NCBI RefSeq assembly: GCF_009389715.1
Contig: NC_052407.1
Coordinates: 7,784,475 to 7,848,474, forward strand
DNA: 64,000 nucleotides
Origin: Phoenix dactylifera
Lineage: Eukaryota > Streptophyta > Magnoliopsida > Arecales > Arecaceae
Direction of reading: 5' to 3'
Below the pieces are notes generated by a model. That model made no database searches, was not told the origin of the DNA, and saw only the letters and a list, made by a program, of their open reading frames with translations. Of the stretch, positions 1-64,000 are shown piece after piece. How positions within the stretch are numbered: position 1 is the first letter of the stretch; each line of letters opens with the position of its first letter. A program made the position numbers and the translations under genes.

Positions 1-683
1 TCCAATTGGTTCCAGCTCAGGTCTAATGACTCCAGATTACTCATCCTTTCCAACCCAGTCAGTATCTTCTCTGTGAAAGCATTGTACGAGAGATTCAATG
101 AGACCAAGTTCCTAAGACTCTTCAATGACAAGGGCAAGGGGCCAGACAGATAGTTGTGGCTCAAATCCAGGGACTGCATCGAGGCAAGCCCCCCAATAGA
201 GTCAGGCAATGGCCCAGAGAAGTTGTTCCAGGCCAATGACAGGTTCAGCAAGCTCCGAACCTTCCCAAGATCTTGAGGCAGCTCCCCGGAGAATGCATTG
301 TTGGAGATATCCAGATATTTCAAGCTCTTGAACTCAGCCACATTGTCCGGCAATCTCCCAGAGAGGTTATTATTGACCATCGAGAGCTTAACAAGCATTG
401 TTAGGTTGGCAAGCACAGCAAGATCAGCAGTGCCAGAGAGGCTGTGGTTGTCGAGGACAACAGCTGCCACATTTCCACCATTGCACACAATGCCATTCCA
501 AGATGAAGGGCAGCCATTAAAGTCAATAGACACCTCACTCCACGAGTCTGAGATGTAGCCAGTAGGGTCATGGGTGATCCCCTTCTTGAACTCAAGGAGG
601 GATATGATATCTTGCGAGGGGAGCTGAGCTAAGGAAGGGATTACAACAAGAAATACCACCAATAATCTTCTAAACAACCCCAT
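1..683 (-). CDS. GHR1: GHR1-type LRR receptor-like kinase, N-terminal part (runs off the window)
   Basis: The frame read leftward from the ATG at 683 stays open for 227 codons to the window edge, so only the N-terminus is present. It starts with a signal peptide (MGLFRRLLVVFLVVIPSLAQ). An LRR N-terminal cap follows, containing QDIISLLEFKKGI and the cysteine motif CPSSWNGIVCNGGNVA, and then plant-type LRRs (for example LKYLDISNNAFSGELPQDL and MQSLDLSHNYLSGPLPLSL). The cap and its spacing match what I recall of Arabidopsis GHR1 (At4g20940), a plasma-membrane pseudokinase-type receptor that relays hydrogen peroxide and ABA signals to guard-cell anion channels. The kinase domain lies outside the window, so the exact paralogue cannot be proven. 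Family identity is firm; orthology is inferred from memory of the sequence. Confidence 0.88.
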   Translation of the reverse strand, partial: MGLFRRLLVVFLVVIPSLAQLPSQDIISLLEFKKGITHDPTGYISDSWSEVSIDFNGCPSSWNGIVCNGGNVAAVVLDNHSLSGTADLAVLANLTMLVKLSMVNNNLSGRLPDNVAEFKSLKYLDISNNAFSGELPQDLGKVRSLLNLSLAWNNFSGPLPDSIGGLASMQSLDLSHNYLSGPLPLSLKSLRNLVSLNLSYNAFTEKILTGLERMSNLESLDLSWNQL

Positions 684-2450
684 CAAGACCAGTTGCCTGT
701 TGCGTGAGTAGCATGCATGTGATATTGGGGCAGAAAGACTTTACTGGGGAACCCACTGAAATGGAGATATATTTCATGAGAAAAATCAGAACTCATCATG
801 GAGCCATGGATCTCAAAGATAACACATTACCTGATGAAGACACTCAGTTTTAGACGCATCATATATTGCTAGATGTGTTTCATGGGCTACCAATGGTCTG
901 ACTTTGGCCAGAATTGAACCGGACAAGCATATCACCAGCAGGTGCCTTTCCAGAAGGAAGTTGGATGGTTACAGATTTCTTTTTTCTCCCATGTCTCAGC
1001 ATTCCACACACAAAGCTGCATAGGTAAGTTGCATTTGCAATGCCGAAACCAAAACATCCAAATGCAAAGTCAGCTTCATTGACTGTCACAATCAGCTACT
1101 TTAACTCAAACAAAAACCAAAAGAAACAAAAAAAAACTGCTCCAACAGTAATAAAAATGAAGGAATTGCACATTGTACTCAAAAATAAAATTGATTCCAA
1201 CAAAGTCAAAGTGATAGAAAGTATCAAAAAGCCAGAACAAGCATATTGCTGCTACCAGTCTAGGTCATAATGTAGTCTGCTGGGAATGATGGAAGGGCAG
1301 TGGTAGAAGCTAATTGGGCGCACGGTCGATGGTTCAAGCCATCATTAAAGCATACACGAGATGCACATAATAAGTGCTTGAAACCCCTAAGCAAGCACAA
1401 AGTCCTGAGTCTAGCACCAGAGATATGGGCATAATGATAGCACAGATTTGCAATAAACACAACCGTGGCACAAAGAAAATTGAAATCAAAAGGCTGAAAC
1501 TCTGCAATCAAGATTACTTAACCCCTAAAGTGAACTGTCTCTACTTCAAAAAAAGATTCCTGGTCTAGCACAAAATAAGAAGAAAATGACAACGTGGAAC
1601 AATTTATTAAATCATCTTATAAAAGCAATATTAAAACTCCCTCTCTCCCTGTCTAGCCCTCTTCGAACCTTAATAAAATGCTGCTAATCAAAGAACAGTT
1701 GAAGCATTTCAAAGAGAGGTTTTGTAAAGCTGAGAGAGAGGGTTGGGAAGACCCAAAAAGAGCTTTATACAACTCTCTCACTCCCTCGGAGAACACCAAA
1801 CTCTAAAAATGCTACTTGCTTGAGGAAATCTAGCACTGCCAGTATCCAGCATTCACTACAAAAAAAAGCAATCTAGCGGCATCACTCTACTTACACACGA
1901 TTACAAATTCTCTGCCAGCCAAAAAAAAGAAAAAAAAAATCTCCATTGAACCAGAAATGGGAGTTTTAACAGCTAGAGCCCAAAAACTCTCAGCTTTTCC
2001 AAAGATTTGAGCTTGAAGCAGCTAAAAACGGCGACTTTTAGAAGGGACTGGAGATTTACCAAGGAGCAAAGGAGAGATTTTTCTTCTCCGATATAAGAAC
2101 AGGGGGGCGAATGAAGAGGGCAACAACTCCACCGCTGCGAGGGACCAAACCTAGAGAAGCTTCCAGCTTTTAATGAATGGCGCGGGCCCGCGAAGCTCCC
2201 CCGCCATTTAAGTCCCCCCCAAGCCCCCCTGATACAGACCACAGACAGGAGAAAAGAAGAACTCTAAAATGATCCTAGTAGAAGAGAATAATTAGGGAAC
2301 AAAAACCCTAATCCACAAAGAGAAACCCTAACCCTAAAACTCCCCGGGAGAGAGAGAGAGAGTGAGAGAGTGGAAGGGAGCAGCAAGCATGGGAAAATGG
2401 GCTAATGGTGTTTCCTGTTCGCGGCTTTCGTTTAACGGAGGTTTCCTTAC
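684..2450 (-). promoter_or_regulatory. GHR1 5' leader with probable leader intron and telo-box promoter
   Basis: Upstream of the ATG there is no long open frame in register. On the minus strand a good splice acceptor (CTCCATTTCAG, ending at about 756) lies 70 bases before the start codon, which suggests a leader intron. Farther up, 2303-2340 carries two AAACCCTA telo-box motifs, and a GA-rich tract lies at about 2349-2371. Both are common just around the start of plant transcripts. The transcription start itself cannot be fixed from sequence; this is inference from motif content. Confidence 0.4.
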
Positions 2451-5400
2451 CCGCCAAAAAGCCGTGACTGTCTCGCGGACCCCAAATACTTCTAAAATCC
2501 AGCTAATTAATTAATAAAGAGGCCTTTTAACTACACTCCCTTTTTTCCTTAATATATTTCCCAACTTCTATTTTTCGTTTCCCCGATGCTAGAAAGAGTA
2601 AAGGAGTAGCTCTTTTTTAAATGGGAGTAATTATATACAAGACTACTAAATTAGAGTTCCTCTAGCGGCAGTGGGGCCCAGCGCAGGTTAGATCCTGAGT
2701 CATTTTGACCGCTAACTTCCAGCCCTACTGCTAGAGAACGGTGCCATGTGAATGCTGACACAGAGAGAGAGAGAGAGTTTTTTTTTTTTTTTTTTTTAAT
2801 TTTAACGGTTTCTAATGGGGTAAGCTTGCACTGTGAAGATAAGTAACTCTGCGAAGATGAGTAACTGTAGCTGGATCCAGTGTGAGAGAGATGAGCGATT
2901 ACTATCCTTTGTTCTGGGATATCTAAATTACGGTAAAAAGTGGCTTGATCTCGATAGCCTCTTACGTAGATAACTATTTTAGAGAGATCCTTTAGATAGA
3001 AATGAGAAGATTATCAGGTGTGCTCTAAAATTTGTTATTTTTTGATTTTTTTTTGGATGGTATATCCATTTTAGCCAAAAAGAAAAGAAAAAAAAAAAAA
3101 AAGGAAAGAAAAACAAGTAACTGTGATTTAGCCATCCTTCTCTTGGGACATTTACTGTGGTCTAGCTAGATATAGTATCTAACTCTAAAAATAATGAAGA
3201 CTTTGTACAGGCTCAAATATATTTAAACTTTTCTGTTTATAATGAGTTTGGTGAACAATTTTTTTATTTTTTGTTATTTGTTGTTATCTATAACATTCCC
3301 AGATGATTCTGATTCATGCAAGGCGGGGTAAAATTATGATCATCATAGCCATCAAGATAATGATTAATAATTATGAGGGTTGTTTTTAAGTAATTGAAAG
3401 TGTTAGGGAAGTTCAGATCAAAGGAGTTTTCAAAAGGGTCCATTAGGGTCTACTTTGATGTCTAATTTGGTCTATGATCTAGATTCACATTAATCATTTG
3501 TGTCAAATAGGTTGAGTCAATGGATTGCAAGTCATCCAATTGCTAAATTAAGTTAGTGAACATAGCACAAATTGATTTTGTTGTACAACTAAAATGTTAG
3601 GTGCAACACATAGTTGTTGCAAAAAATCGAAAAAAGATCTAAGTTTTACCAACAACAAAAAAAGGTCTAAATCTTAAACAATGTACCTAGGTTGGAACCA
3701 AGGCCAAGTCAATGAATAAACAGACAATAATAAATGAGTAAATAATAGACATGCATGCTAACCCAGAGAGTAGGTAGGGCAGAGATTCACTTCAATCAAG
3801 TTAGAGATGTCTATAGTAAAAATGGTCTTATCTAGAAGAAATCTAAATGGCAATGAAATAAATAGTGATATAAAAAAAATAAAGAAAGAACTCAAAGACA
3901 AGAACATAAGGGTAGAACAACAAGTATATATAGGTGACCTAGTGTGTTTTTTTGTCTTTTCCTTGAGTGCCCTAGGCAATTGGTAGTTCAAAGCTTGAGA
4001 CCCTTTGGCAATTTCCATAAACCCTAACAGACCAAAACTAGTGAAGTTGGGATTCCATTTATATCCATGAAGACATTTCACTAGCAGACTAGCTAATTCG
4101 TTCGTAGCACACCCAAAATCAATGAGACAAAACTTGATATCTATAAACATTTAGATACTATTACAGGATTCCATTATTATATTCATATCATTATGTTACT
4201 TACATTTATGTTACTTATTGAAGTCCCGGATCCACGAATGTGAGCAGGGTGAGCAGTGGCACAATGTATAGTAGTTGAAAGCAGACAACTCAATAAGCAA
4301 ATCTGTCCCAAATTTGATAAGTGCATCGCTTAATAAAAGTCGGATGAAACAAGAGAATAAGGTCCCTTATGGAAATAACAAAGGTTGTATAAATGAATGA
4401 AAGAGTCCTCACAATTAAAATTAAGAAAAAAATAAGCTAGTAAAGAGATCCACAATAGGAAAAGGATTTGTTTTTAGCTTACCTTTCTTCTATCATCGAA
4501 GAACCTTGGTAGGAATTAAGGAGGGTTCTAGGAAGATAGGTCTGATGCTAGCTTTGTTGCCTTGGCATTAGCCGATTAAAGACATTCTCACAAGGGCGTC
4601 ATTAAAGCCCCAAAAGATGAAGCGAAACGAATCGTTTCATATCATTATTATAGGTCGTATCTAAATTTTTATTTTTATTTGTTTGGCAAGGAGCATCTTG
4701 GATTCTAGGAGGTATGCCTGTGGGAGGACATGGCGTCCCTCAGGGGCAGCCTTCAGGTTATTATGAAGTATGAAGTAGCAGACCATGATCCATTAGCAAA
4801 AGCCAAATTCATGTGATGGTCTCCTCGTTGTTACTTTTGATTACAGATGGGAAAGTGTTTCAATGGGGTGGACCATGGAGTTGGGTGGTCTTCAAAAGAT
4901 TCACCTTTTGAGCTTTGGGGGCAGTAAAATTTTCAGGAGGGGCCACATTCTTGTACTCATGTTGCAAATGGGGTCACACAGGAGGCTGTCCCTTGGGGCT
5001 GGACTAATTCAAGCATGAATTGAACCAAAACTTAAGGCCATGGCTCAGCTTTCACAGTTTTGGTCTTGGCTCTCAACCAACATGGTGAAAAATACCTGCT
5101 GACCAAATGTAATTTACAGCATGGTAGATATCTGTTTTGATTTCTTTATTTGAGCCATGGCATATTTTTTATTTAATCAGCTGATTCAGTAGAAACTTGG
5201 TTGGGTAAATATATACAGAATGAAGCCTATATCTCAGAGTCCAATCAGAAACATAGACCAAATTTTCAAATGTTTCGATCATGCTCGACAATGGTTTAAT
5301 CAAACATATAAGGCAGTTGCGTTACCATGCTAGAGTTCTTCCTCTATTTTTGTCTAAATCATAGCAACCACTTCTTCCTCTTATTCTTTTTTTTTCGAAA

Positions 5401-6268
5401 CACCGGCAAAATCGGGATAATAACTGGGTTGAATCCAGGTGCTTGTATTACTTTACCAACGCAACCAGTTGACGACCCATTAATCCTTTTATTTCACGAT
5501 CTTAATTTTTTCTAACATTTTATAAAATTAATCAAAACGAACAAGTACAAAGCATCTAATTTAATGATATAAAATAAACATTTTCTTAACTATATGAACT
5601 TACAAATACATAATATAATGAATATTCTCTTGATAAATTTGACAAATCATCATGATATTATGGCAGTGACATATGAATATACAGTATTTTAAATAGTGTT
5701 ATTTCCATAATTCAGATTTGGGAGTTTCCCTTATAAAACATGAGAGAAAATTCAATTTATTTAAAATCTCTTGAGATTTATTTGATGATAAAACCTAATG
5801 ATTAAGATTTGCTACTAATGCTTTATCCCAACCATGATAATTCTTTATCCCCAACTGCTAAAAACTAACATTACCTTTTGCATTAGTTCCTCCAGTACCG
5901 CTAATTACAACTAAGCTTTGCATGATATGCTTCTTTATGCTCCTCAAATTTGGAATGTAATTGATTTTGCACCTAATTTCAAGAAATGGTACTGTAGACC
6001 ATTTTTTCAGCAAAAGCCATCAACATGCTATTTTGGTTGATGTAATCATACCAAGACAATTTGGTTATGGGATAACATAGAATTTTGAGCCAAAAATAAG
6101 TTACAAAAATGTTACATAATAGATTGGCTAATATTTATAAGACTCCGAACTTCTAATGTGACTCTTGATATAACGCATCTTTGTGCGTCAAGGCTCAAGT
6201 CATTAAGTGTTAAGCTTAATAGATACCAAAGTTCTCTGATGGTTAAAATCTTTTAGGTCGTACATCGC

Positions 6269-6316
<48 letters not shown>

Positions 6317-7669
6317 CCCAAAGGAAGGTTTGCAATTCAATCCCAAGTACTACTATTTTTTCTATATTTTGAAAAAAAAAGTACCATTTGAGCAGAACAG
6401 TATATTGAGACAAATATCTAACGTAAATTAATGTACAATTAGCTTTTCTTAATTTATTTGTAATGAGGTCAATGGTTACACCAACCTGATAGGAGAGAGA
6501 AGGAATTTCTTTCTTCAATTTTCTCATCACAAACATCTCCCACAAGAGTAGGACGAGAAAAATGAATTTTTGTAAGAACCTTGAAAGCATGGTTCTTACA
6601 TTAATTACTCTCTTTAAAAAAACTAATATATAAAGTTAAGGTACAAGACTTCTATTTGTACTAATGGGGTCAATCTTCCTAAATTTGAATTGGATTTTTT
6701 TTTCTCTAGTTAAACCTCAAAATTTTAAGAATTAGTAAGAAATAAAATTATCAAAAATAAACAAGAACCAGATCTCGATTTCTATCTCAATATATCATCA
6801 TCTAATTTCTTCATGAATTATAAGAATCAGAATGGGAATGGAACTCCCTCCAACCAAATAGCTGGAATAGGAGTCAATCACTCTTATTGTCATTCCAAAA
6901 TCCAACTCTCTCCAACCAAACATGCCCAAGGCTAATATTGCGGTTCCCAATATCTCCACATTGTATTATTTTCTAATTCAGTTCTTATAAATAACATTTT
7001 ACAGGTTCCATAAGGCAAACTTAAAATCCCCATTAATTGGTTGGTGCTCTAGGTGTCACTAAATCATTTCTCCTGTCTTCATTGAATCACAAATTTTGCA
7101 CCATACAAAACCTCTCTCTCTCTCTCTCTCCAAATCATCCTTCAAATTTAGCCTTGAAATATTCATTATGCTGATAACGTCAGAATTAGTCTTCACCTAA
7201 ACAAACTCAGTGTACGATACCAAAACAAATCCGAGAGAAAAACAGAAGCTAAATAAACAAAAAGGTCAGCAACCCATCTCATTGATAAGAAACAATTTTG
7301 AGCTATATCAAATTGTCCTTCTGCAGCTATATATGTACGCATTTGTAATAAATTTGAGAGGTGAGGAAGCATTTAATCAATGCAAAATATTAATCTGGGA
7401 AGGTTTGGTTCACTGTGACAGCAAAAGAGTGGCCAGTGGGAACCCCACAGCAAGCAGTAAGCACTGATGGTGTTCTATCCGTTGCTGGGCCACAGTTCAG
7501 CTGCGAGCCTCGCCCCTGATCATGACATACTTTGTTGGGAACTCAAACGGTGGCTTTTATGATTTTCTTTTCTCATTTGAGCTGCATGCATGTGTACATG
7601 TCTCACTCATGTGCTTTAGGATTGCTGTTATTTTCTAAGAAGTGAAGAGCCCCTTCAGTCAATCAAAAC
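2451..7669. other. Intergenic stretch, no gene recognised
   Basis: AT-rich DNA with short open frames lacking codon structure or recognisable domains. It includes homopolymer tracts (for example poly-T at about 2780-2798, poly-A at about 3086-3102) and two CT microsatellites. I see no tRNA, no intact transposon ends and no protein similarity. Confidence 0.6.
6272..6316. repeat. (CT)n microsatellite
   Basis: About 22 nearly perfect CT dinucleotides. A shorter CT run lies at about 7110-7131. Confidence 0.95.
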
Positions 7670-8104
7670 TGTCACGCCCCGAATTCGGATCATGACACGG
7701 CCGTGCTATTGCAAACCTTTGCCCGCAATAACACGCAGCCACTTAAAAACTTCAAATGTTTCATCAATAAAAGATTGATTACAAGCATCTAAAAATAGCA
7801 ACATTTAATGTGTCATTTCCTTTTCCCCATAACCCTGAAGCATGTCACGCTCCTTGTTCCTAGCATCTCCTATTCATCTGTAAGAACATAAATAAATGGG
7901 TATGAGATAAAGCTCAGTAAGTAACCATGCATAATTTTATCTGATCAAGCATAATATTTTTCATATTAATGCATTAATTTAAGAAACTAACAGTTGTAAC
8001 AAAGTAAGATTTCATATAACAAACCAGTCATAAAACTATGCATGTCCATTTATGCAACTTCATAAACATGGCTATGCATCATAAAACTTTTGTCATTATG
8101 CCAT

Positions 8105-8240
8105 TCTTTGAAATCCGTACTCATCATTATTCAAGCTTTGAAATCCGTACTCATCATTATTCATACTTTGAAATTCATGCTCATCATTATTCATGCTTTG
8201 AAATCCGTACTTATCATTATTCATACTTTGAAATTTGTGC
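8105..8240. repeat. 30-bp tandem repeat inside the solo LTR
   Basis: Four to five units of about 30 bp built on CTTTGAAATCCGTACTCATC followed by ATTATTCAxx. The repeat gives rise to spurious open frames in two registers. Confidence 0.9.
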
Positions 8241-8290
8241 TCTCAGATGATAGTGCAGCTATGGTCACTATTATTACCCGTGACAGGGCC

Positions 8291-8612
8291 ATAATCTTTA
8301 CCAACTATTATTCCCCGTTGGCAGGGTCTAAGCCAAGCTATTATAACCCGCTGGCGAGGGCCGTATGCCGAGCTACTATAACCCGCTGGCGAGGGCCATA
8401 ATCTTTGCCAACTATTGTTCCCCGTTGGCAGGGTCTAAACCAAGCTACTATAACCCGCTGGCGAGGGCCGTATGCCGAGCTACTGTAACCCGCTGGCGAG
8501 GGCCATAATCTTTGCCAACTATTGTTCCCCGTTGGCAGGGTCTAAACCAAGCTACTATAACCCGCTGGCGGGGGCCGTATGCCGAGCTACTGTAACCCAC
8601 TGGCGGGGGTCG
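8291..8612. repeat. 107-bp tandem repeat inside the solo LTR
   Basis: Three units start with ATAATCTTTxCCAACTATT at 8291, 8398 and 8505, exactly 107 bp apart. Each unit holds sub-repeats of the form CTATAACCCGCTGGCGAGGG alternating with a CCCCGTTGGCAGGGTC variant. Confidence 0.9.
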
Positions 8613-10887
8613 TGCATAGCGATCTGAGAGTTCTTAAAAACATATCATGCTTTTCATAAATCTTCTCATCGGTACATTGGAAAGTGTGTAATGGCATCAT
8701 GCTGAATAAAATTCATGATCATGCTGAAAACTTTATTTTTCTTTCCATGCATCTTTCTACCTCATCATAATAATGTGTAAATAATATAATAATCATGATG
8801 GATGCTATTTATCCAAAATCATGCAATCATTTGCTAACACATGTTGGATCCTAATTTTGTGAAAATATAAATAATCATATACAATTTCATAATCAAATAG
8901 TCACAAGTATTTGATAAAACATAAGATTATATCCGGGTTACTTATATTTTCCACAATTCATATACACAATTCCAATTCTATAAATAATACTTTTTTATCA
9001 TATAAAACGTGATACATGATCCATAATAAAATTAAGACATGTTACTTACCTAATTCGCCCACCAACCTTGGGTTTGAGTACCAATTCTTCAATTACCTAG
9101 CAACATCATTAAATTACTTGTTAGTTACGCATTCGACTTCATTTAATCACTATCTTCCTTAATTACCCAGCTTACAATCCATCCATAGGACTCAATTTTA
9201 TTCTTAGGTATCTAACCTGGTTCAATTTCCAATTTAGGTCTGTTCAATTTTCTCCATTTGGGTTTGACCCAATGTCTGATTTTGGTCTAACAATTTTTCT
9301 GGTTCAGGTCAGACCCAAGTTTGGTTCAGGTCTGGGTCACTTTCTGGTTCGGGTTTGACCCTATTGCTCCTGGGTTCTGGTCAGGGCCCTTTTGCATTCA
9401 GGCCCAAAGTTTAATTGGGTGCTGGATCAGGCCCTTGGCCTGATTCACTCACTGGCCCATTCGTATTCAGGGCCAGAAACACAATTAGTTAATTCACAAT
9501 TTTAAACCTTATCAGATCTAATTAATTAAAAAAAACAAAAGATCTTGCCCATATTCACTTTGACCCTTCTATTAAGGTTTGGGCTCCTTAGGTCCAGTCT
9601 AATCTCAAGCCCTCATAATTACAATTATTTTGAGGCCATCCCAAGGCCCATTAAGGCATTTTCCTTCATATTAACGGTTCCCTAATTTAGTAATTAGAAC
9701 ATTTAGGCCCTAAATTCAATAGCCCAATTTCCCATCTCGGTGGGATCATGACCCAGATGACCCACTCCTCCAAACTTCAAACCCGATTACTGGGCCCATG
9801 AAAACCCCTTTCCCTCTTTCTTTTTCTTTTCTTTCTTCTTTTTCCTTTTTCTTTCTTCCCTTCCCGAACCTTCTCTTCCTTTCTTTCTTCTTCCCTCCCC
9901 GAGCTCCTCTTCCTCTTCTACTCTTTCCCCATGAAACCCGGAGGCAAGCTCGAACGGTGCTCGGAAGGCATTCGGGAGGAGGCCGGCTCGAAATCGGTGG
10001 CGTTGCAGCCAGCCGATGGCACCGGCGGCGGCCGTGGTTCCACCTGCAGCAGCCACGGCCCAACCGAGGTTCTCCTCCTCTACTTCCGGCGGAAGAGATG
10101 GAGCCCGACCACCTGCCGTGGAGCGACAGAACCGACCAAAGCATGTGGCATACGCCGACACCTGCGGTCGGCCCGGCGGTGTCACGACGGCCGAAACAGG
10201 AAGATCCCCCTTCGGCTCGTCTGCTCCGACCATCTCCGGTCCAGTTCCAGCCGGCTCCACCCATGGAAACCGGACCTACACGAGCCAAGGATCCCTCCCA
10301 TGAATCGAGAGGTAGGTTCATCTTTGAATTTTAGATCTAGGGTTTTAATGGGGAGGAAACTACCGTCGGGTGAAGGAGGAGGATCCCCGGCCAATGTCGG
10401 ATCACAGCCGATCATTGGTTAGATCCTTCTCCTTCCTTCTCTTCATCTTCTCCCTACCCTTCTTCCTCTGTAAATCAACCCTAACTAATTTAAATCTAGG
10501 CCAACAGTAGGTAAACCGTTAATGAAAAGCAAGGGGGTTAAGGGATTACCTAGCTCCGATGAGCCGTGAAGGATTCCGGCGAGCTCCTCTGTTTGCTCCG
10601 GCGGCACCACGAGGTGGCGAGCTGGAAATCCTTCCCCCTCCGGCACCACAGCTCCCGTTCCGACTCCTTGCACAGAGGAAGAAGAACGAGGAAAGTGAGA
10701 AGATGATCAATGGAGTCCCCCTCAGCGGACTCCAGGGCTTTTATAAGCCTTCGTCCGCCTCAAAGGGGTGGGGGATCGCGGCTGTTAGGCAGTTTTAACT
10801 GCCTTAACAGCTGCGGTTCTCCACCGCCTTAATCCCAAAATCACCAGATGGACCGCCGACTTCGGTCCATCTGGTCCGGGGCTTACA

Positions 10888-12300
10888 AAAACCATCCATA
10901 TAAGCTCAAATTCTCACCAAGTCATAAAATAATTCAGTAATCCTGCATTTATCTGGTGATCAAACAGCTTCCTTGTCTTCGCCAAAAGTGCAGCAAACTT
11001 GCGCCTTATTAAGATGTTTTACAGAATCTTGTTGCTCCTCCGCCACCACCATCACCACCACGACATGGCCGGGCAAAGCATTTGCCGGCATCGATCTCAG
11101 GCATCACATTGTTATTTTGCTTGGAGGTTGAATACATAGCATTCAGTCACCGGCTAGCTTTTTTGCATCATTGCATGCTTGCTGGAGTAGTCTTTAGCTT
11201 ACAGGTTATTCAGTTGTCATGCTTAAACAACCAGTTGGAACCTGCATGGTGGCATTTCCACTGTATTTGTTGGAAAAGAAAAAAGAAGCATAGTAGAGCA
11301 TCTGGTGAAAAAGATGGTAACAGATGCAAGTATAGTCTTCCAAAAACATAAATAAAATTTGTGTTATTGCATCCCAGAGAAGCCATAGAGAGGTTCCTAA
11401 TTGAGTCTCAAGGGCATTGTTGCTCACTCATATTATACAATACTACAGCAGATCAGAAGGTGCCAGCTAGCTCGGTTTGATGTTTGTGCCAAAAGAACTT
11501 GAACTAAATCTCACCTTCCTCAGGCTACCCCTTCATGCAGTGGCCCAAAGTTGCCTTTGAAGGGGGACCATGTCACCAGTACATCAATTGGAGTTGCAGA
11601 TACCATGGCCCATCTTAAGGGCATATAGAGGCCAAGCATGACACATTGGGAAACCATAAATTAGGTCCCAAGGACTAAACAACATCAATTTCAATCCATG
11701 TCCTACCCTTTCCAATTGATGGGTTCAGCTGTTCTGTGAGGCATAAAAGAGTAAGCAAACGCACTACTCTTGGTTTGATTATGGAATCCATCCATGCCCA
11801 TTTACATGAAGCTCGAGAGTTTAGGCTCCAGCTGAATGATGCAGATCCAATTAAGAGATGAAACAGTTTAGTGGGAAGAATCCTTTGGCAAGGGAGCATA
11901 TTATCTGTCAAATCTCTCTTCTCAGCTCCCCTTGGAACTTGGCTCCCATCCTTCCAGCAGTTCCCAACTTGGAAACAAGTTGTTCCAAATTGCAATGAAG
12001 TACGGCATCAACGGTGAGGCCCGGCCCATTGACCGGCCTGGAGCCAAGTCGGCCCAACACTATCGCTGGAGCCTAATTGGAGTTGGAGGCATCATGACAA
12101 GGACTTCTCGGTCTCATCGGAGTTTCCTAGCCAGATCGGAGTAGGCCTCACCCTTACCGCGGCCCCAACCTCGTCGGAGATGAGATAACTGGCACCGCCG
12201 CCCCTCCTAATCTCCTTCGGTCACTGGCAGCCTGTAACAGGTTGGAAGCTACTGGATTTCACCGCGTTGGACCTTCTGGATTCTGTGATTGCCAGCTTCT
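10888..12300. other. Intergenic stretch, no gene recognised
   Basis: Unique-looking sequence between the solo LTR and an AT-rich block. Short open frames on both strands show no family signature and no consistent exon pattern. Confidence 0.5.
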
Positions 12301-12830
12301 TCCTCTGTTTCAAAATAGAGAAGTATCTCTCTCGCTCATCTTAGCCTATTTGGCGAAGCTTTTGGAGGGCCAAAAAGTACATTCTAGCTCTCCAAAAGCA
12401 CTTTTAGATAAAATAGGAGTGTTGGGTACAAATTTCGAAAAGTTGTTTTAACTTTTTCAAAAAGCTAAAAACAGTTTTTTGAGATGCTGCATTTTAGATT
12501 AATTTATGGTAATAATTATAATATTTTATATCTTTATATTATACTATAAATATAATATTATATTACATTTTATCATAATACATATGTTATGTTAAATAAT
12601 TTAATATTACATTAAATTATTATGCTATAATATACAAAATTATATTACTATATTATAATAATATTATTTTACATTACAATAATATTATACTATATTATAT
12701 ATTTATATATTAATATATATTATATTTTATTATGTTCTGTTATATAATATTATAGAAATATAGTTACCAAAACAGTAAATAGTTTTTTTATAAAAGCTAT
12801 ACTGCCAACAACTCTTCCAAATGAAGCCTA
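12300..12830. repeat. AT-rich MITE-like block
   Basis: A core of almost pure A/T (about 12480-12780) lies between arms that read alike on opposite strands: left TATTTGGCGAAGC, and right, as reverse complement, GGCTTCATTTGGAAG. Inner stretches such as TTGGGTACAAATTTC and TTTGGTAACTATATTTC also pair. This is the pattern of a decayed inverted-repeat MITE. No target duplication was established. Confidence 0.35.
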
Positions 12831-13175
12831 ATACTAATCCTCGTGGCTAACATCCGATGAGCGAGTTGAGTCTTGGCCAAGCGCCGGGCCCCTCTCAACT
12901 CAACTATATTTTGACTGGACCGCCTCTTCTTTCTTTTTTTTCTTTCTTTTTTTTTCTTTTTTTTTTTTTTTTTTTTTTTTTTTGCCTTGCCCTTCCCGCC
13001 ATCCACTGCCATTACTGCATGTAGTTGGTCGTTACCACCAACGCCACCACAACCGAATGGAAAGTTTCTGGACCGGTTGTTTTAGATTTAATTAACAAGG
13101 ACTTTTTGTTACAGTGGAGTCTTTAGAGGGATGGGAAAGTAAATTCCCCCAGAAAATTATTGTAGACTTATGCTG

Positions 13176-13358
13176 AGCTGGGATCAAGCTGGGGTCGACC
13201 CCTGAAGAGCTGGGGTCGACCCCTAAAGATATGGAGTCGACCCATGAAATCAGGCAGAAAAACAGCTCTCTGGAAAGCCTGAGAGAGTCGACTCCAGGTG
13301 AGCAGGGGTCGACTCGTGCTATTAAGGGGTCGACTCCACGTGAGCAGGGGTCGACCCC
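13176..13358. repeat. Cluster of GTCGAC-centred palindromic motifs
   Basis: About seven occurrences of GTCGAC within 180 bp, several in the perfect palindrome GGGGTCGACCCC, spaced irregularly. A shorter cluster of the same motif lies at about 14428-14478, in both cases shortly after an AGAAAATTxTTGTAGA stretch. Confidence 0.85.
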
Positions 13359-13366
13359 AGGTCTGT

Positions 13367-13585
13367 GAACACAGTTAAGTTGTATGTGAACACAGTTAAC
13401 TTGTTTAGGAACACAGTTAAGTTGTCTGTGAACACAGTTAACTTGTCTAGGAACACAGTTAAGTTGTCTGTGAACACAGTTAAGTTGTTTAGGAACACAG
13501 TTATCTAAGAATACAGTTAACTTGTCTAGGAACACAGTTAAGTTGTCTGTGAACACAATTAACTTGTCTAGGAACACAGTTAACT
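13367..13585. repeat. 21-bp minisatellite with a 42-bp higher-order period
   Basis: About eleven units of GAACACAGTTAAxTTGTxTxx. Units ending GT and units ending AG mostly alternate, so the array has grown largely as 42-bp dimers. One unit is shortened. Reverse-oriented degenerate units (TTAACTGTGTTC type) occur at about 14090-14230, and a few forward ones at 14342-14400. Confidence 0.9.
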
Positions 13586-13994
13586 TTATTTTTATTTTTA
13601 TTTTATTTTTTTTCTTCTTTTTCTTTCATTTTCTTTTATTTTCTTTTCTTTTTCTTTTTTTTTTCTTCTCTTCTTCCCTTCTCCTTCTTTCTTCTTCCTT
13701 CTCCTCTCGCGAGGCCGGCAGCTACGGAAGGGGGTCGGACGGTGGCGGCCACAGGATGGGGCCACCGGGGGGGCAGCGGCTCCTCTTCTTTGGCACCTCC
13801 CCACCGTGGGGGCGGAGGTATTTCCGGCGGCGCGGAAGGGGGCAGCGGGTGCGGGAGGGGGCGGGCTGTGGCCGGCGGCAGGCGCGGGAGGGGGTAGGCC
13901 GTGGCTGGCGGCTGCCTTTTTCTTCTCCTTCTTCGGTGGGAATGGGAGAGGCGGGGGCATTTTGGTCCCATAAAGCAATGTTGAAATATATATG

Positions 13995-14017
13995 GACCGG
14001 TTGTTAAACAACCGGTC
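13995..14017. repeat. Perfect 23-nt inverted repeat
   Basis: GACCGGTTGTT and AACAACCGGTC flank a single A. The left arm is the same GACCGGTTGTT found inside both 92-bp direct repeats. Confidence 0.9.
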
Positions 14018-15016
14018 AACAGGGATTTAATGTTAAAGTTCGGTCAATAAATGGACCGCTGAGCAAGTTCCCCAATTTTCTAATAATACTTAACTGTGTG
14101 CACAGTCGAAATAACTGTGTTCTGGGGTAGAATAAGTGTGTTCCGGGATGATTTAAATATGTTCCAAGCTTATTTAACTGTGTGTCAGGTTAGATTAAGT
14201 GTATTCCAAACTTATTTAATTGTTCCAAGCTTATTTAACTTTATTTTTATTTTTTCCTTTTTTTCTTTTTTTTTTCTTTTTTTTTTGTTCTCTTCTTCCC
14301 TTCTTCTTCTTTCTTCTTTTTTCTCCTTCCGCGAGCTGGCGGCACACAGTTAAGTTGTCTGCGAACACAGTTAACAGGACTGTGCACACAGTTAAGTGTT
14401 CTTAGAAAATTGTTGTAGAAGTGAGCGAGTCGACCCAAGATTCTCACGAGTCGACCCCAGCAGAGCAGGAGTCGACCCCAGTTCAAACTTTTTCTTTTCT
14501 TTTTCTTTTTTTTCTTCTCTTCTTCCCTTCTTTTTCTTTCTTCTCTTTCTGCGAGGCCGGCGGCGCCGGAAAGGGGCTGGGCCACGGCGGACGCTGGAGG
14601 AGGGCGGGCCGTGGCCGGCGACAGCCGCAGGATGCGGGACGGCGCCCTTCTTCCTCTTCTTCGGCACCTTCCCACCATGGGGGCGGGGGCGGAGGCATTC
14701 CCGGCGGCGCGGCCGCGGGAGGGGGCTCGGGAGGAGGCGAGCCGGGCCGGAGGCGGCCGCGGGAGGGGGCAGGCCGCGGTCGGCAGCAGCCGCGGCTCGG
14801 AGATTACAGTTCGGAAAGTCTCTGAAATTTTTCTTCTTCGGAAGGATGGGAGATCATGAGGGAAGGGGCATTTTCGGTATCTTATTTCAAAATAAAAGGG
14901 GCTCAGGGACCGGGAATTACAGTTTGGAAAGTTTCTGGACCGGTTGTTTTAGATTTAATTAACAAGGACTTTTTGTTACAGTGGAGTCTTTAGAGGGATG
15001 GAAAAGTAAATTCCCC

Positions 15017-16472
15017 TAAATATTAACTCTCTCGTATTGTATTTTCTGGTACTTCTCTGCAGCTATCTCGGTCCCCCCTCTCTCTCTCTCTTTGGACCCT
15101 ACGAAGACCACCTTTGTCTCTCTATTCGGGCGAATACCACAGTCTCTTCCTCTCTCTCTCTGTCTGTCCCTCGATTTGCTCTAATAGAGATCCCAAACTA
15201 ATATTTTTGCAACTGTATGCATGTCGGCCTCCACTTGATCATTCTTTGCTAAGCATCACTGAATCCCACCATTAACAACCCCTGTTGTGCTATCTTGTGC
15301 TATCTAGTCCCATAGTTGGGATAAAACTCAACCTTCCTATTGGGTAAATTTTGAAGAATAGCTTAAAGTAGGAGGTAGAATTCTAAGGTGATGGTTGGGC
15401 TCAGGATGTATTCCTAGATCTGGGCTCTAAGGTCACCATCCCTGGTCTAGAAGGATCCTAGGTTGTAGATTCTGAGAGGATATTGCCACCCAAGTGGGAC
15501 CTTCCATATGTTTAATTTCATGTTGTAGATCCTAGGTTGAACCGGAGCTGTTGTACTTTAGGGTTTTAGTGGGGAGCCTAATGTTTTAGTGCATTTGTTT
15601 AATTTCATGTGTAGCCTTGCTGAGAGGAACTTCTGGATCCATTCATTTAGATTAGTAAGCACCTCTACTCTTAGAGTTTTTACCGTGCATTTCATATGAT
15701 CTGATTTGAAATCTATTTTGCATGGTTTTTTACGTACGTGTTTAGAAAATAGCCATAATATATTGAATTTATGAAAAATATTTATGTATATGTTATATTT
15801 AAATTAAACATCACATTTGCTTGCATGAAAAATGATTTGAAATATGGATCAAGCATGAGTATATTGTTAAACTTCCACGCATCAAAGGGGAAGATGGAAT
15901 TGTATAAATTGATTTGTTAAATATTGTTGAAAGTTCATGGACAATGAAAGTTTTATGATCCATATATGTCGAAATATTGGTTTTATAGTAAAATTAAATG
16001 CTTACAATCTAGTCTAACTATGATTCAAACCTAGCCAGTTGGGCTGTTTGTTGGAAATTTATGTTCAAAAAACTAGTTTCTTCCAAGCCTAGCTAGTTAA
16101 GGCTGATCGGCGAAAACTTTATGTTCGGAGCTTTATGGTCATCAAGGTCCAATAATCATTCTTAAGTCCACCGGTACATGCATGGATCAAATGGATGAAC
16201 TTGGCGAGTAACGGACAAAGGAAACTTGACCAAGAATAATCCGGATGCCTCTTTTAGATTCTCATCTACTCGATAAGCCATGAAGATCGGGATAATGTGG
16301 GCCACACGATATCAGGGTGCAGCCACTTAACGAGCACCACATGTCAGATAAACGATCATTTTCCTCCAGAGTGTTCCCACACCTATATCTGGGAGGACAT
16401 GGGAAATATAGGGGAGGAGATAGAAGAAGGAAACAGCGAGGGAGAAAAAGAGGAAGAGAGAACAATAGCCAA
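15017..16472. other. Upstream region of PsbR
   Basis: No gene recognised. CT-rich DNA at about 15070-15170 is followed by AT-rich sequence. Near the gene, a CTATATCT TATA-like element at 16383-16390 is about 85 bp before the start codon, and AGATAA (I-box-like) and CACATG motifs lie 35-45 bp further up, as in many light-driven promoters. The promoter elements are inferred. Confidence 0.35.
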
Positions 16473-18206
16473 ATGGCTGCCTCTGTCATGTCTTCATTGG
16501 CTTTGAAACCAGCTCCAGTTTTAGAGAGGTCACAGGTTAGAGGCCTCCCATCCTTGGCAAGGTCCTCTTCTTCTCTGAGAGTCAGGGCCAGCGCTGGCAA
16601 GAAGATCAAGACAGCAACACCCTATGGTTAGTAGTTGTAATGGCAGTTCAAGATTAAGCCATGCTCTTTTATCTAAGTTACCATCATAGATTGGCATGAA
16701 CACACTCACTTGGATGGATAACTTTCAGGTCACTTGCACTGTTGCATACATATAGAGTCTTTCAAGGAACATTCACTATTTACTGCACCATCAACTTTTG
16801 GAGAAGGAAAGCTTTCACAAAAGGCACCTTTAGCAGTCTACTGTTTATCATAAAGAAATATGAGGACAACATGGAGAGAAACGTAAAGTTGACAAACTGC
16901 AGCAGAAGTTTAAGAATACCCTTAAGCCGATGCACATGAATCGATATTGTTCATTCTTTTATTAATTAATAGTGCAGCATTTACTAGCAGTAGGATCAGA
17001 TTGCTTTGTTTATATACAACTTGCTTGGCCGCAAACTCCTGACTACTTTTTTAAGTTATAACATACAAGGAATTATATCAAGGCTGGATATAAAAGGTAT
17101 ATACAGAAACATAAGATAGAAGGCAGGCAGCTCGGAAAAAAATTAAGGAAAACATTAGTAAAATTGTGAAGGACAATTCATAAAATTTTATATAGCACAA
17201 ATTGGTTCATCTCGTATCAATTCACCCTCTGTCTTTCCACAAACAAGTCGATAATCAGATTTGTAAAAAAAAAAAATTCTAACCGTTCATGAGAAGGAAG
17301 GCTATAATTACTGTTCTCTTGGTGACTAGGAGTACCATAATTTGTTTGCTCAAAAAGGAATGCCATAATTTTTAGGTCCAGGAGGAGGGATGAACTTACC
17401 AGATGGATTAGATGCATCCGGGAGAAGGGCCAAGGTAAAAATTTCCCTCTTATTTACCACCCATCACTCCTTGTTACAGACATGCATATATATAAAGTAA
17501 TGATGCCTTTGTCTGCTAAGATATAGTTTCTTGTAGAGTAGATACAAATTTTGTTTCATTTTACTTATTTTTATTTACATACACTCAGGGGAAGGGTGTC
17601 TATCAGTTTGCGGACAAGTATGGTGCAAATGTTGATGGTTACAGGTAGAAATTTGCCTAGCAAATTGGTCTTTCTTTTGGTTCAACTAAAATCAGTTTGT
17701 CAATATTGTGGAAGATAAAAGTAGCAATATCAAGAAGCAAAGGCACAGACAACAAGGGTGTCATTGGAAAATCCTTTCACTGCATCCATTGACTTGAACT
17801 AGCTCTGTGGGAGGGGATGGTATCTTTGCTGGAGAATGTTTCAGTTTGTAGAAGTCATTCTCTTAAGCAGACTTTGTAGATCGCTAAAATGGACAGACAA
17901 GCATAGTTTTTTCTCTATTATGGAGATATGTTTGTTTTAGGTAGGTATCTATGGTCTTGCAACAATGAGAGATTAACTGTGCATTTGGTTGGGGTTATAA
18001 GAGAGAGGATAGATAGCCCCATCAACCGTTTGATTCAAAAAATCTTAGGAAGGATAGAAAAAAAAAAAAGAGTTTGCACATCCATCCTAGCCCACCAATT
18101 TGCATCTTCTTAAATTGAAAGGATGCGGGAAAGGATTAATGGAGTACATGAAGGGTGGGTTTCTACATTGATAAAAAATATCCCTCATTAATTTTTTGAC
18201 AATATC

Positions 18207-18249
<43 letters not shown>

Positions 18250-19160
18250 TATACTGTTAACCCAATACTCCATATTTATAAGTAAATAATTAGAATTTTC
18301 TTCTTTTTTCTATTTTTATTCCCTATTTTTAAGTTAACTATTTATATAAATTAACTAACTATTCAAATAAAATTATAAATTAATTAGTTATTTAAATAAT
18401 TAATATATATAAATTAATTCATATATAACTAATGTATATTTATATAAAATATTTATAATTATAAATTATTAAGGTTATAAGTTTTTACATTATCCTACTT
18501 ATTTAGTATAAATAAATGTTATAAATGGAAAATAATAATATTTTTTATTAAAAGGTAGTTTGGTAAAATGTTGTACAAATAGCACCGATCTCTTCTTCCA
18601 TTCCTCCTACAACAAACGGAAGAGGGAATCATTCCATCCTTCTATGTTCACCAAACATTTGAGAGAATAATTGGAAGACCCATCCATCCTCTCTCTCATC
18701 CATTCTTCCTCTCATATTTTTCCTTCCTCCAATCCATCCTCCGTACTAAACTGAGGGTAAATGTAAATAATAATAATCATATGAACTTAAAAAGCTTGTG
18801 TACTGTTATCGGAAAACTTCTATGTGAAGATAACACTCTCTTTGGTTGATGCAGCCCAATTTATTCACCAGAAGAATGGTCTCCAAGTGGTGACGTCTAT
18901 GTTGGAGGTAAGCAGCAAACTTATGTGAAAGGAGAAAAAACAATCAGAGTTTTAATTAAAAAGTTCGCCACAATTTTGCATTCTATATATTTGAAAATGT
19001 ATTATAATCTTTTAACTCTTGAAGCTTCTCGTGAATCTAATTTGACTAAAATTATGATGATGCAGGAACCACAGGACTGTTAATATGGGCTGTTACTCTT
19101 GCTGGACTACTACTAGGAGGTGCTCTTCTTGTGTACACCACCAGTGCTTTAGCTCAGTAG
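16473..19160 (+). CDS. PSBR: Photosystem II 10 kDa protein PsbR, five exons
   Basis: Exons at 16473-16626, 17376-17434, 17589-17644, 18855-18907 and 19066-19160 join with GT-AG borders and consistent phase to a 138-residue protein, the usual PsbR precursor length. Exon 1 gives a chloroplast transit peptide ([20 protein letters not shown] and on to [11 protein letters not shown]). Exon 2 gives [20 protein letters not shown], exon 3 the conserved KYGANVDGY, and exon 4 [17 protein letters not shown]. Exon 5 carries the single membrane span ([20 protein letters not shown]) and ends in SALAQ. PsbR is a nuclear-encoded thylakoid lumen-facing subunit that helps hold the oxygen-evolving complex to photosystem II. 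The intron between exons 3 and 4 is long (1.2 kb) and contains a TA microsatellite. I see no defect in the coding sequence. Confidence 0.96.
18210..18246. repeat. (TA)n microsatellite in a PsbR intron
   Basis: About 18 perfect TA units, inside a very AT-rich stretch (to about 18560), between PsbR exons 3 and 4. Confidence 0.95.
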
Positions 19161-22100
19161 AGCTGCAGCAGAGTTATCCTCCTGCGTCGCCATTAAGTTT
19201 CTTCGGAATGTCTCATAAATGCAGTCCCCTTATGGTTAAAGCATGCCCCAGGGATCACTATTCATGGACAATAACATGGTTGTAACGAAGTTGCTAAGGT
19301 GTAGATATAAATAATATATAAATCTAGCACAAATGCTTGCGCTCATCGATTTGACGTCGCCGATGAGATTCTTGCAGTTGGGTTGTGACACACACTGGGC
19401 CACATTTAAGGATCCTATAGTCAACAATCTCCTTATAGATTGCTGAGAAGTACATTGCATGGTCTGCAAAACTGATCATTGTTTGCAATTGGTGTAGTCA
19501 TTCTAGTGCGAAAATGAGTCTGCAGGTGAAAATATGGACGTATAGAAACAAAATGAATCCCCCCTAAGAGACTACAGAGAAAAACCATTCCAAAACATAT
19601 AAAATGGTCATAAAATCACCACAAAACTTGTTATACAGCATAATCCTGACACTGTAAAAGAGTAGCTTACTTTTGCAGTTCTTCAAGTACCATAATGAAT
19701 CTTTTAAGATTACTTTCTTATATCAAATTAGACCATGCTAAATTTCTAATAGAAAATCATAATATTGCTAGAGTCTGAAGAGTCTAAAGGGGTGCTAACA
19801 CTCCCTTAAACTTATTTAGATTAAGAACATGATATACCAAATAAATCTCATACAATTTCACAAGAAGGCCACAGTAGCACCTAATCCGTACCATTTTTTT
19901 GTCAAAAAAATAATGTTATATCTAAAATATTTAATAGTAGCCATGTGCATTTGCACGTGCATTATAAGAAGTATTGTATAAATAAATCAAACCAAATATA
20001 TATTGGACAAAACTATGTAAACTTGATTGCTATCTACAATTGTTATAAAATGGCAATCCAAGATGTGAAACGAGGCACATACATGGCATGCCACCATGTA
20101 ATGCTTGTTCTTTATGCAGTAATGCAATGGTTGTCCTCATTGAAATATCCACATTTGCAAATGGTTAGCAGGTATACCAGATCCACTCCAGTTTATGTTT
20201 TTATGATCTGAACAGACTTTCCAACAATAGAACAAGCAATCTGAAAAATGTTGCAGCAACAACAAGGACATATGCATCGGCTTGCGAGCTAAGGAGTCAA
20301 TCAAGACGATGTCTCAAACTGATATGACCTTATAATACCATAAGAAAGCAGGAGATGCAGGATTTGGTTCCTTCCAGAATATGGTTTAAAAAAAAAATCA
20401 GTTTCAGTTGTCTCAGGAAAAAAGACAACATTCTTCACTGCCATTCTGAAGTCAAAAGACTCGATAATCATATATAAGTCAAAAATCATTCTCTAGTATT
20501 GTTTGAGAATAATGGTGAGACTACCACCAGCCATTTCGTAGGTTGATGGAAGAATAACTCATGTCAAATCAAGGAACACCTCCAAAGCTCGAACATGGAA
20601 CCTCCTCCCAATGGAAGATGGGTGCAACAACTGAGTTATAACCCTATTTGCCTCGAGTACTTTCAGTAAGAGAAAATATTTAATGTCAACAATTATCTGA
20701 GAACTGAGAATGATTGAAGAAGCCAGAAAGTGCTGGAGCTTCCTGGCAAACATGGGCTGCTTCCACATTTCAAACAATCAGAAGATTAATAGAGAACCAA
20801 GTTAAGACAGAAGATCAATAAAGATCAGAAAGATAAGGCGCACCCAAAAGATTGCTTGAAAGATACTGGTTAATTGATCAAGAGCCCTCAATTGAAGCGA
20901 CTTTTACATAAGGAAAATGATGTCTCATTTCCAGCAAGATGAGTGAAAGCCTTTTCCTGTATAGCTCAACCTTCATTAAAACTTTTGGCATGGTGAGATT
21001 AATGTGGAGTCTTCTATATAAGAAAGAGGGTTCATGAACTTTTACCTGATCAAGAAATGTGAAAAACAAAAAGAAAAAAATATTTGACTTTGTAAAACAA
21101 AATGGAAACCAAAGTCCTAGAATACGAAAGTAATAGGCACGATGATGGTTTGTGTTCTTACATTTTATCAGAATGGACCATAAAGAATAGGCATTTTAAC
21201 TCAATGACACATAAGGAAATAATCTAGGCAAAATTCTGGGGAGAATACTCACATCTAAAGAGAGAAGCACTCACTTATTGTTACCAAAGATACACTAAAT
21301 TTCAATAATATTCGGTCTCCTGCTTGAACTACATGTCTTTCTTCCTGCCTCTAATTCCCTTTAGCCTATGGAAAGAAAGCAAATTAAACTAAACACTTGT
21401 GAATTAAATGGAAAGAATGTAGATACACAAATTCACAAACATGCTCTAAGCAATGGAGATGTTTAAAACAAGCACAGCCAGCTAATCTTAAGTGTTCCTT
21501 CAGTTCTCAGTTCCTTTAGATGATCAAATTTCATATCCTGGAGCCACATTATCCAGATCAATTAGCGATCATGTAGGCAAGAATATGACACGTTTTAGCA
21601 GGTATTCTGACGGAACACTTGGCACAATTTTTTCCTATGCTCCAGAAAAGAAAAATGTGCAAATATACCTTTGCCAACCTTGACTAATGGGCTTTATCTC
21701 ATCTATACAGTAGATTATACTGATTACAGTATGATCCATCAGAGTATGAGGGCATTCTATAACCAGCTTTCAACTTGACAACAACCCAATAAGTGGGTTC
21801 CCACTTTTTGTCCAATGCACTCCAGCTATAAGGCCTGTTAGTGGATAATGAGACTTACATTGTTGATGACTCAGCTTGCATGCATTTGTAAACATTTAAA
21901 TCAAGAATTTGTTATTAATCAGCACATGTAATGAGAACTACTACTGAAGAGAAACATCAGCAAGCAGCCAGATGCATGAAAGCAACAGAAAACAATCAAG
22001 ATATTACAAGTTTCTTTTTTTATTTATTTATTGTTAGTAAATTACGGGATAACAATATAATGGTAGTTCTACCATGAGTGGAATGGAAGATACTATTATG

Positions 22101-23168
22101 AAAGCAAATATCAACGCAGCCTTTTCTTTTATCATGTTTAAACAACATGTTCATTCCATGAATGTTGAAATCCAAAAAATGGAAGCAGGCCAACTCCCTG
22201 TTTTGTTGAAGCCTATGTGCTCCATATCATTTCCTGAAAGTGAGGTGCTTAAGATTTACTAGGGGTCAGAATTAAGTAATTAAGGCAACCACAGTCTCAT
22301 TTTAGCTATCGACTTTCATATTACAGTCACTATAAAAGAGGAGCAGAAAGAGAACAATTGTCACATATCAAAATTATATGCACATATAAATTACAGCATT
22401 TTGCAATCATCTGCTAATGAAAACACCATGGCAACGAAAACATTTTTTGGTTAATGGTTGATGAAATCACAGCCATCCATCAAGTACTTCTTGGATAAGA
22501 GAAGTAACACAAAGTGAAATATTAAATTAGCAGTTTCTACACAATAGTATCCTCCCACCTGGTTGAGCTCATCTTATTTCTTCAGTTTATTCAGTCTTTC
22601 TTTTTCGAGGAAATGTAGGGGCTACAAGCCCAGCTTTTTTATGGAGACAGGAAACTTAGAGGTGGAATTAATTATAACAAGTGCAGAGTGAATAAAGATA
22701 CAGGAAGATAGAACAGGAAACATATCATCTGATTTCTTCAGTCTTTCTCATAGGAGCAAATAGTTTATTGTTCACTTGTGCATCCAAAAGCACACAACCT
22801 GGGGTTCAAAGAATCTCAACCAGTTTCTAAACCAAGTCCATGGCTCAATATTATTGAATTAAATTAACCAAGTATACCAATTGAGAATCCAGTGCAGACC
22901 CCAGCATGCATCTCAAGCCCCCTGCAGTAAAAGAGGGATGCCGTACCACCTCACATGGAATGTAAACATAAGTTTTCAGGCATTCCTTGATAGAATGGAG
23001 TTCAAAGGGCAATAGTACATGGATATTGTTTGTAATTGCACCAAGACAACAGGTTGCGGAATTCCTGGTCATAATGGAGAACTGTGTGCAAGTAGTGACT
23101 CTAAACAAACAACACATCAAACCATCTTACATAAGTACTGACTGCAACAAACTGTAAATCCATTCATC
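19161..23168. other. Intergenic stretch between two convergent genes
   Basis: Contains the 3' untranslated regions of PsbR (from the left) and of the VTC2-like gene (from the right). Short open frames, such as 20559-20777 and 20878-21069 on the minus strand, show no domain that I recognise and no splice logic linking them. Confidence 0.5.
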
Positions 23169-26100
23169 TCAAAGAGTGAGTTTATTTGCAATATTGCAGC
23201 AAAGCTGCTTCAGGGCTTGGAAGCTGTCGTCATCAAGTGAAATGGAAGCCATACGCTTCAATATTTCCACCTCAGAGACACTATCGAAATCAGATTTTGT
23301 GTGGTAAACAAAGTAGCCCCCACATTCCCAAGCAGAAAGATGGCACCCCATCAGCACTTTATGGACCTGTTTACACACACAAACAGTTATTTACTATTCA
23401 ACATTAAGAAACAGATATTGGTTATTATCTTACCAGGATCACATAAAACAAGGCCTAATTTCACAAGTGACAGCAGATGGAGGGTTCTGATGACATCAAG
23501 GAAGCCAACTAACAAGAATTAGACTTTTAAATTTCACAAACTCCTGTAATCTAACTTCTTTGAATGAAACAGCCAGCTACTTTGGAATATAGGATCAGGG
23601 CTGAACAATCTCTATTTAGGAGGGGGCCCTGACAAAAAGGTGGCCAATTTTGCATAGACATGGATATGAGAACTGGATTCCAGCACGTGTTCAAGTATCT
23701 AACTCAACAAGAGGGGAAAAAAAGAGATACAGAGATACATAGAACCAAGGTCCGCCGTACCGGTACCGGTCGGCGTACCGGTACCGGTCGGCGTACCGGT
23801 AGCGGCCCGGACCGGTCCCGTACCGGTCCGAACCGGTTTCATACCGATCCGAACCGGTTCCGTACCGGTTCTCCAACAATAAACTACCGGTACCAGATTC
23901 CACGCTGATCCGGTACCGGTCCCAGGCCGGACCGGTACGGCAGGCCATGCATAGAACAATAATTTCAATTAAACCATATATTTATTTGTCAATATTGTAT
24001 AAAAGAAAATATTAGAATATATATTGTTAAGGTCCTTCACCATAAATAGGCCTGTCAACGAGCCGAGCCGAGCCCGAGCTTGAGAAGGCTCGGGCTCGGC
24101 TCGTTTCACAGAACTCGGGCTCGGGCTCGGTACCGAGCTCTGTATTGAGCTTGAGCTCGGGCTTGTTTGGTAAAAGAAAAGCTCGGGCTTGGGCTCGTAA
24201 AGCTCGTTTCGAGCTCGAGCTCGAGCCCCATAACAAAAATCTACATTAAATACCACAAATGAGGCTCTTACATCATTAAAATGAGGCCCATTTTCTTGGT
24301 CTCACTGTTGTGGCTCGAGCTCGTTTGGGCTCGTGAGCTACTCGGGCTCGAGCTCGAATTTAAACGAGCCTCATTTTAGGCTCGGGCTCGAGCTCGTTTG
24401 ACTAACGAGCCGAGCTCGAGCCGAGCTTTTAACGGGCCAAGCCCGAGCCGAGCCCAAGCAGCTCGGCTCGTTAACAGGCCTAACCATAAAAACTCGCTAA
24501 TTTTGAGAGATACAAGAAAAAGGATATTTTGCAAATTTATTTCAATATCTACATCTTTGACCAATCTCGATAAAAGGCAAAAAAGGTCACTTTCAAGTTT
24601 CAACAATAACATGGTGGGTTGAATTGATTATTGAAAGAGTCAAAATTATATATCTATTTGTAAAAGCTGGAAAAAGAAGCTAAGCATCTAAGTATAAGCA
24701 TCCAAGCATTTGATGCGTATCCAATTCAGATACGTATCTGACACATATTCTTGGACCCAAACAGGAGTGTCCATGTAACATAGGAGATGGTTATCACCAA
24801 CAAAACAGTCATTGGTTCCAAAAAGGCCTCAAAGAACCAGTAAGAACTTGAAGTATTGAAGCTATTTAACTAGATCTCTTCTTGATAGTACAAGTTGTTA
24901 ATGATTCCATGTGCAACATATTCCTTGAAGCATTCCATGGTGACAATGTTGAGATATAGTTTATCTAAAGAACAAGAGAGTACCTATATTTCATTTCAGT
25001 GTTATTATCTTTTCTCCAACAGACTAAAAATAATAATAATAACCACTTTTTGAACTTGGTTGTAGGCGGCAATCATTTCGTTTTACCTTGTTTTCACTCA
25101 ATCAAATTAAAGCATGTCTAGCTCACGGAAGATAATGTAAGAGTAGCACAAAATTCCAAAAAAGTGGATGGACTCGGAAACCATGTTTACCTGAGGAAAC
25201 AAGAATATTTTTGCGCCACAATCAGAGATCAGCAGATTAAATGCAGCATCATGGTTATGCAAGGTGGAACATATTTCTGCTACTACATCAGCTAGTGCTT
25301 TCAAGTTCTTGCTTATGAAAACTAAGGCCTTTAGAGGATAATGTGCAACTTCACAGATACATATCCCTGTTGTGAGCAGATCACCATATACAGGGACGGT
25401 CGGAAGAACCTCCACAGGTAAAGGGTTCGCAAAGTAACTAGCCTGCACAAAAAATGGAAGGAAAATGTTAGTTGACCAGTTATTATATTTTTACTACAAT
25501 CTTTGTCTGAAAAATTCAGACCATCCTGCTTGTCAGTGGTGTTGGCCAACCTTTATTTTGCAAACAATATGCATAGCATTTTGAATATTTCTCTATGTTT
25601 GGTATTAAAAACTCAACAGAGGCGGCAAAGTTTTTAAAAATGATAGGGCAAAGGGTGAACACAGTATGTATAAAGCACCGATCAGTGTTAGAGCTCAGAA
25701 ATTACTATATACTACAAAGCACAACATGTTATTCAAATATAGGTGATTACTTAAAAGGAAAAAAAGAAGAGAGACAATATAATGCAGTAAAACCACCTAT
25801 GTGAGAACCCTTGCAAGAACATCTAAAAGTGGCAACATCCTTCCACCTGTGCTGAAGAGACATAGCATCCATACATAACATAATGATACATTCATACTGT
25901 GAAAAAGTAACAGGGTAACATACCGCTTGATATAATAAAATTAGAAATTGCTAGTCTATATTACATTCAGGAACGTACTGAAAAAAACTTTGTCAAAAGA
26001 CTGAATAGGATGGTAACAACAGGTGTCTCAAAGAAAGATCCTTACCATCAAGGCACGTATAAGGGACTCAATGGTAATATAAATAACGAATATTTTTCCT

Positions 26101-29100
26101 GTGATTTATTGCATATAACCAAAAATTGGTGCATATTTCATAAATCTGGTTTTCCATTCATCATTGCATATTGCATATCCTCCACATCAGATTTCAAAAA
26201 CCTCATGGCCTCTTTGGTATATGTACAGAAAGCCTGCACCACTTAGCAGCAGCATGACATACTCGTGCATTGGCTAAGCTTCAATTTAATCAGCAAAATA
26301 TGATGTCAAAAAAAGTCATGAAAATAGTGAGGATTATGTTATTCAAGATATAATGTGAACAATAGAAACATGTTATCATTATAAGTGAAAATAGATGGAT
26401 GAAATTTGTAAGATGTATTCATGACAAAAGTGATGTGAGAATTAACTAGAACTCTTCAGGAATTCCCTTGAATTATTTAAAGAATTCAGTAAAAAGTTAG
26501 AAAGATAGAACTATTAATAGCTTTTCTTAATCAAATTAACATTCAAGAACTTTTTTCTTGTGAAAGAAATGGCAATAGTTGCATTTGCATTCAAATAAAC
26601 TGAAAAAAAACTAAATAAGCACCCAACAGCAGTCCAGCCCTAACCCAGATTTTGGGCAGGATCTCTCCCGTCCGAGTTCTCAAAAGGAAAAAAAAAAAAG
26701 CTAATTAGCTTCACATCACTCTGTTTTTGTAGTATTATCACACACACCTTACATCTGAATATCTCATGCATGAGAGACCTCTTTGTACATGACAATTCAT
26801 AGCTCCTTTTAGTATCTAACGTTTAACTCAAAACTCATAGACTAACAATAGAGGCTAAGATATGTGCTCCAAAGCTTGGCCAGGTTAGGTTAACGTATAG
26901 GCGGGCATGACCAAGACCTGTTTACGTTATTTCAATGCTTGTAAATAAATTAACATACCATCTTAAGTCATTGCCAATGACCAATTAGTAGGGGTGACAC
27001 TCAGGTTGGGTAAACCCATACCTAACCAACCTCAACATGTTTGCATACCACTCACCACTTCTCTCAGGCTTGGATCAAAAGTGTCAAGCTGATTACAGGT
27101 TGAGTGAGTTTTGATGAAGAACTAGTGCACCCAGGTGCAATCTGAATTTTATAATATGACATCTGCGTGAGTTTTGAATGAAGAACTAGTGCACCATGTG
27201 CAATCTGAATTTTATAATATGACATCCAACCACATTCCAAGCCTAACCATATATCTAAAATAAGCTCAACCAATCCCAGCCTAAAATTGGCCTAAACAAT
27301 AAATTTACGAGTAAAATCCTGTAAAACATACAATATAAACCAAGCCAATTTGAGCTCAACCTTAAAGACCTAAACCAGATTTTTGACAGTTAAAACTAAT
27401 GGCCCTTGCCCTGTAATCTTATGCCGATCTGTACGTACAGAAGGAAATCTTGATAATATACAAGCTAAAGCTCATCAATGCACAATAGAAGTTGGCAAGA
27501 TTATTACCTGAAAATATATCTGATCTGAACAAGTAGAATCACTGTGGTTGAAGAAAATACGAAAAGCACAATTATTTACTTCAACAGCAATCTGTGTGAT
27601 CAATCCAAACATCTTCTTGTCCAGAGATTGAGGCAATTGATGGATCTTGTATGGCATTAAGAAGACATGACCATACTCAACAGGATTTGCCTTACAAAAG
27701 GAGATCAGAATCAATGATAAACTAAAAACAAAGAATCTTGAGAATCTAGTTTAAAAGTACATCATACAAACACAGCCTAATTACTTACATTAATAACAAT
27801 CAATATTCCATCTTTTGGTACGATAGTCGAAGGAATAATCTCAGAGCTCTCCTTTTCTCCATGTGCAACACAAAAAAGTATATCCTCCTTGCAAATTTTT
27901 ATACAGCTTGACTTGATAGGCTCCAAAGTTTGGAGGACATTGTTCTCAAAATTTTGCAGGAAATTTGGATTCCAATTCTCATTCAACTGAGTGACAAAAT
28001 TCTTTTCACCACTGACAACCTGCAGAAGCATCACATATAAGGCTTATAGTAATTCTCGAAGATCAATAAATAAAAGCATGAATTGCATCAATTAGAACCC
28101 AAAAAAGACCTTTATTTCACAGGTGGTAACATCATACTTGAGCAGACCCTTCGATGCATGATCTTCCCACTGCGAGGCAACAATTTATAGATTTAAAAGA
28201 TAGTCCGGAATAAAATCAAAATATAAAGAACATTCATATAGATGATGTACCTGAGAAAGAAGAAGGGCATCCAATAAACTTTGCGTCTCTTCGGCTGTGA
28301 ATGGAAAACTCACATAGGCATCATTGCCTTCAGTAGGACTACCAAGCCAGTAAACATGTGTTCTAACACCCAAAAAATTTCCTAAAAATTGAGAAAAAAC
28401 TGTAAATAGTTAAAGTTCCTAAAACAGCTCAAAATCAGACACACATTTAGAATAAGTTTTAGGTGTTTAGCATGCCAGATCAAAATTTTACTTTAATAAG
28501 AAACAAAACTTAACTAAACAGTCAAGAACTAGGACCATTCCTCCATAATTTTTAAAGGATGTACTATTTAGACATTTTAAGCATAATGGCAAATTGTTAA
28601 CCTCTGTCCAGGAACCCAATTATGAATTTTGACCAGGAAAAGGTTCTGGGTGTAAACTTGTACATACAAATTGGACCAATTCCCCTACCTCTGCTCATCC
28701 ATATATGCTGATATTTGAAGAATGCTTCACAATTTGATTGATTAGAGAGACAATCACATTTTCAGGAAGAGAAATCAATTATGGCAGGTCTGCTTCTGGA
28801 ATGGCCCCTGCAACAGCCTGGCAATGGCTAATGTGGACTTCTGTTTTTCCTGCTAAACTAGACCCAGTTGTTCAGGCTGACAGTTGGGGTTGTGCTTCTG
28901 CTAGATAGACCCACCAAAAAAAAGAGAAGGAAAAGAAAAGGAAAGTAAATGGTAACATTTGCTAACTAGGGGAAGCCCATAATGACATCATAAAAATGTA
29001 ATTAGAGTAGGATGGTTACAAACTTTGCATTAGCCAAGTTCATTATGGAAGAAATAGCAAAAGAAATCTGAAGAGAGAATACCAGAGTTAGGATGAATAA

Positions 29101-29838
29101 AACATTGTGGACAGTAACATGAATTCAAATCTAGGCAAATGGGAAAACAAGGGAATGCTTGGTTGCTAAGCTACCTTCTCTATATGATATCTTGTACATA
29201 AGTGAGAAATTTAGTGCGAAGCCATTGAATCATTAGAGGAGGAGAGGCAGAGGACGAAAGAATTAGATGAGATTGGAGAGACTTCTGACCCTGCTACACC
29301 TCAAACATAACATCAACTGCAATTTCTCCAAACCACTCCGAACATGGAAGCCTAAAATAGTGGATAAATGGATGAAAACAGTTAGACTATTGCCAAGAAA
29401 GTGAAAGAATTAGTTATGTTGGAATCTTCTTTTCCAATGTTTGATAGTTGAAAGGAAATTCAAAAGGAAAATTTTTAAAAGAATTTTTGAATGGATTAGC
29501 TTTTTAGCTTCTATGACATAGCTACATCTTGCTAACAAATATACATTGAATTATGTTAAAAGAATTCCAAGGCTGACTTAATATGACAGTGACAGCCAGA
29601 GCAACCATATATTTCAATATGAAGAATTGCAATTAAGTGGGTGCATTAATAATAACTCCGGCAGGGGGGGGGTGGGGGGTGGACATGTGAACAAGACACA
29701 AATCAACAGGGAGAGATAAAAAGAAAAAAGAAAAAAAGCAATACCTGTGAAAGCCACTTTGTGACATTTGGACTGCTCCAAGCCAGGGTTCTGCTTCAGA
29801 AATGGGTATTCCCCATCAACCTGAGTGACTGATGCCAT
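23169..29838 (-). CDS. VTC2/GDP-hexose phosphorylase-family protein lacking the catalytic histidines, seven coding exons
   Basis: Read leftward, exons 29838-29745, 28381-28251, 28169-28110, 28019-27789, 27690-27508, 25442-25191 and 23366-23169 join in phase with GT-AG borders to about 382 residues. The chain follows GDP-L-galactose phosphorylase (VTC2/VTC5): LLDALLLSQWEDHASKGL, then FVTQLNENWNPN, then NPVEYGHVFLMPYKIHQLPQ, then FNLLISDCGAKIFLFPQ, ending ILKRMASISLDDDSFQALK. VTC2 enzymes carry out the committed step of plant ascorbate synthesis through a HIT-type motif, NHLHFQ. Here exon 5 ends SDQIYFQ, so both histidines are gone while the following residues are kept. About a dozen residues expected between exons 6 and 7 are also missing; a short exon may be unseen, or the protein may be shorter. 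The frames are otherwise clean, which suggests an expressed non-catalytic paralogue rather than a pseudogene. Function unknown. Confidence 0.82.
23746..23949. mobile_element. hAT-type MITE, 204 bp, GTACCG-rich
   Basis: The ends pair as terminal inverted repeats (CAAGGTCCGCCGTACCGG against CATGGCCTGCCGTACCGG, 15 of 18 alike). The flanks are the 8-bp duplication CATAGAAC (23738-23745 and 23950-23957). The interior is a tandem of TACCGGT-type hexamers and heptamers. Eight-base duplications and CA-G ends point to the hAT superfamily. It lies in the large intron before the last exon of the VTC2-like gene. Confidence 0.82.
24047..24482. mobile_element. hAT-type MITE, 436 bp, GAGCTCG-rich
   Basis: Terminal inverted repeats of 22 bp (TAGGCCTGTYAACGAGCCG onward) differ at one base. 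The flanks are the perfect 8-bp duplication ACCATAAA (24039-24046 and 24483-24490). The subterminal regions are dense in GAGCTCGAGCC and its variants on both strands, so the single strand could fold extensively. It is non-coding. It lies 97 bp from the previous MITE, in the same intron. Confidence 0.9.
27104..27229. repeat. 63-bp tandem duplication in an intron
   Basis: Two adjacent copies starting GTGAGTTTTGA at 27104 and 27167, about 90 percent alike, in the intron between coding exons 5 and 6 of the VTC2-like gene. Confidence 0.85.
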
Positions 29839-31006
29839 ATTTTACGATGCTTAATGCACTAATAACTAAGAAAAGCTACCAAAAAAAAGTTGATCAAGCT
29901 TCAGAACCACCGCCTGCAAGGAATGTCAGATCTGAAGGATGCCCACCAGCAGATGGTAGGGCACCCCGTCCACCGTGAAAAGAAGGGGAAGCAAGCAAAA
30001 ACTTAGAGAAACCTTGCAAGCATTCTCTTCCCCTTCTAATAATAAGACGGTATTCTTTGCTTAGAGCCGTGGTTGATTTACTGAAGCCAGCCCTAATCGG
30101 ACTAGCAATTCCCAAACAGCACCAACAAATTCAAAAGAATCTCCCAGCAGAAATCAACAATGAAGCAATTCAAAGAACACCAACTGTTCTTCTTGATTCA
30201 GACTGCCAAGCTCTGCCACAACTACTCAATAGCTTCTGCTTTTCTCTCGGAGACTGAACCGATCCATGTCACAGTTCAGAACTCAAAAGCTTCCAAATAT
30301 ATCCTTCTTCCGACCTGGATATCTCGGCGAAGAATTTAAACCTATTTTGATCAAATTACAAACAAAATTTTCTCATAAACATATAAAAATCCCACAAATA
30401 AAAAGATTTTATCATCGATTCAGATATCCACAGACAGATGGATCAATCCAAATTCTAGAAAAAGAAGGGGACAATAATGTCTTTCAACCAAAAACTTACC
30501 TCGGCCCAGCGGGCGAACATGCCGGGCTCCGGCTCCGCGCACCTGCTGACACCTTTCGAAGCACTTTCACGTGTAACAATAGATCGAACCAAAACGAAGA
30601 AAAGTCAAATATTTAACACAAATCGAATAAAATTTGAAGTATTTCAAAACAATGAAACCAAAAAATCAAGCTTCATAACCCTAGATTACCGAAATTTGAG
30701 CACAACAAAGCAAGAATTTCTCCTCAAGGATCAAATCCTAAACCCCAATTCTCGAACAAACGCAATTGGGCCACGAAAAATTCCCAGAGAGGGGCATAGA
30801 AGACATGCGAGAGAGAGGCGGAGAGAGAGGGAGAGAGATCAAAGAGCGCGGAGCGGTGGGGCGATCGAAGATACCTAGGGTTCTTGAAAGACGAGGAAGC
30901 GGACGGGAGAAAAGAGCCGTCTTTGGGGAAGCGAAAACCGAGAGGTAAATCGTGTGGTTCTGTTGACGTGCCGGAGAGCTCTAAAAGCTATCGGTTCTAT
31001 TTATAG
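29839..31006 (-). promoter_or_regulatory. TATA box, non-coding first exon and leader intron of the VTC2-like gene
   Basis: On the minus strand CTATAAATAG lies at 31006-30997, a textbook TATA box. Transcription would start near 30970. A donor AACCCTAG|GTATC at 30875/30874 and an acceptor CTTTTCTTAG at 29866 define a leader intron of about 1 kb. The translated exon then begins 27 bases upstream of the ATG at 29838. The splice sites are read from sequence only. Confidence 0.65.
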
Positions 31007-32690
31007 TGTTTTGGGAATCACAACCGTTGCTTTGGAAAGCATCATTTGAGTATATGCTAAAAGGAGGGCAAATTCTCCCAGAGCCCAGGAACCAACCACA
31101 CCATGACACCATGCGCTTGCATGTTTTTGGGAAAAAAGAAATAAAAACAAAAGCCTACGTGTCACAACTTGCACTCCAGATCACAACTTTTAACATACAT
31201 CACACCAATGACATAAATTGCCCCAATCCTTTTGCTTCAATTATTATGCCATGGTAATTTAGCATCAAGATATCTAAATGGACTTAGTGGCTCGAGCTCT
31301 ACTCGTTTCGAAAAAACCTAGAATCAACCATAGAGATGTTAAATAAACCACGCTTGGATCAGCAAAACATGCTTGAAATTAATTTTATGATGAACGAGAA
31401 TCAACTTGATTTGATAAGGCTCAAATACATCAATATTATAATAATATATTACATTATATAGATAATAGGATGCTGGTTTAATACTTTAGTTTACGAACTT
31501 TTTATCCTTTGAATTAATTAAATGTTAAGATAGGCTTGAATCAAGATTTGAACCAAGTTTGTAAGCAAGATTGAATTGAGCTTGATTCAAGCTCGAATTG
31601 TTTTCAACTTGATTTAGGATTAAGGCTTATGTTCTACTCAATTCAAAATTTAATTGAAATTGAACTTGAAATAATGATAATCAAATCAAGTTTGATCTCA
31701 AGTTTGTAATCAATTTCAAACCAAGCTTGATTAGACCCAAGCTTAATCAAACTTGGCCAGATTACCCTGTTGTTGGCATATATAGAGACATTAAAAGGGG
31801 GAGAACATCTCATATGTTGGAGTTTTAATTTTTAAAGATTTAAAATTTAAAAATAAAAAAACATTATTATCTCTCCTAATTGTTAGTTGTTTCAAAAGCT
31901 TTAAAACTCCATCCTTTTTTAGCCTCACATCGGATATGTGAAAACAAGACCTCTAGCTTAAATGGAAATTCTTTCCCAAGAAGCCCAAATCGAGTTTTGA
32001 GGGAAATGAGCTAGTGACCACATGCGCATAGGCTTCGTTCGGTTTGGCTGTGATGCCGGTGCATACCTTTTTGGTTATAGTATTTCTAAAGCATCGTATA
32101 ACCTCGGAACTGATAAATTGATAAATAAACTTCTAGGATATAATATCCACTCCACTCCTTCTGGTACTCTATCTCTCATAGTGCACTACTTCCGAGACCA
32201 AGACAACTCCTTTCTTTTTCTAATTTTTTTCCACTTTCGTCTTCCTTTTATGAGCAATTGAAGGAAGTCATCTAGCCAAGCCTCCCAGCGATCATGCTCA
32301 TTAGAGAAAGTTCGGGTTGAGCCCGATTGTTATACCTTAGAGACGAGATCGTCGCAGACCCGTATGTAGGGAGCAACTCATGTTTTCAAGATAGTATACA
32401 TCACATGTCTCGATCCAAGCAAAATTTTTCAATCAATTATTTTTTAAGATTTTGTAAATATAAAGTTCTAGTTCATTTTATTATTTTAATACAAAAGGTA
32501 ATAATTTCTAGGCCATATTCCACCAACAATCCAAGAACGTGATTTTGATTACTATTGATTGCTTAAAATTAAATCTACTTTGATTGCATAAAAGCAAAAA
32601 AAAAAATTATTAATATCGTTTAGATGTACTTCAAAAGTGGAGGGAGATTGGCTGGAGCCTAGTGTACCATAACCAAGCTGCTTTCCAAAG
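31007..32690. other. Intergenic stretch, no gene recognised
   Basis: The stretch from 31280 to 31760 is rich in CAAGCTTGA and TTGAATCAAG words on both strands. It may be a worn copy of the GAGCTCG-rich repeat type seen at 24047-24482, but no ends can be drawn. A CTCACATCGG word occurs at about 31923. Confidence 0.4.
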
Positions 32691-33900
32691 GATGGCTGTG
32701 AAAGATCAACATAGCACCAAGTAGGTGGCCCCTTGGAGCATCATAAGGGCCTTAAGCTCTCCAAGTGGCCTAGGGGGTCCGAAGTCCCATCATATGTTTA
32801 TAGCTACGGTATTTTTAACCGAGGCAGGAGAGATTCCTCCATAATTCTTGTCGAGAACGGGGTCTCAATGGTGAAGTCGATGTCTTTCTCAAGAGTGGCG
32901 TTGCAGCTCCTTAGAGCTTTGAGGTGGCTATCCATCTCCTCGATCTTGCAATCGAGGTCGGCTTCTCTCCTGAAGACCCTCTATAATCGATAAGGGGATG
33001 AATGGCTCGGCATTGATCCTTCTCGAAATTGTGAGCTCGGTGATTGATGCCTCTTGTCTTGTTCTAGACTTTACGAACGAGAGTGATGGCTGCATTGGGC
33101 TAGTCCTAGACTCCGGGGATGGGAGCAATGGCAAGGCTAAGACCGCCCTAGGCTCAAAGGATGGTAGTGGTGGCTTGACTATGTTGGGTTCTCATGGTTG
33201 CTTGGTGTGCGAGCCTGCTACTACTGCTACTGGTTGGCAGCCATCTGTTACAGGTTTTGAATGGCTATGGTCAGTATCTAAACATGCCGAATGAATAATT
33301 GAAACTGTTCGACGGTGACCATCAATGCTGCCTATGATTTCTATGGAGGCAGAGCCCTCTAAGAGTTATGTAGAGAGCTGTCAGACTTCATTGCTGCAAG
33401 TCATCTACTAATCAATCGAACCTTCGAATGTGGAATCATGACTCTTCCTCTAGTGCCAATCTATTGACGTTGAGATCTCGCCTAACCTAGGCACCGAGCT
33501 AACGAGGTCTTTGGAGAGATCGGCCTACCTGCTGTCTCAATCGATGGAGTCAGCTTGAGGGTCGCTGCATGCCTTTGAGGTGTATGGGATGGAGAAGGTT
33601 GTGCTCAGATGGTGGCTCCAATGTTGGATCTAATCTGAAACAATGCAGACAAAGAAAGTCCATTTGCTGGAGGAGTATCCGGCATGAGACCCTCCAATGT
33701 CTAAGTCAAATTCAACTCTTCGAGAACTATAAAGATATCATGAGACTAGCAGGATGGCAACTAATGGGGTCAAAAGAGCACCAGAACTTAGAGAACTTAA
33801 AAAAAACTTACCCGGACGGTCCCCTTAGTGTGGAATATATAGGCGAGGGATGGTGCATGTCGCCGAGTAAATCAAGCATGTGCGCTGGTTGTTTCTGATA
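32690..33900 (-). mobile_element. Gypsy/Tat retrotransposon fossil: part of 5' LTR, leader and start of gag
   Basis: Read leftward, a TATA-like CTATATATTCC (about 33833-33843) precedes LTR-like sequence and a leader around 33605-33630 (GATCCAACATTGG). Gag-type protein similarity follows further left: a KIEEMDSHLKALRS coiled stretch and the phrase PFSTRIMEESLLPRLKIP, typical of plant Gypsy gag. It is heavily broken and old; no pol or second LTR was recognised. The right boundary is uncertain and could extend some hundred bases beyond. Confidence 0.6.
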
Positions 33901-35168
33901 ACAGATGGCGCATCTTTCCTAAAGATCATGCTCGCACAACTCGCTTATGTGGATCGCTCGTACGTCGTGCAATAAAGAAACTATTCGCGATCATGGCCGA
34001 GCTGTCATCACTAGTTGGAAGAAGAGTTTGAAATTTGAAGAACTCTCCACATGCCTCTAGGGTCGGCCATGTCACATGTGACGTGCTTTTATTAGTAGGC
34101 TTATGGCTACGTGGTGAGCTCTTTTTGGTTGGTCTGCCATGCCGTCTATGGTTGGTTCCAAAGCGTATCAGGTATCTAGTTATTTCTAGCAAACCACCAT
34201 CTAATACAAGTGATGAATTTTGGGTTTTTGATGAGACTAAACATATTGTCCTCACAACTCCAATTCCATAATAAAATAAAGCAACATGTGTTCTTCTAAG
34301 TTCAAGAGCTTCATCTAACCAAATCGGCTGGTCGTGCAGCATAAGGGCAACAATGAAGGTGCATCCAAATGCGAATGAAGGGACAACTACCCTCTCATTA
34401 GAAAGTAAATATTGGTTGTTCGATAGTCACTTTGTGACATTGCTTGTTCAAATTTGCCGGTGGCCAATGCTGTAGGAGTAATGCTACAAGGAGCCATTTA
34501 CATGCACATAAAATTTTCATCTGCCACGTGGCACAAGAGGATTAGTATCGTAGTCAGAATTAGTAGCAATCATGGGGATTGATGGGCCGTGAAGTTGCCA
34601 GCCCAGCATCAGTGGGCCTTGGCAACTTTCTTCACGCCCCCAAGCGTTTTCCACGCTGCAGGATGACCAACCCAATTGAATGTTAAACCACCTCTCCCTG
34701 ACATCCAACAACAAACTTAAAAGCTTTTGAAGTAAACAATAGGAATATCAGATGGAGAGAGCCATAATAGTTGTCAAGCAACATTCGCCTCTCTCTCTCT
34801 CTCTCTAATACCCCATGATAACAGCTTATAATAGTTGCTTTTCTGAGAATATCAGTGACTATATCACCACCACTTCATTAAGATGTGAAACAATAAATGG
34901 CCGAAGCACAGAGAGGACAAACATGCATTCAGATAGGCCAACGGAGCCGCAGATTGGATGGTTACTCACGTGGCCAGTCATTCAGACGGTACTCTGTAAA
35001 CCCGAGAGGAGGAGCTGCCTAGGATACTCTATGATATTTTGTTTTCAGACTTTATTGGATGCGTCCGTACTCATATAGTGTAGTATAACATGCCCGTCCT
35101 AGCAAAAAAAAAAAAAAAACCTAAATGCCGATGTACACCACCGAACAAGATAGGCATCCAACCTAAAT
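33901..35168. other. Intergenic stretch
   Basis: Possibly includes the rest of the Gypsy LTR at its left end. A CT microsatellite lies at about 34790-34806 and a poly-A run at about 35104-35119. No gene recognised. Confidence 0.4.
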
Positions 35169-35173
35169 GAAAC

Positions 35174-35588
35174 TGTGAGGACCCGTGCGGGCGTGTGTTT
35201 AGTCCCACATCGGTTATTCGCTGGATAGATCTTGGGTACTTATACAGGATCAAAGAACCCAAATAATACCTTATGGTTAGCCATTTTGGATGAGGTTCTA
35301 GGTTGTTACAAATGGTATCAAAGCGGACCCAGCCCATAACTTATATGGACTAGGCAACACTGCAGCACGGATCCATTGGGGCTGACCACGGGCCAATCGT
35401 GGTGTTTGTGGTTTGATTTGAATAGATATGAACCCCTAGCCTGACGAGGACGTCATGGCTTAAACGGGAGAGTATGTGAGGACTCGTGCGGTTATTCGTT
35501 GGGTAGATCTTGGGTACTTATACAGGATCAAGGAACCTAAATAATACATTCTGGCTAGACATTTTGGGTAAGGTCCTGGGTTGTTATA
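35174..35588 (+). mobile_element. TRIM (miniature LTR retrotransposon), whole copy
   Basis: Left LTR 35174-35310 begins TGTGAGGACCCG and ends GTTGTTACA. It is followed two bases later by TGGTATCAAAGC (35313-35324), close to the initiator-tRNA-Met primer-binding site. A purine-rich tract (AAACGGGAGAGTA) directly precedes the right LTR (35475-35588). The 5-bp duplication GAAAC flanks the element at 35169-35173 and 35589-35593. Total 415 bp, with no coding capacity as expected for TRIMs. The LTRs have diverged somewhat, so it is not young. The LTR contains the phrase TTTAGTCCCACATCGGTTAT, shared with the copy at 45118-45552. Confidence 0.93.
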
Positions 35589-35785
35589 GAAACCCAGACC
35601 TCCAAATGCAAAACATAAGAGACTACTACCATGACGTAGCAAAAAAATGTCAGCAATGATACATAATTGCATCTTATCTGATGTGACCATCTTTCAAGCT
35701 TTCACCACTTATTGAAAACGGTCAGGGTCAAAGAAAGCTTCTCCATGAGGAATTCGAAGAGGAATTCGAATACGGCCTTGTATGC

Positions 35786-36001
35786 ATACCCCATTCCTTT
35801 CATGCAAGTCTTCCGAACTGAAAGAAAGTTCACAATTTCTTCACAATTTTGCAGGAGTCGCTATAAGTTTCATAATGCCTCCATACCCCATTCCTTATCG
35901 TATTCTTTTTCTTTTTCATGTAAGTATTCTGAACTGAAAGTTAGTTCACAATTTCATAACAATTTTGCAGGAGTCACTATAAGTTTCACAATGCCTCCAT
36001 A
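35786..36001. repeat. Two-copy tandem duplication of about 100 bp
   Basis: Copies start ATACCCCATTCC at 35786 and 35883. Both run through CACAATTT and TTTTGCAGGAGTC to AATGCCTCCATA. The second copy is somewhat longer. Confidence 0.85.
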
Positions 36002-37778
36002 TCAGCTGTATATCACTTACTATGTCTACAGAATTGAATTGATAATGGTTGGTGGTAACCTGCATGCACATTGTCTCCAATTGATAGTTTCTGGTTTGAT
36101 ACAAGAAGCACATGCATGGAAAAGGGATTGCAAGAATTTTTAATGCATCCACAGATTTTAGGTGTTCTTATGTACCAATGGAATGAAATACTCTTCCTGT
36201 GAGACAGAGATTAGGGAAATTTTTTTAAAAAAATCAAAACTGTTCTAAAACCCAGAAGAACTGCCGCAGTCCAAATTTAGGTGTGCATCCCTTGTCATGG
36301 GAGTAAATTACAGAACCATGCAAAGAAGCTTCACCTATTAGTTTAAATCTATATGTTACAACTTTGAGGGCACAGAGACTAAAGCCATTTGGCTCGGATA
36401 AAACAAAGAGAAGCTCTTGGATTTCATTGTTGAAGCTTGTGTCATTAATGCCATGACAATGGTGGCTTAGTGGTATGATCTAGGGACGATTGGTAGATCG
36501 AGATGAAATAAAATGACATTTTGCAAAATATCCATATAAAAACTAGACAAGTCAATCTGAATGCAGAGAAGGTTTGGAGTATCATAATACAGAAGAATAT
36601 CAGTCACGTATGTGCTAATATTTTTACCTTGGTACCCCCCATGCCCCAATATCTATTCACATTTTGCCAATATGGGGTGGTACGGCATGCAGTATGTATT
36701 GTGGCATGGGGCGGTTAAGTACCGTGGTATGATCGAGTTTTCAATCTTATGCATGAGGCACTAAATATGAGATCTTGAATGCTGTCAGCATTCCTACAAT
36801 CTCTTATACTTTCTCCAATTCTTGCTTAACTCTAGAAGAATTTTTGTCAAAGCTTTCATAATGACAAGGTCACAATGTCTATGTGGAATGTAATCAAGCT
36901 GCTGACTGGACAGCAAATTTTTGGAGTTCTTCTAATGCTATTTTATGGAGAAATTGTTCCCAGTGGAACTTTTGGAACAAGTAAGAGCCGATCAGATGGC
37001 TCTCTAGTCATGGAATGGTTCCTGCCCTGGGGTTTGCCCCTGGGGTTTGTTTACAAAAAAAAAAAAGGAAAAAGAGAGAGAAAAAAGAAATCATTGTACG
37101 TCTTTTCATCTTTAAAACTTTGATGATGGATCGGTGCTCAAGTTGTGTTCATGTATTAACCCATAGGTGAAACCAAAGCAAGATTAAAAAATATAGCAAA
37201 ACTTCTAAGTCAACAATTAAAGATTAACTTTGAGTAACCTCAACCTTTAGCAATTCAAATTGGACTTTATCATGACAGTCAAGTAGTAAGTTGATGCATG
37301 ATTAACATCAGTGGATCTAAACCAATAATGAAATCCAAGAGAGAAGAAAATAACAAAACTGAACAACTATTACCAGTGAGGCAAGCATAGTACACATATG
37401 CAGAGTATGTGCATCAAGATCTTCAAACCATAGACGAGTACACTTGGTACCCTTTATACAGTACCATTGGCAAACGTGTATTCTCTTACAAATAATTAAC
37501 AAACGAATAGAATTATAGATCTGGAAAAGTGATAAAACCATTTCAAGATCTGCACGGTTTCAAACTTCAGTAACAGTACACCAGTCCTATGCATCAAAAG
37601 GAGCTGCTATAAAATATATGGCTATTCAGACACCATTCATCTCCGAAACCTTTGCTATGAGGGACCAAAACAGTAGTAAAGCAGACTTAAAATATACCAA
37701 GAGATTTGAAAATTGTAGCACTTACCTAATACAAGTGCTAAACTGATTTGAGATGCCAGCATCTCAAATACCAGAAGA
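36002..37778. other. Intergenic stretch downstream of HERK2
   Basis: No gene recognised. At 36620-36735, words such as GGTACCCCCCATGCCCC and GCATGGGGCGGTTAAGTACC suggest a worn inverted-repeat element of the GTACC-rich type. The right end should hold the 3' untranslated region of the receptor kinase. Confidence 0.45.
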
Positions 37779-40319
37779 TCAGCATCCATCAGCTTTCGGC
37801 TCTACAGAATTTTCAACAATGTTTTCTGCTTCTAAAGAAGCTTCCTCTTCTCCCTCTGTGATGCCTGGAAGACTAAGAGACATATCAGCAAACCTCATCT
37901 GACTCCCTGAATAGGAATTGGCATCTGTACTTCGCATATAAGCTTCATGCAGCTGCAAGACATACTCCAAGTGCCACAAGACCTCACCCATTGTAGGGCG
38001 GTTCTTTCCCTCATCAGCAATGCATTTCTCTGCAATATCACCAAACTTTTTCAAGGATTCAGGTGAATAATTTCCTTCCAGACGGGGGTCTATGATGGTC
38101 TCAATTGACTGCTGGCGTTGCCAATGGACTGCCCATTCAGCAAGGTTAATCTGATCCCTCGGCAAGCTTGGATTTATAACTGGCCTAGCGCACACAACTT
38201 CAAAGAGAACCACACCAAAAGAATATACATCTGATTTCTGAGTTAGTTGTTGACGTCGGAAGTACTCAGGATCAAGATACCCAAAACTTCCCTTCACAGC
38301 GGTACTGACATGGGTGTGGTCCAATGCCGGGCCATCTTTCGACAGCCCGAAATCTGCCATTTTTGCAACAAAATTTTCGTCCAACAATATATTTGTAGTC
38401 TTAACATCCCGGTGGATTATACCCCTCTCTGCACCTGTGTGAAGGTAGTGAAGCCCGCGTGCAGCACCAATGCATGCATCGAGCCGCTGCTTCCACGTGA
38501 GAGGTGGGAGATCACTCCCAAAGAGATGGCTTCTCAGAGTCCCATTTGCCATGTATTCATAAACTAAAATCATCTCATTTTGTTCATCACAATACCCAAT
38601 CATGGAGACAAGGTGCCGGTGACGGAGCTTTGACAGCATTTCTATTTCAGTTTCAAATTCCTTTAGGCCCTGCTCAGATTGTGGATGTGCCCGTTTGACT
38701 GCGACCAGGTTCCCCTCTTCGAGCTCACCCTTGTAGACCTTACCAAAACCTCCACTTCCAATAATTAAGGCCTCATCAAAATTTTTGGTTGCTGCTCTAA
38801 TTTCTGCAATGGTGAACCTTCTGCCCATCCTATTAGCAGCCATTGATCCTTTAGAATTTGGAGATGATTTCAATGCTTGGGCCTTTGAGGTGCTTCCCAT
38901 GGTCCCATGAAGGAAGGGTGGGAGCCAACCGGAAGGATTGCTCTTTTCCTCTGGAGGTGTTTTCTTCTTACGAATGCAATGGCACATAAAAATAGCAGAC
39001 AGTATCATAATAGCAATGACTGAACCAACACCTGCAACAATTGCTGCCCATAGAACCTTACTCTTTTGCTTTGTAGCAGGCAAACCTCCCCTACCAGTGT
39101 CAATTCTCCCTGGAGCATGAGCAAGATTCCCATTGTGGCTGAGCTTGAAGATCTCCAGACCATTTAGAAGTGCATCAGTACCCGAAGCACTTGTAGATGA
39201 GTCTGGGCCCAGCTGAAGCCACAGAGTGTCGATCTGCTGTGAAACAGCATCAACATAGTCCTCATGATAGGCTTTGTTCTTCCCACCTGCCTTGACAAAC
39301 ACATCGTAGTTCTCAGCTGCTGTCTTATTATTTATATAAATCCTGAAAATTCTCATGTTTGGTTTATCATATATCACCTCACAAAAGTGCAACCGGACTA
39401 AGTAATCAAAGTTTGGATCCACATCAAACTTCCATGACATGTTGAATCTCTTCTCAAGAACGTCATTATCAATCATTGTCCTCCCTGTTTCATAGACTAA
39501 TAGAGGTGCAATCGAAGTATCATTAGCCGAGGCATAGGTTACAGTTGAAGTATTAGAAATAGTATTTGCAGTATTCAAAGAAAACATGAACCTCTCATCT
39601 GATTCCCATCTTCTCCAAACACTTTGATCTTCAATGGATTTTATCTTAGGCCCTCCCACATTCAACCTATACATGGTCTCAATCCCATGGTCCATCAAAG
39701 GCAGAGAACTCTTTAAACCACCCACTTTGTTCGCAGAATCAGTAAACAACTTATGGAGGACTGGAATCACTTCCATAGCATTCACAAAGGCAAATGACCC
39801 AGAGTCAGGAATAAACTCAATCTGCAGCTTGTTTGAACTGATACCAAGGAAGTATTCTTTCACCAGAGAGGTGTCAGTGGAGTTGCTCCTCATGTTCTTC
39901 CAGTAAATCTCCCCTGGGACATCGAACTTGGATACCAACTTCAGACTGTTTGCCATGACATCGAAGGCAGACTCATTAACATTAAAGTTTTCAAAGGAGA
40001 AAGCATAGAAGTGAAGCCTAATGCAATAAGTCCCAGACACCAAGCTGAAGTTGTAGCTTGACGATGCGTTGAAGATCCGGGCAGTTTTATACAAATTTCC
40101 ATACAGCTGATCTCCGCTGATCGCGGCAGTCGATGCAAGGACTCCAGGAGAGCTCAGGGTAAAATTATCAGCAGGAACTGAATCTCCAGTCCAATTTCTT
40201 CCATCAACACTAATGCTGGAATTAGATCCACAATCAACCAGAAAAGATTTCACTTGAGCTTGTCCAAGTCTCAGAAAAACCGAAACTAAAAGCAGTAAAA
40301 GAAGCCCAGAGAGCTTCAT
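37779..40319 (-). CDS. HERK2: HERK2-type CrRLK1L receptor-like protein kinase, intact
   Basis: A single open frame of 846 residues. Signal peptide about 1-22; malectin-like ectodomain about 25-395 with many N-glycosylation sites; membrane span about 422-448; Ser/Thr kinase about 515-790. Kinase landmarks are all present: glycine loop GSGGFGKV (521-528), Lys542 in VAVK, HRDVK (636-640), DFG (656-658) and DPE (683-685). GKNRPTMGEVLWHLEYVLQLHEA near the end and the YRLNVGGPK and HFCEVI phrases match Arabidopsis HERK2 (At1g30570) better than THESEUS1, HERK1 or FERONIA, as far as I recall those sequences. CrRLK1L kinases sit in the plasma membrane, sense cell-wall state or RALF peptides and control cell elongation; HERK2 acts partly redundantly with HERK1 and THE1. 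An intronless coding region is normal for the family. Confidence 0.94.
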   Translation of the reverse strand: MKLSGLLLLLLVSVFLRLGQAQVKSFLVDCGSNSSISVDGRNWTGDSVPADNFTLSSPGVLASTAAISGDQLYGNLYKTARIFNASSSYNFSLVSGTYCIRLHFYAFSFENFNVNESAFDVMANSLKLVSKFDVPGEIYWKNMRSNSTDTSLVKEYFLGISSNKLQIEFIPDSGSFAFVNAMEVIPVLHKLFTDSANKVGGLKSSLPLMDHGIETMYRLNVGGPKIKSIEDQSVWRRWESDERFMFSLNTANTISNTSTVTYASANDTSIAPLLVYETGRTMIDNDVLEKRFNMSWKFDVDPNFDYLVRLHFCEVIYDKPNMRIFRIYINNKTAAENYDVFVKAGGKNKAYHEDYVDAVSQQIDTLWLQLGPDSSTSASGTDALLNGLEIFKLSHNGNLAHAPGRIDTGRGGLPATKQKSKVLWAAIVAGVGSVIAIMILSAIFMCHCIRKKKTPPEEKSNPSGWLPPFLHGTMGSTSKAQALKSSPNSKGSMAANRMGRRFTIAEIRAATKNFDEALIIGSGGFGKVYKGELEEGNLVAVKRAHPQSEQGLKEFETEIEMLSKLRHRHLVSMIGYCDEQNEMILVYEYMANGTLRSHLFGSDLPPLTWKQRLDACIGAARGLHYLHTGAERGIIHRDVKTTNILLDENFVAKMADFGLSKDGPALDHTHVSTAVKGSFGYLDPEYFRRQQLTQKSDVYSFGVVLFEVVCARPVINPSLPRDQINLAEWAVHWQRQQSIETIIDPRLEGNYSPESLKKFGDIAEKCIADEGKNRPTMGEVLWHLEYVLQLHEAYMRSTDANSYSGSQMRFADMSLSLPGITEGEEEASLEAENIVENSVEPKADGC

Positions 40320-41155
40320 TCTTCAGATCAACTCAATTCGGAAGAACTTCTTATCTTCTTTTGCAAACCAAATGGAAGACCTTTAGAAGGTTGGATCACA
40401 ACAGGGAAGAAGCTAATCTCCTCAAAAACTGTTTCATGAACTATAAGAATTTAGAAGTCTCTAACTCTACAAATCTTTCAAATCTCCAGGCTTTCAGAAG
40501 GGAAATATTTACATTACCTTCTTGAATATTATCAGTTGCACTGCTCTCAAAAATAAACCCAAAGCAAATTCTAACACCCAAATAACCGATGGAAAAATAG
40601 AAAAATAAATCAACAAGGAAGATAAATCTGGGAATAGAATAGTTTCAGCTGACAACCATCAATATAATTCCTTTTTCAGCCAAAAAAAATCCACCTGGGC
40701 AAATCTGCAAACTCTAAAGAACAATTCTTACTGTATCTGAAGCTGAACTTGCAGATCTGAAATAAAAACAACCTCCAAAAAGGAAACCAACAACACTGAG
40801 TAAATGCATAAAGGAAAGATTTTTGTTTCAAAGAATCGATTTTTTTTCTTTTGCTTACCTGGTGGTGATGAACATCCGCCCAAAGAAAAGTAGCCCTCGC
40901 AGTTTTTGCCAATAGGTTCTCCACTCCCGTGTTTTAAACAGGAAAGGCAATAGTTTTGGGAAATGATTGTTATTTTTGGCTTGCTGCAATAACCCGCGAA
41001 GGAACCAGAACAATTTGATTAATAGCTTTGTCTTTACGCTTCTTTGAAGCCTCTCTCTCTCTCTCTCTCTCTCTCCCCCTGGTTTTTCAAATATTTTACG
41101 AAGGACGACAAGGTGGTTGGCATCAGCGACTGCAGATACGGAAAAATCCATCTTT
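40320..41155 (-). promoter_or_regulatory. HERK2 5' leader with leader intron and GA microsatellite
   Basis: On the minus strand a strong donor CACCAG|GTAAGC lies at 40859/40858, well upstream of the ATG at 40319, so a leader intron of up to about 500 bp is likely. The upstream exon contains a (GA)n run (41051-41086 as CT on the plus strand), a common feature of plant leaders. An ATG at 41151 opens a frame across this exon; it would be an upstream ORF if transcription starts farther out. The acceptor was not fixed. Confidence 0.5.
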
Positions 41156-41489
41156 TGGAGGGTGCAAGCACATGATGCTGTCTACGGCTAATTTTTAGTT
41201 GGACCCGATCCCACTTAAATATTAGCAGTAGCTGTTAACTTACAAAATACGCCTGCTCCCACTAAGTTCAGGTATACCCCTCCACATAATTTCAAATGGC
41301 TCAGAATCCAATCTAAATATGATATACTTCACTTGAGGCTGCGTCTGGTTCTGAATACTTGATGAGGTGGTGGCTAAAATTAAGTTATAATTATTACCAC
41401 TTAACCAGTTAATCATAGGTCTTGATAAAGTGCTAGTCTACAGTTTAGCTAAACATACATTTTTTTTGATGGGATGACAGAAATGTTAT

Positions 41490-41665
41490 TTGGTTGCTCA
41501 TACCGACCAAGGTGTACCGAGATACGTATCGATTCATACCAAAGTATACTGAGATGAAAATTAAAAAAATAGGTAAAAAAACTATTTTGGTACAAAAGTA
41601 TACCGTATTGTACCATACCGTACCAATTTTTTAAGGTACCGATACGGTACTTAATTCTAAGATTG
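41490..41665. repeat. Worn GTACCG-rich inverted-repeat element
   Basis: Contains ACCGACCAAGGTGTACCGAG at its left and ACCGTACCAATTTTTTAAGG with GGTACCGATACGGTAC at its right, plus several TATACCG words. It resembles the MITE at 23746-23949 but is AT-rich. Ends and target duplication were not resolved. Confidence 0.4.
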
Positions 41666-41759
41666 CAAACATTGATTATTAGGCTCATGATAAAAAAGAA
41701 AGGCTTTTTCGTATATATCAAGTCTTTGTGAAGAAGTTAGTAGATAAAAACTTCTAATC

Positions 41760-42760
41760 CAATACCTGCTGGAGACATCTTTAATAGATAAGGTCGGACT
41801 CCATCTTCTGATCTAAAAATAAAGGTATCTGATCATTATAATCTCTTTTTAATCAATTCTCAACTGAATCGTAAGGTCTACTAGGTTTGGCAGATCGGTG
41901 TTCATCCTAAGATTGCTCTATTTATGTGGAAAGTGGTTTGGCATCGATTACCATATCGAGACATTTTATATTAAAGAGGCCTTCGTATGCCAACTTAAAA
42001 TGATTTTTGAGGAGTTGATAGATCATGTTTTAATTCAGTGAAAATCGGTGGCCCAAGTTTGAAAACTAGTCCCATTTTAGGAGTTTTCTATTCTTCCGAC
42101 TACTTCTCTCTATCATTTTTTTCAGCATGTTAAAGTAACATCTGCTAGTAAAAATAAAAAAGTTGAAGCAATTTTAATGCGTTACATTGCCTATCAAATC
42201 TGGTTGTCTAGAAATGGTCACATTTTCTAGGGTATAAATCCGAGTGCAATGCTTATTTTGCTTAAAGCTGTTACTCTAGCTAAGGAATTTACTCAAATAT
42301 CGGCTTTGAAGGGACTTTTGATCGAAGGAAAAATCTGTGGCTCCTTTAGTGCAGTTTCTGCATTCCCTTGTATACATTGGTTCCCTTGGGAGCCACCATT
42401 TCCGAATTTATTAAGGCTAATTTTGATAGCAATGTACATAAGAGAGGTGCATTTGGTGGAGCAGGTTTTGTAGTAACGAATGCTAATAGGACATTTTCTA
42501 GCTGTAGGAGGTGTCGAGATTTTTGATACTACCATACTATTGATAGAGGAAGATTCATTTATAGTTGCTAAGTGGCGAATAAAGCATGCTTTGCTTCTAT
42601 TGATATTTTTTATATTTAGAAACAAGCTAATAATGCTGCAAACTGGCTAGCGAGTTGAATGGCTAATGATACTAGGGTTATACTGGGCTTCGTCGCATTG
42701 CGTATCTACTTGTTTGCTTTTTATGCCTTGTCCTCTTCTGGGTATGGCCTTGTCTTTGGA
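41760..42760 (+). mobile_element. LINE 3' remnant (zinc-binding RT-associated and RNase H-like parts)
   Basis: Around 41890-42000 the reading gives VWQIGVHPKIALFMWKVVWHRLP, the conserved zf-RVT phrase found after reverse transcriptase in plant LINEs. From 42370 to 42660 RNase H-like phrases follow (HWFPWEPPF, RGAFGGAGFVVTNANRTF, QANNAANWLAS). Several stops and frame changes interrupt the reading, and the reverse transcriptase itself is absent, as expected for an old 5'-truncated copy. Confidence 0.65.
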
Positions 42761-43450
42761 TGATGGTTTGGATGGCAAACTGGCTTGCGAATATTAAGTA
42801 CATAGAGACAGCTGTTCGACAGCCCAGGATTTGCCAACCCGAGTGGAAAGCATTTTGGTCACTCCACGGGAAAGATCTGGGCAAGGAAACGTGGCGCCAA
42901 GGCTGCGAAAACGGGGGACGCGGGATAGTATTTTCATGTGACGAAACTACCCTCATCGGTTCCCATCTTCGGATACTCGCGGGATCTCCACCGCCTCACC
43001 GACAAGGGGTTCATTCTTGGGCCATCTTGGCCGCAAACGCCGGCCAGCAACTCAGCATCCTTGTCCGAGGGCATTCGCGTTATTCCAATGGGATCTAGGG
43101 GCATTTTCACCGACAAAACAAGATAAAGGGTACATGACTCTGGTACGTCACAAAGACTCTCGTACTCCTCCCCTCTAAATTCTGCTTTCCACGTTGGCAT
43201 GAGAAGCAGGATGAGCCGTGCTTTCTATGACACTTTAATTTCCCGTCCAGGGCTAGAAGTCCTTTAGCTATCTGTCCCTATTCCTTATCCCTCCCTACTA
43301 TAAAATAACAAATATGGCTTTTTCTCTTTGGATGTTAGATATATATTTAGCCGATATATACTAAATAATTTTTAAATATTTATATAGATCAAAAAATTTA
43401 AATAATATTTTTTGATTATTTTTTTTTGGATCAGATCTTAAATTGATAAT
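42761..43450. other. Spacer between two LINE remnants
   Basis: GC-richer sequence with short open frames on both strands (for example 42760-43098 and 42934-43200) that match nothing I know. Confidence 0.35.
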
Positions 43451-44190
43451 TATACTCTCCATTATTTTTTTGGGGGTGAATCAGCTGCTCACACTGCCCT
43501 AACATGAGCACAATCTGCAGTTACATCAGCATCAAGCAAACAACATAATGCAAAAAGAACGGAAGACTGTTGAGTCAAAAAAAACTCGCCGAAGTGGTGC
43601 GCAGCGAAGGAGGCGATCTAGTCAGTAGTCTGGTTCGCCTCCTGAAAGACATGCCTGATCTGGAGAACCTGACACTCCTGTAGCCTCCGATGAATATCGC
43701 CCAGAAAGCAGGTGCTCCACCTCCTCCCACCCCTCATCCCTGAGGCGCGCCATCAGGGAAGCTGAGTCTCCTTCCAGAATGATACACCCAGCCTGCATAA
43801 CATATCTCGCATAAGACAGCCCCTCCAAGCTGTCCTAAGCTTCACCCCAAAAATCGAGGCCTCGGAAGAGGGACAACCCCCTGCTGCAAGCAGTCTGACG
43901 CCATGATCACAGATAACAAAAGCCACTCCCGCTCGATCGCCACTGCCGGCTAGACTTCTATCAAAATTCACCTTTAGATAGCCAGAGATGGAGGCTCCCA
44001 AGAAACAAAGACAAATCTGGGCGCTATGGTAGCAAATAGGGGGTCTCAGATGTCCCTAGCCATCACAGGTGAATCCAACTCAGCAGCCTCCATAATCTCT
44101 ACTGTCTGACGGAGAGCCTGTTTTACAACAGACCTCAAGAGAGCCCCCTTCCCCTCAAAAGCTCTGACAATTATGCTCTCCATTACTGTA
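43450..44190 (-). mobile_element. LINE remnant with RNase H-like domain
   Basis: Read leftward: ISGYLKVNFDRSLAGSGDRA, then GVAFVICDHGVRLLAAGGCP, GCIILEGDSASLMARLRDEG and finally IASFAAHHFGEFFL. This is the RVT_3/RNase H-like module at the 3' end of plant LINEs, broken by at least two frame changes. It faces the other LINE remnant and is a different family member, judging by wording and base composition. Confidence 0.6.
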
Positions 44191-45117
44191 AGAGATAGAG
44201 TGTATTCTTGTCTTGAATGCTATCCTCTCCCTTAATTTTGATATTGGTGGTGGATGCATTAAGACGACACCTCGTATTTTAGTTTATTTTGGGTTTCTCT
44301 TTCGGACGTGATCCTCTCCATAGGTTGCAGTTGGTGGTCGTGGACTTCAATGGATGATACGTTTATTCCTCTCCATGATATTTGTTGTTCCTATATTGGC
44401 TTCTTTGTAAATGGTTAGAAAATTGTTTTAATTGCAATTGGTTTTTCCTTAAGAGAATCGTGGACCCTTTCTGCCTTCAAACAGGTACCATTTTGCCTTC
44501 AAATGGTTAATGACTTTAAAGGATATAAATAGTCTAGCATTCATGGCCGTATGCTCGGATGGTTCTGAAACTCATGTTATTTCTATCTTACAATACACAA
44601 TCCTTGATCAGATTTACACTCAAATAGAGAAGATTTAGAAGTATCTATCTCCTGCAATGATAGATGCTAAATTCTATATTCCTAATAATAGTAGAATGCT
44701 TGAAAGGGAATGGTTAAAACGTAGGCGAGGAAATTTTTTCTAAGTTTCTTTTAGGGATGTAGGAAAGTAGAAAGGTGAAACCAAATGGGGAGGGATTCTC
44801 ACAGATGTTTTAGGGATGGAGAAAAAGGGAATGGTGAAACAGAGAGGGGGGTTCTTTTTAGCAACTTTTTAATAGGAGGAAATTGGAACGATGAAAAATA
44901 GAACGGATCATAATAGGTATTTTCTTAGTGCGAGTGGGCGGGTAGGGAAGCGCATAGTTTGAATTACAAAATTTAGAGGAATGGGATAGGGAACGGCAAT
45001 TAGAGATTCATTAGCTTTGTGGACCGGCAATGAAAGATCCAGTCAATGGCGGCATTTCATCACAGCGCCGTCCCCAAAGAGACCGACAATTAAATAGCAC
45101 AATAAAAATGCTATGCT
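44191..45117. other. Intergenic stretch, no gene recognised
   Basis: No domain-bearing open frame. A run of similar GGGAxGGxxAAA words at 44700-44900 looks like local degenerate duplication. Confidence 0.4.
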
Positions 45118-45552
45118 TGACTTGGATTGATCTCACCTAAAAAGCTTAGCTATAATGTATTATTTGGGTCCTTAATCTTGTATAAGTATCAAAACATACC
45201 CAATGCATAATCGATATGGAATGAAATACATATCCTTATGGTTTCTCAAATACTTTTCCTATTTAAGTCTTGACATCCTTGCCCGGTTGAGAGTCTAAAT
45301 CTATTCAAATCGAATCACAAGCACCATAATCAACTTGTGATAAGCTTAAATAAATCTATGCTACAGTGTCCCCTGGTCAGCTGGTCTAGGCCACAAACTA
45401 GGTTGTCTCTGATACTATTTGTGATAATATAGGACCTTCTTAAAAAAAGCTAGTTGGCAGGTGTTATTTACATTGACTATGTATAAATATCTAAAGTTTA
45501 TCCAATGCATAACCGATGTGGGACTAAATACACACTTGCATGGGTTCTTACA
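45118..45552 (-). mobile_element. TRIM relative, decayed, minus orientation
   Basis: On the minus strand an LTR runs from 45552 (TGTAAGAACCC) to 45420 (ATCACA). It contains TTTAGTCCCACATCGGTTAT, the same phrase as in the TRIM at 35174-35588. A tRNA-Met-type primer site (TAGTATCAGAGAC) follows, and a second, more worn LTR occupies about 45118-45250. The phrase TTTGAATAGATxTxxAC is shared between the two internal regions. No target duplication is left that I can defend. Older than the 35-kb copy. Confidence 0.72.
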
Positions 45553-48500
45553 AAATAGTAGTTTAAATCCACAAAGCTTGTTGATCCTCAACATATATAC
45601 AAAATCTGTCAAAGAAAAATCTAGTTCATCAGCATCATTCACATGCTTCATGCCAAAGGATTTGCAATTCTAGATAAGTATTTATCTAACAATTAACCAA
45701 AATTTCAAAATCCAAGCTAGCTTCTCTATTAAACTGCTGCATCACTCCCAATATCTCAATAAGGTAACAATCGAAGCTATTAATCAAATTCTGACAAGAA
45801 CTTACCTATTTTCTTCATCTAGCTTCAATGTTTCAATTATATTTGGTGAAGAATATAAAATGGTCAAAATTATTTTTAGCTCCATTAACCGTTTTCAAAT
45901 TTAGGCCTGCCCCGCAACCCAAATTCCTCCTTATTTCAGATTCTAGAGCTCTAAAGACCCGCTCCACCAAATTACAAAATATTTCACTTCCCACCCTCTC
46001 TTGAAAACGGCGGCTAAACGGCGGCCGCCGCCCACAGTTTGGATTGTTCTCTATAAAGATCCCGTTCTCTCCATGGTCCCTTTCTCGCTCTCTTCCCTTT
46101 CTCGTTCGTCTTCTTCGCAGGGTCTGCTCTTCAGGATCTTCATTTTCCAATGAAGCCGAGGTTCTTGAAACCTCCTCCTCAGCCTCCCATAACGAAGGCC
46201 CTGCGTTTGGTCGCCCACATCAGCCTCGGACGTGAAGAAACTTCTCTCAATCCCCACCGCGCAAACCCGATGAGGTATAAAAACCTCTCCTACCTTTGTT
46301 TCAGTGTCAAGAATTTTGGTTCTCTTTTCGTTTCTCACTACGAATTGTTCTTTTTCTTGGAAAAAAAAGCCAAATTCTTTTCCATTTATTTGTTTCAACA
46401 GAAATATGAAGTTCTTGAACAAGCAATCTTTTCTTCTATAATGGAAAAGTTTGTTCTTTTTCTCAATGCATGTTATGTTGATTTTTTTTCCCTTAAGGGT
46501 TCCCAAGAGCTTATACTTCCATCCGAGCCTTCCATTCCTTCTGATCATGGAATGTTTGCCCTACTACCAGCAGCATCCTCTGCACCAGCATGGATTTGTT
46601 CAAGTAGTTGTCCTTGATGCTGTTTGCTATGTTTCTTAAATTTTTTCACATGCCGGGATACAGCCCACAGGTAATTGCTTCCCTTGTTCAATGTTTGTTT
46701 GAGTCTATTCTTTATTGTTTTTTTTTTTTAAAAAAATGTAATTTTTGTGGGGGAACTCTCTCAAGTTCTTTTCCTTATTGTTTTCTCAAGAATAATGCGA
46801 TAATTACTTGAAAAATCCTTGTTGTTTGATGCAGTTAAATGTTTTTTTTTCTTTAAATATGAATTCATGAGAGGCTGATGTTTAGCTTCTTATCTCCAGA
46901 TTGAAGATCCAAAGGATTGATTATTGGAAAAGCTGATCCTGGACAGTACCCGAGCAAAAGTACCAATGATCCCATAATCTCGTACAGTTCTTGCGATATA
47001 TCACCAAAGCTTGCTCCTTTCGCCAGCCCGAGTGAGATCGACAACCCGGACTTGTAGAACGACTGTGGGTAAATCACTGCAAGAGCCTAATACTGGAGGT
47101 GCCAAGGCTGCTTCTTGCAAGGAATTGAGAGAGAGCAAATACAAGTTCAATTAGAAGCCTTGCCAAGGAGGTTGTACTAGGTGAGTGTTATTGTAATATT
47201 TGTGAAGTAGGTTTTAAAGACCTACTCGTATTAAAGGTTAAAAATAGGCAGTTTTGAAGTGTTTTGTCATTGAATGTATTTAGACATATGACAATGTTAC
47301 TGATGTTTCTTCTTTGACAATGTTATCTAGTGATGTGGTTAGAAATTGTACTAGGTGAGTGTTATTATAATCTATTATTTAGCTAGGTAATTTGAGTGAA
47401 ATTCAAATCTTCATGATGTCATGCCAATCACCTCAGTACTAGAATAACCTCATATATAAGGTAATAAATTGACAACCATGTGCTATAGCAAAAGCTGTGC
47501 TCAAGGCCGTAAATAACACATGATCTCGTTATATTCGACTTTGGTTGAACCTTTATTAGCGGTTAGAACCAAAATTCACCGTACCGATATTGGACTTATA
47601 TCGATATTGAATTTCGTATCGATGCGACACTAGCATAGTATCGATATAGTATAGTACGCAGTATGCATAGCGTATCGAGTGTTGGTATGCCATCGGTATG
47701 GGACGATATGTCTGGTACCATCCGGTATGGTATGGTACAGTATATCATAGTTAGAATTATGTGTAATGGCTATTATTTATCTTAGAAAGCAACTTTTGAA
47801 ATTTTATATTAAAATAATCACTAAAATAATGGTTGTTATAGCACTGGAAACCAACGAGTAATCACAGAAACTTAAAAGTTATCTTTTCCTTTATTTTTCA
47901 TAGATAAAAATAATATTATTCTTTGGATGATATAATACTTTTGCAGGGAATTCTGAAATAAAACCTTGAATTTTAAAAATGTTAGTTTATTCAAAAGAAG
48001 GTACAAATGAAAATAATGATCAAATTTATGTTAGAATATTTCGTTATAACAGGATTTAATGGAAAACAACTATTGATTTATTTATCCCAAAAATGTAACA
48101 GGGGTGGCTGGAACTATTGTAACAACCATTATATAATGGTTATAACACCATTATGCAAAATCATTGCTGTGCTATTGCATCTAAAAACATGTATGTATGA
48201 AATAGTAGTGATTTGCCCATGAGTCCCAAAGCCAACATTTGTATACTTTCAACATTTTGATACACTAATTTTAAGTGTCAAAACATTATCTGAATCACCA
48301 AAATCATCCACACATTCGTGCGTTCATGTATTTGCAATTTCATGTAAACTTTTGTTTGGTAGATTCAGAAGCTATCAACATAAATGTTTAGGGTTATTGT
48401 GATCCATGATCTTACAACTACCACACTAGTAGAATCTTTCAAATGGTACAAGTTCCAGATTCAACAACTATCTAAATGTTTAGGGTTATTGCAATAATCT

Positions 48501-48844
48501 AACAGCCACCACATCACTAGATTTTTTTCAAATGGTAACAGCCCGGGCTGCTAATTGCAGTTAACGGCATTTTTTCTTCTTCCACTATTTCTAGCTTCGA
48601 CATTCTCATTGTGTTTTATGAAGGATATAAAGGAATCCAAATTTTCAGCTTGATTAATTTATTAGAAAGGCCCACTCCAGATTAATTGTATCTCTAACTT
48701 ATACACATTGTTTAAAGTGATGATTTTATAATGCTACAACTGTTGCTCCAACTTATAATGAGAGGAGCCATTTTGTTATATGTGTGAACACTATAACTTA
48801 TAATTTTGTTATATGTATTAACAATAGGCAATTGTTAAGCCTCA
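45553..48844. other. Mostly intergenic; a GC-rich candidate gene start near 46.05 kb
   Basis: Around 46020-46275 base composition rises and CpG is frequent. A plus-strand frame from 46150 reads MKPRFLKPPPQPPITKALRL and on to a plausible donor at 46275 (GATGAG|GTATAA). Later patches (46650-46672, and 46905-47060 ending ASPSEIDNPDL) could be further exons, but I recognise no family and cannot chain them. The rest is AT-rich without genes. Confidence 0.25.
47580..47749. mobile_element. Probable hAT-type MITE, GTACCG family, diverged
   Basis: A 170-bp block of TATCGATA- and GGTATGG-type words. It is flanked by the near-identical octamers GTTAGAAC (47572-47579) and GTTAGAAT (47750-47757). The ends pair weakly (ATTCACCGTACC against ATATACTGTACC). 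Similar in plan to the 23746-23949 element, but older. Confidence 0.5.
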
Positions 48845-51800
48845 TTGGGTGAATAGCTATGGGGCACTAATCGGAGTCAATTGTACCGTAGGTCGGTGCT
48901 GGACATTGGCATGCTTTTGACATTGGTCGTATTTTCTTACAAACTGAGCTAAGGCTCTCCCCTCCTAATCGTTTCCATATATGTCCTAGTGGACTTCTTG
49001 GAGTGCGTATTTGGCTTTAGTAGGTTAGAGGCACCTGAGGTAGGGCAAGGTAAACGATCCTTTGTGTACTCAATCGTAGATCAGAGTGTTGTATGCAACC
49101 CAGTCTTTTAGCCTTTGGGCCTTCTTCGGATCTTCGGGGAGTCTTTCCTCTTTGAGGTAGTTGATGATAGGTCGAGTCTCACGCCAAGCTTTTAATGTGG
49201 GGGCCGGTCTTTTGCTTAGGCAATTTACGACTTGAAGAGGTCGAGTGGCATGTAAGGCCTTCGGCGCTGGGGTCAGTCTCCTCATCTTTGGATTGTAGTC
49301 CCAGATTAATTCCAAGTGGGCTTGGTTTTGAGGAAGCCCCAAGCGTCCCCAGGATTTCTCCTTTGTTGGGCCCCAAGTATCCTCGGGGTGATCCAAGTCA
49401 AATATGTTTGTCGCAGTCATCCGATCTGAACGATAGAAATACAACAATAAGATTTTTTATTAGAGATAAGTTTGGGCTACAATGGACCACATTAATAATA
49501 GGCGCGAGGGTGCCAGAGTTACAAGCCTATGGGATCGAAAAGCTGTTAAGATGCTTCGAAGCAGAGAATTCGAATTGGACAGCATATTATGTATTACTCC
49601 GTCAGGGCTGGTGAGTATGGGACTAGCTCTGCTACCCTTCGGGCTTGATGATCCGTCCACATGCAGAATCCACAGCTGTTCCACAGTCCTCTTTTTGAGG
49701 ATCTTAGTTACTTGAGGCACTTGAGAGCCTCGGTAAGTCTGCCAGCGATGGTCTTGATGATGCATGTTGTTGGATGATTGTTGATTTGTTCCGAGGAAGG
49801 TTGGTCAGAGGCTGGGGCAGGCACTTTTTAGTCCCGCAAAGGGCACACGTATTGGTCCAGTCATCTGTGCTAAATAAGTGCTTTGATTTCATCCTTGAGC
49901 TTAACGTACTCCTCAGTATTGTAGCCGTAGTCTCGATGGAAATAGTAGTACTTCTTCTGCCCTTTCTTGGCCGTCAGAACCTTTATTAGCTGTAGAGGGA
50001 CAGATAGCCTCGACCTTCGATTTTCATAAGAATTTAGGTCCTCGGGATAGGGAGAGGGGCTTACTTCTTAAACTTTTGAGGAGGGCTCTTAGTTCGTCGC
50101 AAGCCCCTCTCGTATCAAAGCAAGTCACTGCTCGACACTCTTCGCTCCTCGCATCCCTTTTTTCCTCCTCGTGGGGGTCTCTTGCTAGCAGACTCGCAAT
50201 CAGAGGCTATGGCTTTCTCTGCATTAACGTAGTTGTCGACTCGCGCTAGCATTTCCACGAAGTCGACGGAGAAGCGCTTTTCCAAGGAGAAGAGAAAGCT
50301 TGACGACCGCAGGCTGCTCTTCATAGCTGACATCATGACCAATTAATCTAGGTTGCGGACCTCCAAGGTCACCGCATTGAAGCGGCTAACATAGTCCCTA
50401 AAGGACTTTTTTTCCTCCTACTTGATATTGAGCAGCGTATCCTAGCTGCGACACCATCTTCAGTTGGAGACAAAATGGGTCTTGAAGAGGCAGGCGTGCT
50501 GCTCAAATGAGTGAATGGAATCGGGCCAAAGCCTTGAGAACCACAACCAAGCCACCTTGCGAAGGGTTGCGAAGAATGCTTTGCAAAGCATGGCGTCAGT
50601 GGCTCTGTGCAGCATTATGAGAGCCTTAAACCAAGTCATCATGATCCGCATGGTAAAAAGGGGCTTCGAGAAGAAGTTGAGGTCGTTGTTCACTCTTCAA
50701 GCATATCCCCTAAGGGCTTGAATTTGCTAGCCCATTTCCATGATTCTTCGATCGAGGTTGGTATCCTGTTGGGTTGGGGGCTCCATGCGGCAAGGAAGCG
50801 ATAGGGTCAGAGCAGAGTCCTTGCCAGAAAGAGGGCTTGGAGCACGCTGTTTTCTCTCTCGACCAATACTGCTTCGCTGGGTGTGCTAACTCTGAGGGGT
50901 CTGCTCTAAGTCTTGGCCTCGAGAGCGGTGGCTGATCAGGCGCATGCCGTGCGTTGGTGGTTGAAAGTGGTGGTTGGGCTAACAAATTTCGATCGGACTG
51001 GCTTTGATCGTGTCATTGTCTATTGCAGGCCTTAGATCGCCGCGGTCAGCACCTTGCAGCTATTAAGTGAGCACATTGTATTGCTCATTGTCCATAGGCA
51101 TGGCAGGTTGTTCCGGTGGAGTAGGTTCCAGACTCTGTAATGACCCTCGGGAGGCCAAAGCTCGGTGTTGCGAAGCATGCGATGCGCTGCGGGTTCCTTA
51201 TGGCTTCGTGCTGGTTGTCCCTCCTTTCGATGGATGTCGTTGTTGTTGGAGATTAGGGGCCCATCCTCTAGTCATTAACTTTGACTTCAGACTGAGGTGG
51301 GAGCACAGCTTGGAAGATTCTAAAGTCACTTGGAGGTGAGCTGAGCAAGTCGGGTGCTGAGCTCCTTCAAAAATGATCTGCAAAAAGTCTGCTTGTCGAA
51401 GAGTTCCAACGGAGGATCCTTCGATACCTGATTCAAAATAACGAGGCAACAATATGAAAAGAAGAGAGTTTTAGCAGAGTGTGGTCCCTCGGGCTGCCCT
51501 TTTATATAGGAGAGTCCATTTTGTCATTAATTGGCCTGATGTGGCGTGTAATGATGGCTAGATAATGGCCGATAGTACGGCCAAGACATAGGTGCCAGTC
51601 CGCATGGACGGCGGACAACATTGGTAGGGCGCAAGCTGTAGTGTTGCCATTACTACGGGTTGCTAGAGCTGTCGGTTATTGGGATTGTCAGTCCTTGTCG
51701 ATACGTGCTCATTATTTTCTTCGGCTGATGGCTTGTTGGCTGATTGGCTCCTCGGCCGGAACCGAGGTAGCTCACTTCGGTTGGTCGGTTGCTTGGCTGA

Positions 51801-51886
51801 GGCCGAGGTTGTTCTTGTCGTTTTACGTCTGAGGTAAAAGGAATAACTTTGGTCCAATGTCAAGGTGTTCAATATTTTTTCCAACA
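48845..51886 (-). mobile_element. Gypsy/Tat retrotransposon fossil with LTR, gag, RNase H and start of integrase
   Basis: Read leftward: an LTR from 51886 (TGTTGGAAAAAATATTGAAC) to about 51290 with a TATA-type promoter (TATATAAAAG, about 51503-51512); gag phrases at about 50800-49880 (DAMLCKAFFATLRKVAWLWF, KKYYYFHRDYGYNTEEYVKL); an RNase H phrase at about 49670 (LWILHVDGSSSPKG); and integrase-type phrases from about 49130 to 48845. Heavily broken with many interruptions, and no 3' LTR found. The LTR is the same family as that at 53630-54207. Confidence 0.78.
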
Positions 51887-52126
51887 GAAACCTTACTCCA
51901 TGTTTTGAAATTGTTAGTGTAAGTTGATTGCTAATTATCATGCATTAACTTGACAAGTATACTTAGCAATATAGACCAGGAGTCTCGACTCTGGTATCCT
52001 TTATTTCAGATTGCCATGGTGCTGACACCATGCCAGAATCGAACCAAAAGACAAACATGTCGCAATTACACCATTCTTCTGTTTAGAACAGTGCCAAACC
52101 AACACAAAATTAATCCCAATAAAACA

Positions 52127-52680
52127 TCATTCAACCAAGGGATCAGTAGACAGGAAACTATACATGACCACGTCTCTAGCCTTGTCCTTTATCATTATAT
52201 ACTTCCTCATCACCGCTTCCCTCTGGAACCCGGCCTTCTCTAGCACCCTGTGAGACCTTCTGTTTCCACGTCGGCGATGGCGTCGACCCTCTCCAAATGC
52301 GGCCACTGCTTGAAAATCATGGCCACTGCCTTCTTGACGGCTGCCGTAGTTATTCCCCGTCCCCAGTCATCATAGGCCAAGCCATAACCAATGTGCTTCT
52401 CATGGCCAGGTACCGGCCAGATGGAGACCGAGCCCACCGGCCGGTCCTCGATGCAGATGGCACGGCACCAAGGGTGTGGCATGATGAAGCTCTTGATGTA
52501 ATCCAAGGCCTCGTCCTTGGTGCTGCATGCTTCTTTTGTGGTGAAGCGCATCACACGGTCGTCAGATTGCCATCTCATGAGATCTTCCACATCCGAGAGC
52601 TTGAATGGGCGGAGGATGATATATGGAATTGGTTGTCTTCTCCTCCTCCACCAACTGGCTTGGTTGGGGGCCGGCGCCAC
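52127..52680 (-). pseudogene. p20-like GNAT acetyltransferase, frame-broken copy
   Basis: The frame from 52680 reads a RimJ/RimL-type GNAT: YIILRPFKLSDVEDLMRWQS, PVGSVSIWPVPG, then the acetyl-CoA-binding stretch YDDWGRGITTAAVKKA. After IADVE the frame changes near 52264 and stops at 52240. One base appears missing relative to the intact paralogue at 56113-56718. The other frame continues the family (HRVLEKAGFQREAVMRKYI, then DVVMYSFLSTDPLV) to a stop at 52127. The conserved tail implies recent loss, or a base-calling or assembly error. Without the tail the last strands of the GNAT fold would be missing. Confidence 0.85.
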
Positions 52681-53629
52681 TTTCCATTTGGCTGGAGCTT
52701 GGCCTGATTTGATGGGGAGTAGCTTTTTATGGACTGGAGGATGCGTCAGCGGTCAAATTCTCAGTTTGCGTGGCCGTAGGTTTTAAAGTTTAAAAATTAC
52801 AACTTGTTATTTGGATATTTCACCATGTAACGAGGAGTCAGATGCTGTCCTTGCACCCAAAGAATATATTAAAAAAAATGTTGCCCTCCTCAATGTTTAC
52901 CATTAGAACTATCTAGCAGAGTACGACTGTTTGCTGGTTTTTTTTTTTTTTTTTTTTGCTAGGATGGATGGATCATATCCAAAGAGCATGATGCATTCAA
53001 TAAAATCAAAAAATAGAATATCTCGAAGTGCCAAGAGCATCTTTCCATCTTCAGTCCACAGGATATTTTTGGAGTGACAAGCTACATATGCAGCCACCAA
53101 TCCGCAGTACTATTGGCTTCACGGTAAATATGTTTGGTCTGAAAAGGCCCTCCAACTTTTACCGTAACCCAAATATGTGTCGGAGTGCTTTTCTCCTATA
53201 ATATTTTCAACTTAGAAGATGTGGATCAGAAAAAGAGGATAAGACAACTACTATAGCAGTGAAGAATGGAAACATGGTGTCCTGCCAAAGAAATAAAACG
53301 AAACATGGTGGCCGCGACCGTTGACTAGGTAAAACCAAGCTTGCGATTTGAGTAACAAACTTCGTTACTTGGGGAACAAGTAGTAGCTCTATAACGACCA
53401 TTCTCTTTTGGCCGCCAAGCCATTTATCAGTGCAAGTTTCACATTGTTTACCTAAACCACTAGGCACTAGTTACTCCAACTGAGAATCATTATGAATTGA
53501 ATCAGGTTGAAGATACGTAGCATCGTACAAGAACTAAAAACTGAATTGATACATTTGATTTCCTTCAATCTAATTGACACAAGAACAAAAAAATTGAGAT
53601 ATGAATCCAAATCTTTATTGCCGGCATTG
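52681..53629. other. Spacer between the broken GNAT copy and a Gypsy LTR
   Basis: Poly-T tract at about 52939-52957. No gene recognised. The left part should hold the promoter of the GNAT copy. Confidence 0.45.
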
Positions 53630-54682
53630 CTGCTGAATTCGGACCAAGGTGGGAGTGTAGCTCAGACGATTCTAAGGTCGGTTGGAGACGAGTCGAGCAG
53701 GGGTAGATCTCCTCCAAAAGTGGTCTGTAAGAAGTCCGTTTGCCGGAGAGTTTCCGGCGGAGATCCTACGATGCCTAAGTCAGAATAACGAGGCAAAAAT
53801 ATAGAAGGTAGAGATTTAGCAGAGTATGGCTCTATGAGTGATATATCGCGTACCTGAAGTCCTCTAAGCTGCCTCTTTATATAGGAGAGTGTATTTTGTC
53901 GTTACTTGATCTGATGTGGCGTGCAATGATGGCTAGATAAGGCGTGGGTGTTAGTCTGCATAGGCGGCGAGCAGCGTTGGTGTGATACAGGCCGTGGTGC
54001 TGCCACGTCAACGGACTACCAAAGCAGTTGGTTGTTAGGACTGTCAGTCCTTGTCAACACGTGTTGCTTGTTCTCTTCGGCTGATGGAAGTCGATCATCT
54101 CGGTTGGTTGGCTGCTCGGATGGGGCCGAAGTTGTTCTCCTCGGTTCATGTTCGAGGTCAAGAGGGTAAGTCTGACTCGAGGTCGAGGTGTCCAATATGT
54201 CTCCCAATACTTGGCCCCCACTTCTGAGGCTGAACTGCATCTCAGCTCGGGCAGTGGAAGTCGAGTCCCCACTTCGATCGAGGGAGAGGCTTTTGTTGTG
54301 GGTAATAAATGCGTTGATTAGTCTTCTTGAAGCATCGTCATATCCGGGTTGTTTCAAGGCATCATCATTGCAGGGTTTCAAGGCGTCATTATTGCAGCAA
54401 TCCTGATGAATCATCGCGCTGTATCTCGAGCTAACACGTGGCTTAATCTACCCAAGTAGTGAAAAAGGCGCTTCGATTAGAGCCTTCTACATCTTATATA
54501 AGGGTGTCTCCATCCTTCAGCCTCTACTTCTTTCGTCGCTCGCTCCTTTACTCAAGTGCTCTAGTGTTCAGGCTCCTGGGTGGTGCTTCGGCGAAGTCTT
54601 TCCTTCCTTCGGCACCAACATCCTCCATGCCTCTCCATTTTTGGTGGATTTTCGCTCCTTGGTCGCTCGACTAAGGCTGCAA
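53630..54682 (-). mobile_element. Gypsy/Tat fossil: 3' LTR, polypurine tract and antisense-promoter remnant
   Basis: An LTR of about 580 bp (about 53630-54207) is alignable with the LTR at 51290-51886 over most of its length. To its right, on the minus strand, a purine tract AAGTGGGGGCCAAG directly precedes the LTR start, so this is a 3' LTR whose internal side faces right. Next to it, on the plus strand, a TATA-like TTATATAAG (54494-54502) is followed by a CT-rich leader. This matches the arrangement beside the 3' LTR of the element at 57777-64000. The remainder of this copy is gone. Boundaries are approximate. Confidence 0.62.
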
Positions 54683-55526
54683 ATGGGTTGGGTTGACCCA
54701 TGACCTTTCTCGACCCGCTTAGATCCGATCCAACCCATTTTGGAGGACCCATGGGGCTAGGTTAGGTTAATTGGATCTGTTCCATTTTTCGGGTCGAGTC
54801 TTGGTTTACTAAATTTAGATTCGACCTGATCTGACCCGATCCGTTTGAAATTTTGGACAATTATGGATTTCCAACCCTACGACCTGACCTGACTCAAACT
54901 AAACCCGATAAACTATTTGGGCCTGAAAAGGCATAAATTCATGTTGTTCTCTAAGTTATGCCTTATGACTGATGTGCATGTCCTGTATATAAGTAGTATT
55001 TTGCATCTTCAGTTTACAGCTCCAATTCAAAATATAGAATGATTCATGCAGTTTCATTGCTTGGTTTTGAAGGCTTATTAAAGAATAATAATCATTTGTA
55101 GCAACAAAGTAACAACTAGGCCTCGAAAATGCCTAAGTATGAAGACATAGGTTGTTCCCCAAATAATTGATTTAATAAGTGTTGCATGCTGTTTTTTTAG
55201 CCAGTTAACTTTATCTGGTTTGTAGTTTTTTGTCCTTCAATATCTAAAAGAAAAGTCATTGAAGCTGCTTTCTGTTCAGTCATACTCTTTCAGATTTATT
55301 TGGACCTGACTCGACCCCGAATTTTTTGGATTGGGACTGAGTTATATGTGGACCGAGTCTGACCCGAATGACCTGTTGGGTCAGAAATTTTAACAATGGA
55401 TTCGACCCAACTCGATCCAATTTTCTATTGGATTGGGTCTAGGTCCAGTATTAAGATTCGAACATGACACCGATTTGGGTTGGGAACACTCATAATGCGG
55501 TCCGACCCAATCCAATTGCACTCCTA
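54674..55526. repeat. GGGTTGGGT-rich dispersed element, probably inverted-repeat MITE
   Basis: The outer ends read alike on opposite strands: AGGCTGCAAATGGGTTGGGT at the left, AGGAGTGCAATTGGATTGGG at the right. Both halves are dense in GACCCGA and GGGTCGG words. The phrase GGTTTACTAAATTxxxATTC and its surroundings recur at 56880-57110. The target duplication is not convincing. Confidence 0.5.
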
Positions 55527-56112
55527 TGCTCAATCCTTCTCCTTGTCTTCTCCCTTGCTGTCTTGCACTCTTCTTCATTTTTTTTTAATTTTTTTTATTT
55601 CTCCCACCATAAGCAATAGTAAGGCTGACGCCTCGAAGAAAGCCGGCCGGTAGACCATTCTCCCCAGACTCGGCAGCCGTTACCTTTGGTTGTGTCTGAC
55701 GTCCAGTAGGGCCCGGACCGCCAGACGTAGAGATGGAGCTCGTCCAAACGGAGTATTTTGTTGCCGGTTGGGTTGCAAAAGCTCGTTCGGACAATTTGTC
55801 GAACAGGAGGGATGCGGCTATGGCTGCCCCCCAGCAAGAATATAAAAGCGAGCAACAAAAACAGGTTTCGAGATTTTTTTCTTCTTTCTTTCAATTATTT
55901 TTAAAAGTAACATCGCTACAGCATCAGATATCCGAATCAACCATACGGCCGTTTACAGCATAGGATCGAGGTTCTTAAAAATAACTTTGCCTGAAATCGC
56001 CAGCAACCGACTTATCTTATCCAAAACAAAACTAGACAAAAGTAGAAGGTGCATCAAAGATTATAGTGGGAAACTGTAGGAATAACGACGCCCAGAATAT
56101 CAGCACCATGGA

Positions 56113-56718
56113 TTACCCAACCAAGGGGTCAGTGGATATGAAGCTATACATCACCATGTCCCTAATACTTCCTTTAAGAATCGCATACTTTCGGAGCACT
56201 CCCTCCTTATGAAAGCCAACCTTCTGCAACACCCTCTGGGATGCCTTGTTGTCCACGTCCACCAAGGCACTCACCCTCTCCAGTCCTTCCACCTCCTTAA
56301 ATATGGAGCCCACCACCAGCCTCACCGCCGCCGTCACAATCCCCTTCCCCCAGTACTCGGACCCCAGCACGTACCCGAGCTCGCCCCGGAACCGCTCCTC
56401 GCCGGAGCCCAAGCTGACGGAGATGGCCCCCACGGGGCGGCCGCCGACGCAGATAGAGCGGAACCAGGGGTGGGGCAGCACCGTCTCCTTCACGTACTTG
56501 AGGAGGTCATCCTTGTTAGTGTAAGTGTCCCAGGTGCAGAATTTGCTCACCTTGTCGTCGGAAGCCCACACCATGAAATCGTCCACGTCCGAGAGGACGA
56601 AAGGGCGGAGGGAGATCTGCGGCGTCGCCTTCTCGCTTTCCTCCGTGTTCACCTCTCGTTCCATTGTGGGTGATTGCCGCACCAGAGGAGGACCTGTTTT
56701 TTTCTTTCCCAGGGACAA
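56113..56718 (-). CDS. p20-like GNAT N-acetyltransferase, intact
   Basis: A 201-residue open frame. After a short polar N-terminus the GNAT domain (Acetyltransf_3, RimJ/RimL type) spans about 34-197: ISLRPFVLSDVDDFMVWASD, RPVGAISVSLGSGEERFRGE, the CoA-binding motif EYWGKGIVTAAVR (121-133) and the tail ASQRVLQKVGFHKEGVLRKY. Proteins of this type move an acetyl group from acetyl-CoA to an amino group. In plants they are usually named after Bacillus p20, and their substrates are unknown. Translation could instead start at Met19, where the paralogue similarity begins. It is a near-tandem duplicate of the broken copy 3.4 kb to the left, same strand. Confidence 0.9.
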   Translation of the reverse strand: MSLGKKKTGPPLVRQSPTMEREVNTEESEKATPQISLRPFVLSDVDDFMVWASDDKVSKFCTWDTYTNKDDLLKYVKETVLPHPWFRSICVGGRPVGAISVSLGSGEERFRGELGYVLGSEYWGKGIVTAAVRLVVGSIFKEVEGLERVSALVDVDNKASQRVLQKVGFHKEGVLRKYAILKGSIRDMVMYSFISTDPLVG

Positions 56719-56879
56719 GTCTTCCTCAAGTTTTTATGTGATCCTCGGAAGCCTCCATACGGTCCCCACTTCGGCAAGCCAGCCGCCTCGTTTGACGGTT
56801 TCTCTCGTCATTATCCTTCGGGGTGTCATGTGCATCCAACACGATTTGACCTTACTCTCCCAAGGCCACTATAGCCCTA

Positions 56880-57110
56880 AATGGACCGGTTCGACCGATG
56901 GCCGAATCCAAATCGGCCTATCAGATTCGATCCAACCTAATTTAAAAAATTCATGAGACTGGATTGGATTCTAAAATTGAATCCGTTTTATTTTCTGAGT
57001 CAAATTTGGGTTTACTAAATTCTAATCCGGCCCGACCTCTTCTATTTAATTTTTAGAACAATTTTGGATTTTCTATTCTACGACCCGACCTGTCCCGACC
57101 GAATCCAAAA
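56880..57110. repeat. Second copy of the GACCCGA-rich dispersed repeat
   Basis: Shares GGGTTTACTAAATTCTAAT, a TTTTGGATTTTCxATTCTAC phrase and CGACCCGACCTG with 54780-54900, in the same orientation. Ends not resolved. Confidence 0.55.
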
Positions 57111-57776
57111 GGTATATGAGCTTAGATTTGGGATGACTACGTTTTAGTGTAAACTAGCCACCCTATAATGCAGTTTTTTAAGTAGATTTCAGAAAAAATT
57201 GGGAGGAAAATATTTGGCCATTGAGCAACATAAAGAATATATAAACACATCCCTCTCTCTCTCTATATATACATGTATACTTATATATCTATACACATAT
57301 GTACTTATGTACAGTTTCGTTATTCATCATTTCTCCTTCGTTGGTTGGGTTGGAAAGAAGCATGCATTCTTTTTTTTGAAGGAAACTCATGAAGGTTCCT
57401 ACAATTTAAAACAAAAAGGAGAAAAAAAAGATAATCAAAGGAGTAAAAAAATTGAACTAATGATAATTAATTACAATTATTATGATAAAAAAGGATTAGT
57501 ATCAAAAATAAATTACTTATCGTAGGTAATGTATTTTCTTAGGAGTTTTATCTTTAAAAAGTTCGGTACAAATGCATTTCTTGGGAGTTGAAATAATAGC
57601 TTTCTTTGGAGCTTGAGAGGAAGAAAGTCCATCACCAAAAGTCTGCCATAGATTAGGTGCTTGTATTTTTTACAAAATTCAAGAAAAAAGAAGAAGAAAC
57701 GTAATGTTACCATTGTATGGGAGGTTGATCGTTTCTTCTATATTGGTCATGACAGAAATTATTTTCATGCATTGAT
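57111..57776. other. AT-rich spacer before a Gypsy LTR
   Basis: Short CT and TA runs at about 57251-57275. No gene recognised; the open frames at 57199-57525 and 57513-57713 are low-complexity. Confidence 0.45.
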
Positions 57777-58477
57777 TGTTGAGTGAACTAGGCGTTTGGA
57801 GAGACCATAAGCTTTAATTGTTGCGTAAGCTGAATGTCTGGAGAGACCGTTCGTATCGATTGTTGGCAAGGACACGGCACGATTCGTGGGAGAACACGAT
57901 AATGGTGATCTACCGCCCGGATGCTTCCTAGTCGGAGGAGCCGCTTGGGCATTTTCAAGCCCTTAAGTCGGGATCCATTCGGCCGCCCCTTGCTCGGGGG
58001 GGTGCCCGGTCGCCTCCTGCTCGGAGGGGGGCGCCCGATCGCCTCCTGCTCGGAGGGGGCGCTCGGTCGCCTCTTGCTCGGAGGCTTGGTTGCCTCCTGC
58101 TCGGACACAATTCTTTTTTCCCCAACACTACCCCCCAACTTTCGAGCTCGAGCTGCTCGCAGGCTCGAGCGCGGGAAGTAGTTAAAGTGGATTAAAGGGA
58201 GGAATTTTGAATTATCGCGCGCTTCGAGACACTTTAATGGGAGTAGGTGGACGACGTCCCTTCTTTTCCGAAGTGTCTCATCATTAGTACCTCCCGTTTT
58301 TCCAAATATTTTTGCGTTGTGAGCTCATGATGGGGCTACACGATCCGACGAGGCGTCTCCTTCTCCAAAGCGTCGGTCCGAATTGAATGCTGCGCCTTAA
58401 CTCCCTGGGTTGACACGTGTCGTGATCTGGACAGGGAGGAGCGTTCTGCCGAGTGGATCTGAGTCATTGGAGGGGTC

Positions 58478-60771
58478 TATATATAAACCCCTCCTTGGCA
58501 TCCTCGATTTCTCTCCCATTGTCTTCTTCTTCCTTCCATCTCCTTCCTAGTCCGAAGCGGCCGATCTTCCATTACCTCCGACGAACTCCCACATGTGTCC
58601 CTCTTTCATCTGCTCGGAACCCCTTTTTTCTTCCCTCTTCCTCTTTCTTTTTCTTAATGGGTCCTGGTCCGACTGAAATCGGGTCCACGATGAGTGAGTT
58701 AGAGGTTGAGATGGTCGAGGAGTGGTTCTTTCCTCGGCGAGGGTTCCGTTTGGAACCCGCTGGGTTGGGGGATCGGGTAACGAACCCCCCCTAAGGTCGG
58801 ATCGGAGTGTATTTGGAGGCACTCTGGGCCGGCCTACACTTTTCCTTCCATGGGTTCCTGAACGAGTTGCTCGGGGAGTACCAACTCGTCTCGGCGCAAC
58901 TTGCTCCAAACGCATGGAGGACGATCATCGGGTTCCTGTCGTTGTGCATAGCGTACGAGATCCCGTCTTTCGTGAATGTCTTCCGGCGGCTCTTCATGTT
59001 GAAGTCCAGCCCGGGAGACGGGGAGTGGCTTTATATCGCCCTTCGGGCGGGTCGGCCGCTCTTCCAGGACGCTCCGATGTCTATTCACGCCTGGAAGAAA
59101 AAGTTCTTTTTGGGTTCCGAGCGATCGTGGGGGTTTGACCCTAGGTGGAGGCAGAGCCGGCTCAGATCCGCCAACAAACTCCCCAGGCTTTCTGTACGCA
59201 AGCAGGGGATCCTTAACACCGTTCGCGGCCTCGGGGATGGTATTCTTCTGAGCAGCCTCGTGAGCGAGGACGCTCTGGTCAATGTCGGTCTGAGCTTGGC
59301 GCGTCCTCAGGATAAGGATAGTAATAGAAAGGTTTCCTTTTTCTTTTTCTCCGTAATATTTTGCGAATTTATCTTGCTCGTCCTTGCAGACATTGCGAAG
59401 ATGGTGACCAAGAGCGAAGTTTTGTACGCTCGGTTCCGAAAGAGGGCTGCCGAGCTCGGAGGAGAACCGCTCGAGCCCAAGAAGAAGGCAAAGGTCTCGG
59501 CTGACGGGGCCGCCGAGAAGAGCGCCCTCTGGATCGGGTCCTCTGAAGCTGCTCGGAGGGAAGGCTCGAGCTCCGAGCCCGGGAGCTCAGCGGGAACTGC
59601 TATGGCGCTTGCATGCCCGGCGCCAATCTCGCAAGTCCCCCCTCAGCCGCCCCTCCGACCCGAATGCCCGGCATCCGAGCCGGGCAGCAGCCGAGGGGCT
59701 GTGAGGCCGCCCTCGCTGAAGGCGACAAGGCCCAGCCTCTCCGACTGCCGAAGAATGAGGGCCAACAAGAGAGGCGGCCCTACGCTCCGGAATGGACGGT
59801 GTGCGAGGGCGACTCAGCCCTCAAGAATGTTGAGACGACCCGGCAGATCTTCCGCGTTGCGCTCCTTCCAGCCGATAGGGCAAAAATTCAGGCTATGAGC
59901 CTGAATAATTTTTTGGAGTCAACTCGCCTCTCCGCTATTCGGGTAGGTCTTCATTATTTGCTGTTATTTATTCCTTACGCTTTTAGGTTTTATACCGTAA
60001 TTTTATCCTCGGCCTAATTTCTATCTTGGTTGCAGCACCTCCACGAAATCGAGACACTGATCGCGCTCGGGCAGATTACAAAGAACGAGCTCGTCGGAGT
60101 TCTCGGGCACTAGAAGAGGCCGACAGAAGGCTGGTGGAGCTCGAGCTCCACAAGAAGGAGCTCTTGCTTCGAGTGGGCGCCACTGAGGACGAAGTCAAGC
60201 TCCTATCCATGGCGCTCGAGGAGGAGAAGGCCGCTCATACTCTGGCTAGATCAGAGTTGCGGGCCGCCGAGGCTCGTCTGGCCGAGGCGCAATCTCTGCT
60301 CGCCATCCGCGAGCAGAGAGTAAAGGAAGCGGAGCAGAAGGCCGAGCAGCTCGAAGCACGGGAGAAAGAGGCCCAGGAGTGGGCTCAGAATGCCGTCCGG
60401 CTCTTTCGAGAATCGGAAGAGTTTCAAGAGCTGCTCGAGGAGGAAGCCGTAAACGGCCTTATCCAAGGGTTCAACGATTTCCGCAATCAACTGTGCCAGC
60501 TCTGCCCCGATTTTGATCTCAATCTACTTCAGCCCGGAGCTGGAGTCGAAGGCCTCGGGGCGAGGTCGGACTAGACGACCGGAGAGGCAGCTCCGGAGGC
60601 TCCCACGGAAGAAGCTGCTCGGGGAACCGCTCCCGAGGTCGCGGCTGAAAGCTCCGAAGGCGGTGAGGTTGGGGCTACTGCCGAAGGGGATCCGGCGGTC
60701 GAAGTCATCGAGGGCATCGAAGTCGAGCCCGGGGAGATCTCGGCTGGAGATGCCACGGCAGCCACCTCTTA
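58478..60771 (+). mobile_element. Antisense additional ORF region of the Tat element, with its own TATA box
   Basis: TATATATAAA at 58478-58487 is followed by a CT-rich leader and, from about 58658, by coding-like sequence facing opposite to pol. Around 58810-59100 it reads like the plant 'putative gypsy type transposon' domain (PF04195): GLHFSFHGFLNELLGEYQLV, LAPNAWRTIIGFLSLCIAYE. Low-complexity and coiled-coil parts follow (about 60026-60574, rich in Glu, Ala, Leu and Arg), and an acidic tail ends near 60771. Probable introns lie near 59330-59390 and 59945-60035. Such antisense extra ORFs are known from Tat-lineage elements; their role is unknown. This copy is broken. Confidence 0.7.
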
Positions 60772-61489
60772 AAACTTTGTACTTTTTCTTTCCCTTTTCG
60801 TAACAAGAGGTCGGCCCTTGTCTACCGCACGGCCGAGCCTTAATTTTGTACCTGGCCTCCGGGCTTTTGAATGGAAATATTCCTTTTCAACTTTCGTTCT
60901 TTCAATTCCTTTGTAGTTCACTTTTTAGCTAACGCTTCTCCAAGACTCTGCTGCTCAGGTTTTCGAGCTGCTAAGGCACTTTAGACCGAAAAAATGCCCG
61001 AGCTTGCCAAGCTCCTAAGCTTGAGCCGCAGTTTCGCGGTCGTAGAGCTCGGGGCCCCAGCTGCGGGGCGCCGTGCTCTAATCATCTTATTAGATAACTA
61101 GCTTGTGGCCCAAATCGTTGAACCCCCCGAGCTCGGGATTAAATTTCACCGAGCAGCCGAAAAACCGAACTAGGGTTCATGCGGGCGTGTTCGACTAGAT
61201 TTCAGCTCGTAATCGGCTCGGCGGAGGACCCTGATATTGGCCGGGATTTTCATTTACATATCCAACATAAGAATGAATGGAATGTGCGTATCGAATAAGG
61301 TAGGCGCCGATCAGAGCGTACCTTCTCGGAGTTATATGCCCCATGCCGTGAATTGTTCTTAGTGGTACCTCAGCTTGTCATAGAGGACGACCCCAAGCTT
61401 AATCCGAAGCATGGGGTCGTAACCCTTTGAGCTCGTACATGAAGCTGTCGCAGGCTTCAAGGCGCCCAGATCTCGATCGAGGTATCTGA
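60772..61489. other. Spacer of the Tat element
   Basis: Downstream of the antisense ORF. No coding domain seen; GC-rich with many GAGCTCG words. Confidence 0.5.
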
Positions 61490-62080
61490 CATCGGAACCA
61501 AGCCTCGATAGTCGATGGAGATCGAGCCGAGCTCGATGGTTGATGGAGATTGAGCCGAGCTAGACGGTCGATGGAGATCGAGCCGAGCTTGATGGTCGAC
61601 GGAGATCGAGCCGAGTTCGATAGATGGAGATCGAGCCGAGCTCGATAGCTGATGGAGATCGAGCCGAGCTCGATAGCTGATGGAGATCGAGCCGAGCTCG
61701 GTAGATGGAGATCGAGCCGAGCTCGATGGTCGATGGAGATCGAGCCGAGCTCGATGGATGATGGAGATCGATGGCTGCATCTCGAACTTTTGGATGATCG
61801 CGAACATTTATTTCCGGAGGGGATCGCGAGGGTACTATCCCATCATCCCGATATCGAGGGGTTTGGGTACGCACTGTCGACACTTGGGGCATCCCGACCT
61901 TAGTCGAGGAGGCGCATATTGGGGACCGCGAAGGTACTACCCCGTCTTTCCGAAGTGTCGAGGGGTCTGGGCACGCACTGTCGACACTTGGGGCATCCCG
62001 ACCTCAGTCGAGGTACTTAATGGAGATCGAGCCGAGCTCGATGGTCGGTGGAGATCAAGCCGAGCTCGATGGCTGCATCT
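61490..62080. repeat. GATCGAGCCGAGCTCGATGG tandem array in the Tat element
   Basis: About ten units of 25-30 bp built on GGAGATCGAGCCGAGCTCGA with variable linkers occupy 61510-61770, and two more lie at about 62022-62070. Between them, a longer unit of roughly 117 bp containing CACTGTCGACACTTGGGGCA occurs twice (about 61860 and 61970). Units carry the palindrome CGAGCTCG in variable form. Confidence 0.85.
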
Positions 62081-64000
62081 CGGACTTCTGGCCGAGGCGT
62101 CTAGCGTCGTCCGGCATTAATTATAGTATCCTAGCAGGATCGCATATCAGGTTGTCTAAAGATTACGAAACTTCCTATTAGGACGAACGCGATCATAAAT
62201 GAAGAATAGCAAAAATCACTGAAGAAGATAAAACTTATGCTCAGAACAGAGAAACCCTCGGGGCCCTATTGATGATACACTCGGAGGTTTTCGAAACTCC
62301 AACTTCGTGGAATGGGGATCCCTTCGAGGGATTCGAGCTTGTACGCTCCGGGTCGTTGGACGCGCGCGACCCGATAGGGTCCTTCCCAATTTGGGGCCAA
62401 CTTCCCTTGCTCGGCCAGCTGGGAAGCTTCAGCTCTTCTAAGGACGAGGTCTCCCACTTTGAAGGATTTGAATTTGACCCTGGCGTTGTAGTATTGCGCC
62501 ACCTTTTGCTGGTATCTCGCCATGCGGACCTGGGCGGCTTTCCTTGTCTTCTCGATGAGATCCAGGTTGCTCCTGAGCTGCGTAGCACTGGAGTCGGCAT
62601 CATAACATTCTACCCTTGGAGAAGGGAGTCCGATTTCCAACGGGATGACGGCCTCCGTTCCGTACGTTAAGTTGAAGGGAGTCTCGCCGATGGGTACGCG
62701 GAATGTGGTCCGATAAGCCACAAGACGTTGTATAGGTCTTCGACCCACTGCCCTTTGGACTGATCGAGCCTGGTTTTGAGTCCCTGCAAAATAGTATGAT
62801 TCGTTATCTTGGTTTCTCCATTTGCCTGAGGATGTGCAACCGAGGTGAAACGGTGGTCGATGCCGAGCTCCGAGCAGAATTCTCTAAAATGAGCGTTGTC
62901 GAACTGGCGGCCGTTATCTGATATGAGGATGTGGGGGAGCCCGAATCTACAAATTATGAACTTCCAAATGAAGTCCTGCATCTTCTGCTCGGTGATCCGG
63001 GCCACTGGATCGGCCTCGACCCACTTCGTGAAGTAATCAATGGAGACGATCAGAAATTTCCTCTGCCCAGTCGCCAAGGGGAACGGTCCCAGGATATCGA
63101 TTCCCCATTGAGCGAATGGCCAGGGAGAGCTGATTGAAGTCAAGGGGGCTGAGGGTCGGCGCTGGATGTTGGCATTCCTCTGGCACCGGTCGCATCTCCG
63201 AACAAAATCCAGCGTATCCTTCTGGAGTGTTGGCCAATAGTATCCCTGGCGCAAAATTTTGTATGCCAGTGCTCGGCTTCCCAAATGGTTTCCGCAGATG
63301 CCTTCGTGGACTTCGCGCATTGCGTAATCCGCCTCCGACGGGTAGAGACATCTGAGAAGGGGAGAGGTAAAGGATCTCCTGTAGAGCTTGCCTTCATACA
63401 GTATGTATCTCGAGGCTATGCGCTTGACTCGACGAGCCTCACGCTCATCGTTGGAAAGAACTCCATTCTGTAGGTAGCTAACGAGCTCATCCATCCAGCT
63501 TGGCTCAACGTCGATACAAAGAGCCGGTTCGGGCTCCTCTGTGCTGGGAATCTGGAGGTACTCCAGTGCTGCCGCTTTTGGGAGCTCGCTTATGCGGGAG
63601 GACGCCAATTTTGATAATTGGTCGGCTCTGAGATTCTCCGACCTAGCAATATGTTGAATGTGGAAGGAACCCAGAGTCAAAGTGAGGTGCCGCACCTTCT
63701 GGAGATATTTTTGCATTGTCGGCTCCCTTGCTTCGAAGTCCCCCAAAATTTGGCTTACAACCAATTGGGAGTCACTGAAGGCCTCCAAGTTCTCGACCTT
63801 CAGCTCTCTAGCCAGCTTAAGCCCGACTATGAGCGCTTCGTATTCCGCCACATTATTAGAGAAGAAAAACTCGAGGCGTAAAGCCTGCTCGGCGACCACT
63901 TCATCTGGACTGGTGAGAATGAGGCCCGCTCCGCTACCCCCCGAGTTCGAAGAACCATCGACGTGCAGAGTCCACGTCGACCTCGGGGTCTACTCTGCTG

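Follow-up and report, generated by a model that had tools for sequence, protein, structure and literature searches.

A HIT-less relative of GGP/VTC2 in Phoenix dactylifera is duplicated, under constraint and preceded by an ACG-started upstream reading frame

Papers cited here describe GDP-L-galactose phosphorylase (GGP; VTC2/VTC5) as the principal point of control in vitamin C synthesis, and editing of its upstream open-reading frame (uORF) has served to raise ascorbate (PMC11066809, PMC6878703, PMC12559526). This uORF is described as ACG-started, conserved and repressive, and ribosomes have been proposed to stall on it at high ascorbate; one review among the papers cited states that direct evidence for ascorbate itself enhancing the stalling is lacking (PMC11066809, PMC12559526, PMC6878703, PMC11066804). 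At the level of the protein, mutation of the HxHxQ histidines disrupts the substrate binding and activity of GGP (PMC12537018), the motif KKRP has been reported as a nuclear localisation signal for grass GGPs (PMC6878703), and in the dark GGP is inhibited through the binding of PLP, a PAS/LOV photoreceptor protein (PMC10602610).

Among the closest described systems are three GGP homologues, from rice, Amborella and Physcomitrium, that have neither the HIT domain nor the nuclear localisation sequence (PMC12537018, 2025). The same paper places six GGP homologues in a basal clade, in a section silent on whether the three HIT-lacking proteins belong to it. A GGP study of 149 sequences records that some lack MEME motifs, with HIT-less members unmentioned in the part cited here (PMC7640755), and no uORF on a HIT-lacking GGP homologue was found in searches of an open-licence PubMed Central library. 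Two further two-histidine phosphorylases of nucleotide sugars are the GDP-glucose enzyme of C. elegans and the ADP-glucose phosphorylase At5g18200; unlike the gene described below they are reported as active, and At5g18200 has otherwise low sequence similarity to GGP (PMC11066809).

The window, a 64,000-nucleotide stretch of Phoenix dactylifera DNA, contains a gene for a 382-residue GGP/VTC2 relative on the minus strand, running from 29838 to 23169. The first-pass annotation had proposed seven in-phase exons of a VTC2-family gene at 23169-29838, and this model held, as all introns have GT-AG borders and the exons join in an intact frame of 383 codons including the stop. The features of the gene are as follows.

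29745..29838, minus strand: exon 1 with the ATG (94 nt)
28251..28381, minus strand: exon 2 (131 nt)
28110..28169, minus strand: exon 3, WEDHASKGLLKYDVTTCEIK
27789..28019, minus strand: exon 4
27948..27977, minus strand: NWNPNFLQNF where ordinary GGPs have RHLKKRPTEF, from the alignment (KKRP lost)
27508..27690, minus strand: exon 5, from ANPVEYGHV... through ...SDQIYFQ
27508..27522, minus strand: QIYFQ replacing HLHFQ, from the alignment (catalytic HxHxQ site lost)
25191..25442, minus strand: exon 6, containing FNLLISDCG
23169..23366, minus strand: exon 7, with the stop codon TGA

Comparison of exon 5 with the whole genome gave seven matches. One is the window itself, one is a close copy on contig 11 (C11), and the other five, at 35-39% identity, are the ordinary GGP genes on C14, C10, C1, C7 and C9. 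Exon 6 found all seven of these genes again, together with contig C1021, whose partial near-copy of the C14 gene was used in none of the counts, alignments and tree; matches to exon 7 were confined to the window and C11. In a single BLASTP comparison, the window core and one ordinary GGP from the same genome shared 108 of 319 residues (34%) with an E-value of 1e-58, indicating homology that is not due to chance. Across the family, core identity between the HIT-less proteins and ordinary GGPs was 31-32% for C9 and 35-38% for the other four. Junctions 2/3 to 6/7 are placed as in the C9 GGP, all in phase 0, and the other four ordinary GGPs share these junctions except 3/4. By core homology and intron positions, the window gene thus belongs to the GGP/VTC2 family by descent. 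Of the ordinary GGPs, only that on C9 shares the intron after exon 3 with the HIT-less genes, indicating that the HIT-less gene was not derived from the remaining four after their loss of the intron. A retrocopy origin is ruled out by the introns shared with ordinary GGPs.

The C11 copy also has seven exons with GT-AG borders, 1146 bases with the stop and a frame as in the window copy, and no internal stop or frameshift was found in either HIT-less copy. Its exon 2 is 119 nt long through a shifted acceptor that keeps the frame, and its intron between exons 5 and 6 spans 22 kb. Positions 1-30963 of the window are colinear with C11 24.511-24.570 Mb, with orientation kept, save for two stray matches; past 30963, the matches, to C11 24.573-24.577 Mb, were weaker and did not follow a strict order, and there was one further stray. 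The order and orientation shared with the C11 segment show that the two genes arose by segmental or whole-genome duplication.

At the end of exon 5, all five ordinary GGPs assembled from the genome read INHLHFQ, where the window copy reads C-S-D-Q-I-Y-F-Q, confirming the SDQIYFQ already reported in place of an expected NHLHFQ. The C11 copy carries the same QxYxQ site residues (S-DQIYFQ), and this identity shows that the window motif is no sequencing slip. The histidine triad HxHxQ by which a catalytic GGP is recognised is therefore absent from both copies, as is KKRP in the alignment, and histidine-based GMP transfer by the HIT-less protein would not be expected from its residues.

The loss extends well beyond the site itself. 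The five ordinary GGPs have 193 invariant core columns, of which 73 persist in the two HIT-less copies alike and 106 are lost from both, 91 of the latter to the same residue or gap. Within the catalytic block, GYNSLGAFATINHLHFQ, both copies keep 2 of the 17 invariant columns, compared to 71 of 176 elsewhere; the window copy alone retains a further asparagine (3 of 17 there). The difference between block and elsewhere gives a Fisher p of 0.020, a value that serves as description, since the bounds of the block were chosen after the motif had been seen. Ahead of the motif one residue is missing, and after exon 6 the HIT-less copies leave 12 columns of the alignment empty. Both copies keep the histidine of NPVEYGHV and the Q that closes HxHxQ. 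The earlier suggestion that exactly the nucleotide-transfer histidines had been lost was consequently too narrow, as 15 of the 17 invariant block residues have been lost from one copy or both, along with KKRP and the residues of the 12 empty columns.

Database searches placed the protein no more precisely. Pfam and NCBIfam scans with the whole window protein returned no family, and when six of the seven family cores were scanned against Pfam, a single member had a weak match (E 0.22). No PDB match was significant: the best was to a HIT protein (E 0.097), and a profile search brought up two CASC5 chains (E 0.58 and 0.65) and a HIT protein (0.77). Alignment A1 comprised six of the seven cores, that of C10 being left out; with this six-row alignment, prokaryote genome contigs and viral contigs yielded 74 and 13 pattern matches, respectively, and no confirmed relative in either, so that the tree is unrooted. 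In this tree of the seven core proteins, the HIT-less pair stands apart from the five ordinary genes with support of 100/100, and three of the four inner branches were without resolution and were not used.

Selection was assessed within the HIT-less pair; between HIT-less and ordinary genes dS is saturated and dN/dS is unusable. For the window and C11 copies, maximum likelihood gave a dN/dS of 0.55 over 378 codons (2 delta lnL 8.6, likelihood-ratio p = 0.0034 against 1) and 0.49 for the core only (p = 0.0024), compared to 0.22 for the ordinary pair C14-C10 and 0.17 for C1-C7. The corresponding NG86 values were 0.45 (Fisher p = 3.5e-5) and 0.40 for the HIT-less pair, over all codons and the core, and 0.16 and 0.14 for the ordinary pairs. 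By exon, NG86 ranged from 0.35 to 0.44 in exons 3 to 7 and was highest, at 0.71, in exons 1 and 2 together. Three short introns have diverged by 0.23 between the copies, similar to dS, indicating that nonsynonymous sites change at roughly half the rate expected under neutrality. Compared to the two ordinary pairs, the HIT-less one is less constrained (p = 0.005 and 0.0005, Fisher test with rounded counts), so the constraint is real but relaxed, and its weakness suggests that the HIT-less protein could be slowly eroding. Expectations of a dN/dS well below 1 were thus borne out in part: the ratio is significantly below 1 (0.45-0.55) but relaxed relative to the ordinary pairs (0.14-0.22).

A neutral simulation, of substitutions only, at 0.1 substitutions per site per lineage and without indels, gave 3.2 stops per copy and a chance of about 0.0014 of none in both. 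A relative-rate count polarised by the ordinary genes found 10 versus 15 changes, with 26 uninformative (p = 0.42), hence no clear asymmetry, yet the tree branch lengths, 0.017 changes per column for the window copy and 0.16 for C11, lean to a faster C11. With a second copy bearing the same site, dN/dS below 1, and neither stop nor frameshift, the description of the gene as a retained GGP relative without its catalytic histidines was upheld. Assembly error and pseudogene status were both rejected, given the same site, the intact frame and the dN/dS below 1 found with the C11 copy.

When the frames upstream of all seven genes were compared, a peptide emerged that is common to the HIT-less pair and ordinary genes. 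In the window it lies in the following frame, which went unmentioned in the first-pass annotation.

29894..30070, minus strand: upstream ORF with an ACG start in the context CCACGGCT, 58 codons and TGA, 55 nt before the main ATG

The context of the ACG, CCACGGCT, is as in C14 and C10. The window uORF ends in HGGRGALPSAGGHPSDLTFLAGGGSEA and its C14 counterpart in HGGRGALPSAGGHPSDLLFLAGGG, and over the stretch HGGRG...AGGG 23 of 24 residues are identical to those of the C14 GGP; the N-terminal half and the last residues of the window uORF are unlike those of ordinary GGPs. Both HIT-less copies therefore have the structural mark of a GGP-type uORF, an ACG-started conserved peptide before the main ATG. 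A genome-wide search with the 34-residue end of the peptide scored seven places, six of them loci of the GGP family with E-values from 6e-15 to 0.34. The window, C11, C14, C10 and C1 matched at 9e-8 or better, C7 at 0.34 with a broken frame, and the seventh place, on C14, is unrelated (E 4.6, with a stop). The C9 GGP has no recognisable uORF: it gave no match in this search, and neither GALPS nor DLLFLAG occurs in the three forward frames of the roughly 13.8 kb that precede its exon 3.

Between the HIT-less copies, the uORF differs at 7 of 177 bases (4.0%), without gaps, with four differences synonymous and three nonsynonymous. This compares to 53 of 266 bases (20%) in three introns (p = 4e-7) and 9 of 55 (16%) in the spacer between uORF and ATG (p = 0.004); of the 600 bases upstream, 194 of 586 aligned bases differ, and the coding exons range from 6.6% in exon 5 (12 of 183) to about 16% in exons 1 and 2 and in exon 4. 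The uORF is thus the least changed of the parts compared between the copies, with exon 5 close behind. Since it is conserved at synonymous sites too, the pair alone shows no selection on the peptide, and the case for such selection comes from the resemblance to ordinary GGP uORFs. This GGP-type uORF lends support to the link with ascorbate regulation that had been raised as a possibility.

Taken against GGP (VTC2/VTC5), the palm genes share homology over the whole core, the places and phase of introns, an ACG-started uORF and its 24-residue peptide, identical save at one residue, and differ in lacking HxHxQ, KKRP and the 12 residues after exon 6 and in having the catalytic block replaced. The palm pair is thus part of a known family, GGP, in which it forms a HIT-less, uORF-bearing variant under constraint. 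As compared by description, the HIT domain and the nuclear signal are both missing from the palm pair as they are from the homologues of rice, Amborella and Physcomitrium (PMC12537018); section 6 of that paper differs from the present account in being silent on uORF, duplication and selection. The same double loss suggests that the palm pair is of the same ancient lineage and orthologous to these land-plant homologues.

We tentatively favour, at somewhat less than even odds, an old GGP/VTC2 paralogue that has been kept as a protein and would act as a non-catalytic partner of GGP made when ascorbate is low. On this model, the gene would be transcribed with an ACG-started uORF as on the GGP mRNA, on which ribosomes would stall when ascorbate is high, so that the HIT-less protein would be made alongside GGP at low ascorbate and shut off at high ascorbate. 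It might help by pairing with GGP or by occupying the inhibitory PLP, and support of GGP through either mode is what we would predict. A search of three of the papers cited here for the words dimer or homodimer found nothing on GGP. A product switched off at high ascorbate gives negative feedback only if it favours synthesis, and for this reason a helper is preferred over an inhibitor. Dead paralogues that still bind a partner are a common route to inhibition, and the stretches NPVEYGHV and FNLLISDCG remain close to ordinary GGP, both of which would suit a retained pseudoenzyme that inhibits or buffers GGP as a dominant-negative partner or a sink for GDP-L-galactose. Such a protein seems quite unlikely here, because the uORF would be expected to remove the inhibitor at high ascorbate, resulting in positive feedback, and because replacement of the block around the catalytic site makes substrate binding doubtful. 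A function outside ascorbate metabolism, with a new substrate or as a scaffold and with the uORF serving another signal or an inherited expression control, is unlikely but deserves more weight: core identity to ordinary GGP is merely 31-38%, KKRP is lost, and the tyrosine replacing the second histidine could in principle serve other chemistry, against which stand the 24 uORF residues held in common with ordinary GGP and nearly unchanged.

That the protein still cleaves GDP-sugars through other residues is highly improbable; the final Q of HxHxQ and the GHV histidine persist in both copies, but both histidines are identically replaced in both, only 2 of 17 invariant block residues survive in both, and mutation of the histidines disrupts binding and activity in the GGP work cited (PMC12537018). 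Decay of a duplicate whose uORF and frame have so far been spared would agree with the relaxed NG86 values (0.35 to 0.71 per exon, peaking in exons 1 and 2) and with the seemingly faster C11 branch (0.017 versus 0.16), the latter offset by the relative-rate count (10 versus 15, p = 0.42). Two intact copies with dN/dS below 1, kept splice sites, a little-changed uORF and the same altered site make this improbable. We consider it similarly improbable that the uORF peptide or leader is the main conserved element and the downstream protein a by-product, as the contrast between the uORF (4.0%) and the introns (20%) or 55-nt spacer (16%) might suggest, because the protein is constrained too and exon 5 differs at just 12 of 183 bases.

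If the partner model is correct, ascorbate would set the levels of both enzyme and helper. Extended to land plants, a dead GGP paralogue might form a second output of ascorbate-gated feedback, as a non-catalytic subunit or PLP decoy under a uORF of the GGP kind, a generalisation that we consider less likely than not. A GGP relative with the uORF but without the catalytic block would separate the sensor from the enzyme, making the HIT-less gene a natural test of which parts of the peptide matter, and the gene points to an unstudied player in the control of ascorbate.

Around the seven-exon GGP relative that reads QIYFQ in place of HLHFQ (main gene, minus strand), repeats were found in intron 6, between exon 7 (23169-23366) and exon 6 (25191-25442), and a GC-rich patch upstream of the ACG-started upstream ORF (uORF, 29894-30070). 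The patch ends GAG/GTAAGT and, judged by eye from the sequence, is possibly a 5′ leader exon together with its intron. Features noted in the window are as follows.

23756-23871 and about 24050-24480, intron 6: GTACCGGT-type tandem arrays and, by eye, a GAGCTCGGGCTCG-rich stretch, the two intervals being given for both jointly
About 30335-30520, minus strand: GC-rich patch
37779-40322, minus strand: malectin-like receptor kinase, open frame of 847 codons, Pfam Malectin_like and kinase domains
52240-52752, minus strand: GNAT acetyltransferase frame, Acetyltransf_3
56113-56733, minus strand: GNAT acetyltransferase frame, Acetyltransf_3
62266-63989, minus strand: open frames

The two GNAT frames are spaced about 3.4 kb apart and are perhaps a tandem pair. 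By eye, the open frames at 62266-63989 resemble a retrotransposon's RNase H and integrase region, a tentative label.

Elsewhere in the palm genome, a partial GGP copy on an unplaced contig (C1021:35023-35268) is nearly identical to the GGP of C14 and is perhaps a haplotig. The most divergent ordinary GGP, C9:15690616-15691147, has HLHFQ intact, and upstream of it no recognisable uORF peptide was matched by exact-string search or by genome-wide peptide search. At the ordinary GGP of C7 (exon 12114565-12114717), the upstream reading frame that starts with ACG is not the one that carries the conserved end of the uORF. This conserved end continues into the main coding frame within an open frame of 135 codons; the uORF of this gene is naturally altered.
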